Source: an uncultured Opitutia bacterium
Lineage (GTDB): Bacteria; Verrucomicrobiota; Verrucomicrobiia; Opitutales; Opitutaceae
Reading direction: 5' to 3'
Length of the DNA stretch: 64,000 nucleotides
NCBI GenBank assembly: GCA_903881475.1
Contig: CAIRTK010000066.1
Coordinates: 62,001-126,000, forward strand
Shown: in pieces, positions 1 through 64,000 of the stretch
Numbering within the stretch: the stretch's first letter is position 1
How the letters are laid out: every line of letters begins with the position of its first letter
Notes under the pieces: model-generated
What the model was told of the DNA's origin: nothing
Database searches by the model: none
What the model saw: the letters and a program-made list of their open reading frames with translations, nothing else
Position numbers and translations under genes: made by a program

Positions 1-16
1 CACGCAGCCCCGCCGC

Positions 17-3000
17 GTGGCGGCCCTCTCCATCTCGCGCCGCGTGGCTGAGGAGCTCGGTGTGACCTGGGGCCGCGAGGTCGGCTGCAAGATCCGCTTC
101 AGCGACCAGACCACGCCCGCGACCGTCATCAAGTTCCTCACCGACGGCATGCTGCTGGCCGAGGTGCAGGGCGACCCGCTGCTGCGCGACTACGACACGC
201 TGATCATCGACGAAGCGCACGAGCGCTCGCTCAACATCGACTTTCTCCTCGGGCACCTCCGCACGCTGCGGTACAAGCGGCCCGAGCTGAAGATCATCAT
301 CACGTCGGCGACCATCGACACCGAGATGTTCAGCCAGGCGTTCGACGGCGCGCCGGTGCTGAAGGTCGAGGGCCGCACGTACCCCGTCGAGGTCATCTAT
401 GCGCCGCTGGACTCGCTTGGGTCCGACGCCGCGGAAGGCGATGAACGGGAGTCCAAGGCCGAGGCACTGCATTACATCGACGGCGCGGTGGAGGCGGTGG
501 AACGCATCGTCCGCGAGAGCACCGGGGGCGACGTCCTGGTGTTCATGCCGAGCGAGCGCGATATCCGCGAGGCCGCCGACCTGCTCGAATCGAGAATCCA
601 AAATCAAAAATCCAAAATTGAGATCGTGCCGCTGTTCGGCCGGCTCTCCAACGCCGAGCAGCAGCGGGTGTTCTCCCCGACCCAGCGCCGGAAGATCGTC
701 ATCGCGACGAACATCGCGGAAACCTCGCTCACGATCCCCGGCATCCGCTTCGTCGTCGACACCGGCCTGGCCCGGCTCAGCCGCTACTCGCCGCAGGCGC
801 GCACGCGGCGGCTGCCGATCGAGCCGGTGGCGCAGTCGAGCGCCGACCAGCGGAAGGGCCGGTGCGGCCGCGTGGCGGACGGCGTATGCATCCGGCTCTA
901 CTCGGAAAAAGACTATCTCGAGCGGCCGCGGTTCACGCAGCCGGAGATCCAGCGCGCCAACCTTGCGGACGTCATCCTGCGCCTGAAGGCATTCGGCCTG
1001 GGTGACATCGAGCGCTTCCCATTCATCAACATGCCGGCGGCGAAATCCATCCGGGCAGGTTACGGGCTGCTCGAGGAGCTCGGCGCGATCGCGCCGAGCC
1101 GGAGCAGGGAGCAGGGAGAAGGGAGAAGTGACAAAGCAGTATCCGAACCGACCGTTCCTGCTCCTTCCTCCCTGCTCCCTGCTCCGGCGTCAGCGGAGCT
1201 GACGCCCTTGGGCCGCGAACTGGCGCGGCTGCCGGTGGACCCGACCGTGGGGCGGATGATCCTGCAGGCGCGGACGGAGCACGCGCTGCGCGAGGTGCTC
1301 GTCATTGCGTCGGGCCTCTCGATCCAGGATCCGCGCGAGCGGCCGATGGACAAGCAGGCGCAGGCCGATGCGGCGCACCGGCGGTTCGCGCACCCGGACT
1401 CGGATTTCCTCACCCTGCTCAACATCTGGGAGACCTACCACGACTCGTTCGAGACGATGGCGCAGTCGAAGCTCCGCCGGTTCTGCCGCGACCATTTCCT
1501 CAGCTACACCCGGATGCGCGAGTGGCGCGACATCCACGCCCAGCTGCTCGACGTGCTGAAGGAGCGCGACGGCTTCCGCATGACCTCGGCCTTCAGCGGG
1601 CTGAAGCCGGATGACGCGAAGGCCACGGCCTTCGGCACGCCGCCGTACCGGGCGATTCATCGCAGCATCCTGGCCGGGCTGCTGGGCAATATCGCGCACC
1701 GCGACGAGGAGAACGGCGGCTACAAGGCCACGCACGACCGGCGGGTGACCCTCTTCCCGGGCTCGGTGCTGTTTGTGCGGGAGGAACCGAAACGGAAACC
1801 CGCCGCCGCGAAGGCCAGGGAGGACGGCGCGGGCCGCGGCCGCCGGGCCCCGCCGTGGCTCATGGCGGCGGAGATCATGGAGACGACGCGGCTCTACGCC
1901 CGGACGTGTGCGCGGCTCGACCCGGCGTGGGCGCTGGACCTCGGGACGCACCTGGTGCGCGTGGCGCACAGCGAGCCCTTCTGGAACGAGACCGCCGGCC
2001 GCGTGATGGTGAAGCAACGCACGCGGCTCTACGGACTGGAGCTGGAGAGCCGGGCCGTCGGCTACGGCAAAATCAACCCGGCGCATGCGACGGAACTCTT
2101 CATCCGCGAGGGCCTGGTGAACGACACGATCACGTTCCCGCTGGATTTCATCGCACACAACCGCGCGGTGCGGGAGCAGATCGAGGTCATTCTCACGCGC
2201 ACGCGCGACGCGGGTTACCTCAACCTGGACGAGGCGATGTACCGGTTCTACGCGGAGCGCCTGCTGCCGGCTCATCGGGAGGATTCGCCCTACCAGGGAA
2301 TCAGTGCGGCCGCGGAGCTGGTCGACTTGGTGCGCGAGCGCCGCGGCGCGGAGCCCCGGTTCCTGATGATGGAGCCCGACGACCTGCGGGACCCGGACAC
2401 GCTGGCGCATGACGCCGAGGCGTTTCCCGAGGCGCTGCCGCTGCAGAACAGCGCGCTGCCCCTCGCGTATGCCTACAAGCCCGGCCAGACGGATGATGGG
2501 GTTACGCTCGATGTCAGCGTGCACGAGGCGGAGCACCTCACGCCGGCGGCGCTCGACTGGGCGGTGCCGGGTCACCTGGAGGCGAAGGTGGAGCATTACC
2601 TGCGCGCCCTGCCGAAGGAGCTGCGGCGGGCGTTTGTCCCGTTGGCGGAAACGGCCAAGACCCTCGCGGCGCAGGTTGCGGCCCGTGACCGGCTGAGGGA
2701 CCGGCGCGACTCGCTCACGGAGGCGCTGGCGGCGCAGATCGCGGAGCGCTTCCGGGTGGCGGTGGATCCGGCGCAGTGGGCGGACAAGCCGCTGCCGGAG
2801 CATCTGCGCGTGCGCATCCGGGTGGTCGACGCCGACGGTCGCGAGCTGGGGGCGAGCCGCGACCTGGGGGAAATCCGGGCCGCGCTGCACCTGCACGCCC
2901 GCGAGGCCAGTGCGAGCGTGGCCCGGGAGGACCCGGTGGCCTGGCGGACCGCGCGGGCCCGGTGGGAAAAACCGGCGCAGACCTCCTGGACGTTTGGCGA

Positions 3001-3979
3001 CATTCCCGGGCGCGTGCCGGTGACCGAGCAGGCCGGCGTGCCGGTGTTTGCCTTTCCGGGGCTGCGGGCGGGTGAGGGCGGCGTGGAGCTGCGCCTGTAC
3101 AAGACGCCGGAGGAAGCGGCCGCCGCGACGCGGCGCGGACTCGCCGCGCTGCTCGAGCGGCAGCTCGGCCACGACCTCGGCTGGATGGAGCGCGATCTGC
3201 GGGCCCTGCGGGAACTGGGCACGCTGACGGCGACGCTCGCGCCGACCGAGGAGCTGCAGGCCCAGGCGCTGGAGTCGATCCGCCGCTGGGTGTGTGATGC
3301 CGACCGGGTGAAGGTAGGGCGCGTTATCCCTGACGCACCGGTTGGACCCGAGCCCACGGACCAAGCCCGGCGGATCAAGGATAATCCGCCCTACCTGACC
3401 GCCGCGGGCTTTGCCGCGGCGCTCGAGAAAGCCAAGGCCGACCTGCGCGGCCTGGTGCCGCGGCTCACGGACCTGGTGCGCGAAATCCTGACCCTGCGGC
3501 AGGCGCTGCTGGTCCACCCGACGCCGCCGGCGGGAATGGAACGGGACCTCGCGGTGTTGCTGGCGCCCGACTTCCTGCGCACCACGCCCTATGCGCAGCT
3601 GGCGCAGTTTCCGCGCTACCTGAAAGCCATGAAGCTGCGCGCCGATCGCTGGCGGCAGAATCCGGCGAAGGATGCCGAACGGGCGGCGCAGCTCGCGCCC
3701 TACCTGGCGGCGTTGAACCGGATGGGGACTGGGGCCGGAGCCCTGCGCTGGCTCGTCGAGGAATTCCGGGTGAGTCTCTTTGCGCAGGAGCTCGGCACGG
3801 CGGAGCCGGTTTCGGCGGTGAAGCTCGAGCGCGCGTTTGCCGCGGTGCAGACGGGGACAGTTCAGCGCCGGGAGGAAAATCTTCCGGCGCCCAAACCCAT
3901 CGTCGTGGCGCCCGTGCCGCAGAAAAAATCCGCCCCGCTTAAGAACCTCAGCGCGCTCGACAAGCTGTTCCCGCGGTGA
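17..3979 (+). CDS. hrpA: ATP-dependent RNA helicase HrpA (DEAH box), 5' truncated by the window edge
   Basis: DEAH box (IIDEAHERSLN), SATIDTE, HrpA-type C-terminal region. The frame stays open upstream of 17 (TQPRRVAA motif), so the true start lies outside the window. Confidence 0.95.
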   Translation: MAALSISRRVAEELGVTWGREVGCKIRFSDQTTPATVIKFLTDGMLLAEVQGDPLLRDYDTLIIDEAHERSLNIDFLLGHLRTLRYKRPELKIIITSATIDTEMFSQAFDGAPVLKVEGRTYPVEVIYAPLDSLGSDAAEGDERESKAEALHYIDGAVEAVERIVRESTGGDVLVFMPSERDIREAADLLESRIQNQKSKIEIVPLFGRLSNAEQQRVFSPTQRRKIVIATNIAETSLTIPGIRFVVDTGLARLSRYSPQARTRRLPIEPVAQSSADQRKGRCGRVADGVCIRLYSEKDYLERPRFTQPEIQRANLADVILRLKAFGLGDIERFPFINMPAAKSIRAGYGLLEELGAIAPSRSREQGEGRSDKAVSEPTVPAPSSLLPAPASAELTPLGRELARLPVDPTVGRMILQARTEHALREVLVIASGLSIQDPRERPMDKQAQADAAHRRFAHPDSDFLTLLNIWETYHDSFETMAQSKLRRFCRDHFLSYTRMREWRDIHAQLLDVLKERDGFRMTSAFSGLKPDDAKATAFGTPPYRAIHRSILAGLLGNIAHRDEENGGYKATHDRRVTLFPGSVLFVREEPKRKPAAAKAREDGAGRGRRAPPWLMAAEIMETTRLYARTCARLDPAWALDLGTHLVRVAHSEPFWNETAGRVMVKQRTRLYGLELESRAVGYGKINPAHATELFIREGLVNDTITFPLDFIAHNRAVREQIEVILTRTRDAGYLNLDEAMYRFYAERLLPAHREDSPYQGISAAAELVDLVRERRGAEPRFLMMEPDDLRDPDTLAHDAEAFPEALPLQNSALPLAYAYKPGQTDDGVTLDVSVHEAEHLTPAALDWAVPGHLEAKVEHYLRALPKELRRAFVPLAETAKTLAAQVAARDRLRDRRDSLTEALAAQIAERFRVAVDPAQWADKPLPEHLRVRIRVVDADGRELGASRDLGEIRAALHLHAREASASVAREDPVAWRTARARWEKPAQTSWTFGDIPGRVPVTEQAGVPVFAFPGLRAGEGGVELRLYKTPEEAAAATRRGLAALLERQLGHDLGWMERDLRALRELGTLTATLAPTEELQAQALESIRRWVCDADRVKVGRVIPDAPVGPEPTDQARRIKDNPPYLTAAGFAAALEKAKADLRGLVPRLTDLVREILTLRQALLVHPTPPAGMERDLAVLLAPDFLRTTPYAQLAQFPRYLKAMKLRADRWRQNPAKDAERAAQLAPYLAALNRMGTGAGALRWLVEEFRVSLFAQELGTAEPVSAVKLERAFAAVQTGTVQRREENLPAPKPIVVAPVPQKKSAPLKNLSALDKLFPR
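1078..1187. repeat. In-frame inverted-repeat insertion inside hrpA
   Basis: 22-bp perfect palindrome GCTCGGCGCGATCGCGCCGAGC (1078-1099) abutting arms CCGGAGCAGGGAGCAGGGAG (1099-1118) and CTCCCTGCTCCCTGCTCCGG (1168-1187). Confidence 0.9.
3311..3396. repeat. TAGGGCG-family inverted repeat inside hrpA
   Basis: AGGTAGGGCGCGTTATCC ... GGATAATCCGCCCTACCT, 16/18 complementary. Confidence 0.85.
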
Positions 3980-3988
3980 GCCGGGTTG

Positions 3989-4171
3989 TTTTATAGGAGG
4001 GAACGGAGAGGACCGAGAGGTTTAAGGCTTCGGATTTGAACACCAAGAACGCGAAGCAAGCGAAGTACGGCAGGTTTGCTCCGATCTTTGCGACACTTTG
4101 CGGCCTTCGTGTTAAGACGGATCGGACGTTTCCAGTCCAATCTCGGTTGGCTTCGCTTCCTCCTGTAAAAA
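3989..4171. repeat. Nested inverted repeats downstream of hrpA
   Basis: Outer TTTTATAGGAGGGAACGGAGAGG / GCTTCCTCCTGTAAAAA; inner AACACCAAGAACGCGAAG / TTTGCGACACTTTGCGGCCTTCGTGTT. Confidence 0.65.
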
Positions 4172-4190
4172 CAGATCGGCCGGCCCCGGC

Positions 4191-4628
4191 TCAGTCGACC
4201 TCGGTGACGTCGTTGGGCAATTCGCCGTGCTCGCCGGTGATCCGGGGAAAATGGGCGGCCAGCAAGGCACCGGCCCGCTCGATGCCATGCACGAGGCCGC
4301 CGGTGAAATCGCCGCGCTTGAAATGGCCGGACATGGCCGCGGTCAATTCCAGCCACAAGGCATCGCCGCATTTTTCGTGCACGGCGGTGTCGCCGATGAC
4401 GGCGAACGTGCGGGAACGCGGGGCGAGAAAAATCAGGATACCATTGCGGTGCCGGGTGCGGGTCAGGCCGAGCCGTTCGAACTGTTTCGTGGCCGCGGCC
4501 ACGGGATCGGCGGCCCGGTGCCGGGCGATCACCACGCGGATCTCCCCCGAGGTGTGCTGCTCCGCGGCCGTGATCGCGGCGACGACGCGCGGATGGTCGA
4601 TCTGGGGAAGGGAAGAAAAGAAGCTCAT
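4191..4628 (-). CDS. TPM domain protein (short form)
   Basis: Start MSFFSSLPQIDHPRVVAAITAAEQHTSGEIRVVIARH; follows a second TPM gene and lemA in the same orientation. Confidence 0.8.
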   Translation of the reverse strand: MSFFSSLPQIDHPRVVAAITAAEQHTSGEIRVVIARHRAADPVAAATKQFERLGLTRTRHRNGILIFLAPRSRTFAVIGDTAVHEKCGDALWLELTAAMSGHFKRGDFTGGLVHGIERAGALLAAHFPRITGEHGELPNDVTEVD

Positions 4629-4632
4629 GGGC

Positions 4633-5520
4633 TTACCAGCTGCCTCCCGCGCCGCCGCCGCCAAAGCTGCCCCCACCGCCGGAAAAACTGCCTCCGCCCC
4701 CGCCTCCGCCGAATGAACTGCCGCCACCCCCGCCAAGGAATCCGCCATAGGTGATGATCCGGCCATTGCGCCCATAGACGGTGCCGCCCTGCCGGCGGCT
4801 CACCGACCAGACGATGAACAGGAGGATCAGCACAAAGATCACGAAGGAAGGAAGGCCGCCGCTGCGCCCGCGCCGGTCCGCCACGGTGTGCCCGGTGCCA
4901 TGGTATTCGCCGCGTGTGGCCGCGATCAGCGCCCGGACGCCGGCCTGCACGCCACTGTTGAAGTCGCCATTGCGGAAACGGGGCGTGATCTCGTTTTCGA
5001 TGATCTGCTTGCACAGCGCGTCAGGCAGCACGCCCTCCAGGCCGTAGCCGACCTGGATATAAAGCTTATGGTCTTCGCTGAAGATGAACAGCACCGCGCC
5101 GTTCTTGGTGCCTTTTTGGCCGACGCCCCAGGCCTGGGCGACCCGCACGGTGTAGTCCTCGATCGAGGAGTCCGACTGCATGTGCGGATAGATCGCCACG
5201 ACGAGCTGGTTCGAGGTGTCGCGCTCGAACTGCGTGAGCGTGGCGTCGAGGGACTGCGCCACGCCGGCCGGGACAAGGCCGGCGTAGTCGTTGAAGTGAT
5301 CGCGGGGCGCCGCCGGGATCACTTCGGCGGCGTGCAAGGTGGAGCCCAGCAATGCGCCGGCCAGGAGGAAGAAACTGTGCCAGCGGGTAGGGCGGGTTAT
5401 CCCTAACCCGCCGGGTTTGGAATGAGGCCGTCCGGCTGAAACAGCCGGATGGCTTTCCTTGAAACGTTCCGCCGAACGCGGCGCGTCAGGGATAACGCGC
5501 CCTACCTTGAGCCGGGTCAC
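4633..5520 (-). CDS. TPM domain protein with Gly-rich C-terminus (YgcG-like)
   Basis: FNDYAGLVPAGVAQSLDATLTQFERDTSNQLVVAIYP...; GGGGGSSFGGGGGGG tail; GTG start overlaps the lemA stop (GTGA). The N-terminus is made of repeat-derived sequence. Confidence 0.85.
   Translation of the reverse strand: MTRLKVGRVIPDAPRSAERFKESHPAVSAGRPHSKPGGLGITRPTRWHSFFLLAGALLGSTLHAAEVIPAAPRDHFNDYAGLVPAGVAQSLDATLTQFERDTSNQLVVAIYPHMQSDSSIEDYTVRVAQAWGVGQKGTKNGAVLFIFSEDHKLYIQVGYGLEGVLPDALCKQIIENEITPRFRNGDFNSGVQAGVRALIAATRGEYHGTGHTVADRRGRSGGLPSFVIFVLILLFIVWSVSRRQGGTVYGRNGRIITYGGFLGGGGGSSFGGGGGGGSFSGGGGSFGGGGAGGSW
5385..5508. repeat. TAGGGCG-family inverted repeat inside the TPM gene 5' end
   Basis: GGGTAGGGCGGGTTATCCCTAACCCGCC / GGCGCGTCAGGGATAACGCGCCCTACCTT. 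Confidence 0.9.
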
Positions 5521-6155
5521 GGTTTCGCGGGCGCGGGCTTGGCGCCGAAGTCGAATTGCACGGTCGGCGGCTTGTCGGCACCGGCGACGGCGGAGAAATA
5601 GGGCCGGGCGGTGTGGCCGAACATGCCGGCGAAGATCACGGCGGGAAATGTTTTCAGCGCGGTGTTGTAGGCCTGAACCGCGTCATTGAACCGTCCGCGC
5701 TCGACCGAGATGCGGTTTTCCGTGCCCTCGAGCTGCGCCTGCAAATCGCGGAAGCCGGCGGTAGCCGTGAGCTGGGGATAATTTTCCGAGACGACGAGCA
5801 GGCGCGAGAGCGCGCCGCCGAGCTGGGCCTGGGCCTGCTCGAACTGGGCCAGCTGGGCCGCGTCGGTGGGGGCGCCCGTGGCGGGCAGCTGCACGCGGCC
5901 GACCGAGGCGCGGGCCGCAGTCACCTCGGTGAGCGTGGACTTCTCGAAGTTGGCGGCGCCGGCGACCGTGTTCACCAGATTCGGGACCAAGTCGGTTCGG
6001 CGCTGATAGACATTCTGCACCTGGGCCCAGGCGGCGTCGGTGCCCTGCTGCAGGGTGACGAGGCGGTTGTAGATGCCGCTGATGGACAGGGCGACGATGA
6101 TCACGAGGACCAGGAGGGCGCCGACGATCGCTAGCAGAATTTTTCCGATGCTCAT
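5517..6155 (-). CDS. lemA: LemA family protein
   Basis: MSIGKILLAIVGALLVLVIIVALSISGIYNRLVTLQQGTDAAWAQVQNVYQRRTDLVPNLVNTV; start placed at 6155. Confidence 0.92.
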   Translation of the reverse strand: MSIGKILLAIVGALLVLVIIVALSISGIYNRLVTLQQGTDAAWAQVQNVYQRRTDLVPNLVNTVAGAANFEKSTLTEVTAARASVGRVQLPATGAPTDAAQLAQFEQAQAQLGGALSRLLVVSENYPQLTATAGFRDLQAQLEGTENRISVERGRFNDAVQAYNTALKTFPAVIFAGMFGHTARPYFSAVAGADKPPTVQFDFGAKPAPAKP

Positions 6156-6255
6156 GGACCAAGCATACTCCGCGCAAGGGGAGGCGCAAGGGGCTTCGAA
6201 GCGTGGGGGAAGGTTGTAATGGACAGGGCGGTGGCAGGAAATTTCCGACCCTTTT

Positions 6256-6426
6256 AAACCACGGATTTCACGGATGACACGGATGGCAGCCCAAAACCAT
6301 CGATCCTTCTTGCGGGAGTTAACTGAGGAAACAGAGAGGGGCCAGTGCTCTCTTCTCCGTTTCCTCCTGTAAAAATGGATTGTGGTTCGAATTCTTCGAT
6401 CCGTGGCATCCGTGAAATCCGTGGTC
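6256..6426. repeat. Nested inverted repeats
   Basis: Outer ACCACGGATTTCACGGATGACACGGAT / ATCCGTGGCATCCGTGAAATCCGTGGT; inner GGGAGTTAACTGAGGAAACAGAGAGG / CTCTCTTCTCCGTTTCCTCCTGT. Confidence 0.9.
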
Positions 6427-6498
6427 AAAAAGCCCGGATGATTTTTGTCCTCTGGTGGATTTGACGCCGCGGGAAATTGGCGCAATGAGTCGAGTCCC

Positions 6499-7305
6499 AT
6501 GAAAGCCTTCCTCACCTCCTTGGTCCTTCTTGCCGCCACGCTGACCGCCTCGGCTAAGATCGTCACCCGCTCTGTCCCCTACGAGCACGCCGGCGTGAAG
6601 CTGGTCGGCTATCTCGCCTACGACGACGCCCTGACGGCGCACGGCAAACTGCCGGGCGTACTGGTGGTCCACGAATGGTGGGGCCTTAACGATTACGCGC
6701 GCAGCCGGGCCGAGCAGCTGGCGAAACTGGGTTATGTGGCCTTTGCGCTCGACATGTATGGCGGCGGGGAAAGCACGACCGATGCGAAGCAGGCCGGCGC
6801 TTGGTCGGGCCAGTTTTATGGCTCGCCGCTCATGGCCCAGCGGGCCCAGGCGGGCCTCGACCAGCTGCTCCAGACGGGGTGGGTGGATCCGGCACGCGTT
6901 GCGGCGATCGGCTACTGTTTTGGCGGCTCGACCGTGCAGGCGCTGGCCTACACCGGCGCGCCGCTGGCGGGCATCGTGAGCTTCCACGGCGGGCTGATCC
7001 CGGTGCCGGCGGACGCGGCGGCGAAGACCAAGGCGAAGATCCTCATCTGCAACGGCGGGCGCGACGGGTTTGTCACGGCAAAGGACATCAACGCCTTCAT
7101 CGAGGCGATGAACACCGGGAAGTTCGACTACCAGTTCATCAGCTATGCGGACGCGATCCACGCCTTCACGAGTCCCGCGGCCGACAAACTGGCGGCGGCG
7201 AACGGCATGCAGGGGAAGATCGGGTACAACGCCGCGGCCGACCGCCGCTCGTGGGCGCACATGCAGGGTTTCTTTGGGGAGATCTTTGCGGCCAAGAGTA
7301 AGTGA
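6499..7305 (+). CDS. Dienelactone hydrolase family protein with signal peptide
   Basis: MKAFLTSLVLLAATLTASA signal; GVLVVHEWWGLNDYARSRAEQLAKLGYVAFALDMYG; IGYCFGG nucleophile motif. Confidence 0.9.
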   Translation: MKAFLTSLVLLAATLTASAKIVTRSVPYEHAGVKLVGYLAYDDALTAHGKLPGVLVVHEWWGLNDYARSRAEQLAKLGYVAFALDMYGGGESTTDAKQAGAWSGQFYGSPLMAQRAQAGLDQLLQTGWVDPARVAAIGYCFGGSTVQALAYTGAPLAGIVSFHGGLIPVPADAAAKTKAKILICNGGRDGFVTAKDINAFIEAMNTGKFDYQFISYADAIHAFTSPAADKLAAANGMQGKIGYNAAADRRSWAHMQGFFGEIFAAKSK

Positions 7306-7314
7306 GACTGAGGC

Positions 7315-7422
7315 GGGCGGGCACGTCCCGTGCCCGCATTCCCGCGACCCAGCCCGTCAACGACTCCGCTGGACTCTCACGCCAGCTCACACCGTCCATG
7401 CGGGCACGGGACGTGCCCGCCC
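7315..7422. repeat. Perfect 25-bp inverted repeat with self-palindromic arms
   Basis: GGGCGGGCACGTCCCGTGCCCGCAT / ATGCGGGCACGGGACGTGCCCGCCC. Confidence 0.92.
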
Positions 7423-7475
7423 ACCGTTCGCCTGCGGCTTGCCATGCGGCGGAGTTTCCTCTTCTTCCCCGCATC

Positions 7476-7895
7476 ATGGACCTCTCCACCGCCCGCCAGC
7501 ATATCCACGCCAGCTTCGAGCGCATGCGGGTGCTCTACCAGAAGCCGGTGTTCGACGAGTGGGTGATCCTGTCGCCCGCGGCCAAGCACGGCGGCGTGCT
7601 GGCCTATTCGGGCCCGCGGATCGAGGAGTTCCGGCAGAAACTTCCATCGGATGTCGAACCGCTGCTGCACCAGCTGGCCGGCCGCAATCTGGAGGCCGGC
7701 GATTTTGAATTCACGTCCGCGGGCGATGGCACGCGTCACGACGCCCTGGTGCGGATCGGGGCGGCGAGCTATCTGGTCTGCAACAACCTCGCCAAGTCCA
7801 TGGCCGAGATCCGCCAGGATCCGCGCTGGCTGAAGGCGCAGGTGGCCTTCGTGGAACTGAGCGAGCGGTTCCGGTCCGATCCGCTCGAGGCATAG
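7476..7895 (+). CDS. Conserved hypothetical protein
   Basis: ORF with coding-like composition, MDLSTARQHIHASFERMRVLYQKPVFDEWVILS. Confidence 0.6.
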   Translation: MDLSTARQHIHASFERMRVLYQKPVFDEWVILSPAAKHGGVLAYSGPRIEEFRQKLPSDVEPLLHQLAGRNLEAGDFEFTSAGDGTRHDALVRIGAASYLVCNNLAKSMAEIRQDPRWLKAQVAFVELSERFRSDPLEA

Positions 7896-7908
7896 AGGGA
7901 ACTGTATT

Positions 7909-7988
7909 TACAGGAGATAATGGAGGGAACGGAGGCTCCAAACGGTAAGACCCTCCTTCCTTGGTTCTTTCCCTTCCCTCCTGTTAAC
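7909..7988. repeat. ACAGGAGATAATGGAGGGAACGG-family inverted repeat
   Basis: TACAGGAGATAATGGAGGGAACGG / TTTCCCTTCCCTCCTGTTAA; same family as the inner repeat at 6314-6375 and the repeat near 54461-54541. Confidence 0.75.
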
Positions 7989-8037
7989 TGATTTGGATCG
8001 AACGACCATGGTCCAGACGAACGCCACTCCCTGCGTT

Positions 8038-8670
8038 TCAGCTGTGGCCTGCGCTGGAGGCGAGCAATTCCCGTTTCTTCGGGTCGCCGACCCGCTCCAA
8101 GGCCAGCTTGAATGCCGCCGCCTTTTGCGCCGCGGTCATGACGGAATTGAGCCGGTCGCGGTTGGCGCGGGCCAGGCTGTCGCCGTTTGAACTGGCCGCG
8201 ATGAACCAGGCGTGGGCCTCGACCAAATCCTTCGGCACCCCGTCACCGTTGCAGTACATCACGCCCAGGTTGCACTGGGCCTCGGCCGAGCCCTGCGCGG
8301 CGGCCTTGCGGTACCAGTTGGCGGCCTCGACGGCATCCTTGGGCATGCTTTCCCCCTCGGCGCACATCGTCCCGAGGTTAAACTGGGCCTCGGCGACGCC
8401 CTGCCGGGCGGCCTGCAGGTACCAATAGGCCGCCTTGCCACTGTCCTGGGCTACGCCGATCCCGCCAGCATACATCACACCGAGGTTGAATTGGGCGTCG
8501 GCCAAGCCCAGCTCGGCGGCGCGACGGTACCACTGGGCGGCTTCGGCCAGGTTGCGGGGCACACCCTGGCCCAGCGCGTACGCGGCTCCGAGGGCAAACT
8601 CGGCGGCGGTGTCGCCGGAGGCGGCGCGTGCCCGCAGGGCCGCCATGGGGTCGGGCTCAGCCGCCAACAA
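8038..8670 (-). CDS. Sel1-like (TPR) repeat protein
   Basis: Four to five repeats of the type AAxWYRKAAxxGxAxAQxNLGxMYxxGxGVxxD. Confidence 0.9.
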   Translation of the reverse strand: MLAAEPDPMAALRARAASGDTAAEFALGAAYALGQGVPRNLAEAAQWYRRAAELGLADAQFNLGVMYAGGIGVAQDSGKAAYWYLQAARQGVAEAQFNLGTMCAEGESMPKDAVEAANWYRKAAAQGSAEAQCNLGVMYCNGDGVPKDLVEAHAWFIAASSNGDSLARANRDRLNSVMTAAQKAAAFKLALERVGDPKKRELLASSAGHS

Positions 8671-8940
8671 GCCGGCCGTAATGAACCAGAGGAATCCTCC
8701 TGCGACGATTTGGCGTAGGCCCCGCCATAGGCCGGCGCGGTGAAGGGACGAAGCAAAGGCGGGGTAGGCGTTCGCAGGAATGGAATCGGGCCATGCATGA
8801 AGGATGCCGCGCGCGCGAACGACCTCGCGAGGAATCGAACCGTCCGGCGCAACCCTTCCAATGGATCACTTTGGGAGTGTTTTTATTCTCCCTCTCAACC
8901 GGGTTCCGATGCGATCAAACGTCCGGCCGGCTGGTTTTGC

Positions 8941-10998
8941 CTACCGATGCGGCAATTTTTCGTACATGAGTACGGCCGAGTCCGGGCGGTTGGGGAGCGC
9001 GAGTTCCAGCCCGGTCTCCATGAGTTCGCGGCCAGTGGCCTTCCGAGCGCGGTCCGGCCGGTCGAGATCGGTCAGCAGGTACTGCGCGGCAGGATCGAGT
9101 CCGCGGAGCCTGACCCGCGCGGTTTCGTAGACACTGTCCGCACGGCGAAAGGCCTGCACGACGCCGCGGCCCGCCTCGGGCCGGTCGAATTGCCAGGCGA
9201 GCCACACATCGGAGCCCAGGCTGCACGGCGTGAGCGGGTAAAAATCGCCGAGATAGTTTTCCGCATAGTCCCGCCATTGGCGGACGGCGCGGCGCAGGTC
9301 GTCATAGGGCAGGGTCCGGTCGCGCACATCCCAGGAGGCGATGGCCAGGGCGCAGCTCAGGTTGCTCCGCAGCTCGTAGGGGGTGAGTTGGCGCGGCCCG
9401 GTGGCGGTGCCGGAAAACGGCAGCCACAGCGCGAGGCCGTAGCTCTGGCATTGGTTGGAGACGACATCGAAGCAGTAGTCCGAACGCCAGAAGGGCAGGG
9501 CGCGGCGCATCGACTCGAGGTCGATCCGGGAGCCACCACCCGCGCAGGAGTCGATGACGAGGCCCGGGTGCCGGCGCAGGAGTTCGTCGAAGTGCTCCAG
9601 ATAGCCCGTGAGGTGATGATTCTCGGTGATGCCCTGCCGGTCCTCGGCATCGTTGCTGCGCCAGAGCTCGACCGGCTCGAGCACGTTGAAGTCCTGGCGG
9701 TAGACGTCGATGCCCTCGGCGGTGATGATGCCGCTGATCAGGTCGGTGAGCCAGGTCCGGGTGGCCGGATTGCCGAGATAGAGGAGCTTGGAGAGACGCT
9801 TGGAAATCCGGTTGGGCAGGAGCCATTCGGGATGCTGCTGGAAGAGGGCGTTGCTGGGCATCACCCGCTCGGGTTCAAACCAGACGATCGCCTTGAGGCC
9901 GGCCGCATGCGCGTGGTCGGTGATGGCGCGGAGCCCATGCGGAAAGCGCGCGGGATCGGCCCGCCACACGATCGGCTCCTGCCAGCGGCCATTGTTCACA
10001 TACCAGCCGGCGTCCATCCACCAGTAATCGAGACCGAACCGCTCCTCGCGGTAGCGGTCGATGAAGAGCAGCTGGTTGGCCTCGTTGGCGCGGATCATCT
10101 CGCCGAACTGCGCCCCGCTGTTGGCGGCCAGGGTGGGGCGGACCTGCTGACCGCCGGGACGGGGCAGATTATGCGCGAGCACCCAGCGGCGCCAGGTATT
10201 CTGCGCCCCGATCCAATCGCCGCGCCAGAATTGCAGGACGATCAGCGGGGTGCGGATTTCCTCGCCGGGATGGAGGCGCAGGTGCGTGAGCTCCTGGCCG
10301 GCGGTGACCCGGATGCCCGCGGCCGCATCGCGGGCAAACTCGGCCGCCCAGGCCCCGGGCCAGCCCACCACCACGATGACGCCGGAGTGGGCGCTGCGCG
10401 CCAGGTTGAAGTAGGGCATGACATCCGCGCAGGCGCGGCCCTTGCTCGGGATGAAGCGGCGGGACGTCCCGGGCTCGAGCCGGCTTTCCTGCGGCATGAA
10501 GTCCGTGGGCACGTTGGGATAGAAGGTCCCGAATTCGTGGTGCAGCAGGAATTCATCCGCGCCGTCCCGGTCCCAGCGGGTATTGAGCGCCTGAATCCCA
10601 GCAAGGATCGGGGTGTCCGTGGCACCGCCATTCTTGAAATAAACCGTCCACTCGACCGTGGGAAAATCGCGGTACCGGACGGCGACGCAGCGGACCTCCA
10701 GGCCGGTCTGGGGATCCGCATACGTGACGGTCAGCTCCTGGCGCTGCGCGTCCAGGTCGCGCTCCGCATGGCGTTCGACCCACCCGGGCAGGAGCTCCGC
10801 GGAAGATTTTCCATCGTAGGTAAAGCTGAACGGCGGGGTCCGCGGCGCCTTGCCGGAGGCGGCCGGGAGAAATTGCGCCGCCCAAGCCTGCGCTTCCGCG
10901 AACTCCGCCGGCTGCGGAAGCGCGGCCAACGGGCCGGCATCCGCCAGTGCCGGGGAAACGCCGATGAGCAGGAACAGAAACCAGCGGGGGTGGGGCAT
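8941..10998 (-). CDS. Alpha-galactosidase, GH36-like, secreted
   Basis: Signal peptide MPHPRWFLFLLIGVSPALADA; LDYWWMDAGWY, KAIVWFEPERV, YRQDFN motifs typical of clan D alpha-galactosidases. Confidence 0.88.
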   Translation of the reverse strand: MPHPRWFLFLLIGVSPALADAGPLAALPQPAEFAEAQAWAAQFLPAASGKAPRTPPFSFTYDGKSSAELLPGWVERHAERDLDAQRQELTVTYADPQTGLEVRCVAVRYRDFPTVEWTVYFKNGGATDTPILAGIQALNTRWDRDGADEFLLHHEFGTFYPNVPTDFMPQESRLEPGTSRRFIPSKGRACADVMPYFNLARSAHSGVIVVVGWPGAWAAEFARDAAAGIRVTAGQELTHLRLHPGEEIRTPLIVLQFWRGDWIGAQNTWRRWVLAHNLPRPGGQQVRPTLAANSGAQFGEMIRANEANQLLFIDRYREERFGLDYWWMDAGWYVNNGRWQEPIVWRADPARFPHGLRAITDHAHAAGLKAIVWFEPERVMPSNALFQQHPEWLLPNRISKRLSKLLYLGNPATRTWLTDLISGIITAEGIDVYRQDFNVLEPVELWRSNDAEDRQGITENHHLTGYLEHFDELLRRHPGLVIDSCAGGGSRIDLESMRRALPFWRSDYCFDVVSNQCQSYGLALWLPFSGTATGPRQLTPYELRSNLSCALAIASWDVRDRTLPYDDLRRAVRQWRDYAENYLGDFYPLTPCSLGSDVWLAWQFDRPEAGRGVVQAFRRADSVYETARVRLRGLDPAAQYLLTDLDRPDRARKATGRELMETGLELALPNRPDSAVLMYEKLPHR

Positions 10999-11057
10999 GC
11001 GGCTGAAGCTGCAGATTCCGCCGGGTGCACGCAAGCCGCGGACCCGGCGCCGGGCGG

Positions 11058-12077
11058 TCACGCGCCCAGCAAACCGGTGCCGACAAACCACGCGTAGGCG
11101 GCGAGCAGCGGCCAGCCCATCCAGCGGGGCAACCCGCCGGCGAACAGCACGCACGCCAGGTGCACGGCCGCGGCGCCGACCAGGATGGCGAGGCCGGTCT
11201 CGAAGAATTTCGGCACGGGGATCGGCTGGATCATGGCGCTGAGTCCCAGGCAGAGCGGGATGCAGATGTGGCCGTCGCCGACCTGCGAGGCGTAGGCGAT
11301 GTCGGCGCGGCGCCTGGCGGCATAATAAAAGGCCAGCAGCGCGTTGGGCACGACCATGAGCCACCCGCTCAGCCAGCCGAGGTTCGAGGCGTTGATGAAA
11401 CCGCCCTTTTGCGCGGAGAGCCAGTCGACCAGCCAGTCGAGGCTCACGTAGATGCCGTAGGCGGCGACCAGGATGATGACCAGGTCGAGGTAGAACATCG
11501 GGCTGAAGGCGCGGCGCTGCCGGACGTTGTGCTTGAGCACGTCGAAGACCTGGAAGCATTGCCAGAAGAGGAACAGCGCGACGAGGACGAGCCCGTCGCG
11601 GCGGTCGAGCCAGCCGTCGGCGCCGAGGGCCCAGGTCGCGCCGGTGAAAAAGACCACGGCGGCGAGCGTGAGGAGCAGCGAGAGGCGGTTGATTTTCTGC
11701 TCGGTCTCGGCGGTGGACGCGCCCTTTTTCCGGGCCCCGCCCTTCTTGGCCTTGGACTCCGTGCGCAGGCTCAGGCCCCAGAACAGGGCGGGCAGGCCGA
11801 GCACCAATGTGAGGTTGGTGACATTGTTGACGAGGCAGTTGGTCAGGACGTCCTGCGCGGGGCCGTGACGGACCGCGATGATCCCGACGAAGATCAGGTT
11901 TCCCAGGCCGGAGCAGTACGGCATCACGATCGTGGCGAGGGCAGTGCCCTCGAGGCCGTGGTCGAGCATCGCCTCCAGCCGCCAGATCATCAGCAGGGAG
12001 GCGGCAAGGAAGAGCCCGATGTAGGTCCAGAGGCTGGTGAGCCCCAACTGGTCGATGGCCTCGGCGAGCGGATTCAC
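11058..12077 (-). CDS. Sodium/calcium exchanger (CaCA) family membrane protein
   Basis: Multiple hydrophobic segments; LVNNVTNLTLVLGLPALFWG alpha-repeat-like motif. Confidence 0.75.
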   Translation of the reverse strand: MNPLAEAIDQLGLTSLWTYIGLFLAASLLMIWRLEAMLDHGLEGTALATIVMPYCSGLGNLIFVGIIAVRHGPAQDVLTNCLVNNVTNLTLVLGLPALFWGLSLRTESKAKKGGARKKGASTAETEQKINRLSLLLTLAAVVFFTGATWALGADGWLDRRDGLVLVALFLFWQCFQVFDVLKHNVRQRRAFSPMFYLDLVIILVAAYGIYVSLDWLVDWLSAQKGGFINASNLGWLSGWLMVVPNALLAFYYAARRRADIAYASQVGDGHICIPLCLGLSAMIQPIPVPKFFETGLAILVGAAAVHLACVLFAGGLPRWMGWPLLAAYAWFVGTGLLGA

Positions 12078-12859
12078 GGGCGGGCAAATGCAAGCTGGAA
12101 GCGGCGGCCGGCGCGGGTGAGCCGCAGCGGGGCGCCGAACGTGGCGGACAGATGCCGGGAGGTGAGCAGCCGGGCGCGCGGGCCGGAGGCGAGGACGCGG
12201 CCGCCGCGGAGGAGCAGCACATGCGAAAAGGCCGGGGTGATTTCCTCGACGTGATGGGTGACGAGGACGAGCGCGGGACCGCGGCGCCGGCGGGCGAGGC
12301 GCTCGACGAGGCGCAGGAAATCATTTCGTGCGACGGGATCGAGGCCGGCGCAGGGCTCGTCGAGGATCAGCAGCCGCGGTTTGGCCATGAGGGCGCGGGC
12401 GATCAGCACGCGCTGGCGTTCGCCCTGCGAGAGATAGACCCACTCGCGCGCGGCGATCCGGCCGGCGCCGACGAGCCGCAGCAGCCGGAGGGCGGCGCGG
12501 CGGTCGGCGCGGCTGACGCGCGCCCAAAGGTCGAGCTGGGCGAATTTTCCGCTGATGACGGTGTCGAGCGCGACCTCGGCGGGCGGGATCGCGACGGCGA
12601 AGGCGCTCATGACCACGCCGATCTTGAGCCGCAGCTCGCGCCAGTCGCTCGCGCCGGACTGCTGGCCGAGCACCGCGATCTCGCCGGCGGTGGGCGGCAG
12701 GTGGCCGTTGAGGACCTTCAGCAGGGAGGTCTTGCCGGAGCCATTGGCGCCGAGGATGACCCAGTGCTCGCCGGGGCGGACCCGCCAGGCGACGTCATCC
12801 AGGATCGTGGTGCGGCCGCGGGCGACGCGCACGCCGGTGACATCGAGGACGGATTTCAT
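12074..12859 (-). CDS. ABC transporter ATP-binding protein
   Basis: Walker A GANGSGKTSLLK, signature LSQGERQRVLIARAL, Walker B LLILDEPCAGLD. Confidence 0.93.
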   Translation of the reverse strand: MKSVLDVTGVRVARGRTTILDDVAWRVRPGEHWVILGANGSGKTSLLKVLNGHLPPTAGEIAVLGQQSGASDWRELRLKIGVVMSAFAVAIPPAEVALDTVISGKFAQLDLWARVSRADRRAALRLLRLVGAGRIAAREWVYLSQGERQRVLIARALMAKPRLLILDEPCAGLDPVARNDFLRLVERLARRRRGPALVLVTHHVEEITPAFSHVLLLRGGRVLASGPRARLLTSRHLSATFGAPLRLTRAGRRFQLAFARP

Positions 12860-12931
12860 GGGTGGCCCGCGGATTTCGCAGCTTTCAACGGGCCGGGCAA
12901 GGGCGGACTGGATCCTGCGCCAGGAAGATTC

Positions 12932-12996
12932 TTTATCTGGAACTCAGGAACACTGGAATCGGAGGGCTTGGTTCCCGAGTTCCTGAGTTCCAGATT
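12932..12996. repeat. TCTGGAACTCAGGAAC-family inverted repeat
   Basis: TTTATCTGGAACTCAGGAAC / GTTCCTGAGTTCCAGAT-like arms; second copy at 13731-13791. Confidence 0.85.
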
Positions 12997-13046
12997 CAAA
13001 AATTGGTTTGTTTGGTCTCCCCGCGTCCGGCAATGAAGCGGGCCGC

Positions 13047-13412
13047 ATGAGCGCCCTGAAAATCTATACCTACGCCAACTGTGACACCTGCCGGAAGGCC
13101 GTGAAGTGGCTGCGCGCCCATGGGCTGGCCTTCGACGAGCGGCCCATCCGCGAGATGCCGCCGTCGCCGGCGGAATTGAAGACCATGCTGGCTGCGCACG
13201 GTGGTGAGCTGCGCCGGCTGTTCAACACCTCGGGCAAGGACTACCGGGAGCAGAACCTGGGCGAGAAACTGCCGGCGTTGGGCACGGCGGCGGCGCTCGC
13301 CCTGCTCGCGGCGAACGGCAACCTGGTGAAACGGCCGTTCCTGCTCGGGCCGGGCGTGGCGCTGACAGGCTTTGACGAACCGGCTTGGAGTGTGGCACTC
13401 TTGCAGGGATGA
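13047..13412 (+). CDS. ArsC/Spx/MgsR family protein
   Basis: KIYTYANCDTCRKAVKWLRAHG and LFNTSGKDYREQNLGEKLPAL, KRPFLL. Confidence 0.9.
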   Translation: MSALKIYTYANCDTCRKAVKWLRAHGLAFDERPIREMPPSPAELKTMLAAHGGELRRLFNTSGKDYREQNLGEKLPALGTAAALALLAANGNLVKRPFLLGPGVALTGFDEPAWSVALLQG

Positions 13413-13660
13413 AATCCACCGACCCGCTCCGCGACACCGTGCGCTGGCTTGCCGCGCATACGCGCTTTCCCGCGAGCCGGCTCGAAACCCGTTCGGAAGT
13501 CCTGCTGTGCGTGGCGGCGCTGGCCGCGGCGGATGAGGCGGAGGAACGGCAGCGCCACCTGATCCAGAGCCGCGACCCGGCCCAGACCTCGGCCCTGCGC
13601 GCCCATGGGCTGCGCCGCTCCCAGGTTCACTACAAGTGCGATAACAGCGCGAAGGTCTGA
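13409..13660 (+). CDS. Small conserved hypothetical protein
   Basis: 84-codon ORF overlapping the previous stop (ATGA), suggesting translational coupling. Confidence 0.5.
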   Translation: MKSTDPLRDTVRWLAAHTRFPASRLETRSEVLLCVAALAAADEAEERQRHLIQSRDPAQTSALRAHGLRRSQVHYKCDNSAKV

Positions 13661-13680
13661 CCGGCCGCCGCGGAACGGCG

Positions 13681-13857
13681 GAAATTCGAACGTGGAAATC
13701 CGAAATTCGAGGGGATCGCCGGGGGACTGATTTTATCTGGAACTCAGGAACGCTGGAACCAAACCCTCCGATTCCTGAGTTCCAGATAAAAGCTCTTCGT
13801 ATGGGATAGGTGATTTGAACCTTCCTTCGAATTTCGGATTTCCACCTTCGAATTTTC
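13681..13857. repeat. Nested inverted repeats, two families
   Basis: Outer GAAATTCGAACGTGGAAATCCGAAATTCGA / TCGAATTTCGGATTTCCACCTTCGAATTTTC; inner TTTTATCTGGAACTCAGGAA / TTCCTGAGTTCCAGATAAAA. Confidence 0.93.
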
Positions 13858-13914
13858 AGCCGGCGCTGTTTCTCTGTAACTTCCCGCCCGCGTCCGGGTT
13901 GTAAGGTACAACCT

Positions 13915-14856
13915 ATGAAACCCCACGTCCTGCTTCTTGCGGCCGGCTTGCTGGCCCTGGCTCCCCTCTCCGCGCACGCCAAGATCGAGCGCACCGTTGA
14001 AAAGACCTTTACGGTCCAGCCCGGCGGCCTGCTGAAGGTCGAAACCCAGGGTGGCGACATCCGCATCCAGACCTCGTCCGACGCGACCGTGAAGGTCGTG
14101 GCGCATGAGAAAATCAAGGCCGGCTCCGAGGCGGAGGCGGATGAAATCCTGCAGAAGCTATCGCTGACCATCGAGCAGCAGGGGGGTGGGGTCCTGGCGG
14201 CCGCGGCCTACGAGAAGCAGGGCTCGGGCTTCCACTTTGGCTCATGGCCGCCGGTGCAGGTGGACTTTACCGTGACCATACCGGTGAATTACAACGTCGA
14301 GCTCAAGACCTCCGGCGGCGACGTCACGGTGGGCGATCTGCAGGGCAAGGTGGCTGCGCGCACCTCGGGCGGCGACATCGCGCTCGGCAAGATCGCCGGC
14401 GAGATCCATGCCGCCACGTCGGGTGGCAATGTGCGCCTGGCGGAAGGCCTGGCCGAGGTGAAGCTCGGCACTTCCGGCGGCGATATCCGTGTGGGTCGCG
14501 CCGTGGGGCCGACGGACCTGGATACTTCCGGCGGCAACATCGAAATCAAGTCGGTGGAAAACACGCTGTACGCGTCCACTAGCGGCGGCGACGTCATCGC
14601 CGGCATTGCCGGGGCGCTCAAGGGCGACTGCAAGCTCAGCACGTCCGGCGGCCGGGTGCGCGTGGCGGTGGACAAGGGGGCCAGCTTTGATCTCGACGCG
14701 TCTACCAGTGGCGGCGAAGTGGATGCAGCCGGGCTGACCATCACGATTGAACGGGGCGGGTCGGGCAAGAGCCGGCTCGCCGGCAAGGTCAATGGCGGCG
14801 GCCCGTTGCTGAAGCTCCGCTCCAGTGGCGGCGATGTCAGCGTCGAGCCGCGCTGA
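13915..14856 (+). CDS. DUF4097-like beta-strand repeat protein, exported
   Basis: Signal peptide; repeated TSGGD[VI] blocks typical of DUF4097/adhesin-like proteins. Confidence 0.82.
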   Translation: MKPHVLLLAAGLLALAPLSAHAKIERTVEKTFTVQPGGLLKVETQGGDIRIQTSSDATVKVVAHEKIKAGSEAEADEILQKLSLTIEQQGGGVLAAAAYEKQGSGFHFGSWPPVQVDFTVTIPVNYNVELKTSGGDVTVGDLQGKVAARTSGGDIALGKIAGEIHAATSGGNVRLAEGLAEVKLGTSGGDIRVGRAVGPTDLDTSGGNIEIKSVENTLYASTSGGDVIAGIAGALKGDCKLSTSGGRVRVAVDKGASFDLDASTSGGEVDAAGLTITIERGGSGKSRLAGKVNGGGPLLKLRSSGGDVSVEPR

Positions 14857-14892
14857 GCGACCCGGCTCCTGCGGGCTCGAGATACTCGAGCC

Positions 14893-16494
14893 TCAGTGGG
14901 CGTTTCCAGCCGACGGCTTTCGCCGATAGAGCCGGTACTGGGCCTCGAACTCGTTCCATGGGCGACCCGGCAGTACGGAGATCGCGTCGAGCTGGGGCGA
15001 GGCGTCCCAGCTTTTCACGAGCACATAGTCGTTCAGCACCGGATGCTGGCTGAATTCGGGTCGCGCGGCTTCCACGGGCCGCAGCACGATCCAGGTCGGC
15101 CGCAATTTCGCGATCAGCGCCACATAGCTCTTGGCGCCGCCCCGGACGGCGGCCACGACTTCCGGCGAACTCAGCCCGGGAAAATCATAGGTCTTCAGCC
15201 GGGAGTAATAGCCGATGTAGCCGAGCGGCTCGAGAAAGACGGTGTCGTCGGGCGCGGCGTGCAGCCGAAGCCATTCGCCGACGGGGCGCCGCGCGCCATC
15301 TTCCACCACGGACTGCTGCACCCGCATCTGCCAGGCGGAGGCGACCCACTGGGCGGCGGCCAACATCACGATAAAGCCGCACGCGAGGCGCATCCCGGAC
15401 CTGAGCCAGGCCCGCGAAGCGACCACGGAGGTCGCGTAAAGGTGGTCCACGGCCATCGCGATCGCGAGGGCGGCCAGCACGGTCCACGGCGGGTTATACC
15501 ACGGGAACAGGATGATCGCGCATAGGTAGAACATGCCCAGGAACACGGCGAGAGACAGCCTTCGTCCCGCGGCCGGCCAGCCTGGCACCCACCACGCGAA
15601 GGCGGCGATCACGGTGAGGACATGGGCAAACTGGGTCAGCGCCGGCGGCCAGCCGCCGAAAATCCAATAGGTGGGCAAAAACAGGTCGAGGAGCGCGGAT
15701 TGCCCGGTCAGGACCTGCCAGGGCAGGTACAGCAAGTCCCGGAGGTGGACCGGCGGGGTATAGGCGGATTTCGCGATGATGGTGTGGGGCACCGGCGTGC
15801 CGTAGTACCACCACGCCCAGAGGAACCACGGCAGGTAGAGCAAGGCGCCGAGGAGGATCCCGCGCCCAAGCTGCGACCAGGCCGGACGCACGGCGGCCTC
15901 ACTGCCCCGGCGCGGGCGGAACCACACGTGCGGGACCAGCAGCACACCGGCGAGGATGAAAGCGTCGGGACGCGTCCACATCAGTCCGCCCAGCGCCAGC
16001 GCCAGCCGGCCGGCGCGCGGACCGGCCGGCGCCTCAAGTTCACTCCAGAGCAGCAGCACAAAGAAGACGAGCACGGCGGTTTCCATGCCGTTGATGGCGA
16101 AGTCCGTGAGCTTGGCGTCGGCCAGCACCAGGCCGAAGAACACGAGGCGGCCGATCGCACCCAGCCGGAGGGTGTCGAAGCGGCGCCACGCCAGCAGGGC
16201 CGCAGCCGCGAGCAGGGCGGCGTTGAGCAGGCGGAACAGCCACAACGCCGCGGCCTCATGGTCCGCGCCGGCCATCCAGGTGCAGAGCGCGGGAAGCAGC
16301 ACGCCCAGCGGGGACGTGAAGGTGTGCACGCGTTCGCCGGGATTGAACACGAGTCCGTGGCCCTCGACCAGGTTCCGGCTGCTGCGCAGGGTGATGAAGT
16401 AGTCTTCCCACGCATGCCCGGTGAATCCCGCAAACGCGAGCGGCAGGACGAACGCCAGGACGACGACAAGCCACTTGGAGCGGGCGGAGGACAT
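14893..16494 (-). CDS. Polytopic membrane protein, glycosyltransferase/mannosyltransferase-like
   Basis: About 10 hydrophobic segments; HAWEDYFITLRSSRNLVEGHGLVFNPGERVHTFTSPLGVLL, as in membrane-bound GT families. Confidence 0.7.
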   Translation of the reverse strand: MSSARSKWLVVVLAFVLPLAFAGFTGHAWEDYFITLRSSRNLVEGHGLVFNPGERVHTFTSPLGVLLPALCTWMAGADHEAAALWLFRLLNAALLAAAALLAWRRFDTLRLGAIGRLVFFGLVLADAKLTDFAINGMETAVLVFFVLLLWSELEAPAGPRAGRLALALGGLMWTRPDAFILAGVLLVPHVWFRPRRGSEAAVRPAWSQLGRGILLGALLYLPWFLWAWWYYGTPVPHTIIAKSAYTPPVHLRDLLYLPWQVLTGQSALLDLFLPTYWIFGGWPPALTQFAHVLTVIAAFAWWVPGWPAAGRRLSLAVFLGMFYLCAIILFPWYNPPWTVLAALAIAMAVDHLYATSVVASRAWLRSGMRLACGFIVMLAAAQWVASAWQMRVQQSVVEDGARRPVGEWLRLHAAPDDTVFLEPLGYIGYYSRLKTYDFPGLSSPEVVAAVRGGAKSYVALIAKLRPTWIVLRPVEAARPEFSQHPVLNDYVLVKSWDASPQLDAISVLPGRPWNEFEAQYRLYRRKPSAGNAH

Positions 16495-16672
16495 CAGGCG
16501 GTGATGGTGAGCGGCGCGGCAGGGCGCACAAATAGTTTCTGGACGGGGCGCACATGGGCGGCGGCCCCTTTTCGTCCGTCATCCCTCGGCTTTGCTCAGG
16601 ATGACGGCAGGAATGCGATCCCGCCGTGACATCGCACTGGCCAAGGCGGGCCGCCGCATATGCAATGGCGGC

Positions 16673-18190
16673 ATGTCCTCCGAAACCATTTATGCGGAAC
16701 TGACCGACTGGATCAAACGCGTGCACGCCCTCGGCATGGTGGGTGAATTGCTGGGCTGGGACGAGCAGGTGAACCTGCCCTCGGGCGCCGCCGAGCAGCG
16801 GGCCGGCCAGCTGGCGGCTCTCGCCGGAGCGCAGCATGCGGCGGCGAGCGACCCGCGCCTGGGCGAGTGGCTCGCGGCGTTGGAGAAAGCCATAACCGCC
16901 CTGAGCGACGACCAGCGGGCCGTCGTGAAGAATGCGCGGCGCGACTACGACCGCGCGACGAAGCTGCCGGCGGACTTTGTGCGCGACAAAGCCGTGCAGG
17001 GAAGCCGCGGATACCACGCGTGGGCAAAGGCCCGGGCGGCGGACGACTTTGCGGGCTATGCGCCGGTGCTGGCCCTGAACCTGGACTTCGCGAAACGCGA
17101 GGCGGTCCACCTCGGCTGGCAGGGCCGGGAATATGACTGCATGATCGACCAGTTCGATCCCGGCATGACGGCGGCGGTGATCGGGCGGCTGTTCGCCGAG
17201 CTCAAGGGGGAACTGGTGCCGCTTGTGAAGCAGATTGCCGCGTCGCCGGTGAAACCGCGGGCGGGCGCGCTGCGGGGTTTCCCGGTCGAGGGTCAGCTCG
17301 CGTTTTTGCGCGAGGTCACCGAGCGGATCGGCTTCGACTACACCCGCGGGCGCATCGACGTGTCGCTGCATCCGTTCTGCACGGGCACCGGTTCCGACGT
17401 GCGGATGACGACGCGCTTCTCCGTGGACGAGCCGCTGCGCTCGCTGTTCGGCGCGATCCACGAGACCGGTCACGGCATGTATGAGCAGGGCCTGTCGGCG
17501 ACGCAGCTTGGCACGGCACTTGGCATCCATGCGGGCATGGCGGTGCATGAGTCGCAGAGCCGGCTGTGGGAAAACCAGGTGGGGCGCAGCCGGGGATTCT
17601 GGCGGTTTTTTGAGCCGCGGTTCCGGGCGCTGTTCCCGGCGCAGACGGCGGCGATCTCGTCGGACGAACTCTACCTCGCGATCAATGCGGTGGCGCCGAC
17701 CCTCATCCGGGTCGAGTCCGACGAGGTAACCTACAACCTGCACATCATCCTGCGGTTTGAGCTGGAGAAGAAACTCTTCACCGGGGAACTCGCCGTGGCG
17801 GACCTGCCTTCGGCGTGGCGCGCGTCCGCGCAGGAACTGCTCGGGCTGACGCCGCCGAACGACCGGGAAGGCGTGCTGCAGGACGTGCACTGGAGCGGCG
17901 GGGCGTTCGGATATTTCCCGAGCTATTGCCTGGGCAACATGCTCGCGGCCCAGCTGTGGTACCGGGCGCTGACGCTGCGGCCGGCGCTGGAGGAGGATTT
18001 CGCGCGCGGGGATTTTACGTGGCTGCTCGGCTGGCTGCGGGAAAACATCCACGCACAGGGCCGCCGGTTCGACGCCCTCACGCTGGCCCGGCGGGTAACC
18101 GGCGAGGAGCTGTCGCCGCGGCACCTCGTGCGCTACCTGCGCGAGAGATACGGCCCGCTTTATGGCGGGAAGCCCGAAGGTAGAGGGTGA
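16673..18190 (+). CDS. Carboxypeptidase M32
   Basis: HETGHGMYEQGL (HExxH-like zinc motif), GIHAGMAVHESQSRLWEN, HPFCTGTGSDVRMTTRF. Confidence 0.95.
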   Translation: MSSETIYAELTDWIKRVHALGMVGELLGWDEQVNLPSGAAEQRAGQLAALAGAQHAAASDPRLGEWLAALEKAITALSDDQRAVVKNARRDYDRATKLPADFVRDKAVQGSRGYHAWAKARAADDFAGYAPVLALNLDFAKREAVHLGWQGREYDCMIDQFDPGMTAAVIGRLFAELKGELVPLVKQIAASPVKPRAGALRGFPVEGQLAFLREVTERIGFDYTRGRIDVSLHPFCTGTGSDVRMTTRFSVDEPLRSLFGAIHETGHGMYEQGLSATQLGTALGIHAGMAVHESQSRLWENQVGRSRGFWRFFEPRFRALFPAQTAAISSDELYLAINAVAPTLIRVESDEVTYNLHIILRFELEKKLFTGELAVADLPSAWRASAQELLGLTPPNDREGVLQDVHWSGGAFGYFPSYCLGNMLAAQLWYRALTLRPALEEDFARGDFTWLLGWLRENIHAQGRRFDALTLARRVTGEELSPRHLVRYLRERYGPLYGGKPEGRG

Positions 18191-18307
18191 GGAAGCGCGA
18201 AAGTTGAAGTTCGAAATCCGAAGGTTGGACGGACCCACCTGTTTGAGGGTTGGCCGCCCTTGGATTCCTTTCGAATTTCGAGTTTCTTCCTTAAAAATTA
18301 TAGCACC

Positions 18308-19153
18308 ATGGGCCTGATCGACACGCACACGCACCTGGAATCCTTCGCCCGCGCGGGCACGCTACCCGGCGTGCTGGCCCGGGCGCGCGAGGCGGGGCTG
18401 GAAAAGATGATCGCGATCGGAACATCGCCGGAGGATTGGGCGCTGTACCGGAGCTTGGCACAGGAGCATGCCGGCTTTGTCCACCACACGGTGGGGCTGC
18501 ATCCGTGCGCGGTGGAGGCGGACTGGGAAACGGCTCAGGCGCAGGTGGAGGGATTTTGGGAAGCAACACAGGCTTCCGGCCCGCCGTCGACCGGTGCTGG
18601 CGGGATGTCTGCGCTGCCTCGGCCGGTGGCACTGGGCGAAATCGGGCTCGACCGGTTTCATCTGCCGAAGGATGCCGCCGAGGCGGAGAAGATCTTTGGC
18701 TGGCAGCGGGCGGCATTCGGCGCGGGGCTGGCGCTGGCGAAGCGCCTGGACTGCCCGGTCGTGATTCACTCGCGCGGCGCGTTTGGGGAGTGCGTGGAGA
18801 TGATCGATGCCAGCGGCGTGGCGTGGGCGAAGGTCGTGTTTCACTGTTTCACCGAGGGCGAGGCCGAGATGGCGGAACTCGTGCGGCGCGGCGGGTTCGT
18901 ATCGTTCACCGGAATCCTGACCTATAAGAGCGCGGCGAATATCCGGGCGGCGGCGAAGGCCCAGGGACTCGCGCGGCTGATGATCGAGACGGACGCGCCC
19001 TACCTCACGCCCGTGCCGCACCGGGGAAAGCCCAACGAGCCGGCCTTTTTGCGCCACACCGCGGAGTTTGCCGCCCGGGAAGTTTTTGGCGTGGGCTGCG
19101 ATGAACTGGCGGCGGCTACGACGGCGAATGCGCGGAAGTTTTTCGGGCTCTGA
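18308..19153 (+). CDS. tatD: TatD family hydrolase/DNase
   Basis: MGLIDTHTHLESFA; ALGEIGLDRFHLP; PVVIHSRGAF; ETDAPYLTPVPHRGKPNEPAF. Confidence 0.93.
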   Translation: MGLIDTHTHLESFARAGTLPGVLARAREAGLEKMIAIGTSPEDWALYRSLAQEHAGFVHHTVGLHPCAVEADWETAQAQVEGFWEATQASGPPSTGAGGMSALPRPVALGEIGLDRFHLPKDAAEAEKIFGWQRAAFGAGLALAKRLDCPVVIHSRGAFGECVEMIDASGVAWAKVVFHCFTEGEAEMAELVRRGGFVSFTGILTYKSAANIRAAAKAQGLARLMIETDAPYLTPVPHRGKPNEPAFLRHTAEFAAREVFGVGCDELAAATTANARKFFGL

Positions 19154-19221
19154 TCGCGGAAACGCTGAATTTTTCGGATCCGACTCCGCGTTTCCGCCCT
19201 TTCGCGTTTCCGCGATTCGCC

Positions 19222-19521
19222 TTAGGCCTCGTCAAACTTGCGGGCGAAAAGCTGGTCGAGCTCGTCGAGCATCTGCTGGGCGTCCGCGCCGCTGGCCAGA
19301 AACTTGACCTTCGAGCCCTTGCCGGCGGCCAGCATCATGAGACCCATGATGCTTTTGCCGTTCACCTGTTCCTCGTCCTTCTCCACGAACACATCCGCTT
19401 TGAACTTGTTGGTGATGCGGACAATCATGGCGGCAGGACGGGCATGGATGCCCATCTTGTTCTGCACCAAAAGCTCCTTGATGAGCTGAGGGCTGGCAGG
19501 CGTGGTGTCGCTTTTGTTCAT
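19222..19521 (-). CDS. HPr family phosphocarrier protein
   Basis: LVQNKMGIHARPAAMIVRITNKF and KSIMGLMMLAAGKGSKVKFLASGADAQQML. Confidence 0.93.
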   Translation of the reverse strand: MNKSDTTPASPQLIKELLVQNKMGIHARPAAMIVRITNKFKADVFVEKDEEQVNGKSIMGLMMLAAGKGSKVKFLASGADAQQMLDELDQLFARKFDEA

Positions 19522-19602
19522 GGAGTGGGCGGGACGGACCGGCGTAAATCCGGGATGAGGGCTCGGCTTGCAACCTAAAAACCTGATGCCAGTCTGTCAA
19601 AA

Positions 19603-20349
19603 ATGACCGTAGCTGCAATCATCGTGCCATGCCGGCTGGAGTCTACCCGATTCCCCCGCAAGCTCTTGCACAAGATCAAGGGCCGGCCGCTGCTTGCTTG
19701 GGTGGCGGAGCGAATCTCCGGCCAAGCGCCGGAGTTTCCGCTCTATTTCGCGGTGGACCATGAACTTTTGCAGGAATGCGTCGTCCAGGCGGGCTTCAAG
19801 GCGATTATGACAGACCCGGCGCACCAAAGCGGCACGGACCGGATCGCGGAGGCCAACCGGACCGTCGGGGCCCGCCATGTGATCAATGTTCAGGCGGACG
19901 AGCCGCTGGTTTCAGGCGGACAGATCCGCGCGCTGGCCGGATTGCTGAAGGAGGGGGTGCCGATGGCGACCCTGGCGACGGCGTTCAGGACAGCGGCGGA
20001 TTTCGCGAATCCCAACCAGGTCAAGGTCGTGATGCGGCGGGATGGCCGGGCGTTGTACTTTTCGCGCGCGCTGACGCCCTATCCGCGGGAACGCGGCGCG
20101 GCGATCGACGATGCCTGGGTGCAGGCGAACCCATGCTTCAAGCATCTTGGTCTCTATGCCTACCAAGCGGACCTGCTGGAGAAATTTGCGAAACTGCCGC
20201 CGGGGCGTTTGGAGCAGATCGAGAAACTCGAGCAATTGCGCGTGCTGGAGAACGGCTATGACATCGCCTGCGGCGTGACCGGGGACCCGACGATCGGTGT
20301 GGATACGCCGGAGGACGCGGTGAAATTCGAAGAGTGGCTTCGAAAATAA
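19603..20349 (+). CDS. kdsB: 3-deoxy-manno-octulosonate cytidylyltransferase
   Basis: IIVPCRLESTRFPRKLL; SGTDRIAEA; NVQADEPLV; HLGLYAYQADLLEKF. Confidence 0.95.
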   Translation: MTVAAIIVPCRLESTRFPRKLLHKIKGRPLLAWVAERISGQAPEFPLYFAVDHELLQECVVQAGFKAIMTDPAHQSGTDRIAEANRTVGARHVINVQADEPLVSGGQIRALAGLLKEGVPMATLATAFRTAADFANPNQVKVVMRRDGRALYFSRALTPYPRERGAAIDDAWVQANPCFKHLGLYAYQADLLEKFAKLPPGRLEQIEKLEQLRVLENGYDIACGVTGDPTIGVDTPEDAVKFEEWLRK

Positions 20350-20423
20350 ATCCGAAGGTCCAAATCCGAAATTCGAAAGACTCGGGCAGAAGGATTTCGG
20401 ACTTCTTGCTGCTAATTTCCCCT

Positions 20424-21062
20424 TCAGAGCTTCTTGCTGCTCACGGCGGTGACCCACATCACCTCGCACGCGCCGGCGCCGGTGTCCTCGCGGGTAAGGG
20501 AGGAGCGCCAGCGGTAGCCGTCGCCGTCGGTTACCTCGACGAGGTAACCGTCCAGGGTGACGAGCTCGTGGCGCTTCACGGCAAGCAGGCGGTCGCGGAC
20601 GATGTCATCCGCGGGCAGGCAATGCGTGTTGGCGGAGTGGATTTCAATCTTCCGCTGCTCGAGGGGCGGGTCACCCGCATAGCTGAATTCGTACCAGCGG
20701 CCGGACTGGCGGATTTTGAGTTCGTTGATCACGGAAGCCACGGACATGGGGCCCCAGCCGAGAGCGAGGTCCACGGGGCCGATTTCGGCGGCGCGGTCGT
20801 TGCGGTAGCGTTCGCGGCTGAGTACCACGGCGGTGATGTGATAGCGGGCGAGCGGGGTGACCAGATAGTCGCCGTGCGGGAAGGGTTTCGGCAGAGGGCC
20901 GGAAGTCTGCAGCGGTTCCCGCGTGGCGGGCATACCGCGCCAGGTGGCGGCGGGTTCGTGAAAATAAAGCCACCCGGCGGCCACGAGCATGGCGAGCGCG
21001 AGGAATTTTTTCACCGGGACCGTTTCAGGGAAAACGCCGGCTGAGGCAAGCGCGGGGGACAA
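20424..21062 (-). CDS. Hypothetical protein with N-terminal membrane anchor
   Basis: KKFLALAMLVAAGWLYFHEP followed by a soluble domain (GPVDLALGWGPMSVASVINELKIRQSGRWYEF); start codon uncertain. Confidence 0.65.
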   Translation of the reverse strand: MSPALASAGVFPETVPVKKFLALAMLVAAGWLYFHEPAATWRGMPATREPLQTSGPLPKPFPHGDYLVTPLARYHITAVVLSRERYRNDRAAEIGPVDLALGWGPMSVASVINELKIRQSGRWYEFSYAGDPPLEQRKIEIHSANTHCLPADDIVRDRLLAVKRHELVTLDGYLVEVTDGDGYRWRSSLTREDTGAGACEVMWVTAVSSKKL

Positions 21063-21100
21063 GCCGGACGCACGCGATGGTGCTACGGGCCCAAGTTCCG

Positions 21101-22273
21101 TCAGATCTTCCCGGCCTTGCGCTGCTCAACCATCCGGTAGAAGTCGACGAAGAGCGGGTCGGCGTCGTTCGGGCCGGGGGCGGCCTCGGGGTGGTATTGC
21201 ACGCAGAAAACGGGAAGCTGGGTGTGGCGCAGGCCCTCGACGGTCTGGTCGTTGAGGTTGATCTCCGTGACCTTGGCGCCGCGGCTCTCGATCGATTTCG
21301 GGTCGGTGGCGAAGCCGTGGTTCTGGGCGGTGATGGAGACCTTGCCGGTCTCGAGGTTTTTCACCGGCTGGTTGCCGCCGCGGTGGCCGAACTTGAGCTT
21401 GAAGGTCGTGCCTCCGAGCGCGTGCGTGATCATCTGGTGACCGAGGCAGATGCCGAAGATCGGATAATCGGGCAGCAGGCCGGTGACGGTCCGGTGGATA
21501 TAAGGCAGCGCGGCGGGGTCGCCGGGGCCGTTGGAGAGGAACACGGCGTCGGGCCGGTGCTCGCGGACCTGCTCATGGGTCGCGGTGGCGGGGAAGACCT
21601 GCACCTCGAACCCGTGGTTCACGAGCTTCCGGTAGATGCTGTGCTTCGCGCCGTAGTCGAAGGCGGCGACGCGGAATTTTTTGGCCGGAATACCCGGGGC
21701 GTTCATCGTCGTGCCGACGGGAAGATAGGGGGTGTTGTGGTTCGCGGGATCCCCGGCCTGCCAGAGGTAGGGCTCCTTGCAGGTGACATCCTTCACGTAG
21801 TCGGCGCCGGCCATGTCGCGCCACGTGCGGGCACGTTGGACAGCCTCGGCGTCACCCAGCGGCAGGGTGCTCAGACAACACTTCATGGCCCCTTCGACCC
21901 GGAGTTTCTTGGTCAGGGCGCGGGTGTCGACTTCGCTGATTCCTGGGATGCCATACTGGCGGAGATAATCGCCGAGGGACTGCCGGCTGCGCCAGTTGCT
22001 GACCACCGGCGAGAGCTCGCGCACGACGAAACCGGAGCATTTGGGGGTGGCGGCCTCGGTGTCCTCGGCATTGACCCCGTAATTGCCGATCTGGACGGCG
22101 GTCATGGTGACAATCTGGCCGAAATAGGAGGGGTCGGTGAGAATCTCCTGGTAGCCGGTCATCGACGTATTGAACACGCATTCGCCGGCGATGGTGGCGT
22201 CGGCGCCGAAGGCGAGGCCCCGGAAAATCGAACCATCCTCGAGGGCAAGAATTGCGGGCTTGGGCGTGGACAT
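21101..22273 (-). CDS. carA: Carbamoyl-phosphate synthase small subunit
   Basis: AILALEDGSIFRGLAFGA; MTGYQEILTDPSYFGQIV; PIFGICLGHQMI glutaminase motif; HPEAAPGPNDA. Confidence 0.96.
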   Translation of the reverse strand: MSTPKPAILALEDGSIFRGLAFGADATIAGECVFNTSMTGYQEILTDPSYFGQIVTMTAVQIGNYGVNAEDTEAATPKCSGFVVRELSPVVSNWRSRQSLGDYLRQYGIPGISEVDTRALTKKLRVEGAMKCCLSTLPLGDAEAVQRARTWRDMAGADYVKDVTCKEPYLWQAGDPANHNTPYLPVGTTMNAPGIPAKKFRVAAFDYGAKHSIYRKLVNHGFEVQVFPATATHEQVREHRPDAVFLSNGPGDPAALPYIHRTVTGLLPDYPIFGICLGHQMITHALGGTTFKLKFGHRGGNQPVKNLETGKVSITAQNHGFATDPKSIESRGAKVTEINLNDQTVEGLRHTQLPVFCVQYHPEAAPGPNDADPLFVDFYRMVEQRKAGKI

Positions 22274-22485
22274 TAAAGCCTGACGAAAAGGCGTCGGCCC
22301 ATGCCTGCCAAGGGGAAACGTGGCGGGGGCTTGGAAAATCGGCAGTATTAGGGCTCCCGTCATCCAGCAATCACGGGTTGCAGGGCGAGGGCAGCCCAGC
22401 TTACATGGAAATCAGGCCGGAACCAAATTTTATCCCGCCGTTTGACACGACTGGTTAGGCCCCGTACCAGTTTCCCCACAAACAG

Positions 22486-23682
22486 ATGCCCTACATCGAA
22501 GACCGCGCCACTTGGTTTGAAGGCCAAGGGCTTTGGCAGCACATCCCCGAGAGCGACTGGCGCAGCTGGACGTGGCAGCTGAAGAACCGCATCACGAGCG
22601 TCGCCCAGTTGGAGCAGTACATGACGCTCACGCCCGACGAGAAGGCCGGGTGCTATTTTGCCGATCAGAAGCTGTCGCTGGCGATCACGCCCTATTTTTT
22701 CAACCTCATCGACCGCAACAACCCCGACTGCCCGCTACGCAAGCAGGTCATCCCGCGTTCCGGCGAGATGCAACTCTCGGCCGAGGAGCAGCTCGACTCG
22801 CTGGGGGAGGACGGGCATTCGCCGGTACCGGGCCTGGTGCACCGCTATCCGGACCGGGTGCTGTTCTTGGTGACGGACCGCTGCGCCTCCTACTGCCGCT
22901 ATTGCACGCGGAGCCGGCTGGTTTCCAACGCGCAGGACTACAATTTCCACCCCGAATACGAGCAGGCGCTCCGGTACATCGAGTCGCACACCGAAGTGCG
23001 CGACGTGCTGCTCTCGGGCGGCGACCCGCTGCTGCTTTCGGACAAGAAGCTCGAGCACCTGCTGGCGCGGCTGCGCGCGATCAAGCACGTCGAGTTCATC
23101 CGGATCGGCTCGCGCATCCCGGTGTTCCTCCCGCAGCGCATCACGCCGGAGCTCTGCGAGATCTTCCGGAAATACGGCCCGATCTGGATGAGCATCCATG
23201 TGAATCACCCGAAGGAGACGACCCAGGAGCTGAAGGGCGCGTGCGAGCGGCTGTCGTTCGCCGGCGTTCCGCTGGGTAACCAGAGCGTGCTGCTCAAGGG
23301 TGTGAACGACGATGCCGAGGTCATGAAGGCTCTGGTGCACCGCCTGCTGCGCATGCGGGTCCGGCCCTATTACCTCTATCAGATGGACCTCATCACTGGC
23401 GGCGCGCACTTCAAGGTCGATGTCCGCAAGGGCATCGAGATCATCCAGGCGCTCCGGGGCCACACGACGGGTTATGCGGTGCCGCAGTACGTCATCGATG
23501 CTCCGGGCGGCGGCGGCAAGGTGCCGGTCAACCCGGAGTACGTTGAAAAAATCACCGATGACGAGGTGGTGTTCCGCAATTACGAGGGAAAGCGTTTCAG
23601 CTATCCGCTCAAAAGCACGCCGGTGCCCGACAAGACGGCAGCGGATGCGCCGGCCGGGGTGCCGAGTGCGATTCTCGACTAG
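22486..23682 (+). CDS. kamA: Lysine 2,3-aminomutase family radical SAM enzyme
   Basis: CASYCRYCTRSR radical SAM cluster; DVLLSGGDPLLLSDKKLEHLL; YYLYQMDLITGGAHFKVDVRKGIEIIQALRGHTTGYAVPQYVIDAPGGGGKVP. Confidence 0.93.
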   Translation: MPYIEDRATWFEGQGLWQHIPESDWRSWTWQLKNRITSVAQLEQYMTLTPDEKAGCYFADQKLSLAITPYFFNLIDRNNPDCPLRKQVIPRSGEMQLSAEEQLDSLGEDGHSPVPGLVHRYPDRVLFLVTDRCASYCRYCTRSRLVSNAQDYNFHPEYEQALRYIESHTEVRDVLLSGGDPLLLSDKKLEHLLARLRAIKHVEFIRIGSRIPVFLPQRITPELCEIFRKYGPIWMSIHVNHPKETTQELKGACERLSFAGVPLGNQSVLLKGVNDDAEVMKALVHRLLRMRVRPYYLYQMDLITGGAHFKVDVRKGIEIIQALRGHTTGYAVPQYVIDAPGGGGKVPVNPEYVEKITDDEVVFRNYEGKRFSYPLKSTPVPDKTAADAPAGVPSAILD

Positions 23683-24040
23683 AGCTGCGCGGCAAGCGCT
23701 CTTGGTGATAGCAGCCGACGTCACTTCAGCGCTAATCTCGCGGTGAGATCGTGCAGGCGATGGACTCATACGGGCAACCTGGGGTGTTGGTTGCCTTCCA
23801 GCTGGCTGCGATGAGAGGCGTGATCAAAAGTATACGGCCTGTCCTCGGATTGCGTGTCATACTTATCCAATCCAAGGTATTATGGAATTTTTAACCAATG
23901 ATAATCAGTGTTTTAAGACGCTCGAATGCCGGTGCTAAAACCTCGGACTTTTTTTGAGCATTTCCCGGATTGGCCCGTCTATCCCGGTGTAGTCAGAAAT
24001 TGTTTGTAGTTCTAAAGGTTTGCTTGGTGTTAGGTCACTC

Positions 24041-24072
24041 GGGCCGCCTCGAAAGGGGCGGCCCTTGTGTTT
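24041..24072 (+). terminator. Candidate intrinsic terminator, copy 1
   Basis: GGGCCGCCTCGAAAGGGGCGGCCC followed by TTGTGTTT. Confidence 0.6.
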
Positions 24073-24217
24073 CCGGGGTGCAAGGCCGGCTGATTTTGAC
24101 CGCCAAATAATTTTTGAACGTTTCGGCCGCCGGTGCATCTATCCCCGTGTAGTTAACATCGTCCTGGTAAGACGGTGAGTGTTTGTAGTTCTAAAGGTTT
24201 GCTTGGTGTTAGGTCAT

Positions 24218-24252
24218 AAAGGCCGCCTCGAAAGAGGCGGCCTTTGTGTTTT
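24218..24252 (+). terminator. Candidate intrinsic terminator, copy 2
   Basis: AAAGGCCGCCTCGAAAGAGGCGGCCTTT followed by GTGTTTT. Confidence 0.65.
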
Positions 24253-24319
24253 GGGGTACCCGGCGTGCCGGATAACTTTCGCTTGCAGTGCGGCGGCCGG
24301 CCCGTTTGCTGCGGCTTGC

Positions 24320-24418
24320 CTGTAGGGGTGCCCTCCGCGGAGGGCTGAGATTGCGGCGCGACCGGCTGCTCGACCCTTCGAACCTGAAACGGATCATGCC
24401 GACGAAGGAAACAGCAGG
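24320..24418 (+). promoter_or_regulatory. TPP riboswitch (THI element)
   Basis: Conserved blocks TAGGGGTGCC...GGCTGAGA...GACCCTTCGAACCTGAAACGGATCATGCCGACGAAGGAAACA, 75 nt upstream of a TonB-dependent receptor. Confidence 0.95.
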
Positions 24419-24492
24419 CGCTGCGAGCGCCGTGGGGCGGGCAACGCCGCTTTTGCCGGGAGTCTGTTTCGGGGCGGGCATCCGCCACCACC

Positions 24493-26841
24493 ATGAAACT
24501 CCCGACCCGACTCCTGATTGTGACCGCCAGCCTGCTGGCCCTTGCCCGCGCTGAAGCGCAATCCACGCCCGAAGTCACCACGCTCTCGCCCTTTGTCGTC
24601 ACCGGCGTACCGGTCGATCAATCGGTCAATCCGCTCACCCGCACCAGTGACGCCGTGACGGGCGACACCCGCGGCCCACTCGACACCCCGCGCGGCGTCA
24701 GCACTATTACCAGCGGACTTTTCAACGAGCGCCAGATCGATGGCGTGCAGGAACTCCTGCTCTACTCGCCCAGCGCGTACGTCGGTGCCTCCTACGGCAA
24801 CATCACCACGCCCAATATCCGCGGCGACCTCGCCGAGACCTACCTCAACGGCCAGCGGCTCAGCTATAACGACTACGGCTATTTCCCTTCCTTCAACGGC
24901 GTCGAGGCCGTCGATCTCGTACGCGGTCCCGGCTCTGCGGTGTTTGGCGCGGGTTATTTCACGGGTGGCTATGTCAACTATGTGTCCAAGCAGCCGAGCT
25001 TCGCGGGGCCGGCGACGACCGTGACCACGCGCTTCGGCACTTGGGCGCCGGGCAATGTCTCCTATCTCAACGGCTCCGTCCAGATCGACACGACCGCGCC
25101 CGTCAACGACCGGCTCGCCTGGCGCGTGAGCTACGAGGCGAAGGGCGGGGACACATTTTTCCGCGAGAACGGCGCCAAGGACGACCGGGAGGACCTCTAC
25201 GGGGCGGTCACGTGGAAACCGTCCCCGGCCACCACGGTGGAATTCACCGGACAGTTTTTCTGGCAGGACACGCCCGAGACCCTCGGTGTGAACCGCGTCA
25301 ACCAGCAGCTCATCTGGCACGACCTTTATTACACCGGCGCGTCGGCCGACACGTCGCCGTTTCCCGGCCCCGTTCCCGGCACGGCCGTCGTCAAGCTGCC
25401 GTGGAACGACATCCTGTTTTCGCGCGGGGATTTTTCCAACGCCGATGTCGCGCGCGCCCAGCTGCTCCTGACCCAGGTGCTCTCGCCCGGGGTCACGCTG
25501 GTGAACCGCACGCTCTTCGAGTATGTGAACCGGCGGCGCTACCAGCAGTTCGAGTACGCCGAGTACATCACGCAGCACACGTTCGAGAACCGCACGGAGC
25601 TGCATTTCGACTGGAGCGGCTGGGAGCTGCCGCAGAGCGCGGTCGCCGGCGTGACGGTTCGCTACGCCCACACGCTCGGCTTCGAGAACTACTTCAACGA
25701 GTACATGTACAATTTCGACGCCACGGATCCCTCGCGCGTCTTCAATGAACCGGAACAGTTTCCCAACTCGTATTATCCCGGCACCACCGGCCCCGGTGGC
25801 CAGCCCTTCTTCGGCGCCGCCGACGGCAGTCCCGAGACCGACAACAGCACGCTGTGGAACCCGGCGGTGTTCTGGCAGCAGGACCTCAGGCTTGCGCCCA
25901 AGCTGTCGCTCCTCGCGGGCCTGCGCGGCGATCTCTTTCTGGGCGAGGCCCGCGATCCGCTGCCGCCGACGGGCACGACTCCCTGGTCGGATCACGCGGA
26001 CGTGGCGACGTTTTCGCCCGCCTTGAACCTAATCTACCGCCCGACGCCGCAGACTTCGCTTTACGCCACGTACCAGCGGATCCGCTCGGTCGCGGGCAAC
26101 CTCGGCGGTGGCGGACTCACGCTTTACGACCAGGGCAACGGGACCGGCGCGCTGAACAAGGGCGATTTCCGCAACCGCAGCGATCTCGCCGAAATCGGGG
26201 CGAAGTACGCGCTGCTGGATAACAGGCTTTATACGGCGGCCACGCTCTTCGACCAGCGGCGCACCGAGATCGAACTCGGCGGCACGCACAACGACATCGA
26301 GGTCCGCGGCCTCGAGCTGGAGGCGGTTTACCAGCCGACCGACCGCCTGAGCGCGACCTTCAACACCACGTTCCAAGAAGGCCATTACGTGAACTCGGCG
26401 CCCTTCCAGATGGGCGGGCGGGATATCTATGCCGGTTATGCCCTTGGTGCCGGACCGGGCGGCCTCGGCACGGGTACAGCCGGCTACGACCCGTATGCGA
26501 ACCAGGTGCCGGTGGGCGACTGGGCGCTCGTTGGGTTCTCTCGCGTCATGGTCAACGGCAGCGTGCGTTACCGCCTGGAAAACGGATTTGGCGCCGGACT
26601 CAACGCCCGCTGGCAGAGCTGGCAGCGCGGGAATCTCGACGACCAGTGGCATATCCCCGCGCAGTACACGCTGAATGCGTCGCTTTTCTACGAGGCGAAA
26701 CGCTGGTCCGTGAATCTTGATTTCCTCAACGTCACGGACCGACACAACTGGATCCACAACGGCGACGCCTACACCGCGAGCGAACTCATTTTCCCGGAGC
26801 TGCCGTTCCGGATCGAAGGCTATGTGAAGCTTAAGTTCTGA
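24493..26841 (+). CDS. TonB-dependent receptor, probably for thiamin or a thiamin precursor
   Basis: Signal peptide, plug motif TTLSPFVVTGVP, VDLVRGPGSAVFGAGYFTGGYVNYVSKQP, C-terminal aromatic RIEGYVKLKF; preceded by a TPP riboswitch. Confidence 0.92.
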   Translation: MKLPTRLLIVTASLLALARAEAQSTPEVTTLSPFVVTGVPVDQSVNPLTRTSDAVTGDTRGPLDTPRGVSTITSGLFNERQIDGVQELLLYSPSAYVGASYGNITTPNIRGDLAETYLNGQRLSYNDYGYFPSFNGVEAVDLVRGPGSAVFGAGYFTGGYVNYVSKQPSFAGPATTVTTRFGTWAPGNVSYLNGSVQIDTTAPVNDRLAWRVSYEAKGGDTFFRENGAKDDREDLYGAVTWKPSPATTVEFTGQFFWQDTPETLGVNRVNQQLIWHDLYYTGASADTSPFPGPVPGTAVVKLPWNDILFSRGDFSNADVARAQLLLTQVLSPGVTLVNRTLFEYVNRRRYQQFEYAEYITQHTFENRTELHFDWSGWELPQSAVAGVTVRYAHTLGFENYFNEYMYNFDATDPSRVFNEPEQFPNSYYPGTTGPGGQPFFGAADGSPETDNSTLWNPAVFWQQDLRLAPKLSLLAGLRGDLFLGEARDPLPPTGTTPWSDHADVATFSPALNLIYRPTPQTSLYATYQRIRSVAGNLGGGGLTLYDQGNGTGALNKGDFRNRSDLAEIGAKYALLDNRLYTAATLFDQRRTEIELGGTHNDIEVRGLELEAVYQPTDRLSATFNTTFQEGHYVNSAPFQMGGRDIYAGYALGAGPGGLGTGTAGYDPYANQVPVGDWALVGFSRVMVNGSVRYRLENGFGAGLNARWQSWQRGNLDDQWHIPAQYTLNASLFYEAKRWSVNLDFLNVTDRHNWIHNGDAYTASELIFPELPFRIEGYVKLKF

Positions 26842-27050
26842 GGTTTCACCCCGAAGGGCACGAAGCTCACGAAGGTAAGAAAGTCCGGGCTTTGCGCCCT
26901 TGGCGTTCTTCGCGTCGAAAACAGGCTTGAGCAGTAAAGAGCCTTCAAGAGGTTGCGGCTTGGTCTTCGTGAACTTCGTGGTGAAAATCCGACCCTTGCC
27001 CACCTCGGCCTTCGCTTGCGCGCGACGGCGGCCGTCGTTCAACTCAGGGG

Positions 27051-27644
27051 ATGATTGGGCTACTTGAAGGCAGAGGCACGCCGGCCAAAAAGCCACCCGA
27101 ACGGGTGTTTTCGTTGCGGCTCACCGTGACCGGATGCCAGCCGCGCATCTGGCGCCGGCTGGTCGTGCGCGAGTCGATGTGGCTTTCCCGCCTGCATGAC
27201 AGCATCCAGGTGGCGTTCGACTGGTTCGACTACCAGACCCATGTCTTCACCCTGGACGACCTGCGGTTTGGCAACCCCTTGCGGCGCGACGACCTCACGA
27301 TCGAGGACGACCGGGATGTGAGTCTGACCGACCTCGACCTCGAGCACCGGACGCATTTCACCTACGGCTATAACTTTGGCGAAGCCTGGCAGGTCGAGAT
27401 CAGAGTCGAGAAAGTCATCGTGGTCGAAAAGGGAGCCGTTTATCCCTTGTGCCTGGCCGGCGAACGCGCCGGGCCGCCGGAGGACTGCGGCGGCTTGGAG
27501 GCATTCCATGACATGCTGGCCTGCATCAAGGAGCCCCAGACCGACTTGGGACGTGAATGGATCGAATGGCTGGGCCCCGATTATAACCCGGCCACCTGCG
27601 ATTTGGTGAAGATCAACAAGGCGCTTAAAAAATTGGCCAAATGA
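27051..27644 (+). CDS. Plasmid pRiA4b ORF-3 family protein
   Basis: LRLTVTGCQPRIWRRLVVRESMWLSRLHDSIQVAFDWFDYQTHVFTL...YGYNFGEAWQVEIRVEKV; start uncertain. Confidence 0.85.
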   Translation: MIGLLEGRGTPAKKPPERVFSLRLTVTGCQPRIWRRLVVRESMWLSRLHDSIQVAFDWFDYQTHVFTLDDLRFGNPLRRDDLTIEDDRDVSLTDLDLEHRTHFTYGYNFGEAWQVEIRVEKVIVVEKGAVYPLCLAGERAGPPEDCGGLEAFHDMLACIKEPQTDLGREWIEWLGPDYNPATCDLVKINKALKKLAK

Positions 27645-28107
27645 TTGCTAGCCAATTGCAAAAGAGGTCGGCGCGGAAATGTGACCGAACAAGTTCTTGA
27701 CGGTCGGGACCCGGTGCACAGGTTGCGCCCGTTCTTTGGCACCTTCTTGGTCAGGCAGGAGTCGTCGCCGCAGGTTGCGGCGAAGCCTCCATCTGACCAT
27801 GAAAAACAGGACTAGACAGCTCCGTGGCATTAGTCCGGGGATATCCTCGGGTTTGGCGTTCGTGAGCTGGGATGCTGGTGAAGACCCCTACCAGCGAGCG
27901 AGCGACTATTTCCCCGATGAGGATAAGCCGGTCGTAAAACGCCAGGGCCTGCAACGCAACTGGACGCAGGCGATCAAGCACCTGCCCAAGGTGTGGAACC
28001 GTCTCGTCCGCCAACCACTGTGGCGCCAGGCTGCCAAGCCCGTCGTCTCAGTTTAACCAGTAAATAACGCCGGGGTAGGGGAACGGTCCTCTGCTCCGGC
28101 TCTTTTT

Positions 28108-28401
28108 TTGGCTCAGGCCTTGCCCGCGAATTACACGTACCGGCGCGAATTAAAATCCGCGAACCAGTTGGCCTCCGGCAGCTGCGACAAATCGGTCATC
28201 CTGTGCAGCGTACCGCTGCGGCGGTTCCTGACCCAGATCAAGTTCTACACCGGCCAGCCGCAAGGCTACGAACAGGAAGTCCGCCGGCTGCGCTTTTCAC
28301 CCGATGGCAACTTGCTGACCGCCATCCTGGGCGACGGAACCCTGCGTTTTTTGCGCGCGGCACCGCTCTCTGTGACCGATAGCCCGGACCGGCGCTTCTA
28401 G
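28108..28401 (+). pseudogene. WD40-repeat fragment, probable gene remnant
   Basis: NQLASGSCDKSVILCSVPL...EVRRLRFSPDGNLLTAILGDGTLRFLRAAP resembles one to two degenerate WD40 blades with no full-length gene around it. Confidence 0.5.
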
Positions 28402-28474
28402 CCGGAATGGCTTTCCAGTGGGCGAAGGTTGCACCTTGCGCCGGCACGATCCGGAGCCGCGCGCGGTAGCACGG

Positions 28475-30703
28475 TCAAACGGAGTGCCCGAGGATTTTTT
28501 GCTGCAGGTGAGTGACGCGCTGCTTCGACTCGCTGTTGCGCACCGCCATCGCGTAGGCGGCGGGTTCGCCGACGATCACGACTTTTTTCCGCCCGCGCGT
28601 GATCGCGGTGTAGAGCAGGTTGCGCTGCAGCATCATGAAATGACCCTTCAGCAGCGGAAGGATCACGACGGGATACTCGCTGCCCTGGGACTTGTGGATG
28701 CTGATGGCGTAGGCGAGCGCGAGGTCGCCGAATTCGCCGCGATCAAACGTGTGGCGCTCGCCGTCGAATTCCGCATCGAGCGTGCCGGCGACGCCATCGA
28801 TCGACTTCACGGTGCCGATGTCGCCGTTGAAGAGATTTTTGTCATAGTTGTTGCGCAGCTGGATGACTTTGTCGCCGGGGCGGTATTCCGCAGCCGGTCC
28901 GCGCAGGCCGCGGGCATGCGGATTGAGCGCGCTCTGCAGCGTGGTGTTGAGGTTGGCGACGCCCGCTACGCCCTTGTGCATCGGCGCGAGCACCTGCACG
29001 TCGGCGACGGGATCGAGCCATTTCCAGAGCTGCGGCACGAACTCGGTGCAGAGCGCGGTGACCTTGCGGAGACAATCCTCGGCGTCGGTGGCGACCACAA
29101 ACGTGAGGTCGCTCCACGCCTGGAGGCCGGTGAGTTCGGTCACGGCAGGTGGCAGGGAGGCGTCGCCGGAGTTGATGGCGTGGGCGGTGGTGACGATGCC
29201 GCTCTGTTCCTTCTGGCGGTAGATGACGGAGAGCCGCGTGACGGCCACCCGCTCGGTGGCGATCAGGTCCTTGAGCACGTTGCCGGCGCCGACGCTGGGC
29301 AGCTGGTCGGTATCGCCGACGAGGAGCAGGTGCGCCTTCGCCGGCACGGCCTGCAGGAGTGCGGAGGCCAGCCGGGCGTCGAGCATGGAGGCCTCGTCCA
29401 CGATGAGAAAATCCGTCGCGAGTGGATGGGACTCGTTGCTGGTGAAACCGCCGCCGGCGGGATCGTACTTGAGCAGCCGGTGAATCGTGGAGGCGAAGCC
29501 GCCGGTCGTCTCGGCCAGGCGCTGGGCGGCGCGGCCGGTGGGCGCGGCGAGGTGGACGCGGACCTTCTTGGCCTTCAGGATCTCGACGAGCGCGCGGAGG
29601 ATCGTGGTTTTTCCTGTTCCAGGCCCGCCGGTGAGGATGGTGAACTTGTGGGTAAGCGCGTGGCGGACGGCGGTGCGCTGCAGCTCGTGGAAGGCGAAGC
29701 CGGCCTTGTCCTCGGCCCACTTCACGGCGGCGTCGGCCTTGATCGGCGGGAGCCCGCTCGCGACCCGGTTGAGCCGGACGACGACGTCGGCGATCTTCTG
29801 CTCGGCGCGATCGTTGTGTGGGAGCTGGATGAGGGCGGAGCCGGGCAGGGGCGCAGCAACACCGGCGAGCGGGTGCCGGATGAGGGCCTTCGACTCGACG
29901 AGAGCCTGGATGCGGGCCTCGACCAGTTTTGAGTCGGTCTCGAGTTGGTTCGACGAGTAGTCGACGAGGTCGGCCTCGCGGAAGGCGGTGTGGCCCTCCT
30001 CCTGGAGCGTCTCCAGCGCGAAGATCAGGCCGGCGTCGAGCCGGGGCGGGGCGTCGTTGGCGAAGCCGAGGTTGATGGCGATGCGGTCGGCGGTCTTGAA
30101 CCCGATGCCGTCGATTTCACGGGCGACGCGATACGGCTCGTTCATCAGCACCTGCTTCGCCCCGGGGCCGAAGTGGTTGACGAGTTTCACGCACTGCGCG
30201 GGCGTGACGCCGTAGGTCTGGAGGAAGATGTAGAGTTCGCGCTCGGTGCGCTTCTCGTCCCACGCCTGCTTGATCGAGGTGGCGCGCTTTTTCCCGATGC
30301 CCTCGACGTCGCGCAGCCGGCCGGACTCCTCGCTGAGCACGCGGAACGTGTCGGTGCCGAAGGCGTCGACGATCTTGTTGGCGTAAACCTTGCCGATGCC
30401 CGGGACGAGGCCGCTGCCGAGGTACTTGCGGATGCCGTAGACGGAGGAGGGGAGCTCGGACTTGAAGGCCGCGACCTTGAACTGCGCGCCGTGCTGGGCG
30501 TGCCGGGTCCATTCGCCGTCGAGGTGGAGTGTCTCGCCGCACTCCACACCGGGCAGGGCGCCGACGATGGTGACCTTGGCTTCGGCGTCCTTGGGGTTGG
30601 CGGCGTCGGGCCGGAACTCCGCGATAGTGTAATGGTTCTCCTCGTTAAAAAAAATGATGCGTTCGAGGACGCCGGTCAGGGAAGTGGAGGCGGGAGAAGC
30701 CAC
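28475..30703 (-). CDS. recD2: RecD2-type ATP-dependent DNA helicase
   Basis: TILTGGPGTGKTTILRALVEIL; FLIVDEASMLDARLASALLQAV; LAYAISIHKSQGSEYPVVILPL; N-terminal HhH-like region. Confidence 0.94.
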   Translation of the reverse strand: MASPASTSLTGVLERIIFFNEENHYTIAEFRPDAANPKDAEAKVTIVGALPGVECGETLHLDGEWTRHAQHGAQFKVAAFKSELPSSVYGIRKYLGSGLVPGIGKVYANKIVDAFGTDTFRVLSEESGRLRDVEGIGKKRATSIKQAWDEKRTERELYIFLQTYGVTPAQCVKLVNHFGPGAKQVLMNEPYRVAREIDGIGFKTADRIAINLGFANDAPPRLDAGLIFALETLQEEGHTAFREADLVDYSSNQLETDSKLVEARIQALVESKALIRHPLAGVAAPLPGSALIQLPHNDRAEQKIADVVVRLNRVASGLPPIKADAAVKWAEDKAGFAFHELQRTAVRHALTHKFTILTGGPGTGKTTILRALVEILKAKKVRVHLAAPTGRAAQRLAETTGGFASTIHRLLKYDPAGGGFTSNESHPLATDFLIVDEASMLDARLASALLQAVPAKAHLLLVGDTDQLPSVGAGNVLKDLIATERVAVTRLSVIYRQKEQSGIVTTAHAINSGDASLPPAVTELTGLQAWSDLTFVVATDAEDCLRKVTALCTEFVPQLWKWLDPVADVQVLAPMHKGVAGVANLNTTLQSALNPHARGLRGPAAEYRPGDKVIQLRNNYDKNLFNGDIGTVKSIDGVAGTLDAEFDGERHTFDRGEFGDLALAYAISIHKSQGSEYPVVILPLLKGHFMMLQRNLLYTAITRGRKKVVIVGEPAAYAMAVRNSESKQRVTHLQQKILGHSV

Positions 30704-30821
30704 GGGTGTCCGGACAAAAACACAGATGCGCGGCGAGGCAACTGTGTCGAGGGCCTGCCTTGGTCGAGGGTAGGGCGAATCCTCCCGCCTTCGCCATAGC
30801 GGACAAGCGGGATGAGCCGCC

Positions 30822-30877
30822 GTAGCGCAGGCATCCTGCCTGCATCAGTTTCAGAGAAGGCAGGATGCCTGCGCTAC
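30822..30877. repeat. GTAGCGCAGGCATCCTGCCTGC-family inverted repeat
   Basis: GTAGCGCAGGCATCCTGCCTGC / GGCAGGATGCCTGCGCTAC; related copies at 31310-31360 and 49671-49725. Confidence 0.9.
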
Positions 30878-30949
30878 GGGTCAGAGACGCCGCTCGGCAA
30901 CGCCATGGCTGGCCTTGCGGCCAGCGGTCCGCGGGTCATAGTTGGGCGC

Positions 30950-31306
30950 ATGGCCATGGCGTCGAACATCGCGGTGGGGCTGGTCGCCCTGCTGCACGTC
31001 TACTTCATGGTGTTGGAGATGTTCTTGTGGACGAAGCCCTATGGCCGGCGGGTGTTCGGGCTGACGCCGGAGCGGGCGTCGGTCACCCGGTCGCTCGCGG
31101 CGAACCAGGGCCTGTACAACGGATTTCTCGCGGCCGGGCTGGGCTGGGGACTCATGGCCGGGGCGGACGGTCATGCGCCCAAGGTGTTTTTCCTCTCCTG
31201 CGTGATCCTTGCCGGCATCTTTGGCGCGGCGACGGCGAGCCGGAAGATCCTCTGGGTGCAGGCGGTGCCGGGCGCGATCGCGCTCGGGCTGGTGTGCGCG
31301 GGGTAG
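30950..31306 (+). CDS. DUF1304 family membrane protein
   Basis: LHVYFMVLEMFLWTKPYGRRVFGLTPE...ANQGLYNGFLAAGLGWGL. Confidence 0.88.
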   Translation: MAMASNIAVGLVALLHVYFMVLEMFLWTKPYGRRVFGLTPERASVTRSLAANQGLYNGFLAAGLGWGLMAGADGHAPKVFFLSCVILAGIFGAATASRKILWVQAVPGAIALGLVCAG

Positions 31307-31365
31307 GCGGGTTATCCTGCCAGCATCAGATTCGGAGCAGGCAGGATGCCTGCGCTACGGCGGGA

Positions 31366-31539
31366 TCAGCGATCCCGCCGGGCGATTTCGTCAACGCGGG
31401 CGTTCTCCGCGGTCAGGTCCTTGATCAAGGTGCGGATCTCTCCGCCAGCCTTGATGCCGATGTAGAACACAAGGAAGCCGTACCACGCGATGGAACCGAA
31501 GAGCAGCACGGTCCAGAAGATGACGAGGGGATCCTTCAT
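31366..31539 (-). CDS. 57-aa single-TM small protein, candidate symporter-associated subunit
   Basis: Read by hand on the minus strand: MKDPLVIFWTVLLFGSIAWYGFLVFYIGIKAGGEIRTLIKDLTAENARVDEIARRDR*; starts 3 bp after the symporter stop. Below the ORF-track length cut-off. Confidence 0.75.
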   Translation of the reverse strand: MKDPLVIFWTVLLFGSIAWYGFLVFYIGIKAGGEIRTLIKDLTAENARVDEIARRDR

Positions 31540-31542
31540 GGG

Positions 31543-33054
31543 TCAGGCGGAGTTGCCGGCCGGGACCTTGGCCGGGGCGGAGGTGACGAGCGAGCCGACG
31601 ATCATGCCGAGAAACGCCAGCGCGAAGGAGGAGGCGCCGGCCACCTCGGGCGCGATCTGGTGATTCTTGGCGACCACGGCATTGACGACGAGGAAGGTCA
31701 GCGGGCCGATGGCGCCGAGGATGAGCGCGGTGTAGGCGCCGGTGGTGTTGGCGCGCGGCCAGTAAAGCCCGGCGACGAGGAGGGCGAAGACGCTCGCGAG
31801 GTAGATGTTGCCCGTGACCGCGAGGTAATCCCAGGCATTGCCCGGCATCTGGTACCACAGGCCGTAGAAGAGCAGGAAGGCCGCGATGGCGAAGAGGATG
31901 CTGCGGGTGAGGAACAGCTGGCCCTTTGACGGGAGCGGCCGCTTCAGGCAGGGCGTGATGATGTCGTTGTAGATCACGGTGGCCCACGTGAGCATGTAGC
32001 CGCTGACCGTGGACATCTCCGCCGCGATCATGGCCGCGATGATCAGGCCGAGGAAGCCGGCGGGCAGCACGACGCCCAGGTACCGAGGCATGGCCGTCGA
32101 GGAATCGAGCCCGGAGGGAAGCCCGCCGTGCTGGGTGAAATAAACGAAGGCCGCCGCGCCCCAGAGGCCCGGCAGGAGGAACCGGCCGACGAAATAAAAC
32201 GACACGCGGCGGTACATCTGGCGGGCGGTGCCGGCGTCCTTCGTCGCGAGCACGCGGCTGATGGTCGTCTGCCACGTCGTGACCACGGCGAGCTGGAACA
32301 CGAACTGCCAGGCGAGGTAGCCCCAGCCGAAGTTGGAGGGGTCCGCGGGATTGAACGGATGGGCGGCGGACTTGGCGCCGGCGGCGTGGCTAGCCGTCCA
32401 CGCGGCATTCAGTCCGTCGATCAGGTGGCCCCAGCCGATGTGCAGGATCACCAGCACCGAGGTGACCACGATGCCCACCCCGACCACGAGGAACTGGAGG
32501 TAGTCCGTGATGAGCACGGACAGCATGCCGCCGAACACCGTGTAGAGCAGCACGAGGCCGAGCAGGATGGTCATCACGCTCTCGAGCCAGCTGCCCGGCA
32601 TGCCGGTGACATGGACGAGGAAGTCGCCGCCGAGCCGCAGGAAGATGCCCATGTTGAGCAGGCCGCCCAGCGCGACGAACACACCGGCCAGCCAGCGCAC
32701 GCGCGTGCTGAAGCGCTTCTCAAAGAGCTCGGGGATGGTCATGACGCCGGCATTGCGCAGCGGCTCGATGACGAAGCCCGTTGATCCGACGAAGAGGAAG
32801 GCGATGGCCATGATCACGCCGATGATCGCGCCGGCGAAGCCCTTCTCGTAGCCGAGCTGCGCCGTGTACATGACGGTCACGAGCCCGAGTTCCGTGGCGG
32901 CGAGTGACGCGATGCCGAGGTTCACATGCACCTCGCGGCCGGCGACGGTGAAGTCGTCCACGCTGCGCACAAAGCGCCGCATCCACAAACCCGCCGAGAG
33001 GCAGCCGACGATGTAAACTCCGATGATGATCCAGTCGATCAGGGCAAGCGTCAT
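31543..33054 (-). CDS. Sodium:solute symporter family protein
   Basis: Polytopic; MTLALIDWIIIGVYIVGCLSAGLWMRRFVRSVDDFTVAGREVHVNLGIASLAATELG. Confidence 0.9.
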   Translation of the reverse strand: MTLALIDWIIIGVYIVGCLSAGLWMRRFVRSVDDFTVAGREVHVNLGIASLAATELGLVTVMYTAQLGYEKGFAGAIIGVIMAIAFLFVGSTGFVIEPLRNAGVMTIPELFEKRFSTRVRWLAGVFVALGGLLNMGIFLRLGGDFLVHVTGMPGSWLESVMTILLGLVLLYTVFGGMLSVLITDYLQFLVVGVGIVVTSVLVILHIGWGHLIDGLNAAWTASHAAGAKSAAHPFNPADPSNFGWGYLAWQFVFQLAVVTTWQTTISRVLATKDAGTARQMYRRVSFYFVGRFLLPGLWGAAAFVYFTQHGGLPSGLDSSTAMPRYLGVVLPAGFLGLIIAAMIAAEMSTVSGYMLTWATVIYNDIITPCLKRPLPSKGQLFLTRSILFAIAAFLLFYGLWYQMPGNAWDYLAVTGNIYLASVFALLVAGLYWPRANTTGAYTALILGAIGPLTFLVVNAVVAKNHQIAPEVAGASSFALAFLGMIVGSLVTSAPAKVPAGNSA

Positions 33055-33176
33055 GGAAATTGGTTGGCCTGCGGGCGACGAAATGAAAGTGGCCGGCCCC
33101 GCCACTTTGGGGCAAGGTCCGGTGGAGTGAAGCGGATTCTGCCGGCGCACGCCGGAAAGCCGTGCGGCTGGGATTA

Positions 33177-33269
33177 GGTGGAACGCATTGCCCTCAACGC
33201 GTTGGGCAGCGCTGCCGGGTTTTGCCGTGGACGGAGCCCAGCAATGCGTTGGGGGCAACGCGTTCCACC
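33177..33269. repeat. GGTGGAACGCATTGCCCTCAACGCGTTGGGC-family inverted repeat
   Basis: GGTGGAACGCATTGCCCTCAACGCGTTGGGC / GCAATGCGTTGGGGGCAACGCGTTCCACC; a single arm recurs near 54395. Confidence 0.88.
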
Positions 33270-33297
33270 CTGGAGGCAGGTTGCGGCCCGTGCGGCC

Positions 33298-34086
33298 TCA
33301 GGCCCCGGCGTTGCGCTCGGTGGTGGGCGGGCGGCCGTGGGCCTTGCGGTAGTCGCGGGAAAATTCGTGGACCCGCGCATAACCGACGCGCTGGGAAATT
33401 TCCGTCATGTTGAGGTCGGAATGCTGTACCAGGCCCCGGGCGAGGCTCAGGCGGATCTGCTTCAGGCGCTTCATGGGCGCCACGCCGACGGCCTCGCGGC
33501 AGGCGCGGGCGATGGTGTTGGGGCTGCGGCCGAACCGGGCGCAGAGTTCGCCCAATGACCGGGTCTGCTCGATGTGCCGGCGCGCCCACGCCTCGATTTC
33601 CCACCAGAGCTTGCCCGCGGGCGTGGCCGCCGGCCCGCCGGCGGGGGCGGCGCCCGTTCCGGCGATCAGGGCCAGCAGGTGGGACTGGCAGAGGCAGTCC
33701 CGCTCCCACGACGGGGGCGATTGCCAGGCCTTGAGCAACTGGGCGAACAGGGGGACGAGGGCCTTCCGCCCGGGCTGGAGCCGTTGTCCAAAGTCGGGCG
33801 GATTGAGGGCGGGCGCCGAGAAGTTCACCGCGTAGTATACCCACGGGGCCCGGAGCACGCGGCCCTCCACCCATTCGTCCTCATGGTACCAGACGACGGT
33901 CCCGGGCGTGAGCCGCTGCCGGAGGCCGTTGCACGTCTGCCCGACCTCGCCCGACACGACGAGATGGATCAGGTGCCCGGGCAGCGAGGTCGCGGTGAAG
34001 GCCAGCCCGGGGTCAGTGCGCTCGAACCGCTCGACCAGCCGGATGCTTTCGAGGGGGAACGGACCGATCGCGGCGGGACTGGGCAT
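33298..34086 (-). CDS. AraC family transcriptional regulator
   Basis: C-terminal double HTH: LGELCARFGRSPNTIARACREAVGVAPMKRLKQIRLSLARGLVQHSDLNMTEISQRVGYARVHEFSRDYRKAHGRPPT. Confidence 0.9.
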   Translation of the reverse strand: MPSPAAIGPFPLESIRLVERFERTDPGLAFTATSLPGHLIHLVVSGEVGQTCNGLRQRLTPGTVVWYHEDEWVEGRVLRAPWVYYAVNFSAPALNPPDFGQRLQPGRKALVPLFAQLLKAWQSPPSWERDCLCQSHLLALIAGTGAAPAGGPAATPAGKLWWEIEAWARRHIEQTRSLGELCARFGRSPNTIARACREAVGVAPMKRLKQIRLSLARGLVQHSDLNMTEISQRVGYARVHEFSRDYRKAHGRPPTTERNAGA

Positions 34087-34165
34087 GGCGATATTTGCTA
34101 AACAATGGCCGGCCGCTGCTAAAGACCAAACTCCCGGCATCTGCTAGGGTAGGGCCCGAGCACCC

Positions 34166-34858
34166 ATGAAAAACAATGTTTCCTCCGGCCTGGCGGCCAA
34201 GTTTGAGCGCGATGGATTTGTCATCATCCCCGACCTGATCAGCGCCGAGGAATGCGACACGCTGAAAACGGAGGCCCGCCGGGTGCTCGACACCTTCAAC
34301 CAGCCCGGCGCCTCGGTGCACCTGCACATGGCGGCAACGAGCCCGGTGTTCCGCGCGCTGGCCGAGGATCCCCGCGTGGTCGGCGCCCTGCGCGAGGTCA
34401 TGCCCCACGGCGTGATGTTCCTCAGCGACAAGATCGTCTACAAGTCGCCCGACAAGACCTTCCCGACGCCGTGGCACATCGACTGTTTCTACTGGCGCAA
34501 CACGCGGCCGAAGCTCTCGGTCTGGATCCCGCTCGATGACGCCGCGGCCGAGAACGGCACGCTCACCGTGGTGCCCGGCAGCCATCGCAAGGACTGGAAG
34601 ATGGTGAAGATGGGCCTGCCCAGCGGCGACTTTGTGAACGAGATCTCCGACGCCGACTGGCGCGACGGCGACATCGTCACGTGCAACATCAAGCGCGGCA
34701 CGGGCATTATCTTTTCCGACCGGCTGGTGCATGGCTCGACGTCCAACACCGCCGGCAAGGACCGCTACGCGATCATCAGCACGTACCACGCGCCCGCGCC
34801 CGACGAGCCGTTCGATCTGGATTTTCCAGTACGGAAGGTGCTGGTGCCGGCGTCTTGA
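34166..34858 (+). CDS. Phytanoyl-CoA dioxygenase (PhyH) family protein
   Basis: FERDGFVIIPDLISAEECDTL; WHIDCFYW; ENGTLTVVPGSHR; SDRLVHGSTSN. Confidence 0.9.
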   Translation: MKNNVSSGLAAKFERDGFVIIPDLISAEECDTLKTEARRVLDTFNQPGASVHLHMAATSPVFRALAEDPRVVGALREVMPHGVMFLSDKIVYKSPDKTFPTPWHIDCFYWRNTRPKLSVWIPLDDAAAENGTLTVVPGSHRKDWKMVKMGLPSGDFVNEISDADWRDGDIVTCNIKRGTGIIFSDRLVHGSTSNTAGKDRYAIISTYHAPAPDEPFDLDFPVRKVLVPAS

Positions 34859-34866
34859 CGATGGAT

Positions 34867-35007
34867 GTAGGGCGGGATCGCTGATCCCGCCTTTGTGTTT
34901 TCCGATGTGGGACGGGTGCCCTCACCCCGTCATTTGACGGATGCGGGGTGAGGGCACCCCGCCTACATTGGACCCAAGCCAAGGCGGGGTCAGCGACCCC
35001 GCCCTAC
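34867..35007. repeat. Composite nested inverted repeat, copy 1
   Basis: Outer GTAGGGCGGGATCGCTGATCCCGCC / GGCGGGGTCAGCGACCCCGCCCTAC; inner GATGTGGGACGGGTGCCCTCACCCCG / CGGGGTGAGGGCACCCCGCCTACAT. Confidence 0.93.
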
Positions 35008-35023
35008 AACAGACTGCTCCGCC

Positions 35024-35788
35024 TCAGGCGGGCGTACCCACCGAGGCCTCGTAGCGCAGGATCGCGTCGTCGGGCGCCTGGCGGATGGGCTCGGGCTTGC
35101 CGTGGCCCTTGCCCCCGTAGGGCAGGTTCGACAGCGCGTTGTAGCAGCAGATGTAGGCGCGGCGCGGCTTCTCGGACAGGTTCGGCTCCGAGGAGTGAAA
35201 CGTGTTGCAGTGAAAGAAGAGCACGCTGCCCGGAGGGGCCTCGCAGTACTGCACGGGCAGGCGTTCCAGCACCGTCGCCAGGCGCTCGGGATCGGCGCCG
35301 GTTTGCGAGGCGACGCGGCCGTGGTCGCAGCGGCCCAGCAGGTGCGAACCGGCGACCACCTTGAGGCAGCCATTCTCCCGCGTCGATGGGTCGAGGGCCA
35401 CCATGCAGGAAATCATGTTCGGGTAGAGGCAGCCGTCGTTGTACCAGTAGCCGTAATCCTGGTGCCATTCCCAGGCGGCGCCGGCCCGCGGCTGCTTTAC
35501 GCTCAACTTGCTGTGCCAGTGATAAATTTCCTCGCGCAGGAGCAGCTGGGCCGCGCCCACGATGCGCGGGCTCGCTGTCACCGCGCCGAAAACATCATCG
35601 GCAATGTCCGTCCAGGCGGCGAGCTTGCTCATCCGGCCGCCGGCGTCGGTCACGTTGTGCACCGTGCCGCCGCGGCGTTCACGGCCGGCCTGGGCCAGGA
35701 GGATTTCCACTTCCTCGGGGGTGAAGACATTGGGGACGAGCACAAAGCCATCGCGGTCGTAGGCCCGGATATGTTCGACGGTCAGCAT
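35024..35788 (-). CDS. Phytanoyl-CoA dioxygenase (PhyH) family protein
   Basis: YDRDGFVLVPNVFTPEEVEILL; WEWHQDYGYWYNDGCLYPNMISCMVALDPSTRENGCLKVVAGSH; FHCNTFHSSEPN. Confidence 0.92.
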   Translation of the reverse strand: MLTVEHIRAYDRDGFVLVPNVFTPEEVEILLAQAGRERRGGTVHNVTDAGGRMSKLAAWTDIADDVFGAVTASPRIVGAAQLLLREEIYHWHSKLSVKQPRAGAAWEWHQDYGYWYNDGCLYPNMISCMVALDPSTRENGCLKVVAGSHLLGRCDHGRVASQTGADPERLATVLERLPVQYCEAPPGSVLFFHCNTFHSSEPNLSEKPRRAYICCYNALSNLPYGGKGHGKPEPIRQAPDDAILRYEASVGTPA

Positions 35789-36004
35789 GGGGTAAACGGA
35801 TTGGGGTTGCGGAAGAAAGCGGCAGCGGACGCCGTCACCCTTCTTCCTGCGGAGGCGGTGAGGCAAGCCGGAAGAATGCCGGGGCCTGCGAATCCCGCGA
35901 ATCGGTCCGAATCCGAGCACCGGAAACTGCCTTCGACTCGGAAAAATGGATCAGAATTCGCGAAGATTCGCGTAATTCGCGGGGCACGATTGAATGGTTC
36001 GGCC

Positions 36005-37429
36005 TTAGGTTGATGCGGCCGCATCGCCCATCTGCTCGAGCGTCCGGCCCCGCGTCTCTGCGACGAAGCGGCGGACGAACCACACCGAGATGAGGGAGAA
36101 GCCCGCGTAGACGGCGAAGGCGCCGCCGAGGCTCACCGCCTCGACCAGGCCCGGGAAGCTGAAGGTCACGGCAAAGTTGGCCACCCACATCACCGCGGCA
36201 GCCACGGCCAGTGCCGCGCCGCGCATCCGGTTCGGAAACATCTCGCCGAGCAGCACCCACGTGACCGGCCCCCAGGTGGCGCCGAAGCAAAAAATATAGA
36301 GATGTTCGGCCGTCAGCGCAGTGATCATCTGCAGCCGCGAGGGTGCCAGCGTCCCGTCGGCCTGCCGGTCGCTCAGCAGGAATACCACCATGAGCACGGC
36401 CAGCATCAGGGTCATGACGACTCCCCCGGCCAGGAGCAGCGGCCGGCGCCCCACGCGGTCCACAAGCGCCATTGAAACCAGCGTCGCCACGATCAGGTTG
36501 GCGCCGAGCGTCACGTTGATCAGGAGCGCGTTTTGCTCGGTGAAACCGGCCTTGTGCCACAGCACCTCGCCGAAATACATCACGGCGTTGATGCCCGAGG
36601 CCTGGCAGAAGAACGCCAGCCCGCAGCCGACGGCCACGATGGGCAGCAGCCGGAGCGTGCCCGGCGCGAACACATCGGCCAGCCGCGCCTTCCGTTCCTG
36701 GCTGACCGAGGCCCGAATCTCGGCCACCAGGGCATCGGGGTCTTCCCGCCCGCCCCACAGGCGTGTCATCACGAGCCGAGCCTCCGTCTCCCGGCCGCGG
36801 ATCACCAGATAGCGGGGCGACTCCGGCAGGAACAGCGTCGCGAGCAGGTAGCCGGCGCTCGGGAGCAACTGCACCCAGAACATCCAGCGCCAAGCCGGTT
36901 CGTGCAGCAGCCACCGGTGGTCGGCGCCCCCGGCAGCGCGCGCGATCAGGTAATTGCTGAGAAACGCGCATTGCAGCCCCACGACGATGGCCAGCTGCTG
37001 CAGCGTGGTCAGCCGGCCGCGCAGCGCCGCCGGCGAAATCTCGGCGATGTAGGCGGGCGCGACGACGCAGGCCGCGCCGACCCCGAGGCCGCCGATCAGC
37101 CGGAACAGGATGAAGGTGGTGGCCGTGGCCGCGCCGCCGGCGCCCCACGCGCTCACGCCGAACAGCACGGCCGTGACCATCATCACGCGTTTCCGCCCGA
37201 AGTGGTCGGAGCACTGGCCCGCGACAAAGGCCCCCACCGCCGAACCGAGCAGCACCACGGCGACGGCGAAGCCGGTGGCGCCGGCCGACGTGCCGAACGC
37301 CGCGGCGAGCGCGAGGACGGTGCCGTTGATCACCGAGGCATCGAAGCCGAAGAGAAATCCGGCGAGGGTGGAGGCGACGCAGAGGAACAGCAGGTAGCCG
37401 AGCGGCTTGGACGGGGTGGGTGCGGTCAT
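36005..37429 (-). CDS. MFS sugar porter family transporter
   Basis: FGFDASVINGTVLAL; DHFGRKRVMM; LLGEMFPNRMRGAALAVAAAVMW; ETRGRTLEQM. Confidence 0.93.
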   Translation of the reverse strand: MTAPTPSKPLGYLLFLCVASTLAGFLFGFDASVINGTVLALAAAFGTSAGATGFAVAVVLLGSAVGAFVAGQCSDHFGRKRVMMVTAVLFGVSAWGAGGAATATTFILFRLIGGLGVGAACVVAPAYIAEISPAALRGRLTTLQQLAIVVGLQCAFLSNYLIARAAGGADHRWLLHEPAWRWMFWVQLLPSAGYLLATLFLPESPRYLVIRGRETEARLVMTRLWGGREDPDALVAEIRASVSQERKARLADVFAPGTLRLLPIVAVGCGLAFFCQASGINAVMYFGEVLWHKAGFTEQNALLINVTLGANLIVATLVSMALVDRVGRRPLLLAGGVVMTLMLAVLMVVFLLSDRQADGTLAPSRLQMITALTAEHLYIFCFGATWGPVTWVLLGEMFPNRMRGAALAVAAAVMWVANFAVTFSFPGLVEAVSLGGAFAVYAGFSLISVWFVRRFVAETRGRTLEQMGDAAAST

Positions 37430-37549
37430 GGGGTCGAAAGCAAAGAAACAGAATCCTCCGGACGGGCCGGAGGGAATGGGGTAGCTTCAAGTGGCAGCCG
37501 GAACGCGGGGGCACAATGTCTAACTGAGGGGGCCTGATATCCGTGTTGC

Positions 37550-37686
37550 AGGGCCGGATCGCCGACCACGCCCTGGCTTGGTGTATGATGTAGGCGGGGT
37601 GCCCTCACCCCGCGTTGGCCCATCGACGGGTGAGCGCACCCGTCCTACATCGGATTGTCGGAAAGGCGGGTGCAGCGACCCGCCCT
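37550..37686. repeat. Composite nested inverted repeat, copy 2
   Basis: Outer AGGGCCGGATCGCCGACCACGCC / GGCGGGTGCAGCGACCCGCCCTA; inner GATGTAGGCGGGGTGCCCTCACCCCG / ACGGGTGAGCGCACCCGTCCTACATC. Confidence 0.88.
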
Positions 37687-37696
37687 AAAAATCCAC

Positions 37697-38338
37697 TCAG
37701 CCCAGCCTGGCCCCGAGCGCGGTCAGATTGGCGAAGACCTCATCCGCCCCCGCGGCGCGCAAGGCGGCCTCATCATGCGTGCCGGTCGTGACGCACCAGC
37801 AGGGGAAGCCGGCATTCTTCGCCGTCGCGACGTCGAAGGGCGAGTCGCCGACGAGCAGCGTGGTCGCGGCATCGGCGCCGAGCTGAGCCAGGACATGAGC
37901 GGTAAATTCGCGCTGCGGCTTCAGCCAGGGTGTGTCCCCGGCGCCGAAGACGCCCTCGACCGAGGGGGTCATCCCGAGATGCGCGCAGATCTGCCGGGCA
38001 TTTCCGGCGCGCTTGTTGGTGAAGACCGCGAGTTTCACGCCCCGGGCGTGCAGCGAACGCAGCAGGTCGGCGGCTCCCGGCAGCAGTCGGACATCCTCCA
38101 GGAGGATGGTCTCGGTGTAGGCGTTATGAATCGCAATGGCCCGGGGAATGAGTTCCGGGGGCAAAAAATGGGCCATGGCGTTCACGATCCCGCCGCCCAC
38201 CGCCCGGCGCACCTCGGCCATGGTCGGGGCCGGCCGGCCCAGCTGCGGCAGCGTATGCACGTAGCTGCGATGAATCGTGGTGAAGGCGTCCACCAGCGTG
38301 CCGTCGAGGTCGAACAGGATGGTGCGGAAGGCGGGCAT
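37697..38338 (-). CDS. HAD family phosphatase (phosphoglycolate phosphatase-like)
   Basis: TILFDLDGTLVDAFTTIHRSY; VKLAVFTNKRAG; TTLLVGDSPFDVATAKNAGF. Confidence 0.9.
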   Translation of the reverse strand: MPAFRTILFDLDGTLVDAFTTIHRSYVHTLPQLGRPAPTMAEVRRAVGGGIVNAMAHFLPPELIPRAIAIHNAYTETILLEDVRLLPGAADLLRSLHARGVKLAVFTNKRAGNARQICAHLGMTPSVEGVFGAGDTPWLKPQREFTAHVLAQLGADAATTLLVGDSPFDVATAKNAGFPCWCVTTGTHDEAALRAAGADEVFANLTALGARLG

Positions 38339-38392
38339 AAAGGGCGGAGAATTGGTTTGGCGGCGGGCGGTGTCACGAGTGAAGTGGGAGGC

Positions 38393-39520
38393 ATGTCCGC
38401 GGATCCGGCACCCTTCCATGCGCTTGTCTCGGCCCAGGCCGAGGGCGACGAGCTGGAGGTGTCGCTGGCCGGCACGTGGCAGATCACCGAGTCGCGCCCG
38501 TCCTGGGCCGGATTCCTCGGCACGCGGAATCCGGCCCGGGTGCGGCTGCGGGTCGATGCGGTCGAGAAGTGGGACAGCTCCCTGCTGCTCTTCCTGTTTG
38601 CGGCCCAGCAATGGTGCCGCGTCACCGGCGCGTACTGCGACACGGACGCCCTGCCCGAAAAAATCCGCACGCTGCTGGTCCAACTCGCGGCCTCGCATGA
38701 GACGAGCGTGCCGTTCGACCGCTCGGAAAACTTCCTGGTCACCGTCGGGACGGCCACGCAGGACCTGCTGGTGAAGGTGCGCAGCATCTTCACCTTCGTG
38801 GGCGAATGCGTGCTGAGCGCCGGCCGGCTCGTGCGCAACCCCCGGAAATTCCGCTGGGGCGACTGCCTCTTCGAGATGCAGCAGTGCGGGGCGATGGCGC
38901 TGCCGATCGTGAGCCTGATCAGCTTCCTGGTGGGCGTGACGCTGGCCTACACCGGCGCGCTGGTCCTGCGGCAGTACGGCGGTGACATCTATGTGGCGGA
39001 CCTCATCGGGCTCGCGATGGTGCGAGAGATGGGCGCGCTGATGACGGGCGTCGTCCTGGCCGGCCGGACCGGCGCGGCGTTTGCCGCGACCCTGGGCAAC
39101 ATGAAGGCGAACGAGGAAATCGACGCGCTCGAGTCTCTGGGCATACCGGCGGTGAACTTTCTCGTGCTGCCGCGGCTGCTCGCGCTGGGCGTGATGCTGC
39201 CGCTGCTCGCGCTCTACTCCAACGCGCTCGGCATCCTCGGCGGCATGGCGGTGTCCCGCGGCCTCCTGGGGATCTCGCCCAGCGCCTACTGGGTCGAGAC
39301 GCTCAGCATCGTGAGCCTCACCGATGTCACGGTGGGCGTGATCAAGGCCGTGGCCTTCGGCCTGATCGTCGGGGTCTCGGGCTGCCTGCGCGGACTGCAG
39401 GCGGAACGCAGCGCGGCGGGCGTGGGCCAGGCCGCGACCTCGGCGGTGGTGACCGCGATCCTCTTCATCATCGTCGCCGACGCGATCTTCGCGGTGGTGT
39501 TCAACATCGTCGGCCTCTGA
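38393..39520 (+). CDS. mlaE: MlaE-type ABC permease with N-terminal STAS-like domain
   Basis: C-terminal MlaE features (RTGAAFAATLGNMKANEEIDALESLGIPAVNFLVLPRLLAL); about 100 aa N-terminal STAS-like region. Confidence 0.9.
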   Translation: MSADPAPFHALVSAQAEGDELEVSLAGTWQITESRPSWAGFLGTRNPARVRLRVDAVEKWDSSLLLFLFAAQQWCRVTGAYCDTDALPEKIRTLLVQLAASHETSVPFDRSENFLVTVGTATQDLLVKVRSIFTFVGECVLSAGRLVRNPRKFRWGDCLFEMQQCGAMALPIVSLISFLVGVTLAYTGALVLRQYGGDIYVADLIGLAMVREMGALMTGVVLAGRTGAAFAATLGNMKANEEIDALESLGIPAVNFLVLPRLLALGVMLPLLALYSNALGILGGMAVSRGLLGISPSAYWVETLSIVSLTDVTVGVIKAVAFGLIVGVSGCLRGLQAERSAAGVGQAATSAVVTAILFIIVADAIFAVVFNIVGL

Positions 39521-39524
39521 TTCC

Positions 39525-40307
39525 ATGACCGCCGCCCTGCCCAGTCCCGAGGTCATTCCCGCGATCGACGTCGCCGGCCTGACCTGCGGTTACGACGGTA
39601 AAGTGGTGCTGAAGAACCTGACGTTCTCCGTCCGGCCCGGGGAGATTTTCTTCATCATCGGCGGATCCGGCTGCGGCAAGAGCACGCTCCTGCGCAACCT
39701 CATCGGCATCCAGACCCCGATGGCGGGCATGGTGAAATTTTTCGGCCGGAGCTTCGCTGACAACGACCCGGCGGCGCGGCGCGCCCTGCTCAAGACTTTC
39801 GGCGTGCTCTACCAGGGCGGGGCGCTGTGGAGCTCGCTCACGCTGCGCCAGAACGTGTCCCTGCCGCTCGAGGAGTACACCGCGCTGTCCCGGCGCGAGA
39901 TCGAGGAGATCGCCGCGCTCAAGCTCTCGCAGGTCGGCCTCACGGGCTTCGAGGACTACTATCCCGCGGAGATCAGTGGCGGCATGAAAAAGCGGGCCGG
40001 GCTGGCGCGGGCCCTCGCCCTCGACCCGGCGATCGTGTTCCTCGACGAGCCCTCGGCCGGGCTCGACCCCATCACCTCGCGCCGGCTCGACGAGCTGGTG
40101 CTCCAGATCCGGGAGATGTTCGGCACCACGATCGCGGTGGTGTCCCACGAGCTGGCCTCGATCTTCAGCATCGCCGACCGGGTCATCATGCTCGACGCCG
40201 GGGAGAAGGGCATCATCGCGGAAGGGCCGCCCCGCGATCTCGCGGCCGGGAGCCGGGACCCGCGCGTCACCGAATTTTTGCACCGCGGCGACTTGCCGGC
40301 GCAATAG
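39525..40307 (+). CDS. mlaF: MlaF-type ABC transporter ATP-binding protein
   Basis: IIGGSGCGKSTLLRNLIG; EISGGMKKRAGLARALALDPAIVFLDEPSAGLDPITS. Confidence 0.93.
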   Translation: MTAALPSPEVIPAIDVAGLTCGYDGKVVLKNLTFSVRPGEIFFIIGGSGCGKSTLLRNLIGIQTPMAGMVKFFGRSFADNDPAARRALLKTFGVLYQGGALWSSLTLRQNVSLPLEEYTALSRREIEEIAALKLSQVGLTGFEDYYPAEISGGMKKRAGLARALALDPAIVFLDEPSAGLDPITSRRLDELVLQIREMFGTTIAVVSHELASIFSIADRVIMLDAGEKGIIAEGPPRDLAAGSRDPRVTEFLHRGDLPAQ

Positions 40308-40347
40308 GCTTCCCCCGCAATTCCCCAACCGTTATCCCTCTGCCCAC

Positions 40348-41346
40348 GTGAAAACCAAGTTCAGTCCCGCGGTGATCGGCGCCTTCGTGCTCGGGGCCTT
40401 TGCGCTCATCATCATCGCCCTGCTGGCGTTCGGCGGCGTGAACTTCTTCTCCAAGCCGCAGCGGTTCGTCGTCTACTTCGAGGAGTCGATCCACGGCCTG
40501 GACCTCGGCTCCCCGGTGAAGCTGAACGGCGTGCGCGTGGGCCGCGTGGTCGACCTCAACATCCGCTATGACGCGGCCACCAACAAGTCGGTCGTCGCCG
40601 TCGTCTGCGAGTTCAGCAAGAACATGCTCACCGACGCCAAGGGGAACATCATCGATGTCTCCAGCCGCAACGAGCTGCAGAACCTCATCGACCACGGCCT
40701 GCGCGCCCAGCTCGGCTTCCTCGGCTTCGCCACCGGCCTGCTGTTCGTGGAGCTCGATTTCCGCGACCCCAAGGACTACCCCGCGGACGACCAGCGGACC
40801 GAGATCAAGTACGCGGTGGTGCCGGCCGTGAAATCGGCGATCTCCGAGGTGCAGGCCAGCGCCATTGATATCATGGCCAATCTCCAGAAGGTCGATTTTG
40901 CCGGGCTTTCGGTCGAGCTGAAGTCCCTGCTGGTTGCCACGCACAAGCAGATCGACGGCCTGGATCTCCCGGGCATGGCGGCGCAATGGAAAAAGACCGG
41001 CGTGGCGGTCGGGCAGGCCGCGAGCGCGCCCGAGATCAAGCAGACCTTTGCCAACCTCAATGCGGCCGTGATGGACCTGCGCACCGTGCTCGCCAAGCTG
41101 GACACGCAGGTGATGCCGGCCGGCAAGGAGCTGACGGCCACGCTGGCCTAGGCCAAGGCCACGCTCGAGTCCTTCAACTCCGCGGCCAACGACACGCGGC
41201 GGTTCATCGCGGCGCAGGGCGGGCTGGGCGACGAGGTCGCGCACACCCTCGCCCAGCTGGGCGAGGCCGCCGACTCCGTGCAGCGCCTGGCGGACTACCT
41301 GGAGCGCAACCCGAACGCGCTCATCGCCGGCAAGAAGCGGCCCTGA
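40348..41346 (+). pseudogene. mlaD: MlaD family (MCE domain) protein interrupted by an in-frame TAG at 41149-41151
   Basis: ORF of 267 aa ends at TAG; the same frame continues 64 codons (AKATLESFNSAANDTRRFIAAQGGLGDEVAHTLAQLGEAADSVQRLADYLERNPNALIAGKKRP) to TGA at 41344-41346, which is a typical MlaD/PqiB-like C-terminus. Confidence 0.85.
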
Positions 41347-41377
41347 TTCCTTTCCGCCCGAAGCCCACGCCACGACG

Positions 41378-42007
41378 ATGAAGACATCCCTCGCCCAGGT
41401 CCTGACGGTTTTAACCGGTGTATGCCTGACGGCCTTCGCCGGCCTGGCCGCGGGTTGCTCGCTGCCGGCAGCCCAGGCGGACGCGACCCGCTATTATGTG
41501 CTCACCACGGCGGCCACACCGCCGCCGGCCGCTCCAGTCGGCCCGCACTGGCGCGTCGCGCTCCGGCCGGTGGATGTGCCGAGTTACCTCCGCGGCAAGG
41601 CGATGGAGGTGCGGGTCGCGGGCAACGAGATCCAGTACGCCGAGGACGCCCGCTGGGCGGAGTCGCTGGAGTCCGGCATCGGCCGGGTCCTGCACGAGAG
41701 CCTCGAGGGCCGCGGGGAGATCGCCCACGTGGTGACGTCGGCGGGCGAGGATCACGACTTTGACATTTCAGTGCGGGTACTGCGCTGCGAGGGTGACCGC
41801 ACCACCGGAGTCGCGCGGTTCACGGCCGTGGTGGAAATCTACGCCGCGGGCCCCGGCGCAGCGCGGCGGGCGCGCGACACGTTCACGCTGGAGGTTTCCG
41901 GCTGGGACAAGCAGGACTACGGGCAGCTCGCGCAGAAGCTGAGCGAGGCCGTGGACGGACTCGGCGACCGCATCGTCACGCTGATTGCGACGCCGGAGAA
42001 GAACTAG
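41378..42007 (+). CDS. PqiC/ABC-type transport auxiliary lipoprotein
   Basis: Lipobox LAAGCSLP; ARYYVLTT..., VDVPSYLRGKAMEVRVAGNEIQYAEDARWAESLESGIGRVL. Confidence 0.85.
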   Translation: MKTSLAQVLTVLTGVCLTAFAGLAAGCSLPAAQADATRYYVLTTAATPPPAAPVGPHWRVALRPVDVPSYLRGKAMEVRVAGNEIQYAEDARWAESLESGIGRVLHESLEGRGEIAHVVTSAGEDHDFDISVRVLRCEGDRTTGVARFTAVVEIYAAGPGAARRARDTFTLEVSGWDKQDYGQLAQKLSEAVDGLGDRIVTLIATPEKN

Positions 42008-42008
42008 G

Positions 42009-42115
42009 GATAAACGCCAAGACGCGAAGGCGCAAAGTTCCGAGCCCCTCGACTTGGGGTCGGCGCGTCCAGAAACCTGGCGTGATCTTTGCCCCTTCGC
42101 GTCTTGGCGTTTATT
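42009..42115. repeat. Inverted repeat between convergent genes
   Basis: ATAAACGCCAAGACGCGAAGGCGCAAAG / CTTTGCCCCTTCGCGTCTTGGCGTTTAT. Confidence 0.9.
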
Positions 42116-42133
42116 CCGGGTTCCCTCACGCGC

Positions 42134-43357
42134 TTACTTCAGCGCGGCGGCGATGCGGGCGAGGGCGGTCTCGACGTTGGCGCGGGAGTTGAACGCGCTG
42201 ATGCGCACATGGCCCTCGCCGCACTTGCCGAAGCCGGCGCCCGGCGTACAGACGACCTGGGCCTGGTTCAGCAGCATGTCGAAGAACTCCCACGAGTCGC
42301 GGCCGGTGTTGACCCAGATGTACGGGGCGTTGTCGCCGCCGACGCACTTCAGACCGAGCTGGGTCACGGCTTCGCGGATGAGCTTCGCGTTGCCGAGGTA
42401 AAAATCGGTGAGCGCCTTCGTCTGGGCCTTGCCCGCATCGGTGTAGATCGCGGCGGCGGCCTTCTGGATGGGATAGGAGACGCCATTGAACTTGGTCGAA
42501 TGGCGGCGGTTCCAGAGCGCGTGCACGGAGTGCTCCTGGCCCGCGGCGTCATAGGCCTTCAGCGTCTTCGGGACCACGATGTAGGCGCAGCGCGTGCCGG
42601 TGAAGCCGGCGATCTTGGAATAGCTGCGGAACTCGATGGCGACGTCCCGCGCACCCTCGATCTCATAGATGCTGTGCGGGATCGCCGGGTCGCGGATGTA
42701 GGACTCGTAGGCGGCGTCGAAGAGGATGATCGCCTTGTTCCGCTTCGCGTAGGCCACCCACGCGGTGAGCTGGGCCTTGGTGGCGACGGCGCCGGTGGGA
42801 TTGTTGGGGAAACAGAGGTAGATGAGGTCGGCGGGCGTGGACGGGATGGCGGGCACGTAGCCGTTCGCCGGGGTGGAATCGAGGTAGGTCACGCCCGGGT
42901 AGCGGCCGTCGACGTTGGCACCGGTGCGGCCGGCCATGACGTTGGTGTCCACGTAGACCGGATAAACCGGGTCCGGGATCGCGAGGCGGATGTCGGTGGA
43001 GAAGATCTCCTGGATATTGCCGCAGTCACACTTCGAGCCGTCGGAGATGAAGACCTCGTCGGCCTCGACGTGGCAGCCGCGCGGGGCGAACTCGTGCTGC
43101 ACGACGGCCTCGCGCAGGAACGCGTAGCCCTGCTCGGGCCCGTAGCCCTTGAAGGTCTCGCGCTTCGCCATCTCGTCGGTCGCGGCGTGCAGGGCCTCGA
43201 TGCAGACGGGCGGGAGGGGCTCGGTGACGTCGCCGATGCCGAGCCGGATGACGGGCTTCGACGGGTTGGCGGCGACGTAGGCGGTCACGCGCTTGGCGAT
43301 GTCGCTGAAGAGGTAGGAGGCCTTGAGCTTGAGGTAGTTTTCGTTGATGCGGATCAT
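42134..43357 (-). CDS. dapL: LL-diaminopimelate aminotransferase
   Basis: [73 protein letters not shown]. Confidence 0.95.
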
Positions 43358-43471
43358 GGGAGGAGCGGTAAAGGAGGCGTGAAGCGGGATTTGGCCGGGC
43401 GAAAAACTTGAACAAACCCCGCGGGCGGCGTTAGTTCAAGCCCGACGTTTCCCCCAACCCAGCCGCGCCTC

Positions 43472-44314
43472 ATGCAAAAAATCGAGTCTGTCCCGGAAAT
43501 GCGGTTGGTCGCCGCGCAGCTGAAATCGCAGGGCAAGACCCTCGCGCTGGTGCCGACCATGGGCGCGCTCCACGCCGGACAGGAGGCGCTCATCCGGGCG
43601 GCGGTCCAAAAGGCCGATGTCGTGATCGTGGCGATCTTCGTGAATCCGCTGCAGTTCGGCCCCAACGAGGTCATCGCGAAGTATCCGCGCACCCTGGCCG
43701 AGGATGTCCAGCTGTGCGAGGCGTGTGGGGCGCAGATCGTGTTCATCCCGTCGGTCGAGGAAATGTACCCGCGCGGCTACTCGACGTACGTCATCGAGGA
43801 GCAGACCAGCCGTGCGCTGTGCGGGCCGTCCCGGCCGACGCATTTCCGGGGCGTGACCACCATGATGGCGAATTTCTTCAACCTGATCCGGCCTGATTTC
43901 GCCTTCTACGGCCAGAAGTCCGTCCAGCGGGCGGCGGTGGTGCGGAAGATGGCTTCGGACCTGCACTTCGGCGTGGAGATCGTGGTGGTGCCCACGGTGC
44001 GGGAGCCGGACGGGCTCGCGGCCGGCGTCCGCAACCGCGAGTTCACCGCCAGCGCGCGGTCGGAGGCGCTCGCCCTCAGCAAGGCGCTGGTCAAGGTAAA
44101 GGAGATGGCCGATAGCGGCGTGCGGAGCCCCGACCGGCTGATCGCCGAGGCCACCCACATCCTCAGCCAGCACCGGCGCGTCCGGATCATCTACATCTCC
44201 ATCGTGGACACCGTCTCGATGGAGACCGCCCGCGAAGTCACCCCGGGCCGCACCATGCTGGCCATCGCCGCCTGGATCGACGAGGTCCGGCTGATCGATA
44301 ATGTCGTGCTTTGA
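43472..44314 (+). CDS. panC: Pantothenate synthetase
   Basis: LVPTMGALHAGQEALIRAA; VNPLQFGPNEVIAKYPRTLAEDV; FYGQKSVQRAAVVRKM. Confidence 0.95.
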   Translation: MQKIESVPEMRLVAAQLKSQGKTLALVPTMGALHAGQEALIRAAVQKADVVIVAIFVNPLQFGPNEVIAKYPRTLAEDVQLCEACGAQIVFIPSVEEMYPRGYSTYVIEEQTSRALCGPSRPTHFRGVTTMMANFFNLIRPDFAFYGQKSVQRAAVVRKMASDLHFGVEIVVVPTVREPDGLAAGVRNREFTASARSEALALSKALVKVKEMADSGVRSPDRLIAEATHILSQHRRVRIIYISIVDTVSMETAREVTPGRTMLAIAAWIDEVRLIDNVVL

Positions 44315-44539
44315 ACGAAATTATCGATCGGAGATAGGGCTTGGGAGGTCGGAAGTATGAGGAGGGGTTGGGAGATAGAAGATGGGCGTTGGAAGATGGA
44401 ATACCGCTGAACCTTCGGGCGGCGCGCGGGTGTTTTCCATCTTCCATCTCCCAATTTCCAACTCCTACCGAAAACTCCCAGCGTCCTGCTGAGAGTTTTC
44501 GGTGGAAATCTCCCAAAATCTATCATCAGCTATCCGTTC

Positions 44540-45304
44540 ATGGCCGCCCCGACCGACTTGCTTCCGCGTCTGCTCGACCTCTCGCACCAGCTGGGTCGTG
44601 AGGAGCGCAAGCTGTCCATTCTCGGCGAGGGCAATACCTCCGCCCGCGTTTCGGCCGATACGTTCCTCGTCAAGGCCAGCGGTTCCAACCTCGGCACTCT
44701 GGCCGCCGCCAACCTGACCGAATGCCGCTTTTCAGGGCTGCTCCCCGCGCTGGAGGCGCGGTCCCTGACGGACGCGGCCGTGGACGGCCAGCTGCTCGCC
44801 TCGCGGGTCGATCCGGCCGCGAAAAAGCCCTCGGTGGAGGCCATGTTCCATGCGTGGCTGCTCACGCTGCCGGGCGTGAACTTCGTCGGACACACGCATC
44901 CCGTGGCGGTGAACGGCATCCTGGCCACGCGGCACGCCCGCGCCTTTGCGACCAAGCGCCTCTGCCCGGATGAGATCGTGTGCTGTGGCGCGGAGTTTGT
45001 GCTCGTGCCGTATGTCGACCCCGGCCTGAAGCTCGCGCAGGCCATCCGCCGGGCCGTGACGGCCTACGTGAAGCGCCTCGCCCGCCCGCCGCGGGTCATC
45101 CTGCTCGAGAACCACGGGCTGATCGCCCTTGGCGCCACCCCGGAGGCGGTGCTGGCGGCGACGCTGATGGCGGTGAAGGCCGCCGAGATCTTCACCGCCG
45201 CCACCACCCTCGGGTCCGTGCGGTTCCTGTCCCCGGCCGTGGCCAGGCGCATTGCCGGCCGTCCTGACGAGCACTACCGGGAAAAGATGCTCGGTCTCCG
45301 CTGA
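44540..45304 (+). CDS. Class II aldolase/adducin family protein
   Basis: LSILGEGNTSARVSADTFLVKASGS; HTHPVAVNGIL; ILLENHGLIALGATPEAVL. Confidence 0.9.
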   Translation: MAAPTDLLPRLLDLSHQLGREERKLSILGEGNTSARVSADTFLVKASGSNLGTLAAANLTECRFSGLLPALEARSLTDAAVDGQLLASRVDPAAKKPSVEAMFHAWLLTLPGVNFVGHTHPVAVNGILATRHARAFATKRLCPDEIVCCGAEFVLVPYVDPGLKLAQAIRRAVTAYVKRLARPPRVILLENHGLIALGATPEAVLAATLMAVKAAEIFTAATTLGSVRFLSPAVARRIAGRPDEHYREKMLGLR

Positions 45305-45315
45305 ATTTTATCCTC

Positions 45316-47508
45316 ATGAAGTCCTACCTCTACGTGAATTATGTCTGGGATGATGCCAAGGCCGCCTCGCTCGATGCGGTCGCCCGCCTCGTCTACCGCT
45401 CCAATCTCCTTGGCAGCGATCAGCGCATCACCAACACCGGCGGCGGCAACACGTCGTCCAAGCTCGCCGAGCCGGATCCGCTCACCGGCCAGCCCACCGA
45501 GGTGCTCTGGGTCAAGGGCTCCGGCGGCGACCTGCGCACGAGCACGCGCGAGAATTTTTCCTCCCTGCACCAGTCCAAGCTCATCGGCATGCAGTCGCTC
45601 TACCTGTCCCGCGCCGACAAGGGCCTGAAGTCGGCCGCCGAGGACGAGATGGTCGCGATGGCCAGCCATGCGACCTTCAACCTGAACCCGCGCGCCTCGT
45701 CGATCGACACCCCGCTGCACAGCTTTATCCCGGCGAAGTTCGTCGACCACATGCACCCGAACGCGATCATCTCGATCGCCGCGTCGGCGAACTGCGAGAA
45801 GCTCACCCAAGAGATCTTCGGCGGCGAGATGGCCTACGTGAAATGGATGCGCCCCGGCTTCGAACTCGGCCTCGCGATGCAGGAGATCTGTAGGAAAAAC
45901 CCGAAGGTGAAGTCCATCATGATGGGCCAGCACGGCTTCATCTCGTGGGACAACGACGAGAAGGCCTGCTACACCTACACCCTCGACTGCATCGAGAGAG
46001 CCGCGGCCTACATCGAGCGGAAGTATGCCGCCAAGGGCGGCGACGCCGCGGCGTTCGGCGGCGCGAAATACGCCACGCTGGCGCCGGAGAAGCGCGCCGC
46101 GCTCTTCGCCGGCATCCTGCCGTGGCTGCGCGGCCAGGTTTCCTCGCAGAAGCGCTTTATCGGCACGGTGCAGGAGGACGAGAAGATCCTCCGCTTCGTG
46201 AACTCGAAGGACGCCGCGCGGCTGGCCGAGCTCGGCACGTCGTGCCCCGACCATTTCCTGCGCACCAAGATCAAGCCGCTCTACGTCGATTGGAACCCGC
46301 AGGCCGAGGATCTCGCCGCGCTCAAGGCCAAGCTCAAGGCCGGCCTCGAGGCCTACCGCAAGGACTACGCCGCCTATTACGCGAAGTGCAAACACGCCAA
46401 TTCGCCCGCAATGCGCGACGCCAACCCGACGGTCGTGCTCATCCCCGGCCTCGGCATGATCGCGTGGGGCAAGGACAAGTCCGAGTCCCGCGTTACCGCC
46501 GAGTTCTACAACTGCGCCGTCGAGGTCATGCGCGGCGCCGAGGCGATCGACACCTACATCGCCCTCCCGCAGCAGGAGGCCTTCGACATCGAGTATTGGC
46601 TGCTCGAGGAGGCGAAGCTGAAGCGCATGCCCGCCGAGAAGGAACTCGCCCGCCAGGTCATCATCGTGGTCGGCGCCGGTTCCGGCATCGGCAAGGAGAC
46701 CGCCCACCGCATTTCTAAGGAGGGCGCCCACGTGGTGTGCGTCGACATGAAGGCCGAGACCGCCGAGGCCACCGCGAAGGAGATCACCGACAAGCTGGGC
46801 CAGGGCATCGGCGTCGCCGGCTCCGGCATTTCCGGCTGCGGCCCGGCCATCGGGCTCGCCTGCAACATCACCGACCGCGCCAGCGTGCGCGCGATGCTCG
46901 ACCAGGTCGCGCTCGCCTACGGCGGCTTCGATTCGATCATCGTCACCGCCGGCGTGTTCTGGCCGAGCGACACCACCGGGCACATCCCCGATGACAAGTG
47001 GGCCTTTACCTTCGGCGTCAACGTCACCGGCAGCTACATCGTCGGCGACGAAGCCGCCCGCACTTGGAAGGAGCAGGGCCTGAAGGGCCAGCTCGTCCTC
47101 ACGACCTCGGCCAATGCGGTCGTCGCCAAGAAGGGCTCGATCGCCTACGACACCTCCAAGGCCGCGGCCAACCACCTCGTGCGCGAGCTCGCCATCGAGC
47201 TGTCGCCGCTGGTGCGCGTCAACGGCGTCGCCCCGGCGACCGTCGTGCAGGGCTCGGCCATGTTCCCGCGCGACCGCGTCATCGGCTCGCTCGCGAAGTA
47301 CGCCATTCCCTACACCGAGGACGAGGCGACCGACTCGCTGGTGAAGAAACTCGCGCAGTTCTACGCCGACCGCACGCTGACGAAGGCCCCGATCACACCG
47401 GCCGACCAGGCCGAGGCGTATTTCCTCCTCGTCAGCCAGCGGCTCAGCAAGACGACCGGCCAGGTGATCACCGTGGACGGCGGCCTGCACGAGGCGTTCC
47501 TGCGGTAA
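45316..47508 (+). CDS. rhaD: Bifunctional rhamnulose-1-phosphate aldolase/short-chain alcohol dehydrogenase
   Basis: N-terminal class II aldolase (NTGGGNTSSKL, HSFIPAKFVDHMHPNAI, GQHGFISW) fused to an SDR domain (VVGAGSGIGKETAHRIS, YDTSKAAANHLVRELAIEL). Confidence 0.92.
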   Translation: MKSYLYVNYVWDDAKAASLDAVARLVYRSNLLGSDQRITNTGGGNTSSKLAEPDPLTGQPTEVLWVKGSGGDLRTSTRENFSSLHQSKLIGMQSLYLSRADKGLKSAAEDEMVAMASHATFNLNPRASSIDTPLHSFIPAKFVDHMHPNAIISIAASANCEKLTQEIFGGEMAYVKWMRPGFELGLAMQEICRKNPKVKSIMMGQHGFISWDNDEKACYTYTLDCIERAAAYIERKYAAKGGDAAAFGGAKYATLAPEKRAALFAGILPWLRGQVSSQKRFIGTVQEDEKILRFVNSKDAARLAELGTSCPDHFLRTKIKPLYVDWNPQAEDLAALKAKLKAGLEAYRKDYAAYYAKCKHANSPAMRDANPTVVLIPGLGMIAWGKDKSESRVTAEFYNCAVEVMRGAEAIDTYIALPQQEAFDIEYWLLEEAKLKRMPAEKELARQVIIVVGAGSGIGKETAHRISKEGAHVVCVDMKAETAEATAKEITDKLGQGIGVAGSGISGCGPAIGLACNITDRASVRAMLDQVALAYGGFDSIIVTAGVFWPSDTTGHIPDDKWAFTFGVNVTGSYIVGDEAARTWKEQGLKGQLVLTTSANAVVAKKGSIAYDTSKAAANHLVRELAIELSPLVRVNGVAPATVVQGSAMFPRDRVIGSLAKYAIPYTEDEATDSLVKKLAQFYADRTLTKAPITPADQAEAYFLLVSQRLSKTTGQVITVDGGLHEAFLR

Positions 47509-47666
47509 TACCGGATTGCGGAAAGCGGATACCGGATGGTCTGCGAATGTGGGCGGGGTGCCCTCACCCCGCTTGATGTCCGTCCGCCAACCCGGCCTAA
47601 TGGGGAGAAGGCTCTCCTATAGTTTCTTCGCGCATTAAAACCTAGCCGGTTTCCGGTATCCGCAAT
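47509..47666. repeat. Nested repeat region between rhaD and panE
   Basis: Arms ATTGCGGAAAGCGGATACCGG / CCGGTTTCCGGTATCCGCAAT enclosing GGGCGGGGTGCCCTCACCCCGC. Confidence 0.8.
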
Positions 47667-48576
47667 GCAAACCTCCATCGCCATCGTCGGCTCGGGTGCG
47701 ATCGGCACCTTCTACGGTGCGCGGCTTTCGTTCGCAGGCGGGCAGGTCCGCTTCCTGATGCGCAGCGATCTCGCCGCGGTGAAGGCGCACGGCATCACGC
47801 TGATCGAGGGAGAAGGTACGCGTACGCTCTCACCGGTCGCCGCCTTCGCCACCACCGCAGAAATCGGCCCGGTTGATCTGGTGTTCATTACGCTCAAGAC
47901 GACGGCCAACCACGAGCTGGCCCGCCTCCTGCCGCCGCTGCTTCACACGGGCACGGTGGTCGTTACGCTGCAGAACGGGCTCGGCAACGAGGAGCTAGTC
48001 GCTTCGATTGTCGGCGCCGAACGCGTGGTGGGCGGACTCTGCTACATCGCCGCGAACCGGACCGCGCCGGGAGAAATCACGTGCCGCTATCCCGGCTCGA
48101 TGGTGTTGGGCGAATTTACCGGGCCGGCGCTGGACCGCACGCGCGCCATCGCCGCATTATTCACGGCGGCGGGCATCCGCTGCAGCACCGAGGACAGCCT
48201 GGCGCAGGCGCGCTGGCGCAAGCTGGTGTGGAACGTGGCTTTCAACGGGCTCGCGGTTGCGGGCGGCGGGATCACCACGGATCAAATCCTGGCCTCGCCA
48301 GTGCTGGCCGCCCGGGTGCGTGTGCTGATGGATGAGATCGCCGCTGCGGCCCGCGCGCTGGGCCATGAGATTTCAGAGTCGTTTATCCAGGAACAGATCA
48401 CCCGCACGCCCGCCATCGGTGCGTACCGGCCTTCGACGTTGGTCGATTTCCTCGCCGGACGTGAACTCGAGCTCGAGGCCATCTGGGGCGAACCGTTGCG
48501 CCGTGGCCACGCCGCCGGCGTGGCGATGCCGGAGCTGGCGCGCCTTTACACAGAGCTGAAGACGGCCAGCAAGTGA
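47665..48576 (+). CDS. panE: 2-dehydropantoate 2-reductase
   Basis: IAIVGSGAIGTFYGARLSFAG; TLQNGLGNEE; KLVWNVAFNGL. Confidence 0.93.
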   Translation: MQTSIAIVGSGAIGTFYGARLSFAGGQVRFLMRSDLAAVKAHGITLIEGEGTRTLSPVAAFATTAEIGPVDLVFITLKTTANHELARLLPPLLHTGTVVVTLQNGLGNEELVASIVGAERVVGGLCYIAANRTAPGEITCRYPGSMVLGEFTGPALDRTRAIAALFTAAGIRCSTEDSLAQARWRKLVWNVAFNGLAVAGGGITTDQILASPVLAARVRVLMDEIAAAARALGHEISESFIQEQITRTPAIGAYRPSTLVDFLAGRELELEAIWGEPLRRGHAAGVAMPELARLYTELKTASK

Positions 48577-48770
48577 CAAGGGGTAAGTTACAAGTGACAA
48601 GAATTCCGGAGTAGGGCGGGTCTTTGACCCGCTCTGATTGTCATTGCGAGGAAGCCCGACGGGCTGACGTGGCAATCCATCGGCTGTTCAAGCAAGGCGG
48701 GTCAAAGACCCGCCCTACCGCGATCCACGCCAAATTTCCTCTTGTTACTTGATCTTTGTCCCTTGTCACT
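48572..48770. repeat. Triple-nested inverted repeats
   Basis: Outer AGTGACAAGGGGTAAGTTACAAGTGACAAGA / TCTTGTTACTTGATCTTTGTCCCTTGTCACT; middle GTAGGGCGGGTCTTTGACCCGC / GCGGGTCAAAGACCCGCCCTAC; inner ATTGCGAGGAAGCCCGACGGGCTGACGTGGCAAT. Confidence 0.93.
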
Positions 48771-48800
48771 CGTCAGCGCGGCCCGGCCGCACTGGCCCCT

Positions 48801-49640
48801 ATGAAACTCGGCGCGCACATCTATCTCTGGACGGAGCGCTGGTCCGACGCCGAAACCGGCCTGTTCGAGCGGGCGCGCGGGCTCGGGCTGGACACCCTGG
48901 AGCTGGCGGTCGGACTTGATGTGAAATTCTCCGCCGCGCTCACGCGCCGCGCCGCGGAGTCGGCAGGCATGAACCTGCTGGTCGGGCCGGGCGGCGAATG
49001 GCCGGCGGGCGCGGATTTGTCGGACGACGACCCGGCGAACCGTCGCGTCGCCTTGGAGTTTCACACCGGGATCATCAACCAGGCGGCCGAGCTTGGCGCG
49101 CTGGCATACGCCGGCGCGCTCTACGGCCGGCCGGGCAAGGTCCTGCGGCGCCGTCCGCCGCCGGATGAGCTGCCGCGCACCGCGGAGGGCCTGCACGCGC
49201 TGGCGGCCCACGCGCAGCGGGCGGGCGTGAAGCTGGTGCTCGAGCCGATGAGCCGGTTTCGCTCGCACGTGGTCAACACCCCGGCGCAGGCGCTGCAGCT
49301 GCTCACGCTGGCCGCGCATCCGAACCTCTTCATCCTGCTCGACACCTACCACCTCGTGACGGAAGTGCGCGACTACGCGGCGGCGATCCGTTCGGTCGGC
49401 GATCGACTCTGGGGCCTGCATGCCTGCGAAAACGACCGCGGTGTGCCGGGTGGCGGCCTGCTGCCGTGGCCGGAGATTTTCGCGGCGCTAAAGACGACGA
49501 AGGCCGAGTACGTCGGCTTCGAGGGCTACAACACCGGCCTGGGCGACTTCGGCTGGCGACGCGGCATGTTTCAGAACGTGTGCCCCGACGGCGACGCGTT
49601 CGTGCGCGAGGCCGTGGCGTTCACCCGGCGTTTTTTGTAG
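48801..49640 (+). CDS. Sugar phosphate isomerase/epimerase (xylose isomerase-like TIM barrel)
   Basis: MKLGAHIYLWTERWSDAETGLFERARGLGLDTLELAVG; KLVLEPMSRFRSHVVNT; LLDTYHLVTE; HACENDRGVPGGG. Confidence 0.88.
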   Translation: MKLGAHIYLWTERWSDAETGLFERARGLGLDTLELAVGLDVKFSAALTRRAAESAGMNLLVGPGGEWPAGADLSDDDPANRRVALEFHTGIINQAAELGALAYAGALYGRPGKVLRRRPPPDELPRTAEGLHALAAHAQRAGVKLVLEPMSRFRSHVVNTPAQALQLLTLAAHPNLFILLDTYHLVTEVRDYAAAIRSVGDRLWGLHACENDRGVPGGGLLPWPEIFAALKTTKAEYVGFEGYNTGLGDFGWRRGMFQNVCPDGDAFVREAVAFTRRFL

Positions 49641-49670
49641 GGCGGGTTCGCTTGGACGACCCGTGAGTGG

Positions 49671-49765
49671 GTAGCGCAGGCATTCTGCCTGCATCAGATT
49701 CGGAGCAGGCAGGAGGGCTGCGCTACGGCGGCTCATCCGGCTTGTCCGCGATTGCAGGCTTGTCG
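49671..49765. repeat. GTAGCGCAGGCATTCTGCCTGC-family repeat with extended shared flank
   Basis: Shares CGGCGGCTCATCCGGCTTGTCCGC with the reverse complement of 30796-30823. Confidence 0.85.
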
Positions 49766-49793
49766 CCGGTTTCGCACTGGTTGAGTTTGAGCC

Positions 49794-51803
49794 ATGCGCA
49801 AATTCATCCTCGCGGCGGCCGCTGTGCTTGCCTTCACGCTCGGTACGGTTCGTGCCGAGATTGACCCGAAGCAGTTCGATCCGGCGGTGAAGCCGCAGGA
49901 CGACTTTTTCCACTACGTGAACGGCCCCTGGCTGAAGGCCACGGCGATCCCGCCCGAGTACAGCATGTGGGGCACCGCGATGAAGCTGGTGGACGGCAAC
50001 TCCACGGCCCTCCGGGCGCTCTGCGAGCGCGCTGCCGCCAAGGGTGACGCCGGCACCGCGGCTGAGAAAATGGTCGGCGACTTTTATGCCAGCGGCATGG
50101 ACCTGGCGGCGGTCAACGCCGCCGGCGCCGCCCCGCTCAAGCCCGAGTTTGACCGCATTGCGGCGCTCAAGACCCCGGCGGACGTGCTTGGCACGATCGC
50201 CCACCTGCACCAGCTCGGCGTCTCGGCCGGCTTCGATTTCGGCAGCGGGGCCGACTACGCGAACAGCTCCCAGGAAATCGCGCAGATCTACCAGGGCGGG
50301 CTCGGCCTGCCGGATCGCGACTATTATTTCCGCGACGACGAGAAGTCGAAGACCCTGCGGACCAAATATACCGCCCATGTTGCCAAGATGCTCGAACTCA
50401 CGGGCGACACGCCCGAGGCCGCCCAGGCGGGCGCCGCCGCGGTGATGCGGATCGAGACGGCGCTGGCCAACGCCTCCCTCACGAAGGTCGTCCTCCGCAA
50501 TCCCTACGCGCGCTACCACAAGATGCCGGTGACGAAGCTGCTGGCGCTCACGCCCGGCCTCGACTGGAACGCCTATTTCAAGGCGGTGGGCGCTCCGGCC
50601 TTCACCGAGCTCAACGTGGGCATGCCGGGCTTCTGCCAGGGCTTCGCCGCGCAACTCGCGCAGGCGCCCGTGGCCGACTGGCAGGCTTATCTGCGCTGGC
50701 ATCTGGTGCACGATGCCGCCCGCTATCTCAGCGAGCCGTTCGTGCAGGAGAATTTCCAGTTCTATGGCGTTGCGCTCTTCGGCACGAAGGAGCTGCGGCC
50801 GCGCTGGAAGCGCGTCATCAGCTCGGTGGATTCCGGCGTGGGTGACGCTCTCGGCCAGCTCTACGTCGCCGAGTATTTTCCGCCGGAGGCCAAGGCCCGC
50901 ATGCTCCGGCTCGTGGGCAACCTGCGCGCCGCGATGGCGGAAAAGCTGAAGACCCTGGAGTGGATGGATGAGCCGACCCGCGCCAAGGCCCTGACCAAGC
51001 TCAATGCCCTCGGGGTGAAGATCGGCTATCCCGACAAATGGAAGGACTACAGCACCCTGACCATCGACCGGGGCTCGTATGTCCTGAATGCGCTGCGCGC
51101 CAATGCCTATGAGACGCGCCGCGACCTCGCGAAGATCGGCCAGCCCGTTGACAAGACGGAGTGGGGCATGACGCCACCGACCGTGAACGCGTACTACAGC
51201 CCCCTGCGCAACGAGATCGTGTTTCCCGCGGGCTACCTCCAGCCGCCGATCTTCGACCCGAAGGCCGACGACGGCGCGAACTACGGCGCCATCGGCGCCA
51301 CCATCGGCCATGAGATGACGCACGGCTTTGACGACCGGGGCCGCCAGTTCGACCCGTCCGGCAACCTCACGGACTGGTGGACGCCGGCGAGCGACGCCAA
51401 GTTCAAGGAGCGCGCGGCGCGCATTGTGAAGCAGTTCTCCTCCTACACGGTGCTCGACGGCCTCCACGTGAACGGCGAGTTGACGGAGGGCGAAAACATT
51501 GCCGACCTCGGCGGCCTCCGGATTGCTTACGCGGCGCTGGAGAAGGAACTGGGCGACAAGCCGCGCGTGAAGATCGACGGGTTCACGCCGGAGCAGCGGT
51601 TCTTCATCAGCTACGCGATGGATTCGCGCAGCAAGTGGCGGCCCGAAGTGCTGCGGCTGATCGTGCAGACGGATCCGCATTCGCCGGATGAATTCCGCGT
51701 CAACGGCCCGCTGTCGAACTTGGATGAGTTCGCGAAGGCCTTCGACGTCCCCGAGGGCGCCCCGATGCGCCGCCCCGTCGCCGACCGCGTGTCGATCTGG
51801 TAA
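49794..51803 (+). CDS. M13 family metallopeptidase (neprilysin/PepO-like)
   Basis: GATIGHEMTHGFDDRGRQFDPSGNL; ENIADLGGLRIAYAAL; VNAYYSPLRNEIVFPAGYLQPP. Confidence 0.96.
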   Translation: MRKFILAAAAVLAFTLGTVRAEIDPKQFDPAVKPQDDFFHYVNGPWLKATAIPPEYSMWGTAMKLVDGNSTALRALCERAAAKGDAGTAAEKMVGDFYASGMDLAAVNAAGAAPLKPEFDRIAALKTPADVLGTIAHLHQLGVSAGFDFGSGADYANSSQEIAQIYQGGLGLPDRDYYFRDDEKSKTLRTKYTAHVAKMLELTGDTPEAAQAGAAAVMRIETALANASLTKVVLRNPYARYHKMPVTKLLALTPGLDWNAYFKAVGAPAFTELNVGMPGFCQGFAAQLAQAPVADWQAYLRWHLVHDAARYLSEPFVQENFQFYGVALFGTKELRPRWKRVISSVDSGVGDALGQLYVAEYFPPEAKARMLRLVGNLRAAMAEKLKTLEWMDEPTRAKALTKLNALGVKIGYPDKWKDYSTLTIDRGSYVLNALRANAYETRRDLAKIGQPVDKTEWGMTPPTVNAYYSPLRNEIVFPAGYLQPPIFDPKADDGANYGAIGATIGHEMTHGFDDRGRQFDPSGNLTDWWTPASDAKFKERAARIVKQFSSYTVLDGLHVNGELTEGENIADLGGLRIAYAALEKELGDKPRVKIDGFTPEQRFFISYAMDSRSKWRPEVLRLIVQTDPHSPDEFRVNGPLSNLDEFAKAFDVPEGAPMRRPVADRVSIW

Positions 51804-51826
51804 GCGCGGCATAAACGACTCTCTCC

Positions 51827-51856
51827 AAAGGCGCGGACCAACCTCCGCGCCTTTTT
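51827..51856 (+). terminator. Intrinsic terminator of the M13 peptidase gene
   Basis: Perfect 11-bp stem AAAGGCGCGGA/TCCGCGCCTTT ending in a T run. Confidence 0.85.
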
Positions 51857-51960
51857 CGCACCCATTTTTCTGCCGCCCGTAGCAGCCGACGTAAGGAGGC
51901 TGAGGCAACGCCGTATTTCCAGCGGCCTCCTGTAGTCGGACCCGTTTCGGAGGGAAACCC

Positions 51961-51983
51961 AATGTCACGTATTACGTGACATT
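51961..51983. promoter_or_regulatory. Palindrome, candidate operator
   Basis: AATGTCACGTA-T-TACGTGACATT: two perfect 11-nt arms around one central base, 109 bp upstream of the lipoprotein start at 52092. Confidence 0.5.
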
Positions 51984-52091
51984 CGGTTTAGGTCTCTTTG
52001 AGGAGAATTCTGTCAAGAGTCACGATTGGGTCGCCTTTGTCGTGTCCCGCTCCTTGACCCCTTTATTGCTCCTCTCTACAAATCGCCCGCC

Positions 52092-52904
52092 ATGAAATTT
52101 GCATCATTCCAAGCAATTTCAACTGGGCTCGCATTTTTGGTAGTTGGGATGACTGGTTGCCAAAGCCCTTACTCAAAATTCTACACCAACTCGCTTCCCC
52201 CTAAATTCGAGCGCTATTTGCTCCCGCATATTGGCGAGACACAGTACTACTCAACTTCGATTGATGAACGAAAGGCAGGGATCGAAGCAATAGTCCGGCG
52301 CGGGTATAACGTCATTGGTTACGCTTCGTTTGAAGGGAACGCTGGAGATTATACCTCTTCGCTTCATGCGAAGGCAAAGGAGGTACAAGCTGATATCGTC
52401 CTGCTGAGTAGTTCATATGCAGGAACCCGGAGCGGCGTGATGCCTTTGGTTACCTATCAACCTGGTCAGAGCTCTACAACGTACGCCAGCGGTCAAATAG
52501 GAGGAACGAACTATACAGGTACATCCACCACTACATCGCCCGGGACAATTAATACCACGTACGTTCCTTACAACATCGAACGTGACAACTATAGCGCCAT
52601 CTTCTTCCGCAAGTATCATTACCTCATCGGAGCCAGATGGCATCCTCTAAACGATGACCAGCGGAGGGAATTACAGCGAAATGCTGGATTGGTCGTAGAT
52701 ACTGTAATTGATGGCACGCCTGCATTTGTAGCCAATGTTCTACCCGGGGATATTTTGCTCACTATGGATGGTGACGCGATAATCTCGACAGAATGGTTGA
52801 ATACGCGGTCTGTCGAAAAGGCAGGGCAGGTCGTGAAATTTTTGGTGTTAAGAAACGGAGTGGAAAAGATCATCGAGTTGAGGATTAACCCGGATACTCC
52901 CTAG
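52092..52904 (+). CDS. Lipoprotein with C-terminal PDZ-like domain
   Basis: Lipobox VGMTGCQ; C-terminal NAGLVVDTVIDGTPAFVANVLPGDILLTMDGDAI; visibly lower GC than its neighbours. Confidence 0.8.
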   Translation: MKFASFQAISTGLAFLVVGMTGCQSPYSKFYTNSLPPKFERYLLPHIGETQYYSTSIDERKAGIEAIVRRGYNVIGYASFEGNAGDYTSSLHAKAKEVQADIVLLSSSYAGTRSGVMPLVTYQPGQSSTTYASGQIGGTNYTGTSTTTSPGTINTTYVPYNIERDNYSAIFFRKYHYLIGARWHPLNDDQRRELQRNAGLVVDTVIDGTPAFVANVLPGDILLTMDGDAIISTEWLNTRSVEKAGQVVKFLVLRNGVEKIIELRINPDTP

Positions 52905-52921
52905 CAATGCATTTTGCCTCT

Positions 52922-54361
52922 TTAAGCTACCAGAAGCTCGTGCGGCAAATAAGTCTTCTGTTGCAGATTCTCGCCCAGTAGCCGCCGGAACGTCGCCAAG
53001 TTCTTCACCGCTCCCAGCGCGATCAGCTGGCTCGCCATGTTGCCGACGGCGGTGCCTTCGAGGTTGAAGGAGATCACGGGAATCCCTGCAGCGTCGGCGG
53101 TGGCCTGGCAGAGCAGGCGGTTCTTCGAGCCGCCGCCGACCATCAGGATGCGGCGGAATTTCTTGCCCGTCATCGCCTCGAAATTTGCGGCGGCAACGGC
53201 GTGGCCGCGACCGAGGGAGTCGCAGATGAGCCGGGTATAGCCGGCAAGGTTCTTGGGCGCGGCGGCCTTCTTCCGCTTCAACTGGGCGTCGATCGCGGCG
53301 CGCATGGACTTCGGCGCTGTAAACGCGGGGTCGGCGGGATCGAGCAGCACCGCAGGCGCGGGCAGTTTGCTGGCGGCGGCGATCAGGGCGTCCCAGTCGC
53401 GCGGCGACTGCGGCCGCGTGCTGAAGCCGGCCATCGTCTGCTCCAGCAGGAACAGCCCGACGACATTCGTGAGCGGCCGGTAGCCACCGAGGCCGGTGCG
53501 CTCGTTGGCGACGCGCGCGGCGAGCGCCGCGGGACCGAGCAGAGGCTGGTCGCTTTCGAATCCCACGAGCGACCATGTGCCGGAGCTGAGGAAGAGGTCG
53601 CCGCCCTCGGGTGACGCAGGCATGGCGTCATAGGCGCTGGCGGTGTCGTGGCCGGGGACGGCGATCACCTGGGCGCCGGCGAGCTCGGGGAGCGCGGTGA
53701 CGCGGCCGAGTTTCTTGCCCGACAGCACGGGCGTCGTGAACCACGACGGCGGGATGCGGAAATGCTCCAGGGCCGTCCGCGACCAGTCGCGCGAATGCAC
53801 GTCGAGGAGCTGCGAGGTGCTGGCAACGGTGAACTCGTTCTCGGCGCGGCCGCTGAGGAGGAAGTTGAAATAATCCGGCAGGAACAGGCAACGCGTGGCG
53901 AGATCGGTGAGCGCGGGGCAGCTGGCGACGGCCTCGGCGAGCTGGAGGCTGGAGTTGTAGAAGACGTTCGGGATGCCGGTCGCGGCGTAGATGCGGTCGG
54001 CGCCGTTGGCGGCCAGGGCCTTCAGGCCGGTCTGGGTGCGGTTGTCGCGGTAGGCGTGGACGGGAAACACCAGCCGGCCGGAGTCATTGAGGAGGACGTG
54101 GTCGCAGCCCCAGGTGTCGACGCCGACCGAGGCGAGCTTGGCGCCGCGGGGCAGGGCGGCGACGGCCTTGCGCAGGCCAGTCTGCACCTCGTGCCAGAGC
54201 GTGCCGATTTCCCAGTAGGCGTGGGCGCCGAGTTCACGGTAGGTGTTCGGGAAGCGGTGAACCTCGTTGAGCGTGAGCCGGTTTTTGGCCCACGTGCCGA
54301 GGATGACGCGGCCACTGGTGGCGCCGAGATCGACGGCAGCGGTGAAAATCGGAATAGCCAT
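52922..54361 (-). CDS. rhaB: Rhamnulokinase
   Basis: AAVDLGATSGRVILGTW; VGVDTWGCDHVLL; FNFLLSGRAENEFTVASTSQLLD; GGGSKNRLLCQATADAAGIPV. Confidence 0.93.
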   Translation of the reverse strand: MAIPIFTAAVDLGATSGRVILGTWAKNRLTLNEVHRFPNTYRELGAHAYWEIGTLWHEVQTGLRKAVAALPRGAKLASVGVDTWGCDHVLLNDSGRLVFPVHAYRDNRTQTGLKALAANGADRIYAATGIPNVFYNSSLQLAEAVASCPALTDLATRCLFLPDYFNFLLSGRAENEFTVASTSQLLDVHSRDWSRTALEHFRIPPSWFTTPVLSGKKLGRVTALPELAGAQVIAVPGHDTASAYDAMPASPEGGDLFLSSGTWSLVGFESDQPLLGPAALAARVANERTGLGGYRPLTNVVGLFLLEQTMAGFSTRPQSPRDWDALIAAASKLPAPAVLLDPADPAFTAPKSMRAAIDAQLKRKKAAAPKNLAGYTRLICDSLGRGHAVAAANFEAMTGKKFRRILMVGGGSKNRLLCQATADAAGIPVISFNLEGTAVGNMASQLIALGAVKNLATFRRLLGENLQQKTYLPHELLVA

Positions 54362-54555
54362 GGGGTAGATGGAATATGGGAGTTAGAAGATCGGGGTGGA
54401 GCGACTTGCCCTCAAGGCGCTGGGCGAAGTCTAGGGTGGAAGAAGAACCGGGATTATTTTTACAGGAGATAACTGAGAGAATGGAGAGGGGAGATTTCGA
54501 CTGATTTCGTTTCTCTGTCTCCTCAGTTACCTCCTGTAAAACCAGATCGAATGTC

Positions 54556-56055
54556 TCAGCCGAGGTGCAGAATCTCGTTCGCCCGGCGCTGGGCGTTGCG
54601 GAAGAAATCCGCGTTTCCGGCGAGTTTGATATCCACGTCGTACGTGGGGATCATTTCCTTCAGGCGGGCCCGGCCGGCCTCGCTGGCCACCAGGTGCGGG
54701 AAGCACAGCTTGATCACCTCGAGCACGATGTTCACCGACACCGACGCGCCCGGCGAGGCGCCCAGGAGGGCGGAAATGGTACGGTCGGAGTTGGTGATGA
54801 CCTCGGTGCCGTAATGGACGATGCCGGCCTCGCCGTCGGTCTTCTTGATGGCTTGCACGCGGATGCCGGCGTCGATCAGCTTCCAGTCCGCCGCCTTGGC
54901 CGCCGGGTAGAAAATGTGCAGCACCTCCATGCGGTCGGCCATGCTCTGCGTGCCCTGCTGGATGAGGTAGCGGACGAGCGGCAGGTTGCTAGCCCCGATC
55001 TTGAGTAGCGTGGCGAGGTTGTCGGGTTTGATGGAGCCCGGGAGATCGGTCCAGCTGCCCTTCTTGTGGAGGAACTTCGTGGTCCACGCCGCGAAGGGCC
55101 CGAACAGGAGCGTCTTCTTGCCATCGAGCACGCGGGTGTCGAGGTGCGGCACAGCCATCGTGGGCGCAGCGTCGAGGGCCTGGCCATAGACCTTGGCCTG
55201 GTGCCGTTGGACGATCGCGGGGTTGTCGCAGACGAGCCACTGCCCGCCGATCGGGAAGCCGCCGAGGCCCTTGCTCTCGGCGATGCCGGATTTCTGGAGC
55301 AGGTGCAGGCTGCCGCCGCCGGCGCCGACGAAGACGAACTTGGCGTGGTTCTGGCGGAGCTCGCCCGTGGCGAGGTCCCTGCTGAAGACATCCCAGCCGG
55401 TGTCGTTTTTCTTCAGGTCCACCACCCGGTGGTTGGAAGCGATGCCGCAGCGATCCTGGCGCTCGAGCCAGCCGAGGAGCTTGCGGGAGATGACGCCGAA
55501 GTTCACGTCGGTGCCGGCGTCCATCCTGGTCGCGGCGATGGGAACGTTGGCGCGGCCCTCGGTGAGCAGGGGCGCCCAGCGGCCGATGACGTCCCGGTCG
55601 GTGGTGTACTCCATTTCGCGGAAAAAATGGTGCGCGGACATGCCGGAGTGGCGGGCCTTCAGGAAACCGACCTGCTCTTCGCCGTGCACGAAGCTGAGGT
55701 GGGCGACGGGGTTGATGAACTCCTTCGGGTTATCGACCATCCCGCTGGCCACGGCGTAGCTCCAGAACTGCTTGGACTGCTCGAACTGCTCGAAGATCCC
55801 GATGGCCTTGGCGACGTTCACGGAACCGTCGGCCTCGCGCTTCGGCGTGTAGCTCAGCTCGCAGATGCCGGCGTGGCCGGTGCCGGCGTTGTTCCAGCCG
55901 TGGGAGCTCTCCTGCGCGAGGTCCTCGGTGACCTCATAAACCTGGAGAGAGAGGCCTGGCTCCAGCCGCTTGAGGAGGGCGCCGAGGTTGGCGGACATGA
56001 CGCCGCTGCCGATCAGGATGACATCGGGGTTTTCGATGTGCGTGGAGTGCTTCAT
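54556..56055 (-). CDS. mqo: Malate:quinone oxidoreductase
   Basis: DVILIGSGVMSANLGALLKRLEP; SSHGWNNAGTGHAGICELSYTP; LLGASPGASVSVNIVLEVI. Start set at 56055, so the longer ORF extension is not coding. Confidence 0.95.
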   Translation of the reverse strand: MKHSTHIENPDVILIGSGVMSANLGALLKRLEPGLSLQVYEVTEDLAQESSHGWNNAGTGHAGICELSYTPKREADGSVNVAKAIGIFEQFEQSKQFWSYAVASGMVDNPKEFINPVAHLSFVHGEEQVGFLKARHSGMSAHHFFREMEYTTDRDVIGRWAPLLTEGRANVPIAATRMDAGTDVNFGVISRKLLGWLERQDRCGIASNHRVVDLKKNDTGWDVFSRDLATGELRQNHAKFVFVGAGGGSLHLLQKSGIAESKGLGGFPIGGQWLVCDNPAIVQRHQAKVYGQALDAAPTMAVPHLDTRVLDGKKTLLFGPFAAWTTKFLHKKGSWTDLPGSIKPDNLATLLKIGASNLPLVRYLIQQGTQSMADRMEVLHIFYPAAKAADWKLIDAGIRVQAIKKTDGEAGIVHYGTEVITNSDRTISALLGASPGASVSVNIVLEVIKLCFPHLVASEAGRARLKEMIPTYDVDIKLAGNADFFRNAQRRANEILHLG

Positions 56056-56301
56056 TGAATCGCCATCGCACCCCGAGGCGGCGGCGGCGTCAATCGCGGA
56101 GGGCGGCGGCTTCCGAACTGAACATCGAACACTCAACTTCGACCTTCCAACTTTGAACTCGGACCCGAGGCATGGCAAAGGGCTGCGGCATTCCGGGTCA
56201 TCGGGCGTTCGAAATTGGAAGGTCGAAGTTGAAGGTCCGATGTTCGCCCGGATTCGCATCCCAAGGCTTGATGCGGGCCGAATCCGTTTGCAGCTTCGAT
56301 T

Positions 56302-58254
56302 ATGCAATCCGCCCAGTCCGTTCGCGAGCTTACGGTCCGGAGTGTCATTCTCGGCGGCGTCATCACGCTGCTCTTCACCGCCGCCAACGTCTATCTTGGA
56401 TTGAAGGTCGGCCTGACCTTTGCGACCTCGATCCCGGCGGCGGTCATCTCGATGGCGCTGCTGCGCCTGCTCGGGAATTCCAATCTCCTTGAGAACAACA
56501 TCGTCCAGACGATCGCCTCCGCCGCGGGCACGCTGGCGGCGATCATCTTTGTGCTGCCGGGCCTCATCATGGTCGGCTGGTGGCAGGGTTTTCCCTACTG
56601 GATCACGGTGGCCGTCTGTGCGATCGGCGGCATCCTGGGCGTGATGTTCTCGGTGCCGCTGCGTCGTGCGCTGGTGACGGGTTCCGACCTGCCTTACCCG
56701 GAGGGCGTCGCGGCCGCCGAGGTGCTGAAGGTCGGCTTCGGCTCCGCGGAGGGCAAGGTGGAGAACGCCAAAGGGCTCCGCATGATCGTCGTCGGCTCGG
56801 TGACCTCGGCCGCCTACGCACTGCTGGCGGCGATGCGGCTGGTGGCAAGCGATGTCGCCGTGGCCTTCCGGCTGGGCCGGGGCGCTACGGCCGCCTCGAC
56901 GAGCCTGTCCATGGCGCTCATCGGCGTCGGGCACCTCGTCGGACTCTCGGTGGGCGCGGCGATGCTGTTCGGCATGCTCATCGCCTGGGGCGGGCTGGTG
57001 CCGCTGCTCACGGCCAGTCACGGCGTGACGGGTGACGTCGGCCACTTGGTCAACACGACCTTCCGCGGCGAGGTGCGCTTCATCGGCGCCGGGACCATCG
57101 GCGTGGCCGCGCTCTGGAGCCTCATCCGCATCCTCGGGCCGATCATCAGGGGCATCCGCTCCGCGATGGCGGCGTCGAAGGCCCGCTCGGCCGGGGCCGA
57201 GCTGGCGCTCACCGAGCGCGACCTGCCGATCGGCATCGTCGGCGGCACCATCCTCGCGCTGCTGGTGCCAATCGCCGGCCTGCTCTGGATTTTCTGCTCC
57301 GGCACGGCGATCGCCTCCGGCATCGGCCCGGTGATCCTCGGCACGCTGGTCTATGTCGTGGTGATCGGCGCGATCATCGCGTCGGTCTGCGGCTACATGG
57401 CCGGACTGATCGGCGCCTCGAACAGCCCCGTGTCCGGCGTGGGCATCCTGGCCGTGCTCGGCGCGTCGCTGCTGCTGGTGCTGGTCTACGGGCACGGCGG
57501 CAACCCGGAGCAGACCCGCGCGCTCGTGGCCTACGCGCTGTTCACCACCGGCATCGTGTTTTCCATCGCGACGATCGCGAACGACAACCTGCAGGACCTC
57601 AAGACCGGCCAGCTGGTCGGCGCGACGCCGTGGCGGCAGCAGCTGGCGCTGATCTACGGCGTGATCTTCGGCTCGCTCGTGATCCCGCCGGTGCTCGACC
57701 TGCTCAACAAGGCCTTCGGTTTTACCGGCGCGCCCGGGGCGGGGGAGCACGCGCTGGCCGCGCCGCAGGCCGCGCTCATCTCCGCGCTGGCGAAGGGCGT
57801 GCTCGGCGGCGACATCAGCTGGAACCTGATTGGCTGGGGCGCGCTGCTCGGCGTCGGCACGATCCTCCTCGACGAGGTGCTGCGGAAAACCGGCAAGATG
57901 CGGCTGCCGCCGCTGTGCGTCGGCATGGGCATCTACCTGCCGATGTCACTGACGCTCCTCATTCCGGTCGGCGCCGTGCTCGGGCATTACTACGACAAGT
58001 GGGCTGACCGCCATGCGAACCCGGAGTTCGCCAAGCGCATGGGCGTGCTGGTGGCCACCGGGCTCATCGTCGGCGAGAGTCTCTTCGGCGTGGCGTTCGC
58101 CGGCGTCGTCGCGGCGGCGGGCACCGACACGCCGCTGGCGGTCGTGGGCGACAGCTTCGAGAAACCCGGCATCATCATCGGGCTGCTGCTGTTCGCGGGC
58201 ACGGTCGCCGTGCTGTACCGTTACGCCCGCCGGGTGTGCCGGGTGGAGAGCTAG
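56302..58254 (+). CDS. OPT family oligopeptide transporter
   Basis: SVRELTVRSVILGGVITLLFTAANVYLGLKVGLTFATSIPAAVISMALLR; polytopic. Confidence 0.92.
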   Translation: MQSAQSVRELTVRSVILGGVITLLFTAANVYLGLKVGLTFATSIPAAVISMALLRLLGNSNLLENNIVQTIASAAGTLAAIIFVLPGLIMVGWWQGFPYWITVAVCAIGGILGVMFSVPLRRALVTGSDLPYPEGVAAAEVLKVGFGSAEGKVENAKGLRMIVVGSVTSAAYALLAAMRLVASDVAVAFRLGRGATAASTSLSMALIGVGHLVGLSVGAAMLFGMLIAWGGLVPLLTASHGVTGDVGHLVNTTFRGEVRFIGAGTIGVAALWSLIRILGPIIRGIRSAMAASKARSAGAELALTERDLPIGIVGGTILALLVPIAGLLWIFCSGTAIASGIGPVILGTLVYVVVIGAIIASVCGYMAGLIGASNSPVSGVGILAVLGASLLLVLVYGHGGNPEQTRALVAYALFTTGIVFSIATIANDNLQDLKTGQLVGATPWRQQLALIYGVIFGSLVIPPVLDLLNKAFGFTGAPGAGEHALAAPQAALISALAKGVLGGDISWNLIGWGALLGVGTILLDEVLRKTGKMRLPPLCVGMGIYLPMSLTLLIPVGAVLGHYYDKWADRHANPEFAKRMGVLVATGLIVGESLFGVAFAGVVAAAGTDTPLAVVGDSFEKPGIIIGLLLFAGTVAVLYRYARRVCRVES

Positions 58255-58371
58255 CGGTAGGCGCAGCGTACCGGCCCGCGAATCACGCGAATTCGGAGCG
58301 AGTCTCACGCAGAGACGCTAAGACGCGGAGAAGTACCTCCGAATCCGCGCTGATTCGCAGGGAAGTATTTC

Positions 58372-60834
58372 CTACAACTCCGTGAGGGCGATGGCCGTGG
58401 CGTGGCCGCGGTGGATCCGATAGGTTACGAGGGTGTGCGGCGTGAGTGTGCCCAAGGCGTACGTGCGGCCGGCCAGGGTGAGGCGCGGCTTCACGGTGCG
58501 GCCGGCGATTTCCTGCACGCGCACGACGAGGCCTTTGCCATCCTCGGCGGGCTTGAGGGCTAGGAGCTTCACGCCGTCCGGCGTGAGCGAGGCGATGCTG
58601 CCGGAGCGGCCCAGCGGGCCGGGATGCGGCGGCACGGGGAGCGTGATGGCCGGTTGCTCCAACTCGGCGGCGAGCTGCGGCAGTTTCCGGCTGTTGGTCG
58701 TGAGCAGGAAATTGAACCGGTATTCGCCGCGGTCGGCGACGGGCAGCCATGCCGGCGTGGCCGGCGTGTCGCGCGCATCGAAGGCGTAGCGCGTCGAGCG
58801 GATGACGGATGCGCGGAAGGTGCCGTCGGACGAATCGAATCCGTAGAGCGCATCGCTGGCGAAGCCGAGCGTGTGCCGGCCGTTTTTCACGCGCACCCAG
58901 CGGCCGCCCGGGACTTCGCCGGCCGGACCGCGTTCCACGACGCCACCCGGCACGTCGAACTCGGCCTGGTCGCCGGCGCCGGGTAACACGAGCTTGAGGC
59001 GCGCGCGGGTCTCGTTCCAGAGCAGCCGGGCCTCGACGTCGATGGCGTCGCGGTCCTTGGCAAGGCGGAGGAACAGATCGAGCTGGGACTTTCCGCCGGC
59101 AAGCCGGACCCACAGCGCGGCACGCAGTGGACCGGACTCGAGCGTCTCGACCGCGGTGACTTTCCAGGCATGGCGCACCGTCATGAGGTGCATCGAGTCC
59201 GGTTCGTCGTAGCACCCGCCCCACGAACCAAAGGCGTCGTCCACCGTGATGGCGCCGAGTCCGCTGGCGGACAGCAAACGGCGCGCGCCCTGGAAGAGGG
59301 CGATCCCGTTGCCGCCGATGCGGGCCGCGGCGCGGTAGCGGCCGTTGGTGATCTCGCCCTTGCGCGGCGAGAACGTGCCGGCGGCGACCTTGGGCGGACG
59401 GGCGCCCTCGACCCAGGCGACGCTGAACGAGCCCCAGCCGAGCGCGGGGAGGCGCGCGGTGGTGAGGACGCGGATGCGCCACGGGATGGTGGTCAGGAAG
59501 GTATGCTCCGGCTTGATGCGCTGGAACGGCAGCGGCTTCCCGTCGGGACCGCGGACCTCGATCGGCACGGCGTCCGGACGGTTTTCGTAGGCGAAGATGG
59601 GGCGGTAATCCAGGCAGACCTCCAGCTCGAGCGGGCCTTCGTAGACGTGCGGGTGCGGGTTCCAGACCAGCAGCGACATCGCGCTGGGATGATCGGGGCC
59701 GACGGCAGGCACGGACGTGTCGGCGCGGCGGGCGAGGGCATTGAGGGCGGTGAACTCGGTGGCGCGCGCGGTGTGCAGCAGGCCGCGGGTCCAGTCAGTC
59801 TGCTCGTCGAGCGCGCGCTCGATGCTGGAGCCGGGCAGGATGTCGTGGAAGGAATTGAACATCAGCCCGCGCCACGCGGCGCCGAGGTCGGCGGCCGGGG
59901 CGGGGGCGACCAGCCCGATGGCGGTGGCGGCGGTCTCGGCGCGGCTGAGCAGTGCCTCGGCCTGGCGGTAGGCGAACTTGAACTTCGCGGCGGACGTGTA
60001 GCAGCCGCGCTGGCAGTAATTGAGCTCCCCGCGGTGCACGGGCGGCGCGGCCTCGGGACGCGCCGCGATTTCCTTTTCCAATTCGCCGAAGAAGCGGTGC
60101 AGACCGGAGTGGACGACGGCGACCTCGGGATGCGCATCGGCCCACGCCTGGATCTCGTGTACGAGCCGGCGAGTCGGGCCGCCGCCATGGTTACCAAGGC
60201 CGTAGAACACGGCGATGTGATGGTATGGCTGTTTTTCGGCCGCGCCGAGAAAGCCGTCCATCTTGCGCCGGGCCTCGTCGCGCTCGCAGCCGTACCAGCC
60301 GTGAATCGGGCGGTAGCCAAGGATGCGCGAGCCGCCGGAGCCTTCCCACCAGAAGGCGGGGCCGGAGAGCGGATGCTGCTCGGGGTTGGGACGGAAAAAC
60401 GAGAAGTAGCGGAAGCCCGCGGCGGCCATCAGCTCGGGTGCGCCGGCGCTGTGGCCGAAGGAATCCGCAGCCCAGGCGACGGTGGCGGCCCGGCCGAACT
60501 TTTCCGCGAAGTAGCGCTGACCGTGCAGGTAGATCCGCGCAAAGGTTTCCGTCGCGGGCATGTTGGTGTCGGGCTGCAGGTAGGCGCCGCCGATGGGATC
60601 CCACCGGCCCGAGCGGATGTGCTTCAGGATTTTCGCGAACATCGCCGGCTCCTCGCGCTCGATGTGCTCGTAGAGCACGGTCTCGCCGCGCACGTAGGTG
60701 AGCGCGGGGATTTCGTCCATGAGCGCCAGCATGGTGCGGGCGGTGATGAGGCCCTCGTTGAGGCCCTCGCGCCAGTCCCACTGCCAGACGGGGTCGAGGT
60801 GCGAGTTGCCGATCAGGTGGAAGGTGTATTTCAT
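58372..60834 (-). CDS. Alpha-mannosidase, GH38
   Basis: FHLIGNSHLDPVWQWDWREG; AWAADSFGHSAGAPELMAAAGFRYFSFFRPNP; FYGLGNHGGGPT. Confidence 0.94.
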   Translation of the reverse strand: MKYTFHLIGNSHLDPVWQWDWREGLNEGLITARTMLALMDEIPALTYVRGETVLYEHIEREEPAMFAKILKHIRSGRWDPIGGAYLQPDTNMPATETFARIYLHGQRYFAEKFGRAATVAWAADSFGHSAGAPELMAAAGFRYFSFFRPNPEQHPLSGPAFWWEGSGGSRILGYRPIHGWYGCERDEARRKMDGFLGAAEKQPYHHIAVFYGLGNHGGGPTRRLVHEIQAWADAHPEVAVVHSGLHRFFGELEKEIAARPEAAPPVHRGELNYCQRGCYTSAAKFKFAYRQAEALLSRAETAATAIGLVAPAPAADLGAAWRGLMFNSFHDILPGSSIERALDEQTDWTRGLLHTARATEFTALNALARRADTSVPAVGPDHPSAMSLLVWNPHPHVYEGPLELEVCLDYRPIFAYENRPDAVPIEVRGPDGKPLPFQRIKPEHTFLTTIPWRIRVLTTARLPALGWGSFSVAWVEGARPPKVAAGTFSPRKGEITNGRYRAAARIGGNGIALFQGARRLLSASGLGAITVDDAFGSWGGCYDEPDSMHLMTVRHAWKVTAVETLESGPLRAALWVRLAGGKSQLDLFLRLAKDRDAIDVEARLLWNETRARLKLVLPGAGDQAEFDVPGGVVERGPAGEVPGGRWVRVKNGRHTLGFASDALYGFDSSDGTFRASVIRSTRYAFDARDTPATPAWLPVADRGEYRFNFLLTTNSRKLPQLAAELEQPAITLPVPPHPGPLGRSGSIASLTPDGVKLLALKPAEDGKGLVVRVQEIAGRTVKPRLTLAGRTYALGTLTPHTLVTYRIHRGHATAIALTEL

Positions 60835-61045
60835 CAGAGGCGGGCTAGGCTGATCGCAATTCGGAGCTCGGAGTTCGTGCGATCGTAGGTGGGCATGGAA
60901 TGGGCAGCGGCTAGAGTGCTTTTTCGGCTAATCCATAGCCACAAAGAGGCACAAAATGCACAAAGAAACGCCTTGTTGAGGCTTGGGGGGATTTACACGA
61001 TCGGACGAACTGCGAATTCCGAACTGCGAGTGGTAGCGCCCGGCG

Positions 61046-61849
61046 CTACAGCGGCTCGTTGATCACCGGGTTGGTGAGCGTGCCGATCTTCTCGATCTCG
61101 ATGCTGACCGTGTCGCCGGCCTTCAGGTAAATCGGGGGCTTGCGGGCGAAGCCGACGCCGTGCGGTGTGCCGGTGAGGATCACGGTGCCGGGCAGCAGGG
61201 TTTTGCTGCCGCTGAGGAACTCGATGAGCGTCGGCACGTCGAAGCACATGTCGTTCGTATTCCAGTCCTGCAGCGCGGTGCCGTTGAGGATGGTTTTGAT
61301 CCCGAGCGCGTTGGGGTTGGGGATTTCGTCCGCGGTGACGAGCACCGGGCCGAGCGGGCAGAAGGTGTCGAAGCTCTTGCCCTGGCAGAACTGGCCGCCG
61401 CCCCAGCGGATCTGCCAGTCGCGGGCCGAGACGTCGTTGGCGCAGGTGTAGCCGAGCACGTACTTCAGGGCGTCGGCCTTGGACACGTTCTTGCAGCGCT
61501 TGCCGATCACGACGGCGAGCTCGCACTCAAAGTCGACCTCGGTGCTGGCGAGGTGTTGCGGGATCTCGATCGGGTCGCCGGGATTCTGGAGCGCGTTGAG
61601 GCTCTTCAGGAAGAGCATGGGCTGGGCGGGCACGCCCTTGCCGCCCTCCTCGGCGTGCTTCTTGTAGTTGAGACCGATGGCCAGGATGCTCGGCGGCACA
61701 ATGGGCGCGAGCCGCTTGCCCGGGTTCACGGTGCGGTCGGTCACGCGGAAATCGCCGAGGATGTCGCCGGCAATCTCGCGGGCGGAACCGTCGGGCTGGA
61801 GCGCGGCGTAGGCCGGGCCGGAGGAGGTGAGGTGGCGGATGATTTTCAT
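61046..61849 (-). CDS. Fumarylacetoacetate hydrolase family protein
   Basis: ILAIGLNYKKHAEEGGKGVPAQPMLFLKSLNAL; EVDFECELAVVIGKRCKNVSKADALKYVLGYTCANDVSARDWQ. Confidence 0.93.
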   Translation of the reverse strand: MKIIRHLTSSGPAYAALQPDGSAREIAGDILGDFRVTDRTVNPGKRLAPIVPPSILAIGLNYKKHAEEGGKGVPAQPMLFLKSLNALQNPGDPIEIPQHLASTEVDFECELAVVIGKRCKNVSKADALKYVLGYTCANDVSARDWQIRWGGGQFCQGKSFDTFCPLGPVLVTADEIPNPNALGIKTILNGTALQDWNTNDMCFDVPTLIEFLSGSKTLLPGTVILTGTPHGVGFARKPPIYLKAGDTVSIEIEKIGTLTNPVINEPL

Positions 61850-61934
61850 GCGGAAAGCTGGGTTGGAAAAACGCCTGCCGGAGCCGCCTTGTCGAGGCGC
61901 ATTTCGACGGGGCGGCCTGTGAGGCGCCTCAGCG

Positions 61935-62783
61935 CTACCGGGAACGTGCCGGTTGGCGCACGGCCGACAGCGCCCAGGCCGCGGGCGGGTGGCCGTGGCG
62001 GGCGCGGAACCGCCGGTAGAAATGGGACAGGTCGCCGTACCCGCTGGAAAACGCCGCGCCGAGCACCGAGTGCCGGCCGGCCCGCAGAAGCTGCGCGGCA
62101 TGCAGGAGGCGCCGCTCGGTGAGTTCCGTGAGGAAGGAGCGGCCGGTGAGGGCGCGGAAGAGCTGGCTGAAATGACGGCGCGACATGGCGGCCCGGGCGC
62201 AGGCGCGTTCCAGGCTCCAGGGTTCGTAGAAGGTCTCCGCCATCTCCCGGGCCACGGCCTCCACGCGCCGCCGGGCCTCGTCATCGGCCGGGCCCGGCGG
62301 CAGGCGGGCGAGCGAGACCAGGATGTTGGCCGCCGCGGCGCCGATGGCGGCTTCCCGCCCGACCTGCGTGCCGGCCTGCTCCACGATCGCCGCCCGCCAG
62401 AGACCCTCGAAGCGGTGGCCCCAGCCCGGGCCGGGCCGCCGGCTCGCGATGGTCCCGCCCGCCGGGCGGCGCCAGACCGCCCCCAGCCCGGGTTCGCGGC
62501 GCAGGAAGGCCGGCGAGAAACAGAGCAGCAGGAGCGTCGCCGGCGCCGTATCAGTGAGCCGGTGGCGGGTGCCCGCGGCGACGCAGAGCACGGATCCGAC
62601 GGGGGCGGAAAGCGGGGAGGGCAGGCCGGTCCCGGCGCAGGCGACGCGGCCGTGGAGCACATAGATCAGCTTGTGGAAGGCGTCGGCGCGCTCCGCCATG
62701 CGAAAGCCGGGCCCGTGCACGCTCTCGGCGAAGACCACGCCATGGGCGGGCAGGCTGACGGGGATGGGGCGGGAGACCGGCAT
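61935..62783 (-). CDS. AraC family transcriptional regulator
   Basis: C-terminal RACARAAMSRRHFSQLFRALTGRSFLTELTERRLLHAAQLLRAGRHSVLGAAFSSGYGDLSHFYRRFRARHGHPPAAW. Confidence 0.92.
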   Translation of the reverse strand: MPVSRPIPVSLPAHGVVFAESVHGPGFRMAERADAFHKLIYVLHGRVACAGTGLPSPLSAPVGSVLCVAAGTRHRLTDTAPATLLLLCFSPAFLRREPGLGAVWRRPAGGTIASRRPGPGWGHRFEGLWRAAIVEQAGTQVGREAAIGAAAANILVSLARLPPGPADDEARRRVEAVAREMAETFYEPWSLERACARAAMSRRHFSQLFRALTGRSFLTELTERRLLHAAQLLRAGRHSVLGAAFSSGYGDLSHFYRRFRARHGHPPAAWALSAVRQPARSR

Positions 62784-62896
62784 GAGGGAGGGTGGGCGAG
62801 TGCCCGAACTGCCAAGCCAGACAAGCCCGATACGCCAAGACGAGGCAATGCATTTCAGCTAGGATGCAGTGCCCCAATACCCAATCCCCCGCCGCC

Positions 62897-63955
62897 ATGC
62901 TCCGCCCACCCCATCCCGTGGCGACCCGCGCCGAAGTCGAGGCCGTGCTGCACGGCGGGGAGGCGCGCCGCGGGCCGCTGTTCCTGCCGGCGATCTATGA
63001 GCACAAGGCCTGGTTCATCGGCCGCACCCCGTCGGACGTCTCGCGGGACCCGGCCCTGCTGGCCCGGGCCCTCCTGGCGGAGTTTGAGGCCGTCGGGCCG
63101 GACGCGCTCACGGTGGGCATCGATGTCTACAACCTGGAGGCAGAGGCGGCCGGCTGCCAGGTGACCTTTCACGGCGGGAACGACGCGAGCATTCCCGGCA
63201 TCAAGCCCGGGGCCCATTGCCTCCGGGTGGGCGACGACCTCTCGCAGGCGCCGCTGCCACATCCGCTGCGGGACGGCCGGATGCCGGTGAACATCGAGGC
63301 CGCCCGGCGGGTGCGCCGGGAAGTGGGCCCGGACTACTGGCTGCGCGGGGCGATCGCCGGGCCGTTCTCGCTGGCGATCAGCCTGGTGGGAGCCGAGGCA
63401 TTGTTCCTGGCCTGCCTCGACCGTCCGGAATGGGTCCGGCAGTTGCTCGACCATGCGGGCCGCATCATCCGGGCATTCGGCCGCGCCTACCTCGATGCGG
63501 GGGCGGAGCTCATCGTGTTCGACTCCCAGGCCTCGCCCGACCTCGTGTCGCCCGGGATGTACGCGCAGCTGGTCCTGCCGGTGACCCGGGACCTCGCCGC
63601 CTGGGCCGCCACACAGGGCGTGCGCGACCTGCCGCTCGTGATTGGCGGCAACACCACGCGCATTGCGGAACTGCTGATCCGCACCGGCTGCAACAACCTC
63701 CTTTGCGACTTTACCAGCGACTTTGACACCTGGGCCGCGGCCTGCCGCCCGGCAAAGCGGGCCCTGCGCCGCAACCTTTCGCCGCAGCTCATCGGCGCCG
63801 CCCCGCCCGCGGAGATCCATGCGGCTGCCGCCCGCGAGATTGCGCGGGGCCGGGACCTGCCCGGCTTCATCATGGGCACGGCCGTGGTTCCTTTCGGCAC
63901 CCCGACGGAAAACCTGCTGGCCGTGAAACGTGCCTGCCTCGATGCCCGCGCCTGA
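62897..63955 (+). CDS. Uroporphyrinogen decarboxylase (URO-D)/methyltransferase family protein
   Basis: LPAIYEHKAWFIGRTPSDVSRDPALLARALLAEFEAVGPDALTVGIDVYNLEAEAAG; DAGAELIVFDSQASPDLVSPGMYAQLVLPVTRDL. Confidence 0.85.
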   Translation: MLRPPHPVATRAEVEAVLHGGEARRGPLFLPAIYEHKAWFIGRTPSDVSRDPALLARALLAEFEAVGPDALTVGIDVYNLEAEAAGCQVTFHGGNDASIPGIKPGAHCLRVGDDLSQAPLPHPLRDGRMPVNIEAARRVRREVGPDYWLRGAIAGPFSLAISLVGAEALFLACLDRPEWVRQLLDHAGRIIRAFGRAYLDAGAELIVFDSQASPDLVSPGMYAQLVLPVTRDLAAWAATQGVRDLPLVIGGNTTRIAELLIRTGCNNLLCDFTSDFDTWAAACRPAKRALRRNLSPQLIGAAPPAEIHAAAAREIARGRDLPGFIMGTAVVPFGTPTENLLAVKRACLDARA

Positions 63956-63960
63956 CTGCC

Positions 63961-64000
63961 ATGCCCGATCCCACCCCAATCACCCTGCCTCCCCGAGGAT
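63961..64000 (+). CDS. Possible start of a downstream gene, cut by the right edge
   Basis: ATG at 63961, 5 bp after the URO-D stop; too short to identify. Confidence 0.3.
   Translation, partial: MPDPTPITLPPRG

Follow-up and report, generated by a model that had tools for sequence, protein, structure and literature searches.

GTAG-tagged REPINs in frame within hrpA and other genes of an uncultured Opitutaceae bacterium, with other repeat families at the same sites in its relatives

The window analysed here, by which we mean the whole stretch of DNA, is 64,000 nt of the Opitutaceae assembly GCA_903881475.1 (contig CAIRTK010000066.1, positions 62,001-126,000, forward strand). The genes and repeats near its beginning are listed below.

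17-3979 (+): hrpA, encoding an ATP-dependent RNA helicase (TIGR01967, 1078.7 bits, over the curated cut-off)
595-615 (+): AATCCAA-type heptamer array, a sequence repeat in frame in hrpA, reading QNQKSK
1100-1198 (+): second palindromic insert in hrpA, with GGAGCAG/GGAGAAG heptamers and an inverted copy (GGAGCAG...CTGCTCC)
2269-2293 (-): single family-B REP arm in frame in hrpA, reading AHREDSPY; the sister species G008 has a full family-B REPIN at the same hinge
3313-3395 (+): family-A REPIN in frame in hrpA, read as VGRVIPDAPVGPEPTDQARRIKDNPPY, with a GTAG...CTAC core at 3314-3394 (81 bp)
3314-3339 (+): left REP arm of this REPIN, GTAG plus the imperfect hairpin GGCGCGTTA/TCCC/TGACGCACC
3369-3394 (-): right REP arm of this REPIN, GGAT stem variant, running from GTAG at 3394
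4633-5520 (-): TPM-domain gene (PF04536, 125 bits), whose annotated start GTG 5520 overlaps the lemA stop
5386-5506 (-): family-A REPIN in the lemA-TPM junction, 119-bp core at 5387-5505, whose edge replaces the native TPM ATG
5517-6155 (-): lemA-like gene upstream of the TPM gene, from the ORF list and the sequence

A 26-base string, AAGGTAGGGCGCGTTATCCCTGACGC, lies at 3311-3336 (+) within hrpA, and an exact second copy at 5483-5508 (-). Its main part, GGTAGGGCGCGTTATCCCTGACGC, is exact at 3313-3336 (+) and 5483-5506 (-), two preceding A's extending the identity to 26 nt; a third copy with 3 mismatches was found at 5386-5409 (+), and 100 dinucleotide-preserving shuffles gave 0 matches. The string encodes the peptide KVGRVIPDA in both frames, the ORF translations being VKVGRVIPDAPVGPEPT in HrpA (17-3979, +) and LKVGRVIPDAPRSAERF in TPM (4633-5520, -). 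A sequence-only reading had claimed a repeat common to hrpA and the TPM region, read in the same frame in both, and both points are borne out by the exact identity and the translations. The string noted there is a repeat, but it is only part of a longer element, which is an inverted arm pair at 3314-3394 in HrpA and at 5387-5505 by TPM.

Each arm of this family (family A) consists of GTAG and a 9-bp hairpin with the loop TCCC, and two inverted arms around a spacer make up the REPIN, usually 78 bp in total. In hrpA, the order within 3314-3394 is GTAGGGCGCGTTATCCCTGACGCACC, spacer and inverted GTAGGGCGGATTATCCTTGATCCGCC. The hrpA and TPM-side copies fold as single-stranded DNA far better than shuffles (z -3.5 and -6.7). 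Among 24 arm variants picked by hand, 95.4% of the stem cells were paired and 19 cells had changed on both sides, which was reached by 0 of 500 shuffles; when the partner was slid by one to three columns, pairing dropped to 31-39%. The hallmark of a REPIN is a GTAG (or GTRG) tag with an imperfect palindrome behind it, and family A shows this with GTAG and its covarying 9-bp stem.

The genome containing the window (G000) is a draft of 3.21 Mb in 83 contigs, and the surroundings of all its arm matches were fetched. With at most 2 mismatches there were 89 arm matches genome-wide, and the reversed control gave 1. These matches make up about 56 elements, among them 41 clear inverted pairs with exactly 78 bp as the commonest length, a characteristic spacing as in REPINs. 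About 90% of the elements lie outside genes and 6 were flagged inside genes, so the many dispersed copies are mostly extragenic, as is also usual for REPINs. Genes are not the preferred home of family A: they contain about 10% of the copies although a far larger part of the genome is coding, so most gene insertions have been lost. Selection for lengths that are multiples of three was weighed and dropped, 78 bp being the commonest length between genes as well. The flanks showed a strong preference only for G at -1 and C at +1, and no short direct target duplication, as a classical MITE would leave, was visible in site comparisons with relatives, which offered no close clean empty site. Family A is present in 13 of 57 relatives, all 13 in the same bacterial family. 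Among the matches listed for the exact arm, the record titles name Opitutaceae, Opitutia or Opitutae, and a few give only Verrucomicrobia (unclassified Verrucomicrobia MAGs).

Repeats of other kinds were also noticed. Two more REP families, GTGGAACGCATTGCCC and GTAGGGCGGGATCGCTGATCCCGCC, form inverted pairs in the window at 33178-33268 and 34867-35007, and another inverted GTAGGGCGGG pair lies at 48611-48718. Heptamer arrays of at least 3 units numbered three in the window, two of them in frame inside hrpA (595-615 and 1100-1198). Locus L032 (G000:C49) carries at 2351-2464 and 11909-12027 a repeated palindrome some 115 bp long (GGCCACGAAGAGGCACAAGGG...), which is not a GTAG REP and has dozens of 75-87% matches on both strands in G008.

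The true start of hrpA is upstream of the window, and the DUF3418 match (660-1275) in HrpA spans the REPIN insertion. The element adds about 27 aa in a variable linker of this C-terminal region. In the hrpA orthologues of G002, G004, G005, G006, G010 and G011 there is no insert, and the preceding helix joins the following helix directly. The alignment with E. coli HrpA structures (9gft/9ggr) runs to residue 1091 and resumes at 1126, with the insertion in the unaligned stretch. The earlier proposal that about 30 aa of HrpA are an insertion is thus confirmed by the orthologue alignment, with about 27 aa absent from most orthologues, and the repeat in HrpA is internal and real coding sequence. 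G011 has 41 family-A arm matches, yet its hrpA hinge (L072) is empty, which means that abundance alone does not fill this slot. The insert at 1100-1198 has a stem score of 22, against a control maximum of 9, and at the same hinge G008 has a family-B REPIN. The hrpA gene of G008 (L062, G008:C52) carries three copies of one family-B REPIN in frame, at 2044-2111, 3205-3272 and 4312-4379.

The TPM copy had been taken as a second internal insertion of the same kind, and this could not be upheld: the element lies in the lemA-TPM spacer and has removed the native start codon. At this junction relatives have the lemA stop TAA, about 36 bp, and then ATGCGCTGG opening the TPM signal peptide, and G008 has 35 bp without a repeat. 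In the window the TPM-side element ends CCCTACCCGCTGG, and the ATG used by the orthologues is gone (5380-5390). GTG 5520, overlapping the lemA stop, was the only upstream in-frame start seen, so the peptide match in TPM is a possible N-terminal extension and not an internal insert. The TPM-side element would be translated only if GTG 5520 is used; the TPM gene itself may have come to rely on a GTG start that is coupled to the end of lemA, or may be silenced.

Clear internal gene insertions of family A were found in four genes, hrpA and the three below.

L015: WD40 protein, internal insertion
L053: SNF2 helicase, copy just after the Walker A helix
L019: putative glycosidase, with weak likeness to rhamnosidase

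All four copies have sequence of coding composition to their left and right, and they read VGxVI/V...RRxKDNPPx whichever way the element is oriented. One arm frame begins with TAG and another meets TAA; the sole open frame begins GTA GGG, is open on both strands, and is used by all four. The WD40 insertion is also present in the independent assembly of G008, and G002, G005 and G011 are without it. In G014, a single closed contig, VGRVIPNAP...RRIRDNPPY is read within a 941-codon frame. G011 gave further in-gene candidates; one G014 match and some single arms are doubtful.

The transposase belonging to family A was located by a phmmer scan of loci. L290 and L315 score 83.3 and 87.3 bits against NF047646 (REP-associated tyrosine transposase, RAYT), and with a further score of 91.1 bits all three pass the curated cut-off of 80. 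Both L290 and L315 lie between two inverted family-A arms and have the HUH motif MPDHLH. The RAYT of G014 (G014:C1:5903676-5904110) is intact, with inverted family-A arms at 5903630 and 5904168. In G000 the arm-flanked structure is also present (C69:451-981), with its gene (L044, G000:C69:509-942) split between two frames, so this RAYT is probably dead. A cognate RAYT flanked by the same REPs, as expected for a REPIN, is therefore intact in three relatives (G014, L290 and L315) and frameshifted in G000, where family A may have stopped moving unless a different RAYT assists. In the bacterial family, most close RAYTs lie between REPs of their own class, GTAG or GTGG. The own genome thus has a frameshifted RAYT for the GTAG family that occupies hrpA and an intact one for the GTGG family (L342, G000:C1:14185-14598), which is surrounded by GTGGAACGCGTTGCCC. 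The Y1_Tnp genes L059 and L060 of the own genome were rejected as the cognate transposase, for they have no family-A flanks.

We consider, with a probability of about 0.9, that the hrpA repeat is a REPIN, that is, two inverted GTAG-tagged REP hairpins forming the non-autonomous partner of an HUH/Y1 RAYT, which spread as single-stranded DNA and whose in-gene copies are tolerated passengers. The autonomous form (REPtron) would be the RAYT gene between the same two arms, and the 78-bp REPIN resembles a REPtron with the gene deleted. The RAYT would spread copies as single-stranded DNA, and survivors would remain mainly between genes. Such movement has been established for the REPIN/RAYT system (PMC2817692, PMC3116915, PMC8266576). 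A copy falling in a gene could survive only with its one open frame (GTA GGG CGN ...), a net length divisible by three and a flexible hinge as its place; the other two frames would be stopped by TAG or TAA in the arm. The hrpA insert is then most likely a tolerated, nearly neutral passenger without a selected function, and it would be translated as part of HrpA.

That both proteins stay open through the repeat would also suit a conserved protein motif or a chance coincidence of codons, with no mobile element involved. This idea is refuted by the empty sites in hrpA and TPM orthologues and by the intergenic copies, most of the about 56 being outside genes, and the stem covariation is at the DNA level; we give it practically no weight. 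It is hardly more credible that collapsed repeats were misplaced into hrpA during assembly. The genome is a draft of 83 contigs, but the copy in hrpA departs from the consensus in length (81 bp) and by substitutions of its own (TGACGCACC), the WD40 insertion recurs in an independent assembly (G008), and the closed genome of G014 has an in-gene copy too. An added peptide that is itself selected, for example for linker length, regulation or a nucleic-acid-binding patch, is unlikely, though a step above these two. In its favour, the same hinges are repeatedly filled by different repeats in different species, and Di Nocera et al. (PMC3733652) speculated on altered repair proteins. Against it, one slot is filled by unrelated sequences and left empty in many orthologues, the copies are mostly intergenic, and the residues follow the DNA hairpin. 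The passenger REPIN remains our reading of the hrpA insert.

The sites filled by family A often carry another repeat in other species. At the HrpA hinge, other palindromes are GTAGGGCGAATCCTCCGGATGAGCC (family B) in G008, GTAGGGACGCGTGTCCCC in G031 and GTAGCGCAGGCGTCCC in G009. The WD40 site has GTAGCGCAGGCG in G009, GTAGCCGGGGTC in G014 and heptamer arrays in G010 and G012, the SNF2 site has GTTGAAAG arms in five species, and the glycosidase site has the GTGG family (D) in G008, G011, G005 and G009. For these four proteins, a strong inverted repeat was present in 15 of 52 lineage-specific inserts of at least 12 aa and in 6 of 1040 control windows; the p value of 8e-17 is indicative only, the four proteins having been chosen for such an insert. 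From these alignments, the comparison suggests that REPIN slots in proteins outlive any one repeat. Heptamer palindromes (GTTGAAA, GAGGTCA, AATCCAA) also occupy SNF2 and WD40 slots elsewhere, as a second class of translated palindrome without GTAG.

Comparison with 1.17 Mb of G008 located the orthologous place for 15 of 41 family-A sites, one of which was not comparable. At the other 14, G008 had the same family at 4, another REP family (B, D, F or a mixture) at 6, another palindrome at 2 and no repeat at 2; HrpA and the glycosidase are the two in-gene sites among the 6. It is possible, at somewhat under even odds, that a site taken by one REPIN persists as a slot in which a REPIN of another family succeeds it at the very same base pair, also in coding genes and with the frame kept; the RAYT might cut at the GTAG end that the families have in common, or nesting might be followed by loss. 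At L032:11076, with family A in G000 and family B in G008, both edges match to the base. For a random, approximately intergenic G008 point, the chance of a non-A REP element within 50 bp is about 0.035, which by our own arithmetic puts 6 or more of 14 at about 5e-6; this null is rough, given the preference of REPs for gene ends and the position of two of the six sites inside genes. Repeated independent insertion into a few tolerant or structurally attractive spots, without replacement, has about an even chance. All families have GTAG...CTAC ends and may share a target preference, REPs favour gene 3' ends (PMC3733652), and at two of the sites, which are hinges in proteins, few positions are tolerated. 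The excess of 6 of 14 over the random expectation and the base-exact edges at L032:11076 speak against it, as do flanks that strongly prefer only G at -1 and C at +1. If replacement is true, protein hinges would carry a lineage-long, exchangeable mobile insert. Since sister species have unrelated families at one and the same hinge or intergenic base, the choice or reuse of sites by REPINs becomes open to test, as does the supply of new protein linkers by mobile DNA.

Exchange of one REP family for another at the same dispersed site was not found in the open literature, and the trading of families at one site looks new. The nearest ideas are a remark that recB of two Xanthomonas has different REPs at about the same site (PMC3733652), and the REP orthoswitch (Nunvar 2013, PMC3686654), in which likewise one REP class supplants another. 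In the orthoswitch, however, new REPs flank an orthologous RAYT gene and the old dispersed copies decay, with no site-for-site exchange at dispersed loci.

The element also shares with Rickettsia palindromic elements (RPE) a palindromic structure and in-frame insertion in unrelated, functional protein genes. It is different in sequence, phylum and lifestyle: the intragenic R. conorii repeats RPE-4 and RPE-6 are of the CGTC class and not associated with transposase genes (PMC3733652), whereas family A is of the GTAG class, and so works like an RPE without being one. The parallel drawn before this analysis holds for the mode of insertion and the different sequence, and not as a new parallel, for it is a GTAG REPIN of an in-ORF kind published in 2013 for Opitutus terrae. 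With the REPIN/RAYT system (Nunvar 2010, PMC2817692; Bertels and Rainey 2011, PMC3116915) family A shares the GTAG tag, the inverted REP pair, the REP-flanked HUH/Y1 transposase and MITE-like dispersal. The described REPIN populations are extragenic, whereas about 10% of the copies here lie inside genes and would be translated in one fixed frame.

Translated in-gene GTAG REPINs are an already known kind. Di Nocera et al. (2013, PMC3733652) reported GTAG REPs inside ORFs, the highest number being in Opitutus terrae of the same family, with dimers encoding 20-30 aa and RNA helicases among the targets, and considered the NH2-terminal cases perhaps misannotation. The GTAG hairpins, inverted dimers, in-frame inserts, helicase targets and bacterial family are the same as here, and the classes GTAG-17/19/20 of that survey may include the family-A sequence. 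The survey made no general empty-site comparison and did not trace a single in-gene site through many relatives. Translated REPINs, so far catalogued in one strain, are now seen as a process of the whole family, with its empty and filled sites and the cognate transposase.
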